A stretch of DNA of 64,000 bases, taken from contig NC_090716.1 in the NCBI RefSeq assembly GCF_040954835.1, forward strand, positions 4,265,605-4,329,604. Direction: 5' to 3'. Shown here piece by piece: positions 1 to 64,000 of the stretch. Numbering within the stretch: the first letter of the stretch is position 1; the number at the start of each line of letters is the position of its first letter. The DNA comes from Lepisosteus oculatus. Lineage: Eukaryota > Chordata > Actinopteri > Semionotiformes > Lepisosteidae. The notes under the pieces are model-generated. The model was given only the letters and a program-made list of their open reading frames with translations, was not told where the DNA came from and did not search any database. A program made the position numbers and the translations under genes.

Positions 1-2040
1 TACAGGAGTACATATCAACCAGGCATTTCTATAACAGCCCCTCGGGAATCACCATCAAAAAAGGATTTATAGATCGCTTAAAAAGCACAGGCTGCTGAAG
101 AGCTGGGAATGAGGCTGACTTTATTATTGGCCTTTTAAGTAAGTAACGACATCAATTAAGTAATTATGGACTTGTATGAGATTCTGGGAAACTAAAGGGT
201 ACAGACTCCGTATTAGTAATACAGTATCACAGCTCCATTCCAGAAATCGTAACCAACAAAAGAGTTCTGTCTCTGTAATGATTAATACTTATATATATCC
301 TAGCTAGGCTTCTCACAGGCATGAAGTATCATGTGGGCTCAATGTCTCACAAACTGTTTTCTACAATTTGCATCTTGCTAATAAAAGGTTGGATATTTTG
401 GATCTTGTGCCCTCTCACTAATTATGTAACAACGCCTTGTTAATTTTGTTCATCTGGGTGAAATGAATTGGAGAAAAACTCACTTTGCTGTTGGTTCAAC
501 CTTTACAGAGAATGACCCCAGAAGTAGTAATAATACTTACACGCATTAAAACAGGCATCATGCTTTGATCTGCAGCATCAGGTTTTTATATGTGGACAAC
601 TAAAACAACTCCTACTATTCATACAAAGCAAGACCTGTTCTCATAAGCAAGATGCACTACTTATTTTGGACAGGATAAAGAGAGTATGAATTCAAATCAT
701 TTATTTTCAACTAAATGCAGTTTTATTTGTTTTATGACTATAGAAAAACAACAGCTTAATATGTTCCAGATATGTATAGAAATTAGCAAGGTGGGTTTTA
801 CATAGACAAACAGCAGTACTAAATGGGGAAAGGGCACAATACCGGAGACACACTTTACTCACTCTGTTAAAAGCCAATATTTCTGGCATTGAGGTTTCCA
901 CAGCGGATTGTGGTTGGAAAGTGCATGGAGCCTTCGGCTGACATTGCTGCAGCTGAGAACACACAACGTATTGATTTCGGGTCAGGATGTTAATGGTTTA
1001 GTGGTGAAAACAAAGCCGGAGTATGTCGGCAGAATCTACCTGTCTCTATCGTGCATGCATGTCAATACACAATTAGGAAAGAAGTGTATTGTATATCGAA
1101 CAGACAGCTGAAAATATGATCCTGAAAGAGCATTCAAAGTATGTAAGCGACTGAATAAAGTTTAAAACATCCTAGTAAATACAATTGATAAAAGCACATT
1201 TTACACAATGCTATAGGGCCTCGTCAAAACTGTTTAAGGTAGAGAGATATGACATTCTATTTTCTACAAAACCAGGCATCTCCATTGAGGAAAAAAAAGT
1301 ATTTATTTACTGCTTTATACATTACAGATTCGCTGTGATGATCATTAACAAGTTTCGCAACACAAAAACACCTGTTTTGTGCAAACATTTTCTATTAAAC
1401 TACATGTTGTGTCTTAAATCAAGAACTTCCCACAGAGGTTTAACAATCATATCAACGATGATTAGGTGTCAAGTACAAATGTGTTTTCATCTGAAGAGAT
1501 CGTTTTGCTGCTCTTCTTAAACACGCAATAACCAATCTCCTGTCAACACCTATTAAAAGTTGTCACGAAACTCAACACGATGGGTTGGTTCTGGCAGAAG
1601 AAACCTTATATAGGCACATAAAGAACCACAAGGGCACAAAATGGATGTTTTGAAACGGAGAAATGCCATAGTCACCTCACACCGTGAGGATGTTATGCAA
1701 CAATAACCTGTCATTGCTATTCTAAATACAAGCATGATCCGACAACTGAATTTCCCACTTCAACGAAAAACAATCTGCTGTCATTGGCAAATAACAAGGG
1801 CAACACTTTATTTGGACCTACACCTATTCCGACGTAAAGCACCGAAAAACAAACAAACAATTTAACAACAACAAAAATCCAAATAATAATTTCTTTCCTA
1901 TCTCCGAAAACAACCACCTGACCGGAGTTAGGCAAACAGACACGGGGAAACTATTAACGTACGACATTCACGCAGCCGTGCCTTTTGTGCCACTCGGTGT
2001 ACAGGCGGTCCAAGGCTGCCGGGCGGCGGGGAAAACTCAC
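1..2040 (-). other. fbxo3: FBXO3 intron 1 (partial)
   Basis: AT-rich DNA between the FBXO3 exon 1 donor and the left window edge. Only short ORFs without family features occur. I see no exon, RNA gene or recognisable repeat. Confidence 0.6.
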
Positions 2041-2132
2041 CTTATCAGATCTCTGAAATCGAGGAACGATAAAATCAGCAGTAAAGGATCCGAAGGCAAA
2101 ACCTCCAAACTGAGCTCCATGGACGCCGCCAT
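2041..2132 (-). CDS. fbxo3: FBXO3 first coding exon (F-box only protein 3), partial gene
   Basis: FBXO3 is the substrate-recognition subunit of an SCF (SKP1-CUL1-F-box) ubiquitin ligase. Only exon 1 lies here and the rest runs off the left edge. The 92 nt encode 30 codons plus two bases, beginning MAASMELSLEVLPSDP and continuing LLLILSFLDFRDLI. This is the start of the F-box and closely resembles the N-terminus I remember for vertebrate FBXO3 (LPTDPLLLILSFLDYRDLI). A consensus donor (AAG|gtgag) follows. The ATG was chosen because it sits just before the conserved block and inside an AAGATGGCGGC context; a longer upstream reading frame exists but has no family support. The ApaG/DUF525 and acidic C-terminal regions of the family are outside the window. 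Family identity is inferred from about 20 conserved residues. Confidence 0.85.
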
Positions 2133-2400
2133 CTTGGAACCTGGCAGACAGGAGCCCCTCCCCCCCGTGCAAGAGGGCGGGGCAGCACGCTGCTTTGTTA
2201 TCAAATAGTTCGCACATGTGGCGAGCGCAAGATGCCCATGTGGATTAGGCGAAGGTGTACGCGCTTGCACATGGCGGTCGTCCTGTCTTTACCCTGGCTG
2301 CGGGAGATGGAAAACAACCGTGACATATCCTCCTCCCCGCTGCCCCCTCCCAGCTTTTCCCGTGCTCTGTGATGAGGTGCTTATCGGACAACGGGGTCCG
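2126..2400 (-). promoter_or_regulatory. fbxo3: FBXO3 promoter / 5' UTR with YY1-type motif at the start codon
   Basis: Upstream of the FBXO3 ATG, read on the minus strand, the DNA is GC-rich for about 300 bp with several CpGs, in contrast to its AT-rich flanks. The initiator codon is embedded in CAAGATGGCGGC, the classic YY1-type element that often lies just downstream of the transcription start in TATA-less housekeeping promoters. No TATA box is visible. Exact start site unknown. Confidence 0.5.
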
Positions 2401-3639
2401 TGGGGGAAAACTCAGAAGTTGTTCGTGGGGAATGCCCTCCGCGGTAGCCAGGGGAAAAGAAAACAACTCATTCCACAGATCTACTGCAGCAGTCTGGGTT
2501 ACATCTGCCCTCTTTGGTGGTTGATCTGCTCTGAAAAACGCTTGTGGTGGATTTCTTGACCTGCCGGTGCACGTAACACTTGCATACTTTGTAATGTATA
2601 GTCGTACGTACCGGTACCTCCCGCACCAGGGACTGCGGGAATGAAAGATTTTCCGATTATGTGTCAGAGGTATTCCGTAAGAACACAAGAGAATATTCTT
2701 TTGTAAGAATATAATAGTGTCTCCTCTCTCTTGTAACCTTTCCTTGCGTTTTTCTGTTATCATAAGACTAAAGAAGACCTATTTCCGAGATAAGGTGTTT
2801 AAAACCTTATCCTCTGGAAACAGCTGGCTAAAACGCAGCCGTTTTTTATCCCTGTTTCGGATTTATGAGGCTTTTTTAAAAACCACCAGATGGCAACAAA
2901 GAGGCACGTTTTGCCGACAGGGCTAAAGTGAAGCCCAAGCTAGTGTCTCATCGTGACGTAACATGGATTTTGTGTTATAGCTTGCTTACTTCCGGGTCTA
3001 TTACATAATTATCCAAAGGACCAGAAAGCTAATATGTACATATTTGGGCTCTTTTAGAGCATTTTGATATATTTATAAATTCTTTAATTTTTACATAAAA
3101 AGCCCAAAACTGTTGTGAGATGCACACAGAGGTGCATCAATATAAACACTGACTGTATTTTTAAATGTTTTGTTGGAGTTCTCTGTGAATGTAAACTATA
3201 TTCATTCACATCTACTGGATTCATGTTGCAAGGCCCAATAGCTTTCTCTGGAGAGATTTCAATTTTTTATGTTAACCCTCATACAAATCTATTGTCTTCC
3301 GTAGACTGATTATAGCAAACTGGCCAAGTAAAAATCCAGAGATTCACAACAGACCTGCCTCCTAGACCCAGTATTATGTTTAAAAACAGGAAATACATTG
3401 ACTATTCTAGCCACTTTTCCTCCTGCTACGCTTTCACTGAAAGCTATAAGAGTAATAAAGCAAGTGATTCTAATACCTTATATTCCAATACCTGCCCTAG
3501 GCTAGGACTGTTAGCCCTTCATCTGCTCATGCACAGACAGCATGTTGCACTATTGTACTTTCTGGACACTCAATCTGTATATACCTATGCGCATTTTGCT
3601 CACATTTTATTGTTTTACAGTGACTATGAGCATATTTTG

Positions 3640-3785
3640 CACACACCTAACTCTATATATTGATTTTGTATTGCTGTACTTTTAGTCTATTCTGATGTCT
3701 GTTTTTGCTTGTCTTGGGCTGGGCTGCTGTAACACCTCAATTTCCCTTCGGGATCAATAAAGCCTTATCTATCTATCTGTCTGGG
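3640..3785 (+). repeat. LINE-like 3' tail ending in a TCTA microsatellite
   Basis: The segment ends with TTCCCTTCGGGATCAATAAA followed by a short run of ATCT units, which resembles the 3' end of fish non-LTR retrotransposons that terminate in TCTA repeats. No reverse-transcriptase coding is visible upstream, so it is a 5'-truncated relic. Family assignment is from memory of such tails. Confidence 0.5.
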
Positions 3786-3997
3786 GACAGATGTGAACCT
3801 GGTTCAATATCGTGTCACCAGCAGAGCTTTCTTCACATAATGAACAGGGCAAATATTTGTGAAGGGGGACGCTCTGGGCAGTGCAGAGAATTTATTTTTA
3901 GGAGAGAATCGTGCTTTAGGCACTGCACAGTCAGTCTCCTGTGTACCTTCAAGATTTACAATAAAGTGTTAGAGGATCAAGCATTTTTCAGCTTCTC

Positions 3998-4259
3998 ACC
4001 CTTGGAAAACGCTTCCTCATCGTATCCAAAAAGCTCCTGAGGTTTTTTAAATCTCTCCTCAAAACGTACTTGTTTTCAATGGCCAATTCCAATTCATAAC
4101 CTAATTCTTTTTTTTTCTTAATTTGATATTTATACAACTATTTTGTATTTTCTTTTCTTTTTTTTCTGCATGCTGTACATCGTTTGAATGTGTATTTATG
4201 TAAAGTGCCTTGACAGTGCCCGGGATTGAAAGGCGCTGTATACAAATAAAAGTGATTGA
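3998..4259 (+). repeat. L2-like LINE/SINE 3' tail
   Basis: Near its end it carries TAAAGTGCCTTGACAGTGCC, then a GAAAGGCGCTGTATACAAATAAAAG-type motif. This is the 'GCGCTATATAAATAAA' tail shared by L2-clade LINEs and SINEs that use them. It is a truncated copy with no coding capacity. Confidence 0.5.
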
Positions 4260-4699
4260 CATATTGGTATGACCTATTTGTAATTTGTCATTTGTAATGA
4301 TCATACGTCCCTTACGCAATTATTTAGGGTAAATAATTAAGGATGATCCCTGCCTGATACCTGCAGTATCAATCAACAGCTTCGTCTCTGTGAGGCAGGG
4401 GATTCTTTGGAAAACCCAGTCAAGTCACATACAATGAACCAGAGAAAATTGTATGATAAAATAATAATACAGTCTGTCTGGCAACAGTACAACATGACAG
4501 TAGCTGAGCACCCATCTTCACTTTTGTACCCTGTTGCACTGCCCTGGACTGAGTAAAAATGAAGTTGGCCTCCTCTAATGTCGGGAATGTCAGCAGAGAC
4601 TAGGCTCTGTAGAGAGACACAGATATCTATCTGGCTGCAGCGCCGCCCCACAGCCTTGTTAACTATCAGAGGAGATACATGGAAGGACATTCAGGGGCA

Positions 4700-5420
4700 G
4701 CACTTTAAAAAAGGGGTAAGAGGGGAGTTGGTCCTGAGATCAAGACTGGCAGGTTTAGGGCCCTGGAGCAAGGCGGAGACGTCTCTGTCAGAGAGGGGTG
4801 TGAAGGGGTTTAAGGAAGGAGAGCTTGTGCAGGAAGCAGGAGAGGGGTTTGTGGAGGGGAGGTGGTGGCTGAAGGGTTTGTGGAGATGAGAGATTTTGGA
4901 GGTGACCCTGATGAGGCAGTGATTCACATGGTAGAAGGGGTTGGAGAAGAGCACACCAGGCCTGTAGGCAGAAGAACAGTTGGATGATAGACAGGGAGTA
5001 GGAATGTTTGGCAGAGGCAAGGGCAGAGAGAAGGAGCTGAAAGAAGACAGGGACAGCCACCTCAGATCTCCTGCATTCATTTTCAGCTGAGTGCAGCTCG
5101 TGGCTGAGGGGAGAATGGAGGAGAGCCGGGCCAGGGGAGGCAGGCTGAGAAGTGAAGGGCCCTGGTGGGGTCAGGTCTGCCCTGAGCAGGGGAAGCAGAC
5201 AGAGGGCAGAGGCGGCGCCCAGAGGCGACAGCCGAGGCTGGTGGTGGAGGAATATGGGAGTGAGAGAGGGAAGGAGAGCAGAAAGCGAGGGAGCTAGTCA
5301 AGGGGGGTGGGGGAGAGGGTGGAGGGAGGAGTGGGGGCAGTCCCTGGACAGCTGCCTTTGTGAGCAATGGCAGAGGAAGAGAGAGTGAAGCTGAAAGAGT
5401 GCAGAAGGGGTAGTGTCCCT
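4700..5420 (+). other. Purine-rich (G/A) strand-asymmetric block
   Basis: For about 700 bases the plus strand is dominated by A and G, with GAGAGG, GGAGGAG and GGGGAG runs. Reading frames on either strand are of low complexity (Pro/Ser/Leu-rich on minus) and are by-products of the composition. It lies about 0.8-1.5 kb upstream of the SYT13 start codon. Its function is unknown; it could be a decayed repeat. Confidence 0.5.
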
Positions 5421-5785
5421 GCCGTGGAGTTGTGATTGGAAAGATGGAGGTTGCAGTCACCTGGCAGGGTCGCGGGGATCGCAGTGCTGCGTCGCTGTTC
5501 CATTTTTGAGTCCATCACAGTTAACTTGTTCCTTATAATCCCGAAGCACGTGTTATAATAAAAGAAAAAATAATGGCAGATAAATGGTTTGTAATAAATG
5601 GTTGAATAAAAATAGGGTTTATGTAAATAATACTTAACATTAACACTGGTGACATTGGTAGGAATAGAACTGGTCACAGTACCATGAGAAGAGAACAGGT
5701 TTTTCTAAGAAAATGAAGAGTTCATATCAAATCGGTGTTTTTGCTGTCGAAGAGTTAATGGTTGTAATGAGATTTGCCCTTTTGC

Positions 5786-5793
5786 TACGTCAC
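5786..5793 (+). promoter_or_regulatory. syt13: CRE-like site upstream of SYT13
   Basis: TACGTCAC, a half-CRE (CREB/ATF type), lies about 400 bp upstream of the SYT13 start codon and just before the GC-rich leader. A regulatory role is inferred from motif and position only. Confidence 0.35.
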
Positions 5794-5809
5794 ACAGATC
5801 TTACACATC

Positions 5810-6189
5810 AGAGTCTCAGAGGAGGCAGAGGGAGGAGGGGAGTGGGAGCAGCATCAATGAAGCAGCCTTCATTCTGAACGAGCCGCGAGTGGCACTGCTC
5901 CCAGCGCCTCGTCTCTCTCGCTCTCGCCTCCTCCCCGGATTCATCAGAGGAGACGAGAGGAACCGCCGTCCTTCCACACCAGTGTGCCGAGGGAAATATC
6001 CCGTTTCCACGCTGGATGAGCAGAGCAGGGAATCCCAGCAGTGCAGGAGCAGCTCAGTCTTATAGCTGGTCCTTGTCGAAACTGGGGGGAACAGCCCAAT
6101 TTTAATGCGGACGTTCGAGGACTTTTAATGATGTGGTTGAAGGACTAAGAAGACAGTATTTTCACTCCTATTTTTCCTGTGGCTCCAGC
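5810..6189 (+). promoter_or_regulatory. syt13: SYT13 5' leader with short uORF
   Basis: GC-richer DNA leads into the SYT13 start codon. Two ATGs at 6128 and 6131 share one frame and open a tiny uORF (ATG ATG TGG TTG AAG GAC TAA) that ends about 40 nt before the main start and is out of frame with it. The transcription start site is not determined. Confidence 0.45.
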
Positions 6190-6366
6190 ATGATTTTCTC
6201 TACCCCCATCATTGCCTTGGGTGCCACTCTGGGCACAGCTTCAGGTATTCTTGCTGTATGCGGGCTGTCACTTCTCTGCAAGTCTTACAGGAAGGGGCTG
6301 TCTGAGCAAGACACAGAAACAGACCCGGAGAAGACAAAACCTAGTGTCCTCCACTCCGCCCAGCAG
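6190..6366 (+). CDS. syt13: SYT13 coding exon 1
   Basis: Encodes residues 1-59, MIFSTPIIALGATLG onward, with the membrane span and the juxtamembrane Cys/Lys-Arg stretch (LLCKSYRK). It ends SAQQ in phase 0 at a gtaaac donor, the same junction position as the remembered human protein (AQQ|F). Confidence 0.93.
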
Positions 6367-9300
6367 GTAAACCCTTTGGCAAATACAGCGTTGTGTGGAC
6401 GTGCGTCTGTGCATGTGTTCCTGCAAGGTTTTTAATTTAGGAAGTGACAGGCAAAACTGTTAGCGCTGGGTAAAGATACAGGGGTGAATCAGAGACACAA
6501 CATCTGAACGGTTCCAGATTAAAGCAGTGTGAGACAGGAGTACAGATGTGCAGGTTAAGGTTTGTGTAGCACAAAACACTGCTCCAGCCTGTACCACCTG
6601 CACTGTGTTTCAATACCGAAACTGGAGTATTAACTGTCTGGTAATACTGTATAAAAACTCTCCCAGTGAAGTGCAATCAGTTAATTGGGCATTATTGTAG
6701 GTTTAGGGAGTCTTTCCAATATGAATACAATAAATGTTTAGTTTAATGATTTTACTATACATGCTCCTGTTCAACTAACCTTTGACTCTTCAATTGACAT
6801 GAAGAAAAACAGCAAACACTTAGTTCTGTTTGAAGCATCAAACAGCTGAAATTTCTGAAATTTGCTGAAATTTCCAAACAGAATGTTGTGCCTGTATGTT
6901 CCTTTTTTGTCACACAACACCTGACATACCAGCTAAGACGGTCAAATTGTAAAGCCCCCTTCTGATGCAGGACATTGTCACATTAGGGCAAAATGTGATT
7001 TAAAATCCTTTTTGTCTTGTTTTTCAATTAGTTTTTTCAAGGATTCCCGATATTCTTGGCAGACTTGGCGATTCTTGCAATCTCCAGTTTAGAGCTAGAA
7101 ATGTGCATTTAAAGCTCAAATCCGAAGTGAGACCAGGAACGTGAGGCATAGACAGAGAGAGGCTGAGTGAGTGGTAAAGCACAGAGAAATGACCCAGTAA
7201 CCTGGGCGACTGCTGTCTGAGAAAACCTTATCGTTGCACATACCCCCTGTACAAACTGTTCAGCTCCCAGTGCAGATTATTCCCTGGAGAGCTCTAACCC
7301 TAGATGTCTAATTTAAAATCCTTGGCCATTCAAAGACATTTTTGTTTTTGCAGCTATGAGCAGAGATTTTATGATTTTTATTTTTGTAATGTCTGGCAAA
7401 CACATTAGGAGTCCGAACGAGTCAGTTTTGCTGTTGAAGACTAAAAAACAAACAGATGATTCTAGACAAAAAAAGATCTGCTTACTGCTGCTATCATGTG
7501 TCAATGACTGGGCAATCTGTGTCTGACTAAATCTTCTTTTTAATCAATTTCTTCACAACACAACAGTTTTTAAAATATTATCTGGAATTCTGGAATACAA
7601 CAAGCAGCTCAATGGAATGTTTTTTCTCTGTGAAGAATCTCCTGCTATTAACCCTTTGCTTCACATTGTACGATAATAATTTTACAGTAAATTGAATAAA
7701 GGCTGGGGTTTAGTGTGGCTCTCTGTCGTTCTCTGATAGGATTGCTTTGAGATCTCATTGGTGGGCTGTTAATTTCATGAACTGACTATTTGCCTATTTC
7801 CTTACGCGTGGTGGGAAATATACAAAATGTAAATCTAACCCCAATATTTATATATTTATATAAATATTTCACATTTCTGTAGTCCTGCATTTTGGAATTT
7901 TTGGGTTATTCAAGTCATATTCCCTTTTCTTCAGAAAAGAAATGTATGTCTGGAGGCTTCAAGATGCAGCGTTTTAGTACACAAATTGTTTAGATTTTCT
8001 GTGTGAAAGAAGGAAATGAAATTATCAGTTTTATTTAACATACTGTACACCAAGTAAGATGATCTGTAGCGAGTTCATTTTTCATCTGAAGCAGGCCATT
8101 ACTGCTTTTAACAAGCCCTAATAGAGCAAAAGGTAATTCTATTTTTTCTGCTGCTGGGTAGTGGGTTCATAATAACGATGGTGAAAGCAGCAAACCAAAT
8201 GGAAACCTTGAATTTAGTTTGTTTGGGTGTAATGTGATAGATCAATCCCATGCTGCCCCCTAACAGTGAATATCAAAGTATTGTGAGGCGAAGTGTTCTA
8301 TATTTAGCATTCGAAAATGAGGAAGGCAGCTCACTTTTCCGTGGGTGCTGCAGTTGAGTGGCACCATCCATCAGCTCGTGAGCCTGAAATCCCTTCCCTG
8401 GAGGGCAGGGACTCTGGTCTCTACACTGGGCAGTACCGCATGTTCTTCTGCAAGAAGCTCTTTCTTTGGGGAATGGAGCAAGACAGCCTCCCTCTGACAC
8501 GGTGTGCAAACAACCATTGACTAACCTCGCCTTACTTGAGCATTTCCGTCTGCCCTCTGGGGTTTTCTGCCAGAGTTGCTGTCACAGATATTTATCCTCG
8601 ACACCTCCTCCTCAGTGCTCTCTCGGTGCCCCCACCACGTCCCACAGTTTCTCAATCACACGGAGTAAGAGACTGTTAATAAATAGCTGCTTGGCGTCAA
8701 AATGTATTCTTCATAAACTGACATCATCGATACGCCATCAGCTTAGTCTCACTTATTCCTTACAACCTAAGCGGGGATCTCAAAATCAATTTATGTAGTT
8801 TTCAGTGTCTTGTACTTTTTCAATTAAACAATTAACCTAATTATTTTATGAGTTAATAGGGTTTATCCAGAGGTGTTTCACAACTGATTTCTCGAAACAC
8901 TGCCTTCGTAGAAATGAATGTTACATATAAAATACCTTGGAGCCTGGCTAGAAATATAACAGTTCTGCAGCTTATTAAGTAGTCTGATTGCATAGCACGG
9001 TTGTCTAATTAAGGCAGGTGTAACTAAGCCCATGAGACATTTGTGTATTTGAGAGCACTGCTCATGCCCCAGACTTTGAACCACCCACAAAGGCCAAATA
9101 AAAAAACTCAACGTTTTGATGATAGTGGGATTGAGATTGCGTGATTAACAGAAGGGTCGGGGCCTGGGCTTCACCGAGTCCTCAGTTCATTCGTTTTCTT
9201 TCCTCCATTCCTCCTTTCCTCTAAGTCTCGAAAGCGTGCCAGATGAACACGGACAGCTGTGTAACACAAACAGCCATTCCTGAGCTTTCGTGCGACCATT

Positions 9301-12300
9301 TAATGCCTTTTATATATTTATATATTTATATATATTTGACAGCCGGAAACATGAACGTGTAATAAGATGGCTCTTTTTCAGCGTGCAAATGACCATGATA
9401 TGTAACATAACAAGCAAGTTACCTGAACCTATGTGTCTGTACAGCATGTTATTTACACTGATCTCGGGCAATACAGTGATTACAAAGCACTGCAACCCAT
9501 TTGGCAGCTGCAGATTTTTAACTTCATTCTTAATGCTCTCTATTGTCTTACGGAAGGCTGCAGTGTGAGGGATAGCTGCCTTTGGGCGCTAGTGGCCCCC
9601 CTGGGGTGAGGGGTCGCTGATTCAGACATTACATGAAAAAGACAGGAAGACAGGAAAAGATGGAGCCAGAGAGACAAAAGACCTGTCCCCCTCCCCCTCC
9701 TCCCACTTGCTCCCCGCATTGTGTGTGTGCCTAGGCGGCCCGGGAGCATTCCTGCCCTTCGCCTAGCGCTGCTCTTTAAAATGGGAAACGTTGGGCCATT
9801 TTATTTTCCTCCCTGCTTCCCAGCCTCCCTGCTCTGTCGAGGGGGAGGAACACTGAGCAACACTTTCTTTTTCAGCTCCCCCGCCTTGAGCTCTTAACCT
9901 CGGAAGCGCCACACAGCTTGCAGGGGTTGTATTGCTCTAAACAGCATGGTTTCTATTCTAGAATGTGCTGCAGTTCCTATTATTATTTTGTGTGCGTGCG
10001 CAGGTGAATATGAATGTGCGATGTGTGATTTGAGGCTTCAGAGAGGTAATCCTGTGTTGTGCACTTCAGCAGGTGAGCCTGGGAAATCTGGAGTCCTGTA
10101 CAAAACGTGTTGGCAAGGATTTTAATAATTATAATAATTATAATAATAATAATTGCTTACACTTATGTAGCGCTTTTCTGGACACTCCACTCAAAGCGCT
10201 TTACAGGTAATGGGGACTCCCCTCCACCACCACCAGTGTGCAGCCCCACCTGGATGATGCGACGGCAGCCATAGTGCGCCAGAACGCTCCCCACACATCA
10301 GCTATCAGTGGGGAGGAGAGCAGAGTGATGAAGCCAGTTCATAGAGGGGGATTATTAGGAGGCCATGATTGGTAAGGGCCAATGGGAAACCTTGACCAGG
10401 ACGCTGGGGTTACACCCCTACTCTTTTCGAGAAACACCCTGGGATTTTTAATGATCACAGAGAGTCAGGACCTTGGTTTTACGTCTCATCCGAAGGACAG
10501 CGCCTATTTACAATATAGTGTCCCCGTCACTATACTGGGGCATTAGGACCCACATGGACTGCAGGGTGAGCGCCCCCTACTGGTCCCACTAACACCTCTT
10601 CCAGCAGCAGCCTTAGTTCTTTCCCAGGAGGTCTCCCATCCAGGTACTGACCAGGCCCACACCTGCTTTTAATGTTGAGCAATGCTGAGAAACTCGCTGT
10701 TGTCATGGTTGTTTCTGGTACAAGACCATTTTCAACTGCAGTGCAAGCACCTGAAACCAGACGTTCTGGCAAGAGCTGAGGAGGCCTGGTGGCTCCTACT
10801 GTTATAAACACACCCTGACACTTATAGTCAGTATACAAATTGCATTTCATTTACACAAAGACTAGATAAGTAGTAAAGAATGGGTGGATGGATTGTAATA
10901 TCAGTAACAGTGCAGAAGCCCTGACAGTACATTTTGTCTCCAGTAATACTTTATAGGAAACCGTGCAGATGTGCCCTTGCACACAAGTTTCTCATGAGGC
11001 AAGTGAGGCATTAGGACAATGATGAGTTAGGTGGGAAATTAATGTCCGAACCTGGATTCCAGTTACAAAAGCGATGCTCTGTACTCTCTGAGAGCATACA
11101 TTAGCCATTATATCCCCCTGAGATTCTTAAGGTTTTGGAAGCATTGAAATATACAGTAGAGAGTAATTAAATAGCATTCCCTAGTGTGAGAAAAATGCGC
11201 TGTAATAGCAAAAACCTAGAGCTGCACTACTGCTTCGCTGTCAGGAAGAAGGAAACACTCCAGAGAGCTGGCCTCCACCCTCCAGTTAAAAATGGACAGA
11301 TATTACAGAGCAGACATATCTTCAGCACAATCCCTGCAAATACTGTGCGTTAGCTCTGCATTCAGCATTGGCAGATACTTGTTGCCGGAGAGGGATTTAG
11401 GTGAGAGAGGGCAAGGACACAGTGTTTCTGTGAGAACGATGGGAGGGAAGACTTGCGAGCATAAGGCACATACTGTAGTTGTTTGCTTTTACACCAGGCA
11501 ATTCAGAGGCAAACACTGAACATTACAATCCCAGTGCCATTTTCTCTACTTGAATGTCCGTTTCAGGTAACATCGAACTGGCTCACAGCTCTGACTGTAA
11601 GAGCCATGAAATGGCAGTGGTGTCCTTCATGATTTCCTTGAGCACTCAAGAGTCTTGCAAAAGTCTCGGAAAAGTTATTTGTGCCACACATAATGCTTAC
11701 TCTGTCCAGAGGTGCTTACATAGCTCCAGCCCTAATTCTAGTTAAGCCAGATGTCACTTTACCTTTCTGACACAGTTTTGATACTTTTTGAAAACAGAAG
11801 CGTTGAATTACAGTATATAGAATATATATATACACCAAAAGCAGAAATGTTTGACAGCAGTTTATCTTCCTGAAGCCAGTCACCCAACTAATGCCCCAGG
11901 TTTTGAAAAACATTTTCTTATTCTATCCCCTTTCCAAGTTTATCCAATAAATTTCCCTTTGTAAACTGACAAGCACAAGAAAACGGCTCTCGTTCCATGA
12001 CACCTCAACATCAAGCCCTTGTCAGCGCTGAGGGCAGAGTGGAGGCACTTCAGAATCAATTCCCATCGGCAGCAGTTCGCAAGTGAAAACATCAATATAC
12101 ATTTCGGGTCGATGTTAATCTAGTTGAAGAAAAAGGTATTGAGGTGATTTCACATTATGGACGAGACAGCTCGAGTAAGTACAGCATTAGGAGGAAGCGC
12201 CACAATGAATTTATCTCAATCTTCACATCAGCAGAATATGAGCAATGATTCCTGTACATCCTGCTTCACACTGTTGTCTTAATTGTATGGAACTGAGAAA

Positions 12301-15300
12301 ATTAGACTTGTTGAGGAAAAAAAAAAGACTGGCATCATTTGCACTATAATGGATCTTATTGATGAAATCTCAATAGCACTACAGAAATAGATCCTTACAC
12401 AACAACCAAATTCATCTTGTGAGCAAATGGTAATTAAGCCAATTATTGCGATTGAACACATCCCTGTAATTGCTTTGCCCATCAGCAGTTCTCTGAGCCT
12501 CTGAGGCCATAAGAATGACTCTTATTAGCGCTCCAGATTAGTGGTATTACAGTGTATTTCTACGCAACATGACTTCTCTCTATTAGTTTGATACCTGCCC
12601 TAAATATGCCATTTCCTCTCCTTTTTCTAACCACACTTTCATAAAAAAAGATTTGAAAAAACATCTTAGATCTGTTGATAGTAGTTCTGGAAAGGCATGG
12701 TCTAAAAGCTACGTGCTACTGAAGTCTTTATCTCTAAGACGGTGAATTCAAAAATGGAAAAGTAAAATGTATTTTTTTCTATTCAATATTCATATTCTTC
12801 ACCAGAGACGTCTCACGCATAGGATGAGAACACTGTCCCATTTCACAGAAGTATTGAATAAAACGCATTTAAACATTTTTTGGTCTTTTTAAAACAGGAA
12901 TATGGGATATTCACATGGAGGCTGTAGCATCTATTTGTGAAAAATGAGTGCAAGTATTCAAATTAATCCATCTTGTTTTTTCCTGTGCCTGCTGTCTTGG
13001 GGTGTCGTTTGTTTTCTAGTTCAGCGTCAAAAAATCCACGGAGCCCATACAGCCAAGGACTCTGCTGAAATTTCCCAAAATTTACAAGCCGAAGCCGGTG
13101 GTCACCTCTTCAGAAGTGATTAATTACCCAGATTACACCTTAGAGACAACAGCCGAGTCTACGTCTGAGAACACTGCAGAACCAGGCCGCGGTAACCTAG
13201 CAACAGAGGGATCTGAAGAGGTCTTTATCATCCCCAGGCAAGGTAAATCAGATAGGAGTAGATGCACTAGTGATTAAAAAAAACACAACAGGGAAAGAGC
13301 AAATTCCCTCTAATTCTTTTGAACGTAATTCATTTTCTGTTTTAACTTTTTTTTATCTCTGACATTTCATCTTTTACAATATCATTAAGACACTAGAAAG
13401 GCACTAGACGTCTCAGCGTCTACTGTAAGAAGGTCCCAGCAATTACCAAAAATTGCAGTTTATCTTTATGGAGCAGTGAGGAAATTATGCTGAATTTAAT
13501 TTAGACTGTTGTGTAGTTCCATTCCTCAGTATGGCACTGACAGTAGTGTCACTGCCAGAGTTTAAGTCTACTGAGGATATCCTATAGAAGAAAAAAGCTA
13601 TCAATTATGACATGATAATTTGCTTAATAATGAAGAGCTAATGGTATCATTACAGGTGAATCACTTTCTATCTATTCTCTAATGAGTTTTTTTTTATTAC
13701 CGTAGGCTTCTAATTAACTAATTAACTAATTAACTGAATGTACATGGTGAAAGCAAACAAGAGCTCGTCGTGATAAACAAAGTGGCATTTAAAATGGCAA
13801 CCAAATAAAGAAAGAAAATGTGCACGAGTCAATCCACGCCTGAATTCCATACTAAAGGAACTTTCAATTCAGAGGAAAAAAACAGGCTGCGATTTCCTTG
13901 CCATCTGTGATTTCTTATATACGCAGAACACATTTCTCTCAGGCCCGAGTGAAATCTGTAATCCGTCTGACCAAAATGCAAATTCAGAAAAGCGCCGCAT
14001 TCGTCTGTCAGACCCCGGCTTTCCGTGAGGTCGACCCAGGAGGTTTCAGGCTAACGCGAAGCGACGCGCTCGGAAGTCAATGCCCAGTGAGAGAGGCGTC
14101 TCTCCTCCGGTCTGCGAGCTCGTAACGCGCCCGGCAGTGAACGGCTGCGGCAGGTTGGCGCAGGTCCCAGTCTCCCACCAGCGGCGCAGGTGTCTCACCC
14201 GGAGAGCCGAACCTCTTAGAGCCCAGTTGTGTGGGTGTGCCGTCGGCTGTCCCACTGCGGGTCTCTGTCTCTGTAACCGGTTTGGCTGACTTTGTGAATT
14301 TCTCGTACCGTTGGACGTTAGAATATGCATTCTGTGACAGGCGCCTAAAATGTTGCGATAGGATAAGACTTTATTGTCTGATTTCTCAGAAATGCCTGCG
14401 GCATCAAAGGAGCTAGGTTTTACACACAGAGAAACATACAAAAACATACCAAGAGTGCAAGTGAACATCACCTGCAGGGCATTCTGCACCACCAATATCC
14501 TGCCACTGTATATTCTGTGATTAAATCTATGTTCTGTCTTCACCCTTATCTTGGCATTTAATGGTGACACATGAGGCTGGCTCTTTAGCTTGTAAAAAAG
14601 GCCCTCAAGAATGAGTTTTTTTAGAGCATAGCTACAGAAGTCACATTTGTATTCCTGTTTTTGGCACTGGGGAAACATCCCAGTTATCCTCTACATAAGA
14701 AATAAAGGACAACAGTCTCAAGTCTCCAAAAAAGAAAAGATTGTATTCACACCTCGTCATCGAGGTAGGGCCTGGTACTTACACTGCTAGCATCTGTCAT
14801 TCATTCATCTCTGCCCGGCCCACCGGTGCATGATCTCCTGAGCCTCGGGGAAGGTCCTGTAACTTTTACAACTGTTTCAGGACATGGACAGGGGAGCTTG
14901 AGGGAGTGCACTGGGCAGGAAGCAGAGAAGTGATTAGAAGGGCCCTCCACAGTGAATAGGGGTGAATACAACCTCAACAATATTTTCTTTATACGTTTTT
15001 CTGGAACAACTACTGTAGTAGTTCTCCAGTTTGCAAATGCATGTGAGGCTATGATTCCATCTACACTGTGTGCTACTGCTGCTGGTGTTGGGCCCAGGTG
15101 TGCCTAGGTCTTTTAAGAACAAGTTCATTGAAAGAGAGCTCTGCGATGGACACTTCCCATGAAATCCATGATGTTCCTGAAATGGAAGCTTTTTCAGGAA
15201 CATCTCACCCGGGATCCAAGTCCCACACTGACCCAAGGTTTGGGAACTGGATGTATTGAGCTCATGACCATTTATTTTTATAAACAATGAATTCCAGACT

Positions 15301-18300
15301 CCATCGATGGCATTCCTAGTTCCGAGGAAGCGAAGAGGGAGATGAAAACGAGCAGCTCCATGCTCAATCCGAAACTTCATTTCTCCCTGACCTACCACAC
15401 CCAGAAGAAGGAGCTGCAGGTCACAGTCATTGAAGGTATTGAGCATCTCTGCCCACAGCAGAGTCAGTATGTTTCCACATGCACATGTGCATTTAATGTC
15501 TGTCTGCTGTACCTGTATTTCCATAACTGTGGATTAATACTTTGCTGAATTGCATCTAAATGCACACCTAAATCAATCATCTTTACCTGGAACAGTTACA
15601 GGGCCACTGTGTCCAGCACAACCAAACCAGGATGCACAGAGTACAGAGTATTAAGATTTAAATGCCCTCATATCTCTTTTGAAGTGATTATTCTGTCTTT
15701 ATTTACAGGTAAACAGTTGACAGAAATCCTAAATTATTCTGGCTCTCAAAGTCTAAGAAAACAGTGAAATACACTGTTATTCTGTGACTTCTACTAGATG
15801 TAAATTTGCAGCACAGCTAAAGGACACCCAGTATCCAATATTTGTGGATAAAAGTATCAATTTACTTTTCTTTTATTCACGGAGAGTTAGATGAGTTAGT
15901 GCCCTGTGTTCCCTGATTTCAAACGATTGTTTACAGTACCATTCCACAGTATACTTCAACTGAAGCAAAGACTCTATTTAGGCTTTGATAGCAGTGACTC
16001 TAGGCTTGCCACCTGCCCCCATACTCCCCAGACACAGCGCAGGATGTCAAGGTTTTCCTGAAATTGAATTCAATTAACCTTAAAAGTGAGTGCTAAGGCC
16101 TTTACTAAATTTATATTGCTACCAAATTACCAGGTGGGGCTTGACAATACAACAGACAATACAACAGTTTTAAACAATAAAAAGCATCCCAAGTATATTT
16201 CTTCATCTGTGGCCTTCTTTATCTAGAGCAGTCATTTATATTTGGCTTCAAACTGCTGTCCTAATTTGCATGGCATGCTGACTGAATAAATAATCAGTTG
16301 TAACTACTCTCTTTACAGCTAAACTCTCTCAACTGGTATTCAATGCAAATTAGGATTATATTTTAATCAGTACAAGTTGTAGCTTTTAAAAAATGATCAT
16401 TGCAAACGATCAAGTAAATGGTAACATAAACATTGCTCTAGATTGTTTTTTAGCTCATAGACACATTTGACTGAATTTAAAACTTTGTTTTTTTGGGGTC
16501 TGTGTTTGATTGTTGGTGTAAGCTGTTCAGACTTGTTAAATGTACTTATCGACAGTCTACTGCTAGGGCCTATTAAAACAGGCATTCATCTCTTATTGAT
16601 TGCTAACCAAGGTTTGGTTTGCTCTTACTTAATATTATGTAGAGGGGGAAGGAATCTCACATTCTCTTGGTGTGCTTAAGAGCGTCTTCATTTCATATTC
16701 AATTTTTTACTGCTCTTTGCCAGCCAGCTCTCTTGCGTCAGTTCTTTAGTCACCCAGAAGTGCACTGATTATAATATTCCATACTGCGCAGAAAGGGACA
16801 TATTGAGCACTAGGGCCTAAGAGGAAGACATTTTTAATGTCATTTCTGTTTGCCTAACAATCTCTAAAAAGAGCTTGATATGAGACATGGAAATATATTG
16901 CCTTTCGTCTGAGTTGTAGCACCTATAAACTTCATTAGGATTACTTCTTAAATCAAGACTCTTTCAGGACCATCATTTACCAGATATTAACTCAAATTTA
17001 GAATTAACCTAGAAGAACATAGATGTGGGAGAACAGGTCAAAGTTACTTTACAGTACATAGAGTAGTTCATAATGAAATTCGAAATATAATTTCATTTGA
17101 TTCATGTCAGTGGATGTTTCTTAGTATTGAGCTTTGCTTCAGATTTAATAATGCATTTCCAAAGGTTTGGTTAAAGCCACACAAACCATCTGTTTATTGC
17201 ATGTTTGTTAATGACTGCTTGCACTCTATAAGATATGAGTGTGAGCCGCATTTCACCAGGTGTTTCTTGTTGAAAACATTCTCCTCTCTCTAGTGAGTTA
17301 ACGAGACAGCAGCAGTACTTGACAGCAAAAAGAAAAGTGCTCTTGGAAATAATCACAGGACTCCTGGGCACATCTTGTTGACTGTTTGCAGAGAGCTTCC
17401 CAATTATAACAAAGACACAAGCAAGCCAAAACAGAAAAGTCCACATGATTCTAACTGACCTTGACACAAATGTAGGCACAGTCTAGCTGCTTGACAAGAG
17501 CCTGCGCCACACTGTCAGAGGTGCAGATTTATATGAGCAGTGACGAGAAGAAGGCTGCCTGAGACTTGCACTTACTGTAAGTCTGTTTCAGCATGCTCCT
17601 GTATTCCCCATGCAGCATTAACCCACAGGCAAGTCAGATCATTGTGTTCTTCCAGAGAATCTCCTTCTGCAGCGACTTCAGGGTTGAGACAGATCTAACC
17701 TGTCGTTCTGGGGCGCTCTTAGCTTGAGACTAGGGTTTCATGGGGAAATGAGTTGAGGTTTCTGGTCTTGTGGCCACAGGGAACTAGCTGCCTGTTGTAA
17801 TTTTTTGGGCTAAACACATTGTGCTGAAACTTTGGGCATTTTCCGAAACATGCAAAATTGCGTACCGAGTCTGTTGCAGCAGCAAAGCCTCAAATTTGCT
17901 TCTTTGCATTTCAGTGCAACCCTCTGCCCTGATATTTTGTAAGAATCAGTAATTGTTATTCTTCACTAGAATGAGAGACAATACACAAACAACATGGTAG
18001 CAATAATGCTATCCTAATTATTCTGTCCATGACTGGTTTGTGGTTTTAAACCAACCAGACCTGAAGTTTCCTATCATTGCTTTTCTTTCTAAAAAAGCCT
18101 TTTCTGTAAAGCCTTCCTTATTGATATTATGTTTGAGGTTTAAACCTTTACATTTAGTTAAATCAATGCACATAGGAATGGATGGAGAGCCCACAGAGGA
18201 TGGCATTTAAAGGATTTATTTAAAAAGCACCCCCTTTTTCTCTGTGCAGCGCAGGTCTTCAACCTTTCAAACCTGCCAGCCGAGCACTGAATTGCTCTGT

Positions 18301-21300
18301 TGTTTTAACTCACTAAGCGGAGCACGTGAGCGTGGAGGCGGGGACAGACGGCTACATTGTGGGGCTGATGACGACCGAGACGGGCAGGAAGGAGGCCCAG
18401 ACGTCCATCAGGCGCCTGACACCCCACGTCCTCTGGGAGGAGCCCCTGGGGTTCCCGCTGCCGGAGGGCTACGAGGTGGAAGGGGAGATCGCCCTGTCCC
18501 TGTACAGCTGTGACCGCTACTCCAGGCAGGCCAACCTGGGCGTGGTGAGATTCAAACTGGCCGACGTGGGGATGCTCTCGGACGCCGACTGCTGGGTCGA
18601 CCTCCAGCGTCCTAAGCAGGTACCCCGTCTCTCTCTTTAAGATCCAAATACTTTAGCTCTCTGGGGGTCAGAATGGGCCAGGGCCGATCTCTTCGTGGTC
18701 TGTGAAATAACCAACAACCGACAATCAATCATCAATAACAAACTATCAATAATCAATCATCAACAATCGATCATCAATAACAAACTATCAATAATCAACC
18801 ATCAATCGGCAATAATCACTCAGGCTGTCTTTGGGATCCTGCTCTCCTATGGCAGTTAAAACAATGAAATGGAATTGAGGGATTGATGTATTGACTTATT
18901 TAACGGTTCAATTTTGTTTTCTGCCTTCACTATGGAAATGCTGGGAGGGGGGGTATTGGTGTAGTATAAGTTAGGGTAAAAGTAGTTCACATAGGGGGCT
19001 GTGTCAGCATGCATAGACTGCAAAGGAAGGTTTATTCCATGCTGAAAAGAGAAGAAAAGAAACACAAGAACCCAGCTACTTTCTTGACCAAATGAACTGC
19101 ACATTGCAGTGTACCTTTGAAGGGTTAAATCACAGCACTCACAGTGCCAGCAGAATAGCAGCCTCCTGTGATGCCATGTTCAGGACACTGGGGAGAAGGG
19201 CCAGGAGCGTCCTGTCTCCTTGAGCGATTGCGGTCCTCTCTCCCCAGCCGTAATCGGTGCAGGACCTCCTGTGCTTCTGTGTGCGGCGATTAACAATAAA
19301 AGCAAACAAATAAACCGAGCAGGACTTGTAAGATTTCCGTGCACTGCTCTGATGAAGCTCGTTTCCCAGCCGGCTGGAGGAGGTGAAGGTAGAGAGGTTC
19401 AGCTTTCAGAAGCACACTGCCTTCGTGTTGCGTAGAAGATGGTGCTAGCGAGAGGAATTTGCGTCATCAGGGACTCAGGAGAGTGAAAGAGCTGGCAGGG
19501 ATGCTGAAAACACTGGGTCTGCCAGGGACTCGGGGTGGGGAGGGGGGTGGGAGTGTGGTGGGATGTGAGTGTGTGTGCACTGTGGGTGAAATATACGAAA
19601 AAAGATGAGAAGGAAAAGCTGAAGAAGGAGGCAGAGAGACTGAGACAGCATAGGGCTGCAGTCAGGGGATTTCATCTCCAAATTGAGAGGCTCGTGTGTT
19701 TTCTGCAGAAGGAAGGGCATGAATGATTTATAAGTCGGTTTGAAAAAAGAGAAATACTTTGACTTTTTCCCTTGAAAAAGAAGGTGGCCAGGCAACCACC
19801 GTCACGATGACAGTAAGGGAAGCAGATGGGAAGGCAAGGCCGGTGCACAGAACAGACGAGGGCTTTTCTTGCACTCCGAGCCTTGTCAATTTTTCATTAT
19901 CCTCCTACAATATTTCTGAGGAGCGCTATGGTTTATTTATAAAAGCAGCTCCCTCCGAGAGGATCTGCTTACCTCACGGCTTGGTGCTGCAAGACTCCCT
20001 CCTGCGTAACTGGCATCGCTTGAAAAACGCTGTCTGTGTGGGAGAGTGAGAGGACAGAAATACGATCACGATGTGAGCTGGGAGTCCATCTGCCTGTCTG
20101 TCTCTCAATCTGCTCATCTGTTTAGTCCTCCCTCCCTGCATGCATAGAAAAGTTTGGGCTTATTGGAACAAGTAATTCAGATATCAAATCCTTTAGGCAT
20201 TCCTGAGACTGCTGATTATGCACGTCCCACAAACATCCTAAATGAACTCCCAAGAGAATGCAATCGCAGTAACATAACAAGTCGTCACAAATCACTTCTT
20301 AAAACGGAAATGTCTTTTTCTACGATCACTGCTAAATCAAAGAGATTGTGATGCTCTTTGATATACAAAAGCAAGCTTTTTTGGTCATTTTGTTTCTTAC
20401 TAACAGTGCGGTGGGCTCTGTCCATCACAGGCTCAGCTGCGTCAAAGCCTGTCTCATCATTCGGCCCGAGATTCTTTATGAACTGCTGGCAGTCAATGAT
20501 ACACAGATACACATCATCACGCTTTTCCTCCAGGTTATTGGAATTCTAATGACAGGCCATCTGACGCCAGTGGTTCTATTTGTTTGTCTCCTGTGCCCAC
20601 TTGTAATTCATTCAATGTGACATGCAGGAATTCCTAATTCAACCAATATGTTAATAGACGAACACCATGCCATAGGGCTACACAGCAGCATTGGTGCTGG
20701 ATGACTGCTAAGGTCTTTTTTCCTACATTTCAAGATGTCTTAACCTAAAAGGGGAAACAGTGATGAGCAGGAACCTGACAGCACCACAATTGCTGGCTTC
20801 CACCGAGCAAGGAGGGTGGAGAAGATTTTTTTAAATAGAAAACTGTATTTTGAGAAACACGCGAACCGATTTACTTTCCCCTGCCCTCCATTAACGCAGG
20901 GCCAGGGAGAAGGAGCAGCGGTCTTGCTGAGAGCCTTGCCAGCTCTGTGCCTTCCAGCATTGATCTGCCCCTCCAGTGTTGATGTACAGCTCAGCCGTGA
21001 TCACAGCTCGACTGGGTGAAGCACTGAAATATTTATGGCCCAGCTTTCCCGTGAGATGATCTTCATAAAAGTCAGCCAAGCAGTTCCTTTCGTTACGCTG
21101 CTAATTTGGGCCGTAAAATCGCAGGAGACATTGACTGAGTGCCGCGAGACAGACTTCGAGTGGTTTGGAATCTTGTTCTTCATGAGTGACTGGTGCCTTT
21201 TTTGCCGTACACAGCTGTGACCACTTCCACCCCCACGGTCAGAAGGCATGAAAAGCTCCTGCCACTATTAGGCGATAGTGTCCCGACCGGTGAGCCTGGT

Positions 21301-24175
21301 AATGGTAACAGCCTCACAGTGGATTCAATTCTGAGCATTCCTGAGTGGAGAATTCCTGAGTTTGCATCTTGTCCCCTTTGATGAGAGTTTTTTTCTAGGC
21401 GTTGGGACTTCTTCCTGCCTTTTATGAACATGCTGATAGGCTGATTGACTGGGCCAAGTTGTCCATTCCAGGGCTAGGCTCCTTCTTCATTGTGCGTAAG
21501 AATACAACCTAAACATTTCTACAGCTATGTCTCACCTCTCTGAAGAAACCTGTTTGTTCCAACAGAGAATCGGGATGTATCTATGGAAACTTGTAAGTCA
21601 CCTATACTCTGTTAGAATTTATTAGAATCTAGAATCTATTAGAAGAGACACTGCAAGTCCCACAGCTGGGCCAGAGGATTCAGAGGAAGAAGAGGACTAT
21701 CATCTGTTCACCTTGCTTGACCACCACAGATTGGGGGTGGAAGTGGGGTGGCCAGACAGATTTTAAACCGATAACCTTACTGTTTCAAAAAGAAAGGCTT
21801 TCAAAGGAGACCCAGGTGCTCTAGGGGTTAACGGCAACAGGGTTTTGCTACTGGGAGGTTCATGGTTCAAGTCCATTTTCCAGAGGCCACTCAAGACAAG
21901 TAAGCAAAACTAACTTAGCAAAAGTGAGATGTAGAACTGAGGCACTGCTGTAACGAGCTGTGTTTATTATTATTCTCATCAGAAATTACACCTTTCATTA
22001 AAGAAGTTTGCCGTTGAAGGCTAGAACTTTGTTACTTGTGTCTCTAATTTGATTAACCTTTTCCAAGGAATAGTCTTAATGACACTGAAAACCTTAGTAA
22101 ATTAGTGGGATTCTAACTTAGTGAAAAGAAAAGCAACATACCATACCAGAGCAGAGAAATGACTTTTTGATGCTCATCATATTGAAATCGTTCTCTCTGA
22201 GTCACAGTGTCATGACTGTGGGCTGCTGTCAAGGTGACTAATATTCATTTCTACATCTCCTTTTTTCTTTCCTGTCTACACGTTGATTACATAAACCAAA
22301 GGTGAAATGGTTTGCATTGTTACATTTTTTTTTACGGATGATGTCTCAAAACGGAGGAGGGTCTCAAATCGGAACATAACACCTTTAAATGACTGCAGCC
22401 GGATTCATGTGAATTGAACATCACTGAAATTCAAAATAAAAACAATGTTGCCTCTTACTAAGAGGAGCAGCTATGCATAATATTTTCATTAGAAAGTAAA
22501 AGAGACAGAAGTTGGATTCGATAATGCAAACACAGTGACTATTGAATGTAAGAGAAGCGAGATCCCATGACTTTTTAGCTGAGATTAATTTGATCAACCT
22601 GTAACCCAGGGTTTAGGCTGAACAGGTTATTCAGCTTCTCCTCAGTGGTGGATAATTTGAATACAGCACTTCAGGGACCAATTTGCTATTAATATGAGTG
22701 TCCTGGAGGAAAAGCAGATGTTTAAGACAGGGAGACACTCTGCATCAATGAATATCTATTGACTAGAACCAAATGGAATGTAAAGTTAACACAGTTTCCC
22801 ATGTTTTGTTGACTGACAATATTATGAAGGCACTGTATTTCTTTTCACATACACCTTCATGTATGGTACCATCTATCAGATTTGCTATTCAGCCATTTTT
22901 TGCACTGTGGCTCCTATTACACTTAGCAGCACTGATGGGAGGAGTAAAATGGCGCCTCTCACTGACAGCACTGCAAGGTCACAGGTGTTCAGCGTGTGGC
23001 GGAGATCACTGTTAAACCGGGACCTGTCTGACTGAAGACCAGGCCCCACAGGTAACCAGGCACTCTTGTGTTTCCAGGAGCTGAGCGCCTCAGTGGGAGA
23101 GATCCTGCTGTCCATCAGCTACCTGCCGGCCGCAAACAGGCTAGGAGTGGTGGTCATGAAGGCACGCGGCCTGCAGTCCGACAAGCTGAAAGACGTCATA
23201 GGTACGTTACTCTGACTCCATCCATCACAAAATAGACAATTTCTAGGCATATGCGCAGCACCATATTGTGCGATTCAGAACAAGGCAAGAAAACATCTGG
23301 TAAGGTGAAGCGGCCTTATTAAGTTGTAAACAAGCAGGCTTGTGAATACACCTCTGTTATTCCAATTGAAATATTGCTCTCGATTTTTTAGATACTTTTG
23401 CTGAAAAATACTACTTACTTTTTAACTCTGCATGCAGATCACGTTGGAACATTTCTGCAGTGAATGTCGGCTGCACAAACTGTGTTGATTCGCTCGTACA
23501 TCACATTACATTACACGAGTCATTACAGTGACTAGTGAGCAGGAAGGGCTGCTTCATGTCACAATTCTTGTGAGCGCTCACTGCCGCCTGTGGTGAGACC
23601 AGGGGTTTTTGACAACATGGTACTTTCGCGATTCACGAAGTTCACGATTTTGGGCTTAATTCGAAATTTGTCCAATTTTTCTAAAACATCAATGAATTTG
23701 TTTAATTACTGGTCTGAGGAGCTGGGACAGCAGTGCCCCTGTAACTGGGAAAGTGACCGGCCTGTGTGCATGGCATACCTGGATTTCCTTAAATCCCAGA
23801 CACGTCCGCTCCAGCTCGCTTTTTCGCCCCGCGCGCGATGTGAGGCAACATCCCCTTGTTTCCGCAGACATCTCGGTGAAGCTGGCCCTGAAGCACCAGT
23901 CCACCAAGCTGAAGAAGAAGCAGACGCGGAGGGTGAAGCACAAAATGAACCCCGTGTGGAACGAGATGATGATGTTCGAGGTCCCCCACGAGCTGCTGTC
24001 CAAGTCCTGCCTGGACCTGGAGGTGCTGAACCAGGCCGGCGGGGGCGGCGAGCAGCAGTCTCTGGGCCACTGCTCCCTGGGGCTGCAGGCCAGCGGCACG
24101 GGGCTGCAGCACTGGGAGCAGATGCTCAACAACCCCAGGAAGCAGATTGCCATGTGGCATCCTCTGTACGGGTAA
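6190..24175 (+). CDS. syt13: Synaptotagmin-13, complete, six coding exons
   Basis: SYT13 is an atypical, Ca2+-independent synaptotagmin implicated in vesicle and membrane trafficking. Joined exons are 6190-6366, 13020-13242, 15298-15435, 18318-18619, 23078-23201 and 23868-24175. They total 1272 nt, giving 423 aa plus stop; human SYT13 is about 426 aa. All splice phases agree (0,1,1,0,1). Residues 5-30 form the single N-terminal transmembrane segment. A linker follows with the family motif VKKSTEP, then C2A (about 155-280) and C2B (about 285-423). C2B begins GEILLSISYLPAANRLGVVV and ends QIAMWHPLYG. The Ca2+-binding aspartates of classical C2 loops are not present; for example SDPYVK is replaced by GDISVK. 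The polybasic strand KLKKKQTRR is kept. The start is the only ATG before the membrane segment in frame. SYT13 converges with PRDM11, as I remember for human. Confidence 0.95.
6367..13019 (+). other. syt13: SYT13 intron 1
   Basis: A 6.7 kb intron, mostly AT-rich. It contains a minus-oriented 5S-derived SINE near 10.1-10.7 kb, short (TA)n tracts near 7850 and 9310, and a CT-rich stretch near 9680-9720. No additional exon is convincing. Confidence 0.8.
10122..10690 (-). repeat. 5S-rRNA-derived SINE with L2-like tail
   Basis: Read on the minus strand, the head contains GGCCTGGTCAGTACCTGGAT followed by GGGAGACCTCCTGGGAA, the 3' half of 5S rRNA with its internal promoter region. The body includes CAGTAGGGGGCGCTCACCC. 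The tail has TAAAGCGCTTTGAGTGGAGT and an ATT-repeat end. This is the layout of a SINE3-type element. The 5' part of the 5S head is eroded. Confidence 0.75.
13020..13242 (+). CDS. syt13: SYT13 coding exon 2
   Basis: Follows a ttttctag acceptor and reads FSVKKSTEPIQPRTLLKFPK, the signature linker of SYT13, then SEVINYPDYTLE. It ends EVFIIPRQ in phase 1 before gtaaat. The region between the conserved ends is the fastest-evolving part of the protein. Confidence 0.93.
13243..15297 (+). other. syt13: SYT13 intron 2
   Basis: Contains a TAATTAAC tandem tract near 13.71 kb, a CpG-rich patch at about 13.98-14.29 kb and a perfect 13-bp-arm hairpin near 15.17 kb. Long minus-strand ORFs here overlap the GC-rich patch or run antisense to exon 3 and look fortuitous. 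Confidence 0.7.
13980..14290. promoter_or_regulatory. Intragenic CpG-rich patch in SYT13 intron 2
   Basis: A 300-bp GC- and CpG-rich stretch (many CG pairs, for example GCGAAGCGACGCGCTCGG) sits in an otherwise AT-rich intron. It could be an alternative promoter, an enhancer CpG island or a CpG-rich repeat. No exon with splice consensus and protein similarity is visible in it. Confidence 0.4.
15298..15435 (+). CDS. syt13: SYT13 coding exon 3
   Basis: Follows attccag and reads DSIDGIPSSEEAKREMKTSS, then NPKLHFSLTYHTQKKELQVT, the first beta strands of C2A. It ends in phase 1 at gtattg, a slightly weak donor supported by frame continuity. Confidence 0.88.
15436..18317 (+). other. syt13: SYT13 intron 3
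   Basis: AT-rich, with only short composition-driven ORFs. I recognise no exon, RNA gene or repeat family in it. Confidence 0.7.
18318..18619 (+). CDS. syt13: SYT13 coding exon 4
   Basis: Encodes most of C2A (HVSVEAGTDGYIVGLMTTET through DADCWVDLQRPKQ). The acceptor ctcactaag is the only one that keeps the required phase 1; an upstream gtgcag near 18249 would not. The exon is GC-rich against an AT-rich intron. Ca2+-ligand acidic residues are absent from the loops. Confidence 0.88.
18721..18818. repeat. 42-bp tandem minisatellite, about two units
   Basis: TCATCAATAACAAACTATCA starts at 18729 and again at 18771, giving a 42-bp period. Shorter CAATCATCAA submotifs lie within and around it. Nearly pure A/T/C on the plus strand. 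Confidence 0.7.
18955..19110 (+). repeat. Foldback repeat family, left arm copy
   Basis: Shares GTAGTTCA, GTCAGCATGC, TAG/A-CTGCAAAGGAA and GGTTTATTCCATGCTGAAAA with the longer palindromic copy at 63.6-63.8 kb, but lacks about 12 nt in the middle and the complementary right arm. Confidence 0.65.
21805..21960 (+). repeat. Possible tRNA-derived SINE head
   Basis: GGTTCAAGTCC fits a pol III B box, and GCTCTAGGGGTTAAC about 45 nt upstream is an A-box-like motif. An ATT-rich stretch follows. No cloverleaf is intact, so this is at best a decayed SINE. Confidence 0.35.
23078..23201 (+). CDS. syt13: SYT13 coding exon 5
   Basis: Follows gtgtttccag and starts C2B with SVGEILLSISYLPAANRLGV, the best conserved block of the family, then KARGLQSDKLKDVIG. 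It ends in phase 1 at gtacgt. Confidence 0.93.
23202..23867 (+). other. syt13: SYT13 intron 5
   Basis: Almost entirely occupied by a dispersed repeat that has a second copy in PRDM11 intron 2, followed by about 130 bp of unique sequence up to the exon 6 acceptor. Confidence 0.7.
23226..23742 (+). repeat. Dispersed repeat, copy A
   Basis: Shares many blocks with 47343-47725, for example ACAAAATAGA, TGCGATTCAGAA, GTGAAGCGG, CTTGTGAATACA, GTGCTCTCGA/TTGCTCTCGA, AAGTTCACGAT and TTCGAAAT. Same orientation in both. This copy has about 150 extra bases in its middle. No coding potential or known terminal signature is recognised. Confidence 0.65.
23868..24175 (+). CDS. syt13: SYT13 terminal coding exon 6
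   Basis: Follows tttccgcag and encodes the remainder of C2B: DISVKLALKHQSTKLKKKQT, HKMNPVWNEMMMFEVPHELL and NNPRKQIAMWHPLYG, then TAA. A Gly-rich loop (NQAGGGGEQQ) replaces the acidic third Ca2+-binding loop seen in Ca2+-dependent synaptotagmins. Confidence 0.93.
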
Positions 24176-24888
24176 AGAAGGAAGAGGGAGGGAGAGAGCC
24201 CCATTGGGAGCTAAACTCACATTCCACAGTGATGGCCATGGACATTCAAAACGAGCAGAGCAAAAACATTAGGCTAACTCTATCGGTAGTTTTATACCTG
24301 AAGCACACCACACACGCCCTTGACCTTTAACTTTCCATGACAGAGTCTCGGCCCTCTGCAAACCCATCATCGGCTTGAAGCGTAGGTGTGTGTCCCTCAT
24401 GCACACTTCATGCAGCTAGATTTGTCATTCTTGTCTTTTCCGTACAGTATTCAGTGATGGTGGAGTTGAAGCCCCCATGGGCAGATGTCCGCTCTGGAAG
24501 CCTGCGGGCAGGAGGGGGAGAGGGAGAGGGAATCTCTGGTTAACGCCTGCGGAAGCAAGTTCGGGTCCTGTTGGCACAAGCAGCTTGTGGGATTGGAATT
24601 TGTCAGGATGAGCTTTCAGGCAAGGTGGGGCTCGTAGGGTTTACCTTAATGATGCCCGTTATTAACTACAGGACTAATGGTAAAAAAGCGTGACGCAAAA
24701 TATGGTCAGAGCAAGGATTTTCCAGTGCTGTATGGATAATCTACTATCAAGAAAAAGAAGGAAGGTGTCATTCCATATAGTGCAAATCAGTACAAATAAG
24801 TGTTAGGCTAATGCAGTCAAAAATGACACAGATAAAAGCCAGAGAACATGTTTCATACACAGTCGAAGATGGAGATCACAGGAATTAG

Positions 24889-24894
24889 AATAAA
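24889..24894 (+). terminator. syt13: Candidate SYT13 polyadenylation signal
   Basis: AATAAA about 710 nt after the SYT13 stop codon. A second AATAAA lies near 25118. Which is used cannot be told from sequence. Confidence 0.35.
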
Positions 24895-25883
24895 GACATT
24901 CAGATCAAAATGGCAGCAGTTCATTAGGGTTTCCCTGTCTTTTCAATCCCATGGAATTGTCCCTCTATCAGGAATGACTTTCTATACATAATATATTATG
25001 AGCATTCCTCAAGTTAAGGCAAATATCTAATTATTTTTACTCAACGAAGCATTATATAAAAATCTACAACCAGAAGTAAATTTATTTAATTGCTCCTGGT
25101 GAGCAAAGGTCATTTCAAAATAAACCTGCAGTATGTTAACTATGTCAATATTTAAAGGCGGATCTCATAAATATCACAGCACTTCAGCTACCAAAGCATT
25201 AGGCTGATTTGTGCATAGAGGTTACAGAATATTGTTGTGTGTTAAATATTTAAGGCTGTGTTCAATCTACAGGATGTCAGAAAGGCCGATATAGTTCTGA
25301 AAATTAGATTTTAAAAGAGCTACAGTGCCCTGATAGATAGGAGAATAAAATGAACATTTGTACAGTGTCTGGTTAACAGGGTGTAAGCTGGGCAATAAGC
25401 ACAAACTCCCAAAATACATTTTGTCCTTTGTGAACATGAGACCAAGGATAAAATGCACTGTGGGAGCCCGATGTATCACCAGAAGTACTCCCCCAGCCTT
25501 GACTGCTCACTAATTTCCAGGGTATGTTCTCAAATACAATCATCTGCTCCTTCAGACCCATGAGAAGTTCTGAATGAGCAAGCCATATCACACTTGCGCC
25601 AACAGCCCTGGTAGCCACCAGCTCTATGTTATTTATGTATGTCAGTGATGCTAATTTTATTCTGCTAGGGCACTGTAGTAGTGGAGCAGTAGAGTAGTAT
25701 CAAATGAATTGTGTAAGAGATCTATATTCCATATTTTGGAATTGAGCTTCATAGCATATTTTAGAATAACTGGAAACTAGAAGGCAACAGTTTGTAGCTC
25801 TAAAAAGATTCCATATTCTGCAAATCCTGATTCATCAGCATGGACTGCTGTCCAGAATTTTCCATTTGGGATAAACTACAGGA

Positions 25884-26160
25884 GGCGGCACAGTGACATG
25901 GTGGTTCATATTGTGGCCTCAAATGCTGTAAGGTCCAGGGTTTGATTATGGTGTGGAGTTTGCTCTCACAGCCCTCCCTGTGTCTGTGTGAAGTTTTCCC
26001 TAAGTGCTCCAGTTTCCCTCAGACATGCCGGCTAGGTGAACTGGTGTTTCCAAATCGTCTCTCTGTGAGTGAGTGAGTGTCCCCTCTGTGACAGACCGGC
26101 ATGCAGTCTAGAGGCTCGTCCTGTCTAATACCCTGTGCTTCTAGTTTAGGCTCCAGGGAC
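25884..26160 (+). repeat. tRNA-headed fish SINE, copy 1
   Basis: Begins GGCGGCACAGTGACATGGTG, then a GTCCAGGGTTTGATTATGG B-box-like block, GTGTGGAGTTTGC, GTGCTCC-type motifs and a GGCTCCAGGGAC end. The same family lies reversed at 48.1 and 55.3 kb. Strongly mutated. Confidence 0.65.
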
Positions 26161-28754
26161 AGAACTAACCTGGAATAAGGGGCTTTCTGATAATGGACAG
26201 CAGAAAGTACAAATCAGCCACCACTTTGTGAACAATATCCCTGGCTATTCCAAGTGTGCTGGTCTGTGTTGACGGATGGGATATTCACAGTATATAGATA
26301 TGCATTCTCCCTAGAATGCTGTTCTCAAATTTTACACTTAGAACACCTAACCTTTAAGCACAGTAATATCTACAAGAGAACTGTCATGTACTTTGATGTA
26401 AAGGTTCCTGTAGAGATTATGTCCTTGTATACTCTGATTTTAATAATGTATATCAACATGTGAAATGGACTCTTTTCAGCCTATAGAAGTGTAGGTCATG
26501 ATGCTATCCTGTCCCTGACCATCCTGCATAGCGCAAGCAAACACACACAATCCGCCAATCAGTCCATGACATGCGTGTGACGCACGCCAGCCACATGTCC
26601 AACATCTGTTCCAAATTCAGAACAAATCTTAGAACAGACAGCAGGACTATGAGAGTCCACTTTTCAATAATTTCATTTCTGTAGAGAACCCTGCTTGTCA
26701 TTCAGCTGCTGTCTTAAAAAGAAAAACAAAATTGCTTGTATCAAATCAGGGTATATGAAAGTCCACTCTTATTATATGTCTATATTCTATTAGATTGATA
26801 TGATGGAGGATTTGGAATATATATAATCTATATACAGAATTTATTTGTAGAATAAAATTCAATTTAAACTATGACTATGATTATTCAGTTGTTCATAGAA
26901 GGTCCATTTTTGCTCATATTCTTCTCAAAAAGAGAGCTCAGGTGAAGAGCATTAAGAATGAAATGACTATGACATTAATAAACTGGACCAAACCACTTCA
27001 AGCCCTGTGCTTTGTCACTGGGCAGAACCCAATTCATCAAGCTCCCTCTCCAGTTCTTGTCTGTTAGTCTGACATCATGCAGTGGTTGTCCTTCTGATGG
27101 AAAATAAGAATCTGTGTCAATTCAAGATATTTTAACACATAAATAACATACAACTTGTATAGTATATTAGACGGGAAAAAAGTGTATTAGTGTTTGCACT
27201 CCCAATAAATGTTTTTTTATGGTTGATTGTGTAAATGTATTTTAAATTTCCACAGATGTGGCTATTCCACATGTACTGTTCATTGAATTAAAGTAATGTG
27301 TATGAGGACGTATGAATGAAGGCGCCTGGGACATCTGGATGCCAATTGTGTAATCGCCTGGTGATGATAGATTATCATCACAACACTTGAGAGCTAAGGT
27401 TGTTGGGAGCTCTGCTTAGTCAGCTCAAGAAAATTTGTTTAAGAAGAACTAAGAAGCATAATTTCTCTTTATATTCACTCCATGACTAACACCTATGGCA
27501 AATAAAAGTACTCTAAAATATAGATCCTTTGTAGGATAAGATAGATATTAAAATAACCTTTAATATTCAATTGTTTCAAGCAGTTCTATACCATTTCAAT
27601 ATTTCAATACATTGAATTTCACACACAGCACATTTTGGATTACGTTTTTTACAAAATAAAGAAAGTCACAAAAATCTCACTCAGTAAATACACACATTTC
27701 ATCATCAAATTCAAAACGCAATGCCGTAAATTAATATTCATCCCTATAAACTACAAAAACAGACAGACGATGATTCCTTTTCATTTTACCTCCAGACTTG
27801 ATTGAACCAACACAGATATTAAGAATGTATAATGAAAAATACCTTATATAACATAACAAAATCTCAGTAGTCTGCCAAAAGCAGTAACATCCTACAAGGA
27901 TAAAAAAATATATATTTTCACCATTCCCTGGTAGCAACACCCACATGGGATTGGAAAACAGAAATATTAAGTGAAGATAGTGATACGGTCTAATTATATT
28001 TTACTGAATATTTTCTAAGAAATATTCCTATATATGACATGTTGCAGAAGTGCTTTTACAATAAAGAACCGTCATAAAGAACTACAGTGTATCTAGAGTG
28101 TTACAGTGCAGAGATTTTATTCCATATTCAACGAGAGCTATGGTCTTGATCACTGTTCTACATCCCAGCCCTGTCCTGGAGTTTCCATGCTAGTCAGTTC
28201 ACTCTATTAGTGAAGTGATTAATAATAGGTGGGAGGTCACTGCCATGTTTACTACTAGTGGTCAAAAAACAGTTTAAGCAGAGAGCAGTGGGCATGGCGT
28301 CCGACTGTGAACCCCTATATTATAACACAACAGATGGTGATTTGAGAAAGCACGTTGTACATTCAGTAAGGCCTTTAAAATGGAATTCCTGTCATGGTGT
28401 TTCACAGCTCAAAGGGTGCGAATTGCTTTAATGACAACCTTAGAAAATGTCACTAGAGTCATAAAGGAAATCAGACAGGAGTGCAATATAGGATGTGAAG
28501 GCTGTTCTCAATTACATTAGCTTCATTCTTTTTTTGTCAATGTAGAGGCTTAGCACATCTTCTGGCCAAAATAAAAAGGAACTGTCACTTGCTGTTTCAA
28601 TCTGTTATCAGGCACAGAGGCTTTATCAGGACATACAGTGCAAAAACAGTATGGAAATCAATCGTCTCATTAAAAAAACAAAAGCCCTCAACAGCTGACT
28701 GTCTGAACCACAAACAGCAAAAACCTCTAGCTTTCCAAGCAGTGTTATTACCTC

Positions 28755-29285
28755 GTAGTCTGAGCTAACGGGATCTCAGAAGCTGTACTAAAGTTGCACC
28801 TGATCAGTCCTGGAATCGGGGACCTCTATGGAAAACCTGGAAGCGTCTATAAATACAGGACCAGTAGGTGGGTTGTGCCTCCCTGGGCCAGAATTCCCAA
28901 ATCAAAGTCCCAGTATTCCAGGTCTACGTTGTAGGAAGTGTCTTCTTTTAGAAGAGATGTTATCCCAAGGTCTTGACAAGTAGGTCTAAAAAGATCCCAG
29001 GGACTGTTTATGAGAGTAGGGGTAGAGATGACTCCCTGGTTGGTGTCCCAACTTCATTCATCTTGGGGGTTGCATAATCTGCCCTGCACAAAGTTACCCC
29101 TTTAATTCCAAGTTGAACTGATTCTCCCTGTCTCTGTGTCAGCTGTGGCGCAGTGTGGCTGGTGTCAGTCAGGAGGGGGACCCGAAATTCAAGGACAGTT
29201 GAAGTGGGTCCCCTCCTGCATATAAAGTGCTTTGAAATCCTTTGGGACAAAAGATGCAATATGAATCCAAGCAATAATTTTCTTT
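28755..29285 (+). repeat. 5S-rRNA-derived SINE, near full length but degraded
   Basis: The head reads GGGATCTCAGAAGCTG, then CCTGATCAGTCCTGGAATCG, matching 5S rRNA positions around box A to box C. The body has CCAAGGTCTTGAC and GAGAGTAGGGGTAGAG, and the tail has ATAAAGTGCTTTGAAATCCT. It is in the opposite orientation to the other two copies. Confidence 0.65.
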
Positions 29286-30072
29286 TCCCTGGAGCTAAAA
29301 GCCAATCCATTCTCCCAAAACTAACCCAGAACAAGAGAGTGGATGAAAGCAAAAGAATTAAGTAATCCATGCTGAAATATAGTAGATTTTCAACAGACAA
29401 GTGACAAATTATAGTTAAAGATTCCATGGTCAATAAAGAAAAGAACCCCATATTCTCAATAAGAATTATGCTCTGAATTGAGACCATGATTAAACAAGCT
29501 GGACAAAAAAAAACAAAGAGCTCTGATCAAAATTCAAAGCTTGGAAAATTCCTGGCTGGATTCAAATCTTCACTTATTTTCTTGGGCCTATACTCATGTC
29601 CTGCAGTAATGAAACATTTTCTGTTCATTAATGGCACAGGTCAAGAAACCTGCACGTGCACATGGGGGAAACTGAGCATTGCCGAGCATTAGCCATCAGA
29701 CAGAGGCCTGTTCTGACTTTTGCAGAGCAGCAGTAAGCAGTCGTGCAGAGTCCTTTCAACATCATGGGTAAGCTCATGAAATCCCTTGTGCACTATGTGC
29801 CCTTTATTACTGGAGCAAAGTTGATTATGAACACTGGCTTCTAAATCACAAGGTGGCTGCACAATGAGAACATTGAGCTTTGGCTTAATGAAAATCAGCC
29901 TGCTTCTGATGCCATGATACAGAACAGCTCATCTGTCATGCTGCTTGCCTTGGACTCCAGAGGTGGCCTCTATTACAGAAGATCCTTCAAGTCCCTAATT
30001 TATTTAAGTGATGAAAGTTTATGTTCGGCAGCACAGTCATGTGGAGTTTGAAGCTGTTGCCTCACAAAGCTC

Positions 30073-30445
30073 TAATAATAATAATACTTCCTTACACGGA
30101 TAGAGCCCTTTTCTGGACTGGTATCGGGGATCCCCTCCACCAGCACCAGTGTAGCCCCCACTTGAATGATGCAATGGCCAATACTAGCAGTAAGGGGGAG
30201 AGCAGAGTGATGAAGCAAGTTCAGAGATGGGGATTATTAGGAGGCCATGACTCTATTAGGAGGCCAGGGGGAAATTTGGCCAGGACACCAGGGTAACACC
30301 CCTACTCTTTTGGAAAAAAAGCCCTGGGATTTTTAATGACCACAGAGAGTCAGGACTTCGGTTTGACAGTATATTGTCCCCATCACTATACTGGGGCATT
30401 AAGGCCCACGCAGGGTGAGTGCCCCCTACTGGTCCCCCTAACACC
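30073..30445 (-). repeat. 5S-derived SINE body and tail, truncated
   Basis: Shares the body with the 10.1 kb copy: CCCCTCCACCAGCACCAGTG, GGGGATTATTAGGAGGCCAT, ACACCCCTACTCTTTTGG and GTGCCCCCTACTGGTCCC. It stops before the 5S-like head. The AGGAGGCCA motif is duplicated inside it. Confidence 0.7.
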
Positions 30446-31536
30446 GCGGAGAGTTCAAAACCTGCCAGAGGAAAGAAAACATGCCACTCAGGAATTCTTG
30501 GTTTCAGTTAGATTTTGAGCGCATCCTCAGGGATTTTCAGTTCTCATCTCCAGCTACTGTATTATTTTACGTCTGTTCTGTCACTTTCACCCTTTCTTCT
30601 CCCTCGCCGTTTCCAGGCTGTGAACTACAACACCAAAACACACTAAAACAAAAAGACTCGAGCTGTTGTGTGGGCCTGCTCAGGATCTCACCAAAACGTG
30701 GGGCCAAATTTCTTCTACTTCACATGTATCTTTGTGAAGGATGTTTGTAGTTCTAAGCTCTTCCGAAAGTGGCTAAACTAAATCACGAGTCGTCTGCCCT
30801 TGTGCCGGGGAAAAAGGTCTTTTTAGGCAGCATGAGCTTGGATGTGCAAGACTCACCTGCCTATCCTATGACAACCTCACTTTCAACACCAAGAATGGTG
30901 CTTCGCTTTTTTTCTCCGTCACTTCTTCCCAGTGTGTGTCTTTTTTTAAGGTCAGCACCGCGCTCACTCTCTCCATCTCCGTTACCACGGAGACAGGTGG
31001 CCTGATTCCAAATTCCACAACACTCTCCTGATGACAACAAGCAAGATATCGGTTTCTATTTTTTAAGGAAACATCTCCAATTGTATTAAAATACAACTGC
31101 TATTTTGTATTTCACAGAAAATCGGTGTGTTTGAAAAGCTGGGGTACAAAGGTCATTATAAAAAAGCGATGTATTGCACCGTTTAATTTATGATATTGCC
31201 CCTCAGCGAAGGTTTATTATTTTGGATGTCAAAATCATTTTCATTCATACTGTAACTGTGAGTGCTTTCATTTCTAAAACAGAAGCCTTCAGCTACGAAA
31301 TCTGCACATACAGCTCCATGAAACCATGCAGGTCAGGGTCGAAAATGATTTCCTCCTACAAATGGAAAAGCAAAAGAATGAAGAAGAAAAAAACATGCAA
31401 AAATGTTTAGGATGGTGGATTCTTTTTTTAAACAAGTGCTATGAAAGAAAATCAAAAACTGTTTTCCACATGAACTAATACAGCATATGGAAAAAGAGTC
31501 AGAAGCAACAACATTGCAATACAAAATTTATCAATT

Positions 31537-31542
31537 TTTATT
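31537..31542 (-). terminator. prdm11: Candidate distal PRDM11 polyadenylation signal
   Basis: Minus-strand AATAAA about 4.2 kb past the PRDM11 stop codon. A closer candidate lies at 33183-33188 (about 2.6 kb). Choice of site is not resolvable here. Confidence 0.25.
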
Positions 31543-34500
31543 ACACAATCATTGATGTAACAAGTATAATATAACAATGTAAATTTGAGTGGGTTGATAT
31601 TTTATATATAATTATATATTTCTATATATAGTTTTGTATATCTCCAGTGTTAAATGCTCATATATTTTTATAGCTTTCACACAGGTATAATTAAGTATAG
31701 CACACAAATCCACAAACATGTTTATGGGTGGTTTTACAAACACAAGTTGTCTTTTCACTGTTGATACACTTATGACAAATAATATAGTTCTATAAATGGA
31801 AATGTCAATCATTCACACAAATCAGTCCAAAGAAAATTGCAAAGAGATTTTTTTTTTTAGCGAGCTTAAGATAGTATGCTTTCTCACCCCTAAAAAATGA
31901 ATTACTTTCATTTGCCATAATATTTATTATTACTTTCAGGCATTTAGCAATAATCCTAAATTTGGATCTAGCATTTTGGTGCAATAAGAAAAACTTAAAA
32001 CAGGAATTATTCTTAAAAAGAAAAAAAAGATTAGGGGATTTTTTAAGGTGTTTTAAAAGAAGAACTAAAGACCCTTTCTGTTGAGCTCTTTTCCAGCTCA
32101 TGGCTGGGGAAAGTTTTTCTTTGCAGTATTCATGAGCAGATGTGATGTAACATACATACTTCCATACATACTATACAGCAATTGTAAGTGTGTAGGAAAT
32201 TTCTCCTACTTCTACTGCAGCTATAAAAATGTTTAACTTTAACAATAAGAATGAATATGAAATTATTCTCCCATACAGGTACAACACCAAAGGATGCCTA
32301 TAGATATCAGATCATCACTAAACATGAATAAGCATGACTGCTACTGTAGTGTTGCTGTGTAGCTAGCAATGCAACTGTGAAATAACTGGGGAGACAGAGG
32401 CATTCACAAAACAATTAGTCATAAAATTTTACAGCCGGCTCATTAACCCCAATCAGACACAGCAAAACATTCTTTCTAAGAAGTAGCAAATGCTAATATG
32501 GCTGTCTGATTCCACCAAAATGTGTTTCTTAGTAAACCATTTAAAAAAAGGTGGAAATGTAAGACAAGTTTAAAATGGCGATACAGCCAATTGTATCTAA
32601 AATGAGCTTATTTATTCCTAAAATATACCTCATTGTGAGATAACAGAGTCCACCTAGCACTTCGAAAGCATACCCATTTTTAAAATCTTTGCATCAGCTC
32701 CCATCTCCTTTCTCTCTGTGCTGGAATTTAGCTAAAACAGGGCTCTGAATGACTAAATAGATAATTAACACAATCGGAAGGACAATCAAGCTGTTGGGAC
32801 ACATTAAAGAACTGAAACGGAGTAAAATGGAAGAGATTCAAGCTGAGTGGCTCCATTTCAGCAGATGTTAAGAGAAATATATACTCGAAATGTTTTTTTT
32901 TTACTGTTGTTTTTGCTAATAGTCCAAGATACAGGTGTTTGGGAATTTGGAGTTCCTTTTAAAGGTGCTTTTCACTACAGTGAAATAATAGGATGATTTT
33001 GTTTTAACCAAATTCAAGGCAGTGGCTGGATATAAAACAGCCCAATTCACAAAATCTGGAGCTAAAGGAGATGAATAAACTTGAGTTCAGCTTCCAAAAT
33101 GAAAAAAACAAAAATTAAAAAGATGTCAACCTGGAACAGGTATGCTTTTGAATGGGAACTAGGCTACGCTTCTACGTATAGCTTTATTTATTGGTTACAA
33201 ATAATGGCTTCACACATAACAATCCTTCCCAGTTTTCCACAATTCCAATATCAATTCATCCCAAGGCTGAAATACTCATCAATCTTAAAAACAGTTATTA
33301 TAATCTTCAAAGGCAATTTAGCAAAACAAAGAAAACAAATCATGTCACTGTGTATATATATAAATATTTCAACTTGTATATACTTTTATATCTACAGATA
33401 TTTAGTTTGAACAGAAACAGTCATGCAGAGTCTCGGGAGCAGTCACATTTCATTCATTTGTTCATATCACTCTCCATTCTTGTCAGGCCTCTGCTGCCTG
33501 TAGAAGTACTGCATTGTTAAATCTAAGTGCTTGTAGGCTTGCGATAACTGTTTTCTTATCCAGTTACCTCATAAAGTGATTACAGATTACAAAAATAGCA
33601 ATTAAAAAAACACAAATTATCCCCCCTCACAATTAACCCACTTGACACAGTCTGATCGATTTCCCATAACTTTGAAAAACAGGATTTGGCAAGCGCGTTT
33701 TGAACCACTGGCCACCCAAAAGCACTCTGGTCATTTGTTTAATGTCTGTGACCACGGAGACCACGAGACACTTTGGAAAAGTGGAAAATAAAAATAAAAA
33801 GAACAGACCGAATAAAACGATGTATGTGCGTGTGAGGCGGGGGGGGGTGGGGGAGACAGAAATCATTGTACAATTTTAAAGCTCTAAATCAACATTTAAA
33901 TAATTGTCACTTTATCCTAGGATTTTCCACAAGATCTCCAAGATCAAGTCAGATTGCTTATTATTTGCTACTGTTTAGGTGTTTCACTGTTTTTCAAGAC
34001 AGCACAATCACTGTGCCTGTCCACTGTATTATAGTATGACACACTGACACCTGCTGAAAATGTCCATTAGTGCACTATTACTCCAGCAGGGAGAAACAGT
34101 AAGGTTGATGTTGGTGAAAATAGACGTTTCCATTTGCAGACTAAAAGAAGTGTGATCACACTTAGCTTATCTAATATGATTTCAACGATTTAAGGTAATA
34201 GGTGCACAAGATTGCACAAGAAATAAAACTGTGTTAAGTATATGCGTGTACATATTTTGTGTTAGCAGCATGTACACTGCCAGCTGATTGCATTAATAAG
34301 GCATACACTTTTTAAGCATAAGTGCGAGTATTCATATTAATAAATGCCAGGTTCAACAATGTAAAACCCCCTTTTATATACATACAACAGACGTCTGTAA
34401 TTTTTGGAACAAAGAAAAAGCTTTTTACCAAAGATTTGTAATTATTACCCCACAACGTGCTAAGAACCTTTTATGTACAGCGTTGTACATAAAAAAGGAA

Positions 34501-35765
34501 ATTAAACGTATTAATTCTTTAGTCAGTGGCAACACCTGCAAACAAAGAAATGACAAACTGGTTTTGTGTCCCCTTTCTCTCCACGTCTATATGGCTTTAA
34601 AAATAAAATACCAATGAAACGAAAAACTAATCATTCAGACTTCAGGGACCCCTTCCTTATTCAGTTTCTCTAGACAACTGTCACAGAGAACAAACATAAC
34701 TTCAACTGTCCTGTTTTTTAAAAGCCACTCCCAGAGTTTTAAAGAAACTGATTTCAAAGCAGTCTGAACTTTGTTTTCCTCGTCACCTGCACGCCACAAG
34801 AAGTCAAAAGAATATCAAAAGCCCTCTGGGCTGCAGTCAGTTTACATTTCATCCCACAGATTGCTGAAGTGTCTTTAAAGAATGAAATGGAAGTTGTCCC
34901 TGAATATTTTAAGGTGGAAAACTGAACATGTTTTCAGTTTACACATAAAAAATGCATCTTCTGTTCAGGTTAGCCAGTTTTGGTCTCACTTACAGTAAGT
35001 CCAGAAGGTTTCCTTCTCTAATCACTAACTGTCAAGCTTGATTATTTCTGTGTAAACGGATTTCCAAGACTTTAGGAAACAGTTTCACTCGTTGAACTTC
35101 GCAAATGCCTTATTAAACATTATCCCAATCTGAGCAGACTGAAGTTATATTTTAATCACTGCACCTACACTATAAGACGGCAAACCTCACGCTTTCTTGA
35201 GGCAGAAGCTGTTTTTTAATTATTAAAAAGTGCAGCCAGTACTTTCCTGTGATCAGCAGCTAGAATTTAAGTGGAACATTACCATGGGAGTCATAATCGG
35301 CTTCAACTAATGAGAGCCAGAGGCGATCCTACCATATAGGATGATATAGAGGAAACATTGCGTAACTCGTGTTACTCTTCCATCTTAGGAAACGGATAAT
35401 CTTATAAAATATCCCAGTGAAAATGTGCTCTGGATATGTTTCTGTTAACCCCTACAAAAGACATAAAAATACAAAAAAACTATTTTAAGGATACATACAA
35501 TTTGGTATGTGGCTCTATTGAAGGTAGAATGAATTGGCTTTGTATACCATCTGCAATATAGACTTAATATACTTAAATTCAGCATAATAACCAAGCTAAT
35601 ATACGTTACTCCCCATGTATCATACACACCTGTGCAGTCCATATTAGCAGCAGTGCTACTGTCAATTGGTTTCATTATCGCGTGATATCTTGATTAGTCC
35701 ATCAGCAAAGTTTCTTTTTTTTGATGGCTTTTCGAAGTTGATCGGTCCCAGCGGGAGCCTGAACG

Positions 35766-37927
35766 TCAAACATCAGGATAAAACTCGGTGCTCGAGTCCA
35801 GGCCATGCAGGACTGACTTCTGCTCTGCCGCCGACATCCTGCTCAACACCTCTGCCGACAGAGAGTAACTGTTCCCCGACTTTTCCTCGAACCAGCTGTC
35901 CAATGGCCGCTTGCCGTCAAAGCTCGCTATAGGCGGCCCGTTCACCGCCAGCGTCAGCAGGTCGTTCACCTGATCCAGAGTGAGGCGGGACCGGTTGTTT
36001 TTCCGTATTTTCTGCAGGGCAATGCGGCCCTTGTCGCAGCAAGCCGTCGAGGATGGCAAAACCTTGAGAATCTGCACAATCCTATTTAGCAGGGGGAACT
36101 TCTGCTTGTACTTACATATATGGCTGATCACCTCCTTGAATCCGTTCATGCTGTAGTAATCGGATTTGAGATCCCTCCACTCCACTATCAAGCTTCCTCG
36201 GACATCAGCTCCTTCCCGGGAGACCTCCCTTGCTATGGACGGAATGGCCTCCAAATGGCCAAAGATGAGCAGAATTTCCTCCTCTCCGTAGGTCAGGAGA
36301 TCGTCGGTGCTCCTCGGCCATGTGGTGAGGTCAAGAACTTGGCAAGCCTTGACGATCGGCCGGCTTCTGCAATCGAACCGTTGAGCCAGGATCACCTGGG
36401 TCTTCTGGCAGATCTTTTCCCTGATGGACTGAAACTTGGATTCGGCAACCCTCAGGTTCTTCAGATCCACACCATTAAAGCTTTCCCTGAAGCTCTCCTC
36501 GAATTCCTGCAAATATTCCCCTGGGGAATCAGTCAGCCTCCCGATCTCCTGCACTGCCTCTTCAATCTTGGCATCCACTTGAGATACCAACAGGTAATCC
36601 CCTTGGAAGACGAAAGCCAAACGGGAGAGAACTGCGATGATGTCTAACAGAAAGTAGATGAGCTTCACGGACTGGTAGTCCATGAGGAACTGCAGCAAAG
36701 CCAGGGCAATGGCTGCAGCATCTGCTCTCTGGGTCTGGCTGCTGATCTCCTTGAGATGGGCCACAACCTCCAGGTAATCCTTTATCAAAGCATTTAAGAC
36801 ATTTGGCTCCCCAATGATCCACCGGACAGCTCTGATATCCCCAAGGAACTCCGTTTCCTCGGAGAGCGTGGGCGCAGTCGCCCTCAGCTCAGCCATCATT
36901 CGAGGGGAATAGCGGTAAAAGCTGAGCAGTTGCTTTAAATTATTCTCCAGGTCCTCCAAGCAAGAGAGCTCCTTCCCGCTGATGGCATCCAGGACTTCCA
37001 GGTGGGGTCGGTGGATCATGACCGGAAGGCAAAGCACCCAAGGAAGAGTCTTCCTCACCGTGATGTAGAGGTTGGACCTCAAACCTGAGGAGATATTGGA
37101 TCCATCGATGCCCAAGCCCACAATCAGCACATCTTGCAGTCTCATCCCCAAGACAGCAAAGGCTCTGTCAATAGCTTGGAGGTACCCGTCAGTGGTGGCG
37201 CAGCTCAGTTCCTGCAGGGACAGGAATTCTGTCGCGGGGGGGCCGTCGCTGGTGGTAAACTGCACGTAGACGGCCACCGTGTCGGCCAGCAGGTCATCGT
37301 TCTGGCCGTCCATGATGACGCTGAGGAATGGGGACTGCCGGATCCTCTCGATGAGGTCCTCCTTCAGAGCCCGCGCGATGTGGTGGATGAGAATCTGGCA
37401 GTCGCCCTCGTTCATGTACTGGTCGACCACTTTCAGCTCGCACTTCTTCAGGAGCTCCGCCAGGGGCCTGAAGTCCGAAAACGGCCTCCCTTCCAGAGCC
37501 AGGTGGTAGGCGGCGTTGAAGAGCAGGGTCATGTTCCTGCACATCTCCTCCGTCTTCTCCGGGTGCATCCTCAGCTTGTAGAGCTGCAGGCACTTCTTGT
37601 GCAGGTTGCTCTGGCTGTGCAGCTTGATGGTGTGGATCTTGAACTGCTTGGACCCGATGATGAAAGCGGAGGTCCTGGAGGACTGGACAGTGTACTGGCG
37701 GCACACGTGGCACCACATCTCGTTCAGGGTTGGGGAGTAACGCAGGAACCAGAACTTCTTCAGCCACTCCTGCTTGAAACGTCGGATCCTGCGACCGGGG
37801 CCACTGGACAGCTTAGAGGACTCATCGGTGGTCACCATGAGATCGGTGGCGATGGATTCATCCGCCGAGTCCACATCCGGGTCGTCGTCATCCATGACGA
37901 TGGGAATGGGAGTCATCGCTTCTGAGG
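35766..37927 (-). CDS. prdm11: PRDM11 terminal exon 7, domesticated hAT-transposase-like
   Basis: One 2162-nt exon after a ccctctgcag acceptor. It begins [20 protein letters not shown], then [20 protein letters not shown] and [10 protein letters not shown] with downstream His residues (TTF/BED-like finger). A hAT RNase-H-like region follows with [33 protein letters not shown] and a His-Arg after LPVMI. The C-terminal block [20 protein letters not shown] resembles the hAT dimerisation domain. It resembles the transposase-derived part of ZNF862/ZMYM-type proteins. The frame is fully open over 719 codons, so it is maintained as protein. No terminal inverted repeats or target duplication were seen. 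Confidence 0.92.
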
Positions 37928-40900
37928 CTGCAGAGGGGGTGGAGGGGTGGAAGGTGGGGGAACAAAAATGAGAACAATATCAGTTTTGCTCTCAAAAGGT
38001 GCTTTATTTTTCCCCCTTCATTAAACTGCAGCAATATGAACGACCATCATCTATCTGTGGTGCCTTGCAGCTCAAGCAATGCAACTATAACACGTTAAAA
38101 AAACAATCGAGGAATCACCTCTGCATAATTGACTGGAAAGGTCAACACGAGACTCTTGACAACAAAAAGCTGAAAAGAAAGAGCTATTAAAGCTAACTAA
38201 TGAAAAAGCACTACTTAGGCTAGTTCACTTTTAATGGAGAACAGGTAGGCACAGAGGGAGTTGGGGGTCTGGAAGAAGCTATGTGGCCATGTTGTTGAAT
38301 CAGATAACCTGGCTTTCTTCAAAAAAAGGCGGAATAAGATCCTCATGTCAATGAGCTACTAGTTACCAAACAGGTGACACCTTAGAACCTTAAAATGCTG
38401 GTTTGGAATCTTTCTTGTGCTCTATTTGTATACGGGTGTGGCACAATACACCTTTATAAAACACTTACCTTTTAATGTCAACTGTTTTACTCAACCAGGT
38501 GAAACGGTTTTGGGCAGTGTGAGGATCTGCACAATTTTAACGCAAGAGCTATTTACTTATGAGCTACCCCTTTCCCTACAGAAAATGGTTTTTAAACATC
38601 TTGAAAATGTCTTGAATCACTTTTATTTAGTGGAAAAAGGAAAGAAGCATCTTCAGTGATTTCTCAACACACTCATTACTCATTGCATTCATAAAAACAT
38701 AAAACTGTAAAAACAATTACAAGACAAGAAGGCATAACGCACATTGTTAAGTGCTGCTAGTTTTAATGGGTAAAGAAAACAATTTTGTTAAGAGCACAAA
38801 TGTGTTGAATACTTATTTTAGGTTTAACCCTAAGATTGAAAAGCCGGGGTTTTATAATGGTAATTTATGTGCAACAGAAATATTAATGTTAAAAATGAGA
38901 AAGACTCATAATGTGTAATAATATGGGACACAAATGAAACAAAATTCTTAAGATGTCATCAAATACAGTGTAATACATTGCTTTATGTACCACTTCCTAT
39001 CATCTTATTTATCACTAAGAATGCATAAATACCTCAGCAACAAGAAGATTATTATTTATACAAGAAGAAGAAATTACAACTTTTGAGTTTGTACAATGTT
39101 TTAATACGACAATATTGAGGGCATTTTATTTAAATATAAAATAGCAACACCAATATCAGGATACAAAAATGTTACAATTGAATAATTCATTTCACAACCT
39201 TAACCAAAGGCAACCTGAAATGTACATTTTGCATTTGTTCATCAACTAATTAAATAATAAAAAACAGCACATCACCGACACTCATGCTAGACTTAGAGCC
39301 AAATCACGCTGAATGTCAAGAACAGGAAGAATGAAAGAAATGCCACAAGTTCAGTTATGAAACAGAAATATGACATCCACCTCACTGAAAGCTAAAGCCA
39401 TATCAAATTGTGCCTTTTTATGGCAAAACATAAGCTTCTAAAGGCCAGTGACCTGTCAATGTGACACAACTACCGCAGGGACAATGATGGCTTTGTTTTC
39501 CCCTTCGAAACGAAAGGATACGAAAGGAAACCCAGAGGCCTGCACAGAGTCCACAAGAAGTGTGCAAAAAAAAGAGGAAGAATTCCCATTTAATCCCTAT
39601 CGCGTGAGGAATTGGGAGGTCGAAGCACAACAGAAACCCAAGCTGAGGATGGGCATAGCCTGTAATGACATGAGACCAATATGCAGCATTCCCAGCCACC
39701 AGGTCAAGAGATCTACTGCTGGGGCCTGAGAATGAAGATGCCTAAACTCCTCAGCTAGACGCCTCGGGCTCGGGACCCACCAGGAAAGCTCTCCATGTGC
39801 TTTCCCGACCGTGAACGTACCTTGTAGCTCTTCAAGCTGAGACAGTTCGGGCAGCGATGGCTGACAGGGAGGTTCGGGTGGCTGCCCGGACCTCAGCCTG
39901 TCCAGCTCGGCCTCGAGCTCCCTGATCTTCCTCCTGAGCTTCACGCAGTTGGGGCAAAAAGAAGTCGAGGGGCTCACGTTGGGCGGCCCGTCGGCCGCCG
40001 CACGGGGGCTGCCGTCCGCGTCCTCCACCTTCACGCGGCCCGCGTCCGCCTCCGCTTCGTTTTCGGCCTGTCGGCAGCCTCCCGCCCGGTCCGGCGATCT
40101 GCTTTCCGTCTTCAGCCTGGCGAGGCCCAGGTAAGAGCATCCCGCCGCCGGCGCCGCCTTGGGCCGCTCGTGGAGCTCTCCGCCACGGCTCCCCCTCGTC
40201 TTCCGCAGAGGGAAAGTGCTGTTCGCGGGCAGGGGGGTCCCCGCGCGCTTGGACTCCTCCAGAGACGCCTCCAGGACGTCCTTGAAGATGAGGTCGATTT
40301 TCTTCTTCTTGGCGGGGTGCTGGCCGTCTCCATCCTCGGCCCCCCGTTTCCCGAGGGACCGCCCCCCGCGGAGGGCCGACCTCAGAACCGACCCCTTCGC
40401 GTCTTCCAGATTTCCCGACGGCTCGTCCGGTTTCTCGGCCGTCGGCCTCCCTGCACAACGGAAAAGCACAGAGACTCAATCACGGCCCCCTGGCGCGAAA
40501 GGGGTACCGTTAAAAAAGCACGACTGATACCGCGGCAGGTTAAAAACACAGCGAAATCAGAAAGGGGGGGTGGAAAAGAGATCATAAGGAATCGCAAAGC
40601 AAGCTGTGGCAACATTCTCCAATTCTGTCAAACGCCTTTCCAAACAAAACTGAATGCAAGTTGTTCACAAACACTTAAATTGACAACTTGGTGGAAGGCA
40701 GTCCAAACAAACAGGCTGGCAGAAGAAAGGCATTGATGCTGCACTACATTTTGTTTTTTTAGAATTTTACAGTCTTTCAATTTTATTTTTGAGGGGGGAG
40801 GGGGGAATCTTTTTTTTTCCCCCCAACTAATCTTTTGATCCACATTAGTTAAGAACACCACCATCCGACAATATTATAAACCCGGTGAAATTCATACGCT

Positions 40901-43900
40901 TTGGTTTAAATTGGTGTGAAAACTATTTCAGAAATGTTGAAAAGGCAAAACAAATACCAGTCATCCTAAACAACTGCAGTTATATTTAAACAATGCAGTG
41001 TTTTATGACAGCTGAAAAATGTTTTTTTGTCTTTCGAAAATTAAGACAATGCATCTTATTTTACCCATTTTTCCAACAAATATTTCCAAATTAAAGATGT
41101 ACAATGAACATATAGAAATATCAATGTATTTGATTAATTATTAAGTAATCTTAATACTAAACACAGTGATTCCTAAATAAATGGCTACAAGAAGTGCATA
41201 TAGTTTAAAAAGCTGGAAATCAGGAAACCTACTTTACTTACCTGAAGGGCCAAATGAAGAGCAGAAAACAAGATCTTAATATTGCCATCAAGTCTGTCTT
41301 CTTGTGCTGTTTTGGATGAAGTTTACTTTTGATTTTTTTTCAGCTGTCACTAATAAGCAGCACTGAAAAGTATATACATCCTCAGCTTCAAATAGTACAA
41401 CAAGCATGGCTCACATTTAATGATTGCTTCTATTCTAAACATCGTTCTTCTCCTATGAGGACTGGAAAAAGAGTCCTTCTCTAACACATTTCTCTCCAGG
41501 TGTTTCCCGGCACAAAAACCGATAATTCACCCAGAAGATTGCAAATAAAATTAACGTCAATTAACTCGCAACCCCGTGCGCTTGAGTCACTTTAAATAAG
41601 CAAAGATTTGCGTTTTTCTCTCAGGTTCATGCTGCCCACAGAGAGCCACCCCATCCGATTAAAGTAATTCCCCTGGGCTCTCATTCGAAAGAAATTCATT
41701 TGAAAAAACCAAGAACGCCTGCCGCCACCTCACAACATGTCTTGTTGTCCATTACATGCTGGAGATTGAAACTCTTAAAGGAGGATAAACACACCAGCTC
41801 TTCCTAAAAATATTAAAGGTGCCACAGGGTGTGACCTTGGAACCTTCAGCACAGAGTCAATCAATCTAACTATACAGTCATTCAGAAAAAATGCTCTGTG
41901 ATGCATTGGGGGTAATCAGGAACAGCAGGAATGTTTTCCCTTTGAATTTCACAGGTGCACATGTATGCATCTGGAAATCTCTCCAGAGCAAAGAAAACAG
42001 TAATGCATTTAAGGATTCTGATGAGTAAGTGAAGACTTCTAATATTATATTGATAGTGACATGATTAAAGGTCTTGTATGCAATGTTTCTTTTACATTCT
42101 TCGGGAATTCTTAGCCCTTCTCTTCCCTGTCATTTACCCACTCTGTTACTGCTGTGTGATCTTAAAAGAAAGAGAGCTTATCAGTACCACCTACAGGACC
42201 AGACTCCACATAAATCACGAGCTACAGCAGGAGCTGGTAACCGTCCTAATCAGGAATGGTAAATACCGCTTGTTTTATGTGCCATGTCCGTTTCTGTTCA
42301 TGTATTTATTTTACGGCTAGGTAAATTAGCTCTTTTTGTGTTGAAGAGAAGCTTTCTTATTATCGCGGTCTAGCACAAGAGCATAAGCGTACTTTTTTTC
42401 TAACATTCAGAGCACCAATACCTGTGAGGCAAGCAAAAAAAAAAGAGGCTTTTGCAAACACCAGAGGTCGACACACAGAATTACTGGGAAGAGAGCAATA
42501 ATGAAGTGTCGTGCCAGGAGGAAGTGGGTGAATTTCCATGCTGGCACTCACTTTCCACCTTCACAGAAGCAAAACGCAACGTTTACCTCGGTCACGTGTA
42601 ATAAGGAAGACGCAGCACATACCGGTTTTTGTTTTTTTATTTGTAACTGACACCACGACATAACGGAAAAGTCATTCACAGTGGCTTCCTTTCAATCCAC
42701 TTTGGCCTCGAATAAACATGTCAGGGTTTCCGTGGCAACCATGGTCACCAGAGTTTCAATTGCTCACTGGAGCCCGGTATGCTGGACACCAGTGACGGGC
42801 TGCTTGTAGTTCGGACCGCACATTTTATAATCTACCCTGTCCGTGTCGAGCATTAACAACAGAGCCGAACATCACAGCATTTCAAAAGCAGCACAGTTCT
42901 TCTGTCCTGAGCACACTTCTGTCCTGTGCCACAGTTGTTTTTTTCCCCCAAATCTAGACTTCAATCATCTTCAGTCAAAGTGCAGCTGGAATCCACTTTC
43001 CTGTGTATCTTCTATGTGTTTTTTCCTTCTTCTCAGTCCACATACGTCTATAAAAAAAAGTAAGAAGGATGGATACATAGTCTTCTCCCAAAAAGAAACA
43101 GACAACCACCTTGTTCTGATGTATTAAAACATATCAAGCAAAAACGCTCAAATCCATGCACAAAGTTAAACTTTCTTGGCAAGTACCTTATCTAATCTTC
43201 TCTGTATGGAGTTTTAAATGAGCCAGAATTCTTCCCTTTACTGCTCTGACAGATGTGGTGTTATTAAATAAAATTAAAAGGCAAATCTTGCTTGTGTTCA
43301 ATCTCCGATTGAGCAAATTTAGCCTAGATAATAAATCTCAATGGACCAAGTTCTGGGGGAGCAGGTTAAATCTGTTCTATGCTAACCTACAATGTAACAG
43401 TGACAAATGCAGGTATATGATGATTAATGATTACTGAGCTATTTGTCCCTGAGCTCCTCAACTGTACAAATGTTTCACCTTTAAGGCACAAAACACTGCC
43501 ATTACCCTTCCTCAATTTTTGGAAAAGTCAGGACCAACATCAATTACTGACATTTTAGCAGAGTTCTTAATTTGGCAAAAGCTCACAGAGGTCTATTTGA
43601 AAAAACACTAAAAGCACTGGCTGTTTGACATGAGAAAAAATGATAAGAGATGAATTGTTAAATCATTTAAGAGGTTAAAATACATGGTGTCTTACCTGGA
43701 AGATTTAGACAGGCGGGACCAGCACAACTTTTCTTTTTTTGAACCCACACTGGGCTGGGTGTGGGCCACATCACTTCCTGAAGATGGTTTCACAGGCGAT
43801 GAGAAACCACTCCAAGAAAAAAAACAAATTTTTGCACTGAAGAGCACAATTTTTGTGTGCGTGTCTGTGTGGGAGATGCAAACATTCCACATTGCTCTAA

Positions 43901-46900
43901 TGTTGTGTAGGATGCTTCAAGGACTAATGCATTTTTTACTGCTTTGTGATCTGTTAAAAAGCCTACAGGAAACGATCAAGGATCAAGAGAAATCGTAGGT
44001 CGAGCTATGGTTCCTGTCTTGTTGCTCTGGTTCATTAGCAACTTCCCTTAAGATTAAGAGCTATTTATCAACACTTTGCTCAACCTAATTGTGAGCTATT
44101 TTCAGACTGGGGAGACACTTAGCTACAACATGGGAGGGAGCCAGAGACTGTTCTGGCACTAAAGCAAAAGAAAACAACACCATGCTTTTAACGACTCCTC
44201 CTCACACCAGCATGAAAGAGCCAGCACTTTTCCACCAGTAGCGTCCCTCACCGCACAGGTATTTACACACCCTCAGGAAGTCTGAACAGGAGAGGAGATA
44301 ATGCCGAAGAGTCAACAGCGACGGACCACACTCCGCAGGCAGACCAACCCATCAGCCGCAGAAAGAACCCCTCGTTTCTCCTCGCTCCTGACACCACAGC
44401 AGTCCTTTCCGTTCCGAGCGGCACGAAGGCTCTGTCTGCCACCACACCCTGCCGTTTGCTGGGACTCCCTGCGGAGTGACCAGCGCTGCCCATGGCTGTT
44501 AATCACTGCCAGCCCTGAGCGAAAACACCAGGAGGGGACTTCACAAGCTTGACACACTACTTACAGGTGAAAGAACGGTATCAAGGAGAGTGAAATCCGT
44601 GTAATTAAGCCGTATACTTAAAAAAAACAATGGAAGTAATTAATTTTATATGCTGTAATGACATTGAGAACAATTGTGTTCATTTGAGCTTATTTGCCAC
44701 ACATTATTTGATATCAATCAGTGTTTTCCTGTCCTACACCAATGGAACTCTAATAATAAACAGTGGAGAGCATGATACCCTGCGATTCAAATTTCCACAT
44801 TGAAAGATTCCTTCCCTGACAGCAGGTCCCCGATTTAAAATGACGATTCAAAATACCGACGGCAAAACTGAAATGAAAACTAGGGGAAGTCATCCGGGGA
44901 AATTTCCACATTTCATCTGTGACATAATTAAATTCTTAACCAAAAATAGAACAGCAACATGTGGACGAACGTACATTTCACTGGCAACGTTTGCTTACTT
45001 TTTAAATAAGGCAGTATTTCCACTTTGAGTTTGTACTGAAGAGGATTCCAGGGAAATGTTTGCTTCTGCCTGAAGTCAACAGTGTTTCTCTCAGAGGAAA
45101 AGCGTCTGTGCCAAAGTCACCGCAATAGAAGACTCGCAGTCTGGAGCAGCGCATTACTCGGGACACTGCCCCCAGCTGGAGTGCCTCAGGGCGCCTCCAA
45201 ACACGTTTCACTGCAGGACGGACACTAGAGGGCTTGAGGCACTGCAACCAAGAGTTTATCCAGCCAAGTTTTTTTTTCTTCTTGTTGACACAGAAAGGGT
45301 TACATTGACAGCACGCCCAGATTCACGCTCCCTTTCCCACAAGAGAGCGTTTAACCTTCCCACTGCACCGAGGTGGAAACAAGCGCATTTCCAGAGCAGA
45401 AACGAACTAGAGAAATTGAAAACAAACCAAGCTGGACTTCTGTGGGAAGTCACCAGCAGGGAGGGGAAACTCCAAATGCTCACCTCCCACCAGGTTGCGG
45501 TCGATGCTCTCCTGGGAAATGCTGTGCAGCCTCCTCATGTACTCGGCACTGTACCATACGCGCAGCCTCTCGCCCGCCGTGATGTCCCGGCAGGCGCGGA
45601 AGTAGATCTCCTCGCCGTGCTGGAAGGCCATCAGGTTCTGTTCGTTCTCCTCCCGAGAGATCATCACGTACCTGAGGCCAACAGCACGGGAACACGAGAC
45701 TCAGAGACGAACGCACTGCGTCCTTTCACTTTTAACACTGCGCAGCCTCCCAGAATGCTGCAAAAACCGTCGCAGAGAAATCATAGGATACTGATGAGAA
45801 TGAGTATATTCGATGAGGGGATATTCGTTAAAATGCATATCCCCAAATTCCTGCTGGTGAGCCCATCAGAGGAGAGCACATTAACTTCTGTTGGCGTGCA
45901 AAAGCATCATATATCAGAATGCAAGTTTTTGTGCATCACAGCAGAACTGAACTTATTGGGTACTGTCTGTGTATGTTCTTCAGCTCTTCAATAAGCGGTT
46001 CTTGACTTCCTAAGATCCTCTTCTTCTGCTCATTATCTACTCATCATTTCTAATTAAATACCAGTTCATGAACTACCCTCACAACGAGCTTTCAATCATT
46101 AATGGTATGTAAAAATAGCCACCAACTTTAAAGACATTTCAATTGGAAAGTACAGAAAATATGAGTAAATATTCATTAAATGTATACTGCACATACTGTA
46201 CACTTCCAGTAGGAGTGAATTATTCTGTGCTCTGTCTTTCTCTGTAAAGAAGTAGGATATAATTTGAAAGAACTGTGATGCGCACCTAAGAAATTTGATA
46301 TTTTTATTAAAAAAATGGACATGTTCCAACTTTGATGAATGCGAATAGGTCTGAGGATTCCTTTCCATTTTACATTCATGCTGTTTTCATTAATTGTTCA
46401 TCGACTACATTAAGTTAACGTCACTGGTACAGTATCAGTTTACAAGTTCAGGAACCCTCCTTAAACCTTTGACACAGAACAGTGTTGGATGCGCTAACAA
46501 ATAATGAGGTTGACTGCAACTATATTATTATTTTGAGACCTCTGTCAGTAGACCGTTATTCAATTAAGAAGCAGCACGTGTGGTATTCCAACACTGATCT
46601 CAAACAAAGAGGTGAAAGAAAAATACCTCATCCAGTTTGCTTTAGTTTCATCAGTGCCGTCAATTGACTTGTATCGGTTGTTTTTGTCAACAATCTGAAA
46701 AAGAAAATGAAGCCAAAAATCACCTTTATCTGAAGCAAAACAAAGTGCACACCTGATGCATCGAGGCATAATTGCAGCTCTCTGTCGACCTGGCAAGAGC
46801 GACTGTGCACACCTGACTAGAGCTCTTCGCAGAATGACTAACGGACATTTTTAAAAAATCCTGCTTTTATTTACCATCCAGGAGAAGAATCCAGACGACT

Positions 46901-48797
46901 TATCTTGCGCAACCACCTCTCCCTCATATGGGCCAAACAGCACGCCTTTCCTGAACACCTTGTCCACGCAGCACACATCTGTCTCGCCACCTGGCTCCTG
47001 AATCACCTCGATTCCTGGGGGGACCGTCAGGCTTGCACGGCGGGGCACCCCCACAGCTATAGGCGTGTCCGGCAGAAACACGGGAGGGCCGTGTGCCGGG
47101 CATTCCTCCACAAAATACTCCTTACACTCTTCACAGACTGCAGGAGAACAAGCACAAAACACGCACGCCCTTACAGTTCGAACTTCAAACACGACACAAG
47201 CGGCAATGCAGTCAAAATAAGAACATTATTTAGGGGAACTGCAACGCTATTTTTATACGTTGGGGTAAGAAAGAATTCACATTGAGGAGTGCATTTCAAA
47301 CCACAATAAAAGCACAATGCGTACCTTGTAAAATCTCAATTTACACCACAAAATAGATTATATTTCCAGTTTTGCGAATCACCATGTTCTGCGATTCAGA
47401 ATGAGGCAACAACATTTTCGGTAAAGTGAAGCGGTCCTACTACACTGTAAACAACCAGACTTGTGAATACATCTTTTTTAATCCAATAGAAATAGTGCTC
47501 TCGACTTCGAGACGGTTTTGCCGACAAATACGCATCGCGTCGCAATTCTCCTGTGGAGAGACCAGGAGTTTGCAACAACACGGCGACTTACAGTACTTTC
47601 ACCAAGTTCACGATCTTGTGCTTCTTTCGAAATCTGTACAATTTTCCTATACCGTCAACGTATGTATTTTGTTACCAAGATTTAATAACCGGACTGAGAA
47701 ATGTGGACTGCGGCTCCCCTTTAATATAACCAAAAACATGATTAAAAGGAAGTAAAACTGGTAAAATGGCATCTGGGGAACCGGAGAAGGGGAAACAGCC
47801 GAAGCTCCTCGGAGAAGACTGAACACTTACACCAGAAGTCCACTTGTGGGTAGCCTGCAGCCACGCAGTGCTCGTGCTTCACCTTCAGCTTCTTCTTGGG
47901 TTCATCGCTCAGGTGGTGTTCCTCCTCTTTGATTCTGCTGGAATCAGACAGGAGAGGGTTAAGAGTAAAACTGTTTTATGCCTGCAGCTGGCGACGGTAT
48001 TATCAGGGTATTGTGAAAGAAGCAGATGGACAGCAGGACACAACACCCACCTATGAGTACCACACACCCCACACTTTTTAAACATTACAAACTCCATCCA
48101 TCTTCCAAGTGCTTTATCCAATACAAGGCCACAGGAGAGCCAGAGCCTAACCCGGCAAGCAAGAGACACAAGGCAGGATACATCCTGGATGGGACGCCAG
48201 TCCATAGCAGGACACGCACTGACACAAATACACACACATACCAGGGCCAAATTTCCCAGAAACCACCTAACCGACCAGTAAGTTTATGGAGTGTGGCAGG
48301 AAACAAGAGCACCTGGAGAAAACACACAGGAACACAGGGGGGACATGCAAACTCCACACGGAAAACACCCCAGGTCCAGAATTAAACTCAGAGCTCTGCT
48401 AACTACTGCATCACTGTGCTGCCCAATAATACAAACTCAAGATTAGAAAATAGAAAAAAAACGATGTAAAAAAAAGGCAGAAATTGGAGAAAGCACTACA
48501 TTTGACAGGTGGAACTTTTGACACAAAGGGTCGTAGGAGCATGGAACTAGCTATCCAAGTCATGTTGTTGAAGCTGGTACTTTTTTTCGAGAAACAGCTG
48601 GATGAGATCCGCAGATCACTTAGCTACTAACGACCAATCGAGTTAGAAAGGCTGTATGGTTGCATCTTGTTAATACCAGCTTCTATGTTCTTATGACAGT
48701 GCCCCTGTCCCCCGTCCCCCCCCCAGAGAGACTACCTCTTGCTGCAGTTGGGCTCCTCGTCAGAAGACTCTTTTTTGGAGGTGCTGGATTCGGCCAT
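35766..48797 (-). CDS. prdm11: PRDM11, PR/SET-domain protein fused to a hAT-transposase-like C-terminus
   Basis: A nuclear PR/SET-family regulator. Joined minus-strand exons are 48797-48736, 47937-47831, 47137-46875, 46694-46627, 45671-45484, 40450-39821 and 37927-35766. They sum to exactly 3480 nt, encoding 1159 aa plus stop, with all phases matching. A C-C-C-H zinc knuckle (C58, C61, C69, H72) precedes the PR domain (about 76-212), which contains [37 protein letters not shown] and [19 protein letters not shown]. Next come the [18 protein letters not shown] motif and a CPNC-plus-heptad segment. Residues 510-1159 carry a TTF/BED-like finger and a hAT-like RNase H fold. There is no C2H2 array, as known for PRDM11. 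The start codon is the first ATG after an apparent 5' UTR acceptor, but the frame is open upstream. Confidence 0.92.
37928..39820 (-). other. prdm11: PRDM11 intron 6
   Basis: AT-rich. Its first 224 nt, on the minus strand after the exon 6 donor, remain in frame and could serve a retained-intron isoform. Nothing else was recognised. Confidence 0.65.
39821..40450 (-). CDS. prdm11: PRDM11 coding exon 6
   Basis: 630 nt, both phases 1, notably CpG-dense. Encodes a disordered region with the conserved [20 protein letters not shown] motif and, near its end, [20 protein letters not shown], a CxxC followed by a leucine-heptad coiled coil. The donor ACAAG|gtacgt lies within a frame that stays open for 74 more codons to 39597, so an intron-retaining short isoform is possible. 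Confidence 0.9.
40451..45483 (-). other. prdm11: PRDM11 intron 5
   Basis: A 5 kb intron. It contains a G-run/C-run inverted pair near 40.80 kb and a GC-richer patch at 44.27-44.57 kb that is open in several frames but shows no recognisable protein. The rest is AT-rich with nothing identified. Confidence 0.65.
45484..45671 (-). CDS. prdm11: PRDM11 coding exon 5 (end of PR domain)
   Basis: 188 nt from phase 2 to phase 1. Encodes [20 protein letters not shown] then [20 protein letters not shown] and [18 protein letters not shown], closing the PR domain and its C-terminal helix. Confidence 0.93.
45672..46626 (-). other. prdm11: PRDM11 intron 4
   Basis: 955 nt of AT-rich sequence between two PR-domain exons; no repeat or exon recognised. 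Confidence 0.7.
46627..46694 (-). CDS. prdm11: PRDM11 coding exon 4 (PR domain)
   Basis: 68 nt, entry phase 0, exit phase 2. Encodes [20 protein letters not shown] then WMR, the NWMRY motif that lines the SET-fold cofactor region. ZNF408 has a 68-nt counterpart ending GNWIR. Confidence 0.93.
46875..47137 (-). CDS. prdm11: PRDM11 coding exon 3 (knuckle and first half of PR domain)
   Basis: 263 nt, entry phase 1, exit phase 0. Encodes [20 protein letters not shown], then [20 protein letters not shown] and [20 protein letters not shown]. Its length and phases are identical to the equivalent ZNF408 exon at 54995-55257. Confidence 0.93.
47138..47830 (-). other. prdm11: PRDM11 intron 2
   Basis: 693 nt, more than half of it copy B of the dispersed repeat also found in SYT13 intron 5. 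Confidence 0.7.
47343..47725 (+). repeat. Dispersed repeat, copy B
   Basis: Same blocks in the same order as copy A: ACAAAATAGA, CTGCGATTCAGAA, GTGAAGCGG, CTTGTGAATACA, GTGCTCTCGA, GAGACCAGGAGTTT, AAGTTCACGAT, TTCGAAAT. It lacks about 150 bases present in copy A. Unclassified element. Confidence 0.65.
47831..47937 (-). CDS. prdm11: PRDM11 coding exon 2
   Basis: Reads [20 protein letters not shown] then [20 protein letters not shown] joins to FCEEC in the next exon, the same junction as in remembered human PRDM11 (QQVDFWFCESC). Acidic then lysine-rich; a possible nuclear localisation signal lies at PKKKLKVK. Confidence 0.88.
47938..48735 (-). other. prdm11: PRDM11 intron 1
   Basis: 798 nt, with a tRNA-headed SINE copy occupying its centre. 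Confidence 0.65.
48091..48423 (-). repeat. tRNA-headed fish SINE, copy 2
   Basis: On the minus strand the end of the element lies at the CCATCCAT side. Diagnostic blocks on the plus strand are GGCAGGATACATCCTGGATG, ACGCCAGTCCATAGCAGGAC and GGGGACATGCAAACTCCACA, closing with CACTGTGCTGCCC. Same family as the copies at 25.9 and 55.3 kb. Confidence 0.7.
48736..48797 (-). CDS. prdm11: PRDM11 coding exon 1
   Basis: Encodes [20 protein letters not shown] and two bases, followed by a gtagtc donor. An acceptor (ttcctgcag) on the minus strand would start this exon at 48855, so an upstream leader exon is likely. The frame stays open upstream of the ATG, so a longer N-terminus cannot be excluded. Confidence 0.7.
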
Positions 48798-49404
48798 TGC
48801 TGGGGGCCTGAGGCTGGGTGACCTGCAATTCCCAGTGAAGCCTCTCACGCCAGCGCTGCAGGAAGGCAAGGGCAGGGAAAAGGGGCTGGTGAGAGCCAAG
48901 GCGCTGCTCGGGAAAATGCAATCGGATCTTCGAGACACAATGAAGCACAGCAGTACCACCAGAACAAAAATAACCATTCATTACGTCTATTAGGTGACTC
49001 GATGGAAAAATATCAAAAGTGTCAAAGGAGAAGGTTGAAATGATTACAAGCTTTGGAAATACGTGTCCCTATTTCTGAGATAAAGTCCTCGGCTACTCTG
49101 TTGCATTTTCAGCGCTGATTGTGTATTTGGATTTAAATGCAGCTACATACAAAGTCTGGAGTGCTTGTACTTGATATTTGCTGATGCCAAACCGCAAAAA
49201 TCTGCATTTTATGTTAACTGCATAGGGAAGCCTAGACCATATTCCAAACGCCTTGTACATAACCTTCCACAACCAATTTCCCATTCATACTCTTCTCATT
49301 TAAGTACAGTGGGAAATTCTGTATGTAAGCAATTGCCATCATACAATGGAGTGATCAAAACAAGTAACAGGCTGAATTGCGTAATACACATATTACATGA
49401 ACAA

Positions 49405-49535
49405 GTGGGGAGCTGCGTCAGCATGTGCTGGCTGCTAAAGAACAAGTTAAAGTTAATTCCACACTGGAAAAGGCCCTACAGCCAAAATGTTGCATTCCTG
49501 TTTTGTTTTTCAGCGTGCAGTTAACTTTTCCTTGT
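49405..49535 (+). repeat. Foldback repeat family, diverged copy
   Basis: Shows GGGAGCTGCGTCAGCATG, then CTGCTAAAGAACAAG, and further on ATGTTGCATTCCTGTTTTG with TTTTTCAGCGTGCAGTTAAC, matching both arms of the palindromic copy at 63.6-63.8 kb with substitutions and small gaps. Confidence 0.5.
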
Positions 49536-50767
49536 CCGCATAACTATGCGTTTACTTCTTGTTGTATATACTTGTTAGTTCTCGTTAATTAGACTATATT
49601 ATATATAATGGTACTGACATATTGTAACTATACCTGCCCTGGATTTAAGGTAAGGTTAATGGAACAAAAAGTAACAAGTACATTGCCACTTTGGGGAAAA
49701 TGCATTTAATATGTAGATCTGCCCTTGAATTCTTAAATTCATAGTTTTCAACAACAAAGAGTCGTCTGCGTTGAGATTTAAGACTTTATTTACAGTTCAA
49801 ATCGGAGTTCGGAAGGACACGTTCATTAAATCACCAGCAGTACAACAATGGACAAAAGAGCGTACAACACAAGAAGAGACGGCTTAATGGAGCACACATT
49901 TAACATCCCACGAGTCTTCGATTAAACACAAAAAACAGGAAATCTGAATAAACTGCGTAGGAAGAATCGCAACAATGGTTTTACTGGCACGTATTCCGAA
50001 AGCATCAACACTACGTTGAGACAACGGGCCATTTTAGTATTTTATATAGTAGGTAAACAAATTTTCCACGTCTTTGAAGCAGAAAAGCATTGCGAGTGAA
50101 AATTCGTAGGACTTGCAGAGTTTTATTTAAAGCAAAAATAATTCTCCCCTTAAAAATTCTTGTAACACACTGAGCTGCTGCTCTATTGTTCTTCCCATCA
50201 TATGGAATGAATTATATGAAATGCACTAGTCTGGGGTCAAAAGCTGGTTTTTCACAGTCACGCTGGAATAACTCACCATAACGGTATGCATACTTTACTG
50301 CTGGACTTGGTTTCTGGGTTCTCATACAAGCGCCTGCCTGACACATCAGTGAAATTTTCACCAGCAGGAAAATGTCAATTAGTAAATAAGTTGTGATTTG
50401 AAATTTCCTGTATGTTCCTGTAAGGAGGACTCCATGGCTAGATATTTATCAGATCGCATTTCCGAGCTGTTCTTCGAGTTGATCTGCGTTAAAAGCAATG
50501 AAGTAGGTCCCAGCAATCTACGTATTAAACATTAGGCATGAGCAGTGCAGTGGGTGGTCTTTAAATGTAGTCATTTCAACACATCTTAAGAAAATGTACA
50601 ATATTTTAACCAAAAACCCCAAAACATTTTACCGACAAACACATATTTTAGCTTTGACACACTTTAATATGAATGTTCCACATCGCAGAAAATGCAATAA
50701 AGCCGACGTGATAGCGAAGGACGAACAACGTAAAATAGGAGATAACCTTTTTATTTTAATACGGAAA

Positions 50768-51020
50768 CTGCTTTTTTGGGGGGGTCACAAAACCTCGCGC
50801 AGTGACACCAAACCTAGAAGACGCCAACCCCCCCCCCCCAAAAAAAAAAACCACAACGTAACTCCGCCTTCCAGCAAAATCAAACTCCTACATGCAGCAA
50901 AAGCAAACTCGTGCATAAACTAAGAAAGCCCTGGCGTAGTAAGGAAGAAAGACATTGATTGCATGTGAAAAAGAAAAAAAAATGCTTCGCTTTCATGCTT
51001 TTTTTTGGGGGGGGGATACT
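50768..51020. repeat. Complementary homopolymer tracts (T/G, C/A, T/G)
   Basis: TTTTTTGGGGGGG near 50770, a run of C followed by a run of A near 50827, and TTTTTTTTGGGG with ten Gs near 51000. The middle tract is complementary to the two outer ones, so hairpins or slippage are possible. They lie just left of the promoter motifs at 51.1 kb. Confidence 0.6.
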
Positions 51021-51089
51021 GGCAACACGGGGACAGCGCTTCTACACACCTCCACCTTTCCAAACCACAGCTCGGAATCCGAACTCCGC

Positions 51090-51170
51090 CTGGCGACGTC
51101 ACCGCCCCCCCGTGGCAAAATGTCTAGCGTGGCCACTCCGGCGCGCTGATTGGCTACGGGTGACGTCGCT
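51090..51170 (-). promoter_or_regulatory. prdm11: CCAAT/CRE promoter, probably of PRDM11
   Basis: CpG-rich DNA with two CRE-type sites, CGACGTCAC near 51095 and GGTGACGTCGC near 51161. Between them an ATTGG box at 51149-51153 reads GCCAATCAGCGCG on the minus strand. The CCAAT orientation favours leftward transcription into PRDM11, but a bidirectional promoter is equally possible. The transcription start is not mapped. Confidence 0.45.
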
Positions 51171-51551
51171 CAAAAAAACAGGGCTACAGTGTAACAAAAA
51201 AAAACTGCAACAAAAACAGGAGAGATCTTGTCCCTTTAAATAAAACTCCACATACCTGCAAAGTTTGTGTGACATTATCGCAAAGACAAGCGCCCCTAAG
51301 AACCCACTGAACCTCTGTTGTTGAAGGTCTATTCACGGGCTGCTACACGTATCACCACCAGATATGTCCCCGATCCCAGTCTGCAGGCTGTTGGCAATTT
51401 GCCTAGCTCTTTCAGAAGCCATTTTCATTGGCCACATTGGCTACTAAAGACTGACTCACCTTCTACAGAATTCAAAACCTTTTTTCGGCTTTTGCGCTCT
51501 ACTCTCAGGACCGTGAACTGGACAGTCCCTGCCGCGCAGAGCTCGCCTCGG

Positions 51552-51855
51552 ATGACGCGCCGGCACAGTTGTGATTTAGTAGTCCCAGGCGAGGTAAAGT
51601 TTTTTTTTATATTCGAAATAATTTTCAGCGAGTCAGCTGCTGCTCTTAGCTTTGACCACCATCTTTTTATTACAGGAAATGACATGGAAAACGGAAGAAA
51701 GCAACTTGAGTCCAGAGAGGGACCCCCGAAATCGAAGACGAAGACAAAATTGTGCATATTTTGAAAAGTTTGGCTACAAAACAATTGCAGCTACCTGTGC
51801 TATGCACGCTTGTCGCCGATCTGCAACCCAGGAGTTAAGAGGAAGCACCTTATAA
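51552..51855 (+). CDS. Candidate small spliced ORF (73 aa), unrecognised
   Basis: An ATG at 51552 opens 14 codons (MTRRHSCDLVVPGE) to a strong GAG|gtaaag donor at 51593. An 82-nt intron with a pyrimidine-rich tttttattacag acceptor follows, and exon 2 (51676-51855) continues in the same frame (EMTWKTEESN...) to TAA. The product is basic (RNRRRRQN) and has three Cys in exon 2. I do not recognise a family. It may equally be a noncoding divergent transcript, or a leader of ZNF408. The only support is the splice signals and frame continuity. Confidence 0.25.
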
Positions 51856-54260
51856 AATTTAGCCTCCTAGCTTGTAGCCACGGAGCAATCAGGAAAGATG
51901 TATATGGTTCATGAAGGCTTTTATTATCTTGAAGTTTATTCTTGGTTTTGAGTTAAAAGTTTTGGTGTAGGCACGTTGACTTGCAGTTCAATTATTGATT
52001 GCAGCTACGGTCCAATATGATGTATAATGTTTTGCCTCGCTCACGATTAAATGTAGTAATTGACTTATAATACTGGTCGTCATCTGCCCATAGTAATACA
52101 ATCTTTGTGGTTATTTTTTATTATTCTGGTGAGTGTAAGATCCCTTAAAAAGTTATCTAAACTATTAAACGTTCATTTTAATTCCCAAATTACATGTGCT
52201 TAATTATCCTAAACCCACGTTCTTCTCCAAGTTCTTTAAAAATAAAATAATAAATCGTTATGCTTAGGTGTATTTGCCATAGTGTCATTATTTTTGTATT
52301 TAGTCTTATCAACTCACTTCTCACGATATGCGATTTTAAAATCAAGTTCTTTTACCGGACTCTTGACTCTTAAATGGAAGGACGTCTTAGTTACAGGAGT
52401 GTTCGTCTAAAGTTGTGCCTTTTAATATCTTGTATATTATCTATGTATAATGATTAGTCCACAGTTTTGTGTACTTGAAGTTCCAATTAAGAGGGATAAC
52501 TTGAAAATGGTTAATTTGGGGGAAAAAATGAAATTTTTTAAAGGTATTTGGATTTTTCGAGTGCAGAATTGTACGTCTACAAATTAGAAGGATTTTCATC
52601 CGTTACGTAAAATTAAACGAACAAATTGTAATTCACAGTCACATGGGTGAACAAATGCTTTCGCAAAATCCTATAGACCATAATGCTATAAAACCAGTAG
52701 GAAAATACGATCTTTTCAATTTAATTAAATGCAGGACTTTCATCCAACAAGAAAATAGTAAAATTGTATAGTTCGTTCTTTGACCACATACAGTATGCTC
52801 GGTACATAGGCGATTATTTACAGACTGAATTGTAAATCAAGAACCTTACTCGTATATTCTATGAAAAAAAATCGCCGTGTTCTTCAATTGGGAAACAAAT
52901 TAAGCTAGTGCTAGATATTGATAAATGTTTTCTACTCCAGCAGACTGAAATAATTAAACCCCGCTTTTATGGTGTCTCTTGCTCAGGAAAAGTATCAATT
53001 TTAAGCTTACGTTAAACCCTAGACTATTTTCTATTAAAGGCATATTATTATATGTAAATGTAAAACAATTATTTTAATTCTACGCCTTTGTAATTGTAAA
53101 TTATTCATTAAAAAAATGTATGCTTGCCATAACGTTACAAACCGTATTTCTATGTAGTGGGTGTATCATGTTTCGTTTAATCACAAATGCTTCTTGAGAT
53201 TTTATTCTTTATTACATGCTGTTCTCCTGGATTTTGTGGCAGACGTCGCAGGCAAAACATTCTTAAAAGACAGTGTTCGAAAAAACCTGGGAAGGAAAGG
53301 GTCCGCAGCTATTCGGGTCATGTTAGGAGTTTTTTTTTGCCATTTGCAGAATTTTACACGCGAGTGTCTGCGAAACGTCGTCCGAGGAGAAACTAAATGA
53401 ATTCATTCGGTTCCCAGACATTTATGTTGTGCTCGATATTGTGCAATGTAGATTTATCGATAACAGTATGATGCGAGATAATTACCGTATTTCAAAATCG
53501 AGCCTTGAACCCACGTCTTTCGTCAGTAAACAAATTCACATTGACGTCTGGGAATGTGGAGGGAGAATGTTTCCACTCGGATGTTTGAGCTTGTGGCCAC
53601 AGTTTCCGGGTGGTCTCCATCTTGGCTGGAGAGCGATGATTTTCCCGGAGTTTGGGATGAAAGACAGAGAAGACTTTAGAAGCGAAACAGAAATGGCCAA
53701 GACTTGACAGAAATCTAACCCTGGGTTACTTAAATAATTTACATTATTGTTACTACAGTCCGGTATGCATTAAAATATAAAAATAGCCTTCAGTCTTCAG
53801 TTGATTGTTTTGTCCAGGGCCTCACTGTTGACACTGTTTATTTGTTACCTAAGACTGTTTGAAATTATTCATATACAGTATTTAAATTTAGCTAAAGAGG
53901 AGCCTAAGGTTTTCTCATAAGGCTCAGCGCAAGACAAGTTCAAATACAGGAAGTGTAATGTCACGAAAAACAGAGACGAGCTGGAGCATTTTTACGAAGA
54001 ATCAGAAAACGTTGTGTGAGTACAGTTTTGTTTAAGCAATCATTCAGTAAACATCAGTATTGATATGATAGGTTGTGCAGAGACGTAGTTTCATGTTCGA
54101 TGTAATGAGTTTAAAATGTGTTTGCCCGTAGTTGTATACTGACACTATGCACCCTATGCTGAAAACATCCAGTGCTGTTTTCTGCCAACTGTTAAGTTGC
54201 AACTTACTAACGCCTTCGTGCAGTGTTCAGTTTCTGTGATCCTAAACGCGTCACGATACG

Positions 54261-54272
54261 GCGCATGCGCAG
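54261..54272 (+). promoter_or_regulatory. znf408: NRF1-type site, likely ZNF408 promoter
   Basis: GCGCATGCGCAG is a perfect palindromic NRF1 core in a CpG-rich spot, about 730 bp before the ZNF408 knuckle exon. Such sites usually lie close to transcription starts of TATA-less promoters. Assignment to ZNF408 is by position. Confidence 0.5.
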
Positions 54273-54994
54273 AGCGTGAGCGTGGGGTCCTGTACTTCAG
54301 CAATTCGTGTACATTTTAATCACATTAACACGAATAAAGGAAAGTATGTATGCACAGAGTAAGCTCCTAATAATGTATGTGAAAAACATGCCTAGTTACA
54401 AAAAATCATAATGATGTGTAGTTCAGACTGCGACTAAACTATCATAGTCGGTCAGTTTTTGTTTCCTGTTCTCTAAAATGCATAAAAAAGATTCTTTAAC
54501 AGTAAAAATCATATACTGTACAAATGGTTGATCTTTACCTCTTCAGCACCATTTCCTCTTGGTATGACCCAGTCTCGTCTCGTTAGCCTGTCTTTTGTCT
54601 TCCCAGCTCCCCTTAGCATAGTATTCCTGTACTCTTCTGCGTTCCCCCAAGCATCCACGACCGAAACATAGTTTTTTCACTTTTCTTGTTAGTTTTCAGT
54701 GTGGAATTATACGCTGCTTGTTCTCTAAACCTGTGTGCATTTAGATGACCAGCAGTGACTGGAGCTGACAGTTCAATCGAAAGATGTCAAGAGCACAGCC
54801 CAGCTATAGTGCCAAGCCCCCCTTAAGGCGAAACGTGCTCTGTACTAAGTGCTGTGGCCGGCTGGTAGCATCGCCTCTGTGATTTTCAGCTTTTCTTCTG
54901 TTTCATTCTGGGCCTCCTCTGCAGTATTCCTCTGTCCTTGTTGTTGTGCTTGATTTGTACAATTGAATCGCTTGTGTGACCCGTCTGCACGTAG

Positions 54995-55257
54995 CCTGTG
55001 ATGACTGCAGAGAAGGCTCTGGGGGGGAGTGCCCAGCTGCCGGGGTCCTGCGGTGCATTAGGAGCTCCAGTCCGGACCCAGAGTCCCCCTGCCCCGCCCT
55101 CCTGCGCACCCTGCCCCCGGGGCTGGCGCTGGGACCTTCGCTGGCACGGGGCAGCTGCATCGGCGTCTGGTGTGTGGGCAAGGCCGTGCACAAAGGAGCT
55201 TTCTTTGGGCCATTGGAGAACTGCGCCCATCCCACCGGTGTGGATGAGACTGAAGAG
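54995..55257 (+). CDS. znf408: ZNF408 knuckle/PR exon
   Basis: 263 nt, entry phase 1, exit phase 0 (GAG|gtaggt). Begins [16 protein letters not shown], a remnant of the PRDM zinc knuckle in which the last His is Ala, then PR-like [20 protein letters not shown]. The acceptor gcacgtag has a poor pyrimidine tract, but the exact match in length and phase to the PRDM11 counterpart supports it. Confidence 0.82.
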
Positions 55258-58200
55258 GTAGGTCTGGTACGAGTTCATCCATCCATCTGTTTTCTAACCG
55301 ATTCATTCAGCTCAGGGTCATAGGAAAGCTGGAACCTATGCTGGCAAGCAACAGGGGCAAGGCAGGATGCACCCTGGATAGGATATCGGCCCATTGCAGG
55401 GACACACAAACACACTCGCTCCAGGGACAGTTTCTACAGAAGGCAATTAACCCATCAAAATATCTTTGGACCCCGGGAGGAAACCAAACCCAGGGAGAAC
55501 ATGCAAACTCCATACAGACAGCACCCCAGGGCCAGAATTGAACCCAGGGCCCCAGCATGGCAAGGCAGCAGTGCTGACCACAGCACCACTGTGCCACTCG
55601 AGGACATGTAAACAGCAGTTTTGTAAATCAATAAAATCTTTATAGCGTTTAAGGTTAATTCCAGCTATAGTGTTTTCCAGTTTATGATGTTATTACTAGT
55701 AAAACAAACCCTGAGAGCTTGAGGACTAGAAACCTAAGTGTAATGGGTTCAGCATCCAGCAGGTGGCTGTACTGCACATTTGGTATCTTCATTATCTACT
55801 TCAAATAAAACTGTGAAGATGTCAAAATTTATGTCTGCCTAATTGTTTTTTTTTTAACAGGGAAGGGGACTGAATTCTGAGCAAACTATAGACCCTCTTC
55901 CTCTCGAGGAGGCAGGTAACTGGATAAGGTAATTTGAATAAGAAAAATTCCTCTAGCTTGGAGGTTCCCAATTTCTCGTCCTGGGGACCCACACGCCGGC
56001 TTGTTGTGCACTGCAGCTGAGCTCTTTCATTGAACCAGGAAGTTGCTTGGTTGGAATCTTTGCAAGGTTTTCTTTTTTAACCCAGGAACCGGCGATCTGA
56101 AGTAACTCAAGAAGCACACTACTTCAAAGGCAAGCCCCTACCTTTGGGGATCAGAAAAGGACCTGAAAACAAACGTGTCAAATTAAACCAGTGATTGTGT
56201 CTATTAAGGGTTTGATTATTTAACTCGGTGCTCTAACGAGTTTAACCCAGAGGTGTGTGGGTTCCAGGGCCAAGGCTGGGAACGCAGTTGTAGACACAAG
56301 ACACAAGAATCAAGTCAGCTGGGGAAAATACAATTCTCATCCTTAAGGCCTATAAGATCTGAGTTATAGAGGAGCACAAAGAATCCAGTTGCTAAGACTC
56401 ATTGCTAAGCATCTCCAGGGCCTGGAGAAGGACTCCTTGCTGTCATCCAGCCATGTCTCGTGTCTTATTTTATTGATCATGGGAATCCTCATTCTTGGGT
56501 CCTGTTGTATCGAGGGATCCATCTGCATGCCCACACAGTTCCCGCCCTTTCTCCCATGCCCAGGTTTGCCTGCAGGGCCGGAAGCGAGGGAGAGTGGAAC
56601 GCGTGCGTGCTTCGGTTGCGCGGGAGGCCGTACGTCAAGGCGCTTGAGGACATCGAGCCGGGAGTGGAGCTGCTCCTCAGGCCGGGAGAGGAGGGAGAGG
56701 TGTCGGCCGAGGAAGGCCAAGGAACGCGCGGCCAGGAGGCACAGAGCGAAGACGAGACCGTCAAGACCGAGGAGCGCCACGCCCGGGGGGAAGCTCTCGA
56801 CTCCGAGACTGAGGAGGTTCCGCGGCTACCAGGTAACAATGCTGGGAGACGGTCCCCTGAGATCAACAACTCTAGTCACAATATCTGAGGACAAAAGAAA
56901 GGTTACGAACGAGAGGAGGCTATTTGGATCATCTGGCCAGTTTGGTGGTTGGATCCCTGTGGATCCAATGTTCTCATCGAGATGTTCCTTGAAAAAAGTT
57001 GGGGTGTCAGCTGAAACAGTGAATGTAATGTGGAATAGACTGACTGAACTGTGTTCGAAGGAATTCTAATCTTTTGAAACTAACCGGGTGCCCCCCTTTA
57101 GTTTTAATTAAATTTGTTTCCGTTTTATTTGAGGTGATTGTGTGTTTGGTTAAATCTTTTTACAGATCCGAAAGAAAGCCATGAACAGGCTGTACCCAAA
57201 CCTCAAGGAGCTCATGCAGGTCCATCCGAGGCATGTGGAACCCCTGAAATTGCCGTACAGGAAGTTCCCAAAGAGTCCGGGGCAGCAGTAGAAGAGCACA
57301 GACCGCAGCGACTTCACCGTAAAAGACGACTGTCTCAAATCTGTAAGAAGGATTCGAGAAATCATTTACCCCGTGACTCCGAAGAGACAGATTCTGCACA
57401 AATAGACGAGGATGGCTCTCCTGAGGCGCTAAACAACCCGGGTGCGTCCTCAGACAGGCCTTCCAAAGCAGCACTGGGGGGCGATGGGGATTCTGTGACG
57501 GAAACGCCGCAGGTGGAGGGTGCACACAAGGAACCGGAGGAGGGCGGAAGAATCGGGGAGGAAGGGACAGGTGGTTTCAGGGCCAGCTTGCGTCTGGCTG
57601 CCAAACCCCGGAAAGTGCACACGCTGGTCAGCAGAATTCAGAAGCGTCTGCAGGAGCGCAAGATGAGGGTGCTGGAGCGACAGGTGAGAGAGAAGAACGC
57701 AGCGGAGCAGAGTAAGGAGGACGCTGCAGGGAAAGATGCGGAGAATGAGCAAGGAGGATGGGGGGAGGCCAGCGTGGAAGAGGGGAAAAACAGCAAAGCA
57801 GTTCGGGAATTGGGTGCCGACATCCTGGATACCATAGGAAGTCCCTCGGAAGAACGGGAATCTTCTGTAAGCGCTGAGAGCCCAGACATCTCCCAGGCCA
57901 GCGATGCCAGGAAACGAAAATACAAATGCGATGAGTGCGAGAAATGCTTTTTCCAGCTCTGCCACTTGAAGAAGCACAAGTTCACCCACCGGGACTACAA
58001 GCCCTATCTGTGCAACGAGTGTGGCAAGAGCTACAGCTCTCAGGAGAGCTTCCGTGCCCATGTCCTGCAGCACAAGGGGGAGAGGCCTTTCAAGTGCCAG
58101 CACTGCGACAAGACCTATGGGCTGAAGCGGGACCTGAAGGAGCACGAGGTGCTGCACACGGGGGAGCGCCCATTCTCTTGCGACATCTGCGGCAAGTCCT

Positions 58201-59276
58201 TTGCACGGCGCCCTTCCTTGCGCATCCACAAGGAGATCCACCGCATGAAGGAGCTCAACGTCAAGGTGTCCAAGGCCTGCAAGTGCACCGTCTGTGACAA
58301 GGAGCTGGCCAACTCTGGCTCCCTGAAGAACCACATGAGGTTACACACCGGCGAGAGGCCCTATCCTTGTTCTCACTGTGGGAAAACCTTCAGGCAGAGA
58401 GGAAACCTCTTGGGGCACCTCCGTATCCACACTGGGGAGAAACCATATAAGTGTGAGTACTGTGAGCAGCGCTTTTCACAGATACCTGAGCTCAGGAGGC
58501 ACCTGATCTCCCACACCGGGGAGGTCTACCTTTGCCCTGTTTGTGGAAAGGCCCTCCGTGACCCCCACACCCTACGAGCCCACGAGCGCCTTCACTCTGG
58601 AGACCGCCCTTACAAGTGCGACCAGTGTGGAAAGGCCTACACCTTGGCCACCAAGCTGCGCCGGCACCAGAAGAGCCACTTGGAAGAAAAGCCCTACAAG
58701 TGCCAGACGTGTGGGGCGGGCTACACCCTAATGCAAAGCCTGGTCCGCCACCAGTTGTCCCACAAAAGGAAAGAGGAGAAAATTGCCGGGGAGCTGGCAG
58801 AGGCATTGGCAGCTCTGGAATCAGATCACTCTGCCCCTTCGAAGGGCAGGCCTAAGAAGGTAACCAGGAAAACCAGCAGGAGACCTCGTGCAGATAAGAA
58901 AGCAAGCGTGCAGCCCCAAGAAGAGCAAGTGGTGTATGTTCATGCTATCGATGCTGTGACAATGATGCCCGTTGCAGATGAAGGACAGGTACTGATAAGC
59001 ACTTCAAATCCGTTTGAGAACAGTTTGGCATTCGGAGCCGAGCACGTTCTCCAAGGAGTAGTAGGCTCCTCGACCGAAACTGGCCAGACTGTGCAAGGTC
59101 AGGCCAGAGGCCACATCCAGCTGAATGATGACATCATAGAAATCATCATCTCCGATTCGCACAACAAGTGCATCATCGTTGAGGAGGATAAATCTCACAG
59201 TAATGTTGTGATTCTACAGGAGGATGAAGGGCTAAATTCAGTGGCTGAGACTGTAGAAATTGAGACAGGATCGTGA
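54995..59276 (+). CDS. znf408: ZNF408, decayed PR domain plus ten C2H2 fingers (first exon not fixed)
   Basis: A probable nuclear DNA-binding transcription factor. Exons 54995-55257, 55861-55928, 56564-56832 and 57166-59276 join in one frame to encode 903 residues; a short 5' exon with the ATG must precede them. The first exon carries [20 protein letters not shown] and [18 protein letters not shown], which closely matches remembered human ZNF408 ([17 protein letters not shown]). An acidic low-complexity linker follows, then ten C2H2 fingers (57921-58763) with TGERPY/F-type linkers except an extended spacer before finger 5. The acidic C-terminus contains [12 protein letters not shown]. Human ZNF408 is about 720 aa, also with ten fingers, and lies beside F2 as here. 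The terminal exon's acceptor is taken as tttttacag at 57165. Confidence 0.9.
55258..55860 (+). other. znf408: ZNF408 intron after knuckle exon
   Basis: 603 nt, over half of which is a reversed tRNA-headed SINE; a T-run precedes the acceptor. Confidence 0.75.
55275..55597 (-). repeat. tRNA-headed fish SINE, copy 3 (best preserved)
   Basis: On the minus strand it starts GTGGCACAGTGGTGCTGTGG, has an intact-looking B box (TGGGTTCAATTCTGG) and ends in GATG repeats (ATGGATGGATG). Blocks such as GGAGTTTGCATGTTCTCCCT and CCAGGGTGCATCCTGCC are shared with the copies at 25.9 and 48.1 kb. Confidence 0.75.
55861..55928 (+). CDS. znf408: ZNF408 PR exon 2
   Basis: 68 nt after a ttttttttttaacag acceptor. 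Encodes [20 protein letters not shown] then WIR, with exit phase 2. Same length and phase as PRDM11 exon 4; NWIR matches NWMR. Confidence 0.85.
55929..56563 (+). other. znf408: ZNF408 intron between PR exons
   Basis: 635 nt with no recognised element; ends in a GC-rich acceptor region with a good pyrimidine tract. Confidence 0.7.
56564..56832 (+). CDS. znf408: ZNF408 PR exon 3 and acidic linker
   Basis: 269 nt after catgcccag, phase 2 to phase 1. [20 protein letters not shown] then PGVELLL aligns to the last PR strands of PRDM11 ([20 protein letters not shown]). A Glu-rich tail follows. The Tyr/Cys/Trp residues of an active-looking PR core are mostly replaced. Confidence 0.85.
56833..57165 (+). 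other. znf408: ZNF408 last intron
   Basis: 333 nt, nothing recognised; the upstream ORF frames enter it but stop. Confidence 0.7.
57166..59276 (+). CDS. znf408: ZNF408 terminal exon with C2H2 array
   Basis: 2111 nt. Opens [20 protein letters not shown]. It has a basic coiled segment ([20 protein letters not shown]), then ten fingers from [20 protein letters not shown] to [21 protein letters not shown] Lys/Arg-rich stretch after the fingers may be a nuclear signal ([18 protein letters not shown]), followed by an acidic hydrophobic C-terminus. Finger 4 to 5 spacing is about 11 residues longer than the canonical seven-residue linker. Confidence 0.93.
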
Positions 59277-59282
59277 GGTGTT

Positions 59283-59288
59283 AATAAA
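59283..59288 (+). terminator. znf408: Candidate ZNF408 polyadenylation signal close to stop
   Basis: AATAAA begins only 7 nt after the stop codon, which would give a very short 3' UTR. Further AATAAA motifs lie near 59773 and 60527. No clear GT-rich downstream element singles one out. Confidence 0.35.
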
Positions 59289-61601
59289 CTGTTAATTGCT
59301 GAATTTGTCATTAAAACTAACAAGATATTTTTTGGATGGTTCTTGTGTGCTAATTCTCAACACACACCAGCTATTTTATTTTGGTCTTTAATGTTTAAGA
59401 ATCAATCAATTAGCAATGAAAAAATGGGCATATTTTAGAATTCTTTGGTTAAATGATTTAAAAATATTTTTGTAATCTCTTGCCTTACTCCCTTCATTAT
59501 ACTTTAATCTGACTACTCTTTCAGTGATACAACCTGATTTGCAATGATAGCTAACAAAAGTAAATTAGTTTACTGAGCAAAAAACAATTTTTACTGATCT
59601 GTTGTTTCTGGTGAGATGACCATATCAGTAGTGGTTGGATTTTTGCAAATATTGACTCACCTGCAAAGTGAACCTTGTCTCATGTTATCATCTGCGTACT
59701 CAGTGTTCCTTTGATGTATTGCACTGAAAATTAAATCTCAGTGGGTTAAATTCTGACAGTTCTTTAAGGAAAAATAAATTAAGTAATTCTTGTTAAATAT
59801 TTTTCTATTCAAACTAAATACTGTATCTGGTTATGTATCCTCTTGTTCTTGTTTTATGTCTTCCTAGAAGTATTTTAAAAGGCTAAATATTTCGTAATGC
59901 TGACATTGTCCACGTTTTGCACAAACACTTCCTGCCCTAACTTCAGATACACTGAACTGTGTTGCCTTTCTGTCTGAACAAATGAACAATCCACATTTTT
60001 ATTTAATTATTAAGGAGTAAGTATTCTAAAAAAGTGTTACAATTGTGTATTGTTACACAAAAAGAAACATCAACAAATGAATGAGACTGTATTGATTTGA
60101 CGCAGACACTGCTTTTGTGTCTTTAAATTAAGAGGTTAACCTACACCCACAGACCCATTGAGCTTTACTCTAAGGTATTCAAAGGGTTTGTTCTACACAA
60201 TTTCCATACTACCATGCTGTACATTTCTCCCAGAAGGGGTGTATACAGTATGTACAGAACTACATTATAACTTCATATGTATTATGAGTATTTCAAAATG
60301 TTTGCTTTTTTGCCTCATGCATTATACAGGCTTCTCTTACATATCTTTCATGTGTTGTATTCAAAATGGGTCAGAAACAAACTGTCCTTGCCTTTGGTTG
60401 TGGGATTTGGAGCTTCTCTGGAGCTTTGCTATTATTGCTGTAAACCTGCCTTTCTCTTCTCCTGCAATGGGAGTCATCCAATATTTGCACACAAATATTT
60501 AAACAGTGAGGCCATGAAGGAAAATCAATAAACAGCCCTTTTTTGAGCTGCTGTTCCTGCTATCGTTGAATCCACTAAAGAACTACATTCCCTGCTTGTT
60601 TTCTTTTCAAATTATTAACAATCAAGTGGGATACTGAATAGTTGAAGTAGACATTTTGCATACTAATCCAGTTTTGTTAATTGTATGAGTCCATGGGGAT
60701 GTTAAGTACTTCAAGGCCCTTGCTATTTGCATGTATTTTAAAATTCCTGTTATGCAATTAAGGGTGAAAAAAAACAGGGGCCCTGGTTCTGGTTAAGTCA
60801 AGCCCAGCTGCAAACAAAATGACTTCAAGTCCCATGAAAATGTTTACTTTGTGTAGTTAATTAATCAGATAAACCTGTTATTGGATTGAAAACTAACAAA
60901 AGCTGGAAGACAATGTATTCCTCTGGAAATTTATCCGGACAGCCCTACTTGCATGATAATCACCCGTGTGGCTGTCTGGTCAGGGAGGGTTAACATAAGT
61001 GAGCCAAGAAACAACCGCGTTGTGTCGCACGACGCCATGTTAATCAAGCATTTCATTCTTTTAAAAGCAGTGATTGAGCAACTCCAGGATCCTGCGATCC
61101 GATTCCTGTGTGTTTGACAAGTGCTTTGGAAATAGAAACTGAAAACCCTAAAAAACGGTGATTTGATTTTCTTATCCAAATAATGGGTTCAAGTTGAGTA
61201 AGATCAGAGGAGAAATGAAATCGGGGGAACCAGAAGATTTTAAGCACTGGGATTGCCAGTTAATTAACCCACCCCTATTCGAAAGATGGAGCAAAAAGCT
61301 TTGTAGTTAATTTCATCACAAGCGCAGTGCTTTTTCCTTTAGATATGGTCACATTAGAATTAGAAATAAGGTGCAAGTAAACACTGTTATAATACATTTT
61401 TTTCATGGCCACCTTTAGAATTGTACTCTGCCTTTCACTATGAACAGGAAGCGATCAGTGTTCCCAGTGAATTGTGACACTCTTCTCCTCTTGGGATTCT
61501 GGATTCAATATTAACCAGGAGGCTGAGCTGTTTTTTTTTTTGGTGGTGGGTGTCTGTAGGTTTGTCCCAGCTCCCTGTTCAGGCTCTAGACATCAGTAGC
61601 A
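59289..61601. other. ZNF408-F2 spacer
   Basis: AT-rich spacer of about 2.3 kb with alternative polyadenylation signals for ZNF408 and the F2 promoter at its right end. A palindromic GTTAATTAAC lies at 61259-61268, about 340 bp before the F2 start. No credible ORF. Confidence 0.6.
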
Positions 61602-61677
61602 ATGGGTGGAATGTCCGTGGTTCTCATTTTCAGTGTCCTGTGTGCATCTTTTGTCCAGATCTCTCTTTGTGAAAATG
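61602..61677 (+). CDS. f2: F2 exon 1, signal peptide
   Basis: [20 protein letters not shown] then SLCEN, a typical secretory signal, phase 1 donor gtaaga. A second in-frame Met at codon 4 could also start translation. Confidence 0.88.
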
Positions 61678-63486
61678 GTAAGATTTTTTTTTTTCCGGCT
61701 GGGGTGTTGATTGTCCATTGCTTGCAAGTCAAGGCTGGTTTTTTAGTTCTGCTTGAGAGTCTCAGCAAAAAAGTGAAGAAGTGTCCTCTTAGTTAAAGAT
61801 CATTACAGGGCGGACACATAGTAACATGGACTGTGCGCAGATGGTTTAGATTTTATCTGATTTTCGAACACCCCAGAAAAAGAGTAAAAGCAGGAACATT
61901 TTTGATTATGTCCTGCAGAGATATGACAGTTAACATGATGGCTGCCGAGAAGACAGCAAAGTCCGTTAAAGTTTCGATGTCTTGATTGTAAGCAACAATC
62001 CCAAAAAATCCTTCCAAAAATCTGTCTTAAATCCAACCAAGTGATTCAGCATTGTGAAGATGTAGATGGAGGCCTGTATTCTTTACATTTGATTTTCTTG
62101 TGTAGTATTAACAGTGTGAACAGGGTAATCATTTCCCCAAAGAAATCAGCAACAAAGTTTATATAATCTATCGTGTGAAATGACCAAAATTTTTTGACAT
62201 GGTTTTTATGTAATAATGGCAACTTCACATTTTCCTTGCTATTAATTTTGTGGGATCTTAGTATTCCTCAACAGACAGAAAGCGTCCATGGTTTTGACCC
62301 GTGGCCGGCGTGCAAACACCGTTTTTGAAGAACTTAAGCCAGGCAATATGGAACGAGAGTGTCTGGAAGAGATCTGTGACCACGAGGAGGCCCGTGAAAT
62401 CTTTGAGGACAACACCCGGACAGTGAGTTCCCAAAATTTACAAAATTGCAAACTCCCGTTTAGATTTCTTAAATTTACTTTTATGCTGAGGGTCTTTTAA
62501 TCGCTCATAATGGAAAATTTTGTTGTGCTCTCTCTTCAAATCTCACGATATCCTAAAATGCGCATGTCAAACACAGAATACTAAGTTGGCAAATATATTA
62601 GCCTCATTGTCTTAAGCACATATTGTAAAGGTTACTGAAATGAAACAGTAAGTAAGCATTTGACCCATCTGGCTCATTTAGTTGGTAGTAGTGAAACTAA
62701 CAACATTTAGTAGTTAGAAGGTGATCTAAGGATCTCATTCCAGCTGTTTTCTTGAACGAATCCAAGGTGTCAGCTTGTACAGTGTGGCCTTGTTCCAGAG
62801 GTTTCTCCTGGTCTTCAATGCACTTCTCAATAGTTTTTACTCGTGTCCTCTGAATTCTGTTTCACTGTTAGCTCTCAGCTCAAGTCCTTGTGTTTGGGTT
62901 CACTTTTTTTTTTACTGTATTCCATGTACATCTTGTTAACAGTTTTTATTTGGACTCCTCATCCATCCTAGTTTAAGTGTATTAAACGGTCTCTATAGGT
63001 CCTTACCATAAGCCAACTAGTGTCCATCTCATTCAGATGTAATCCATCATGCCTGTAGATCTGTTTTTTGCCACAGAATGCTTTCCAGTGGCACAGAAAG
63101 CTGAGGCCTTTTTCAGCACAACATACTGTATTCTCAGCTGTGTGTTGTGTTCATGGGTTGACATCTGCAGTTGGTCACCTTTATTTGCTGCAGGCCTTGT
63201 CTCTGAGGAGGCTACTGGTGTTGTCCTGCTCTTCAGGTTTGATCTCCAAGGCGGTTTGAAGTTGTTTCTCGGGGAAAGTGTGTTGTTTGTGCCAATGTCA
63301 TTGAGTCACCACCAGCCTTTGCTAGGAGCCCGTCTCCTTTTAGGATAATGTTAGCCACATTAGCTACTGGGTGACAGGAAACTGTTTGTCGTCTTGGACT
63401 TGACACTGCATCTTGGAATAATTTAATTTATATTTGCTTCTCTTTATTTTTTTTTATTCAGGCAGACTTTTGGAAAAAATATTTGG
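61602..63486 (+). CDS. f2: Prothrombin (coagulation factor II), first three exons, truncated by window end
   Basis: F2 encodes the secreted liver zymogen of thrombin, which cleaves fibrinogen. Exons 61602-61677, 62262-62422 and 63462-63486 join in frame. A signal peptide ([18 protein letters not shown]) is followed by a propeptide ending RGRR, the processing site, then a Gla domain starting [20 protein letters not shown]. All ten Glu residues that are carboxylated in human prothrombin are present (mature positions 6, 7, 14, 16, 19, 20, 25, 26, 29, 32), plus the Cys pair 17/22. The third exon is the 25-nt aromatic-stack exon (ADFWKKYL) typical of vitamin-K-dependent clotting genes. Kringles and the protease domain lie beyond the window. 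The neighbour ZNF408 supports F2 over F7, F9 or F10. Confidence 0.93.
61678..62261 (+). other. f2: F2 intron 1
   Basis: 584 nt, AT-rich, nothing recognised. Confidence 0.7.
62262..62422 (+). CDS. f2: F2 exon 2, propeptide and Gla domain
   Basis: 161 nt after a gatcttag acceptor. [17 protein letters not shown] is the gamma-carboxylase recognition propeptide, and [18 protein letters not shown] is the Gla core. Ends at ACA|gtgagt in phase 0. Confidence 0.93.
62423..63461 (+). other. f2: F2 intron 2
   Basis: About 1 kb, pyrimidine-rich toward the acceptor, with no repeat or exon recognised. The 99-codon ORF inside it has no family features. Confidence 0.7.
63462..63486 (+). CDS. f2: F2 exon 3, 25-nt aromatic-stack exon
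   Basis: Encodes ADFWKKYL plus one base between tttattcag and gtaagg. Its 25-nt length is the conserved size of exon 3 in Gla-domain clotting genes, and FW..Y is the aromatic stack. Confidence 0.9.
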
Positions 63487-63631
63487 GTAAGGATTGTCCC
63501 CCCCTTTCTTAAATTCATGTCTTCCAAACTCCACAAAATTTTAACTTCCAGATTAAAAAAGGATTGCTGTTATTAAATTAACGCTATAACAACTGCTGAG
63601 CCCCAAACATATAATTATAAGTAGTTCAGGT

Positions 63632-63800
63632 GGGTAGCAGCGTCAGCATGCGTAGTCTGCAAAGGAACAAGCGATAGGTTTATTCCATGCTGAAAAGAGA
63701 AGAAAAAAAACACAGCGTTTTGGCTTTGAAGCCTTCAAAACGTTGCGTTTTCTCTCGTCTCTTTTCAGCATGGAATAAACCTATCACTTGTTCCTTTGAA
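63632..63800. repeat. Foldback (palindromic) repeat in F2 intron 3
   Basis: Left arm from 63660 (CAAAGGAACAAGCGATAGGT then TTATTCCATGCTGAAAAGAG) is matched in reverse complement by the right arm ending at 63798 (CTCTTTTCAGCATGGAATAA then ACCTATCACTTGTTCCTTTG). The arms are about 50 nt with one or two mismatches, separated by about 40 nt. Related copies lie at 18.96 and 49.4 kb. Confidence 0.8.
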
Positions 63801-64000
63801 TATAATTATAATACATAATAATAATTTGTTTTGATATTTGTTGTTATCTAATATAACATATTACAAAATATAGAATATTTGTTATCAACAATAAACTGTT
63901 TATGTCAGAAATATGTTTTTTTGTAATTCAAACATAGGATTGCTGTTTTCTCCTTCAGAGTTCTTCATGTCAATTGAATGATAACTGAGCTACAGTTCAT

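Follow-up and report, generated by a model that had tools for sequence, protein, structure and literature searches.

In the window of Lepisosteus oculatus DNA analysed here (64,000 nucleotides in all), PRDM11 and ZNF408 are arranged head to head with about 7 kb between them. Taken as a whole, the evidence is best explained, and we hold this with good confidence, if both genes are old members of the PRDM7/9/11/17 subfamily, ZNF408 being the gene called PRDM17 in the parts of the literature consulted. No report of this head-to-head adjacency was found in the open-licence literature searched.

Gene models and the head-to-head arrangement

The following exons were placed in the window:

39821 to 40475, minus strand: later PRDM11 exon, region of a 19-letter protein string; the open frame reaches 40475 and the 5' border is not fixed
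45484 to 45671, minus strand: PRDM11 exon C, second half of the PR domain (sequence reading)
46627 to 46694, minus strand: PRDM11 exon B, 68 nt, ending within the NWMR codon in phase 2 (splice sites, frame)
46875 to 47137, minus strand: PRDM11 exon A (exon 3), 263 nt, zinc knuckle and first half of the PR domain (splice sites, reading frame, structure match)
47831 to 47937, minus strand: PRDM11 exon 2, ending in phase 1 before the knuckle (read by eye, start at about 47937)
54995 to 55257, plus strand: ZNF408 exon A, 263 nt, relict knuckle (C-C-C, His lost) and first half of the PR domain (splice sites, frame, alignment)
55861 to 55928, plus strand: ZNF408 exon B, 68 nt, ending within the NWIR codon in phase 2 (splice sites, frame)
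56564 to 56832, plus strand: ZNF408 exon C, second half of the PR domain (read by eye, structure match)
57166 to 59276, plus strand: ZNF408 last exon, ten C2H2 fingers (zf-C2H2 profile)

A sequence-only reading had described exons of 263 and 68 nt in both genes, with phases 1-0-2, and these coordinates and splice sites hold, the residues it quoted for the alignment of the two genes also being present. The flanks are CTGCAG (acceptor side) and GTAAAT (donor side) for PRDM11 exon A, TTTCAG and GTATTT for its exon B, ACGTAG and GTAGGT for ZNF408 exon A, and TAACAG and GTAATT for its exon B. By eye, PRDM11 exon 2 is bordered by an acceptor ending in ATTCCAG and a donor GTAAGT, its junction with exon 3 reading VDFW-F-CEEC, while the later exon, which we take to belong to PRDM11, has a donor CAAG/GTACGT at 39821. 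The genes are inverted neighbours as that reading had it, but about 7.1 kb, and not about 6 kb, separates PRDM11 exon 2 from the ZNF408 knuckle exon. The first exon was found for neither gene; a search for that of ZNF408 between 51.0 and 55.0 kb gave two donors of the form GT[AG]AG[TG], neither convincing, and a CpG scan of 46.5-57 kb revealed no clear promoter island common to both genes.

The PRDM11 PR domain matched the solved human PRDM11 structure (3ray) with an E value of 4.8e-88, and human PRDM11 at 72% over 158 columns in the alignment. Its knuckle scored 21.0 with the Pfam knuckle model, under the cut-off of 25.8, and a C2H2 array was absent from the PRDM11 frames seen. The ZNF408 PR region passed the Pfam PRDM2_PR model (33.3 bits, cut-off 27), the Pfam knuckle model gave no report in this gene, and ten zf-C2H2 stretches followed in the last exon. 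These fingers, together with a neighbour that we presume to be F2, underlie the name ZNF408, which is likewise our own assumption.

Subfamily marks and the place of ZNF408

The three-exon PR layout (phases 1-0-2) marks the whole PRDM7/9/11/17 subfamily in this genome. Its phase-2 intron inside NWxR/Y occurred in 7 of 20 PR genes examined: PRDM11, ZNF408 and five PRDM9-like units have it, and the other 13, PRDM2 among them, do not. Since a PR profile search of the genome missed ZNF408, this count of 20 may lack other degenerate PR genes. As a subfamily mark the intron is new here, no published definition of it having been seen. An extra residue after the GVW motif occurred in all ten subfamily rows and in none of the nine other rows covering the place, which a further four non-subfamily rows do not cover. 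The knuckle cysteines are also found in PRDM4, 10 and 15 and alone are not subfamily-specific. The proposal that ZNF408 is a paralogue of the PRDM9/11 type is thus upheld by an intron and an extra residue common to the subfamily. The PR domain of ZNF408 is so eroded that its family place leans on weak trees; the shared intron position and relict knuckle fix the subfamily with less reliance on similarity.

Equal exon lengths had been taken to set PRDM11 and ZNF408 apart as a specially identical pair. The equality is real, but it is no proof of such a pair: across the seven subfamily genes exon A measured 263, 263, 272, 272, 272, 251 and 308 nt and exon B 68 nt in six and 65 nt in one, and in the alignment ZNF408 exon A has, compared with PRDM11, one additional residue ahead of LPPG, a further two ahead of GPxE and three fewer behind GPxE, and in exon B one codon more and one codon less likewise cancel. 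It is the splice positions and phases, and not the number 263, that are homologous between the two genes.

The free PR-domain tree placed ZNF408, on a long branch (2.11), within a ten-row PRDM9/11 group with support of 97/97, and joined it there to the copy on C7 (86/76) and not to PRDM11. A ZNF408+PRDM11 clade was neither recovered nor rejected by the AU test (p-AU 0.322 and 0.461), and a PRDM9/11 grouping without ZNF408 was not rejected either (0.325). PRDM11 is also not favoured as the closest relative of ZNF408 by the other comparisons, in which PRDM9-like sequences come out slightly ahead. Against solved structures the ZNF408 PR region gave E values of 6.2e-9 for PRDM9, 2.7e-7 for PRDM2 and 3.2e-6 for PRDM11. 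Searched against its own genome, exon A had PRDM9/11-type exons as its five best non-self matches of ten at E up to 10, weak as these were (E 0.0013 to 0.48), with 28.7, 26.3 and 23.2 bits for the C4 copies and 23.1 for PRDM11. Among 23 diagnostic columns ZNF408 agreed with PRDM11 at 2 and with the PRDM9 type at 5, and PRDM11 and ZNF408 were 29.1% identical over 148 columns.

We consider it very improbable that the ZNF408 PR domain belongs elsewhere in the PRDM family, for example with PRDM2, and that the common exon layout is convergent. Human PRDM2 did show the highest identity to ZNF408 in one alignment (33.3% of 111 columns), it ranked second in the structure search, and a ZNF408+PRDM2 clade was not rejected (p-AU 0.334), but the NWxR/Y intron is missing from PRDM2 and from all 12 remaining PR genes outside the subfamily, ZNF408 has both the three cysteines of the knuckle and the additional residue that follows GVW, and the available portion of a published classification places it with PRDM9/11 (PMC2082429).

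As old members of one subfamily, PRDM11 and ZNF408 would both descend from a PRDM9-like gene, ZNF408 having afterwards diverged fast, with loss of the histidine from its knuckle and of the PRDM9 catalytic tyrosines at all three positions; the role of these tyrosines is described in the part of PMC5519329 consulted. In the alignment, human PRDM9 positions 276, 341 and 357 correspond to L, V and P in ZNF408, which thereby lacks the tyrosines of a PRDM9-type methyltransferase, and to Y, F and Y in PRDM11, whose PR domain stays conserved. Of the C-C-C-H knuckle ligands ZNF408 keeps the three cysteines and has Ala for His; PRDM10 and the C4:16.45 copy lack the histidine too. Because of these losses, ZNF408, a human eye-disease gene, is most likely a zinc-finger DNA-binding factor in which the PR fold would serve as a platform and not as an enzyme.

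Origin of the adjacency

Human PRDM11 and ZNF408 are both at 11p11.2, and a paper on chromosome 11 deletions reportedly names both. In the order that we take to be human, TP53I11 faces PRDM11 and ARHGAP1 faces ZNF408. The corresponding genes were located on C21:

4.348 Mb: ARHGAP1, beyond F2
5.03 Mb: PEX16
6.58 Mb: CKAP5-type TOG domain
11.46-11.48 Mb: TP53I11

The SYT13-PRDM11 and ZNF408-F2 neighbourhoods remain together here relative to that presumed order. A tetraspanin search gave 53 matches, seven of them on C21 and two of these near TP53I11; an ATG13 family search gave no match and was uninformative, and the ORFs next to the head of TP53I11 included no gene that we recognised.

Two sources of the adjacency were weighed. 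The chances are close to even, though slightly short of it, that the genes were dispersed or distantly linked long ago and that a later rearrangement joined their heads in this lineage. This could have happened since C21 holds the presumed human neighbours in a different order, with both the TP53I11-PRDM11 and the ARHGAP1-ZNF408 contacts broken. Against this, a change in the human lineage explains the same differences, which one genome cannot polarise, and without earlier linkage two genes of the same subfamily are unlikely to have met by chance.

Some form of local inverted duplication is a possibility that we rate a little lower. Its fuller version, an inverted tandem birth in an early jawed-vertebrate ancestor whose founding junction is kept on this chromosome and was split by inversions in the human lineage, is rather doubtful, and the original proposal, that ZNF408 and PRDM11 are sisters that arose in this way and kept their head-to-head linkage, split in the human lineage, seems to us unlikely. 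The genes adjoin, are inverted and belong to one subfamily, which has produced local duplicates at another place too, the direct pair on C4 (14.722 and 14.728 Mb); random placement of a given gene within 10 kb of any of six other subfamily genes in 1.2 Gb has odds of about 1 in 10,000; the sister clade is unrejected; and both human genes share a band. However, the structure search, the C4 bit scores, the diagnostic columns and the free tree all prefer other relatives to PRDM11. In addition, inverted repeats at 44-60 kb were at most 34 nt, none pairing PR exons of both genes, which weighs little since an old event would not retain them. A recent duplication is ruled out by these short repeats and the low PRDM11/ZNF408 identity. 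Should the adjacency be ancestral, the origin of ZNF408 would be dated by it, and a single PRDM9-like gene would have given rise to two neighbouring regulators of very different kinds.

Comparison with known systems

The kinship of ZNF408 and PRDM11 is already published and not new. In the portions available, Fumasoni et al. 2007 (PMC2082429) group PRDM17 with PRDM7/9 and PRDM11, as we do, describe it as the most divergent member of a group whose inner relations are unresolved, report similar gene organisation among sister genes, and did not find PRDM17 in fugu; those portions hold neither the head-to-head adjacency nor an exon-phase argument for PRDM17. Baker et al. 2017 (PMC5519329), as far as consulted, date the PRDM9/PRDM11 duplication before the split between cartilaginous and bony lineages, and resemble our account in treating PRDM11 as a PRDM9 duplicate and in describing partial fish copies with substituted catalytic tyrosines, but PRDM17/ZNF408 is untreated there (no occurrence of PRDM17). 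Parts of PMC4009873, PMC6214140 and PMC2200798 were also drawn on. Within this genome, the nearest parallel is the PRDM9-like tandem pair on C4, of the same subfamily and with a 272/68 exon layout in each copy; its members share one orientation and are closely similar (tree distance about 0.1), and hence young, whereas PRDM11 and ZNF408 are inverted and far more diverged.

PR exons of PRDM11 and ZNF408

The sequence-only reading held that PRDM11 and ZNF408, which lie head to head, share exons of 263 and 68 nt with matching phases, and this is borne out here by the coordinates, the GT-AG sites and the phases. The first PR exon, which carries the knuckle and the first half of the PR domain (exon A), measures 263 nt in both genes, and the middle one (exon B) 68 nt, with phases 1-0-2 in each case.

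Exons compared (window positions)
47137-46875, minus strand: PRDM11 exon A
46694-46627, minus strand: PRDM11 exon B
54995-55257, plus strand: ZNF408 exon A
55861-55928, plus strand: ZNF408 exon B

By its match to the solved human PRDM11 (E 4.8e-88), the identity of PRDM11 is secure. The PR domain of ZNF408, a gene with ten C2H2 fingers, is weak yet genuine, scoring 33.3 bits against a PR profile cut-off of 27. At the positions of three PRDM9 tyrosines, whose role is treated in PMC5519329, PRDM11 has Y, F and Y, the same as human PRDM11. In ZNF408 the knuckle histidine is gone and these positions hold L, V and P, from which we infer that ZNF408 would be a zinc-finger protein with a non-enzymatic PR fold. 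Separately, the translated stretches at about 48017-48385 and 55254-55541 (plus strand) resemble each other and are perhaps copies of one interspersed repeat in the introns or flanks of PRDM11 and ZNF408.

Exon layout and the nearest relatives of ZNF408

A PR profile search of the genome (1.2 Gb, 813 contigs; window at C21:4265605-4329604) gave 29 matches at 19 places, including PRDM11 and missing ZNF408. The set compared thus consisted of 20 PR genes: PRDM11, the 18 further profile places and ZNF408. An intron within the NWxR|Y motif was found in seven of them, namely PRDM11, ZNF408 and five PRDM9-like units, the motif being uninterrupted in the other 13.

PRDM9-like units with the NWxR|Y intron
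C4, 1.20 Mb
C4, 14.722 Mb
C4, 14.728 Mb
C4, 16.45 Mb
C7, 1.67 Mb

Exon A of the seven carriers measures 263 (PRDM11), 263 (ZNF408), 272, 272, 272, 251 and 308 nt, and exon B 68 nt in six of them and 65 nt in the C7 copy; at C4:14.728 Mb the acceptor of exon A is GAAG instead of CAG. Alignments showed that the equal lengths in ZNF408 and PRDM11 were produced by cancelling indels. Because the intron is present in 7/20 genes, the lengths vary (251-308 nt for exon A) and the indels cancel, the three-exon PR layout is a mark of the subfamily and not of the pair. A special identity of the pair is thereby not supported, and the equal length of 263 nt was rejected as evidence for one.

Chromosome C4 carries several of the PRDM9-like PR units (L013-L016); two of these, 5 kb from each other, form a direct tandem pair. 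In the gene at C4:1.20 Mb, a long array of one short repeat, recognised by recurring QPSAHPWTL-type frames, lies between exons B and C (L013:3353-6554).

The extra residue after GVW was present in 10/10 subfamily rows and in 0/9 of the other rows covering the site, four rows not covering it. On the basis of the NWxR|Y intron and this residue, the placement of ZNF408 in the PRDM9/11 subfamily is supported. A 23-row tree set ZNF408 inside a 10-row PRDM9/11 group (support 97/97), where it paired with the C7 copy (support 86/76, branch 2.11). Tested against that tree, p-AU was 0.322 for ZNF408 with PRDM11, 0.245 for ZNF408 with the six PRDM9 rows, 0.325 for a PRDM9/11 group without ZNF408 and 0.334 for ZNF408 with PRDM2; in an exon-anchored alignment of ten rows, the pairings with PRDM11 and with the C7 copy each gave 0.461. 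Among solved structures ZNF408 matched PRDM9 (6.2e-9), PRDM2 (2.7e-7) and PRDM11 (3.2e-6). Searched against its own genome, ZNF408 exon A had 10 non-self matches at E <= 10, the top five being C4 14.722 (28.7 bits), 14.728 (26.3) and 1.20 Mb (23.2), PRDM11 (23.1) and the C7 copy (20.5), with E < 0.01 for the 14.722 and 14.728 Mb copies only. At the 23 columns separating PRDM11 from PRDM9-type rows, ZNF408 agreed with PRDM11 at two and with the PRDM9 type at five. Sequence alone settles neither the sister of ZNF408 nor its subfamily place. Of the earlier proposal, the PRDM9/11 type is supported by the intron and the extra residue; PRDM11 as the closest relative is not supported, PRDM9-like copies matching slightly better, though the p-AU values of 0.322 and 0.461 do not reject it.

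Gene order around the PRDM11/ZNF408 junction

Except for PRDM11, which was identified by sequence match, the names FBXO3, SYT13, ZNF408, F2 and ARHGAP1 are those that we take these genes to bear.

Gene order on C21, in the window and beyond
leftmost in the window, minus strand: F-box exon, presumably FBXO3
between FBXO3 and PRDM11, plus strand: C2 domain, presumably SYT13
between SYT13 and ZNF408, minus strand: PRDM11
right of PRDM11, before F2, plus strand: presumably ZNF408
right end, continuing into the adjoining stretch L031, plus strand: Gla exon, presumably F2
4.348 Mb, after F2, plus strand: CRAL_TRIO_2 match, presumably ARHGAP1
5.03 Mb: PEX16
6.58 Mb: TOG domain, CKAP5-type
11.33 and 11.43 Mb: tetraspanin exons
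11.46-11.48 Mb: TP53I11

We take the human order to be TP53I11(-) PRDM11(+) SYT13(-) ... PEX16 ... ARHGAP1(-) ZNF408(+) F2(+) CKAP5(-). The whole of this presumed set is on C21, in a different order; the blocks SYT13-PRDM11 and ZNF408-F2 are intact, and the difference from the presumed human order is the junction that joins them. It is possible that this head-to-head junction is the founding one, preserved here, and it is also possible that a later rearrangement brought the two heads together; both explanations stand because one genome does not tell which lineage changed.

PR-hAT neighbours and earlier work

Downstream of PRDM11 and on the same strand, the window carries an intact 737-codon frame resembling a hAT transposase (35766-37979, minus strand), with a zf-C17orf113 match at 8.9e-9 and hAT dimerisation at only 0.14. 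Since PRDM11 has a donor at 39821 (CAAG|GTACGT) whose phase fits that of an acceptor at 37927 (CTGCAG|CC), a PRDM11-hAT fusion protein is predicted, of which no report was found in a literature search. On the minus strand of C7:1664000-1673900 (L017), a BED finger (6.8e-10) and, in a different frame, a hAT dimerisation region (5.4e-9) lie downstream of a PRDM9/11-type PR gene, and this is perhaps a second PR-hAT gene.

For the head-to-head adjacency and for the argument from the NWxR|Y intron, no report was found in a literature search that had the fullest PRDM study (Vervoort 2016) outside its scope. The shared PR layout together with the adjacency is a sound, modest finding. ZNF408 is also named PFM14 and PRDM17 (PMC4009873), and its kinship with PRDM9/11 has already been published in PMC2082429, which leaves the order inside the ZNF408/PRDM9/11 group unresolved and describes sister genes with similar organisation.
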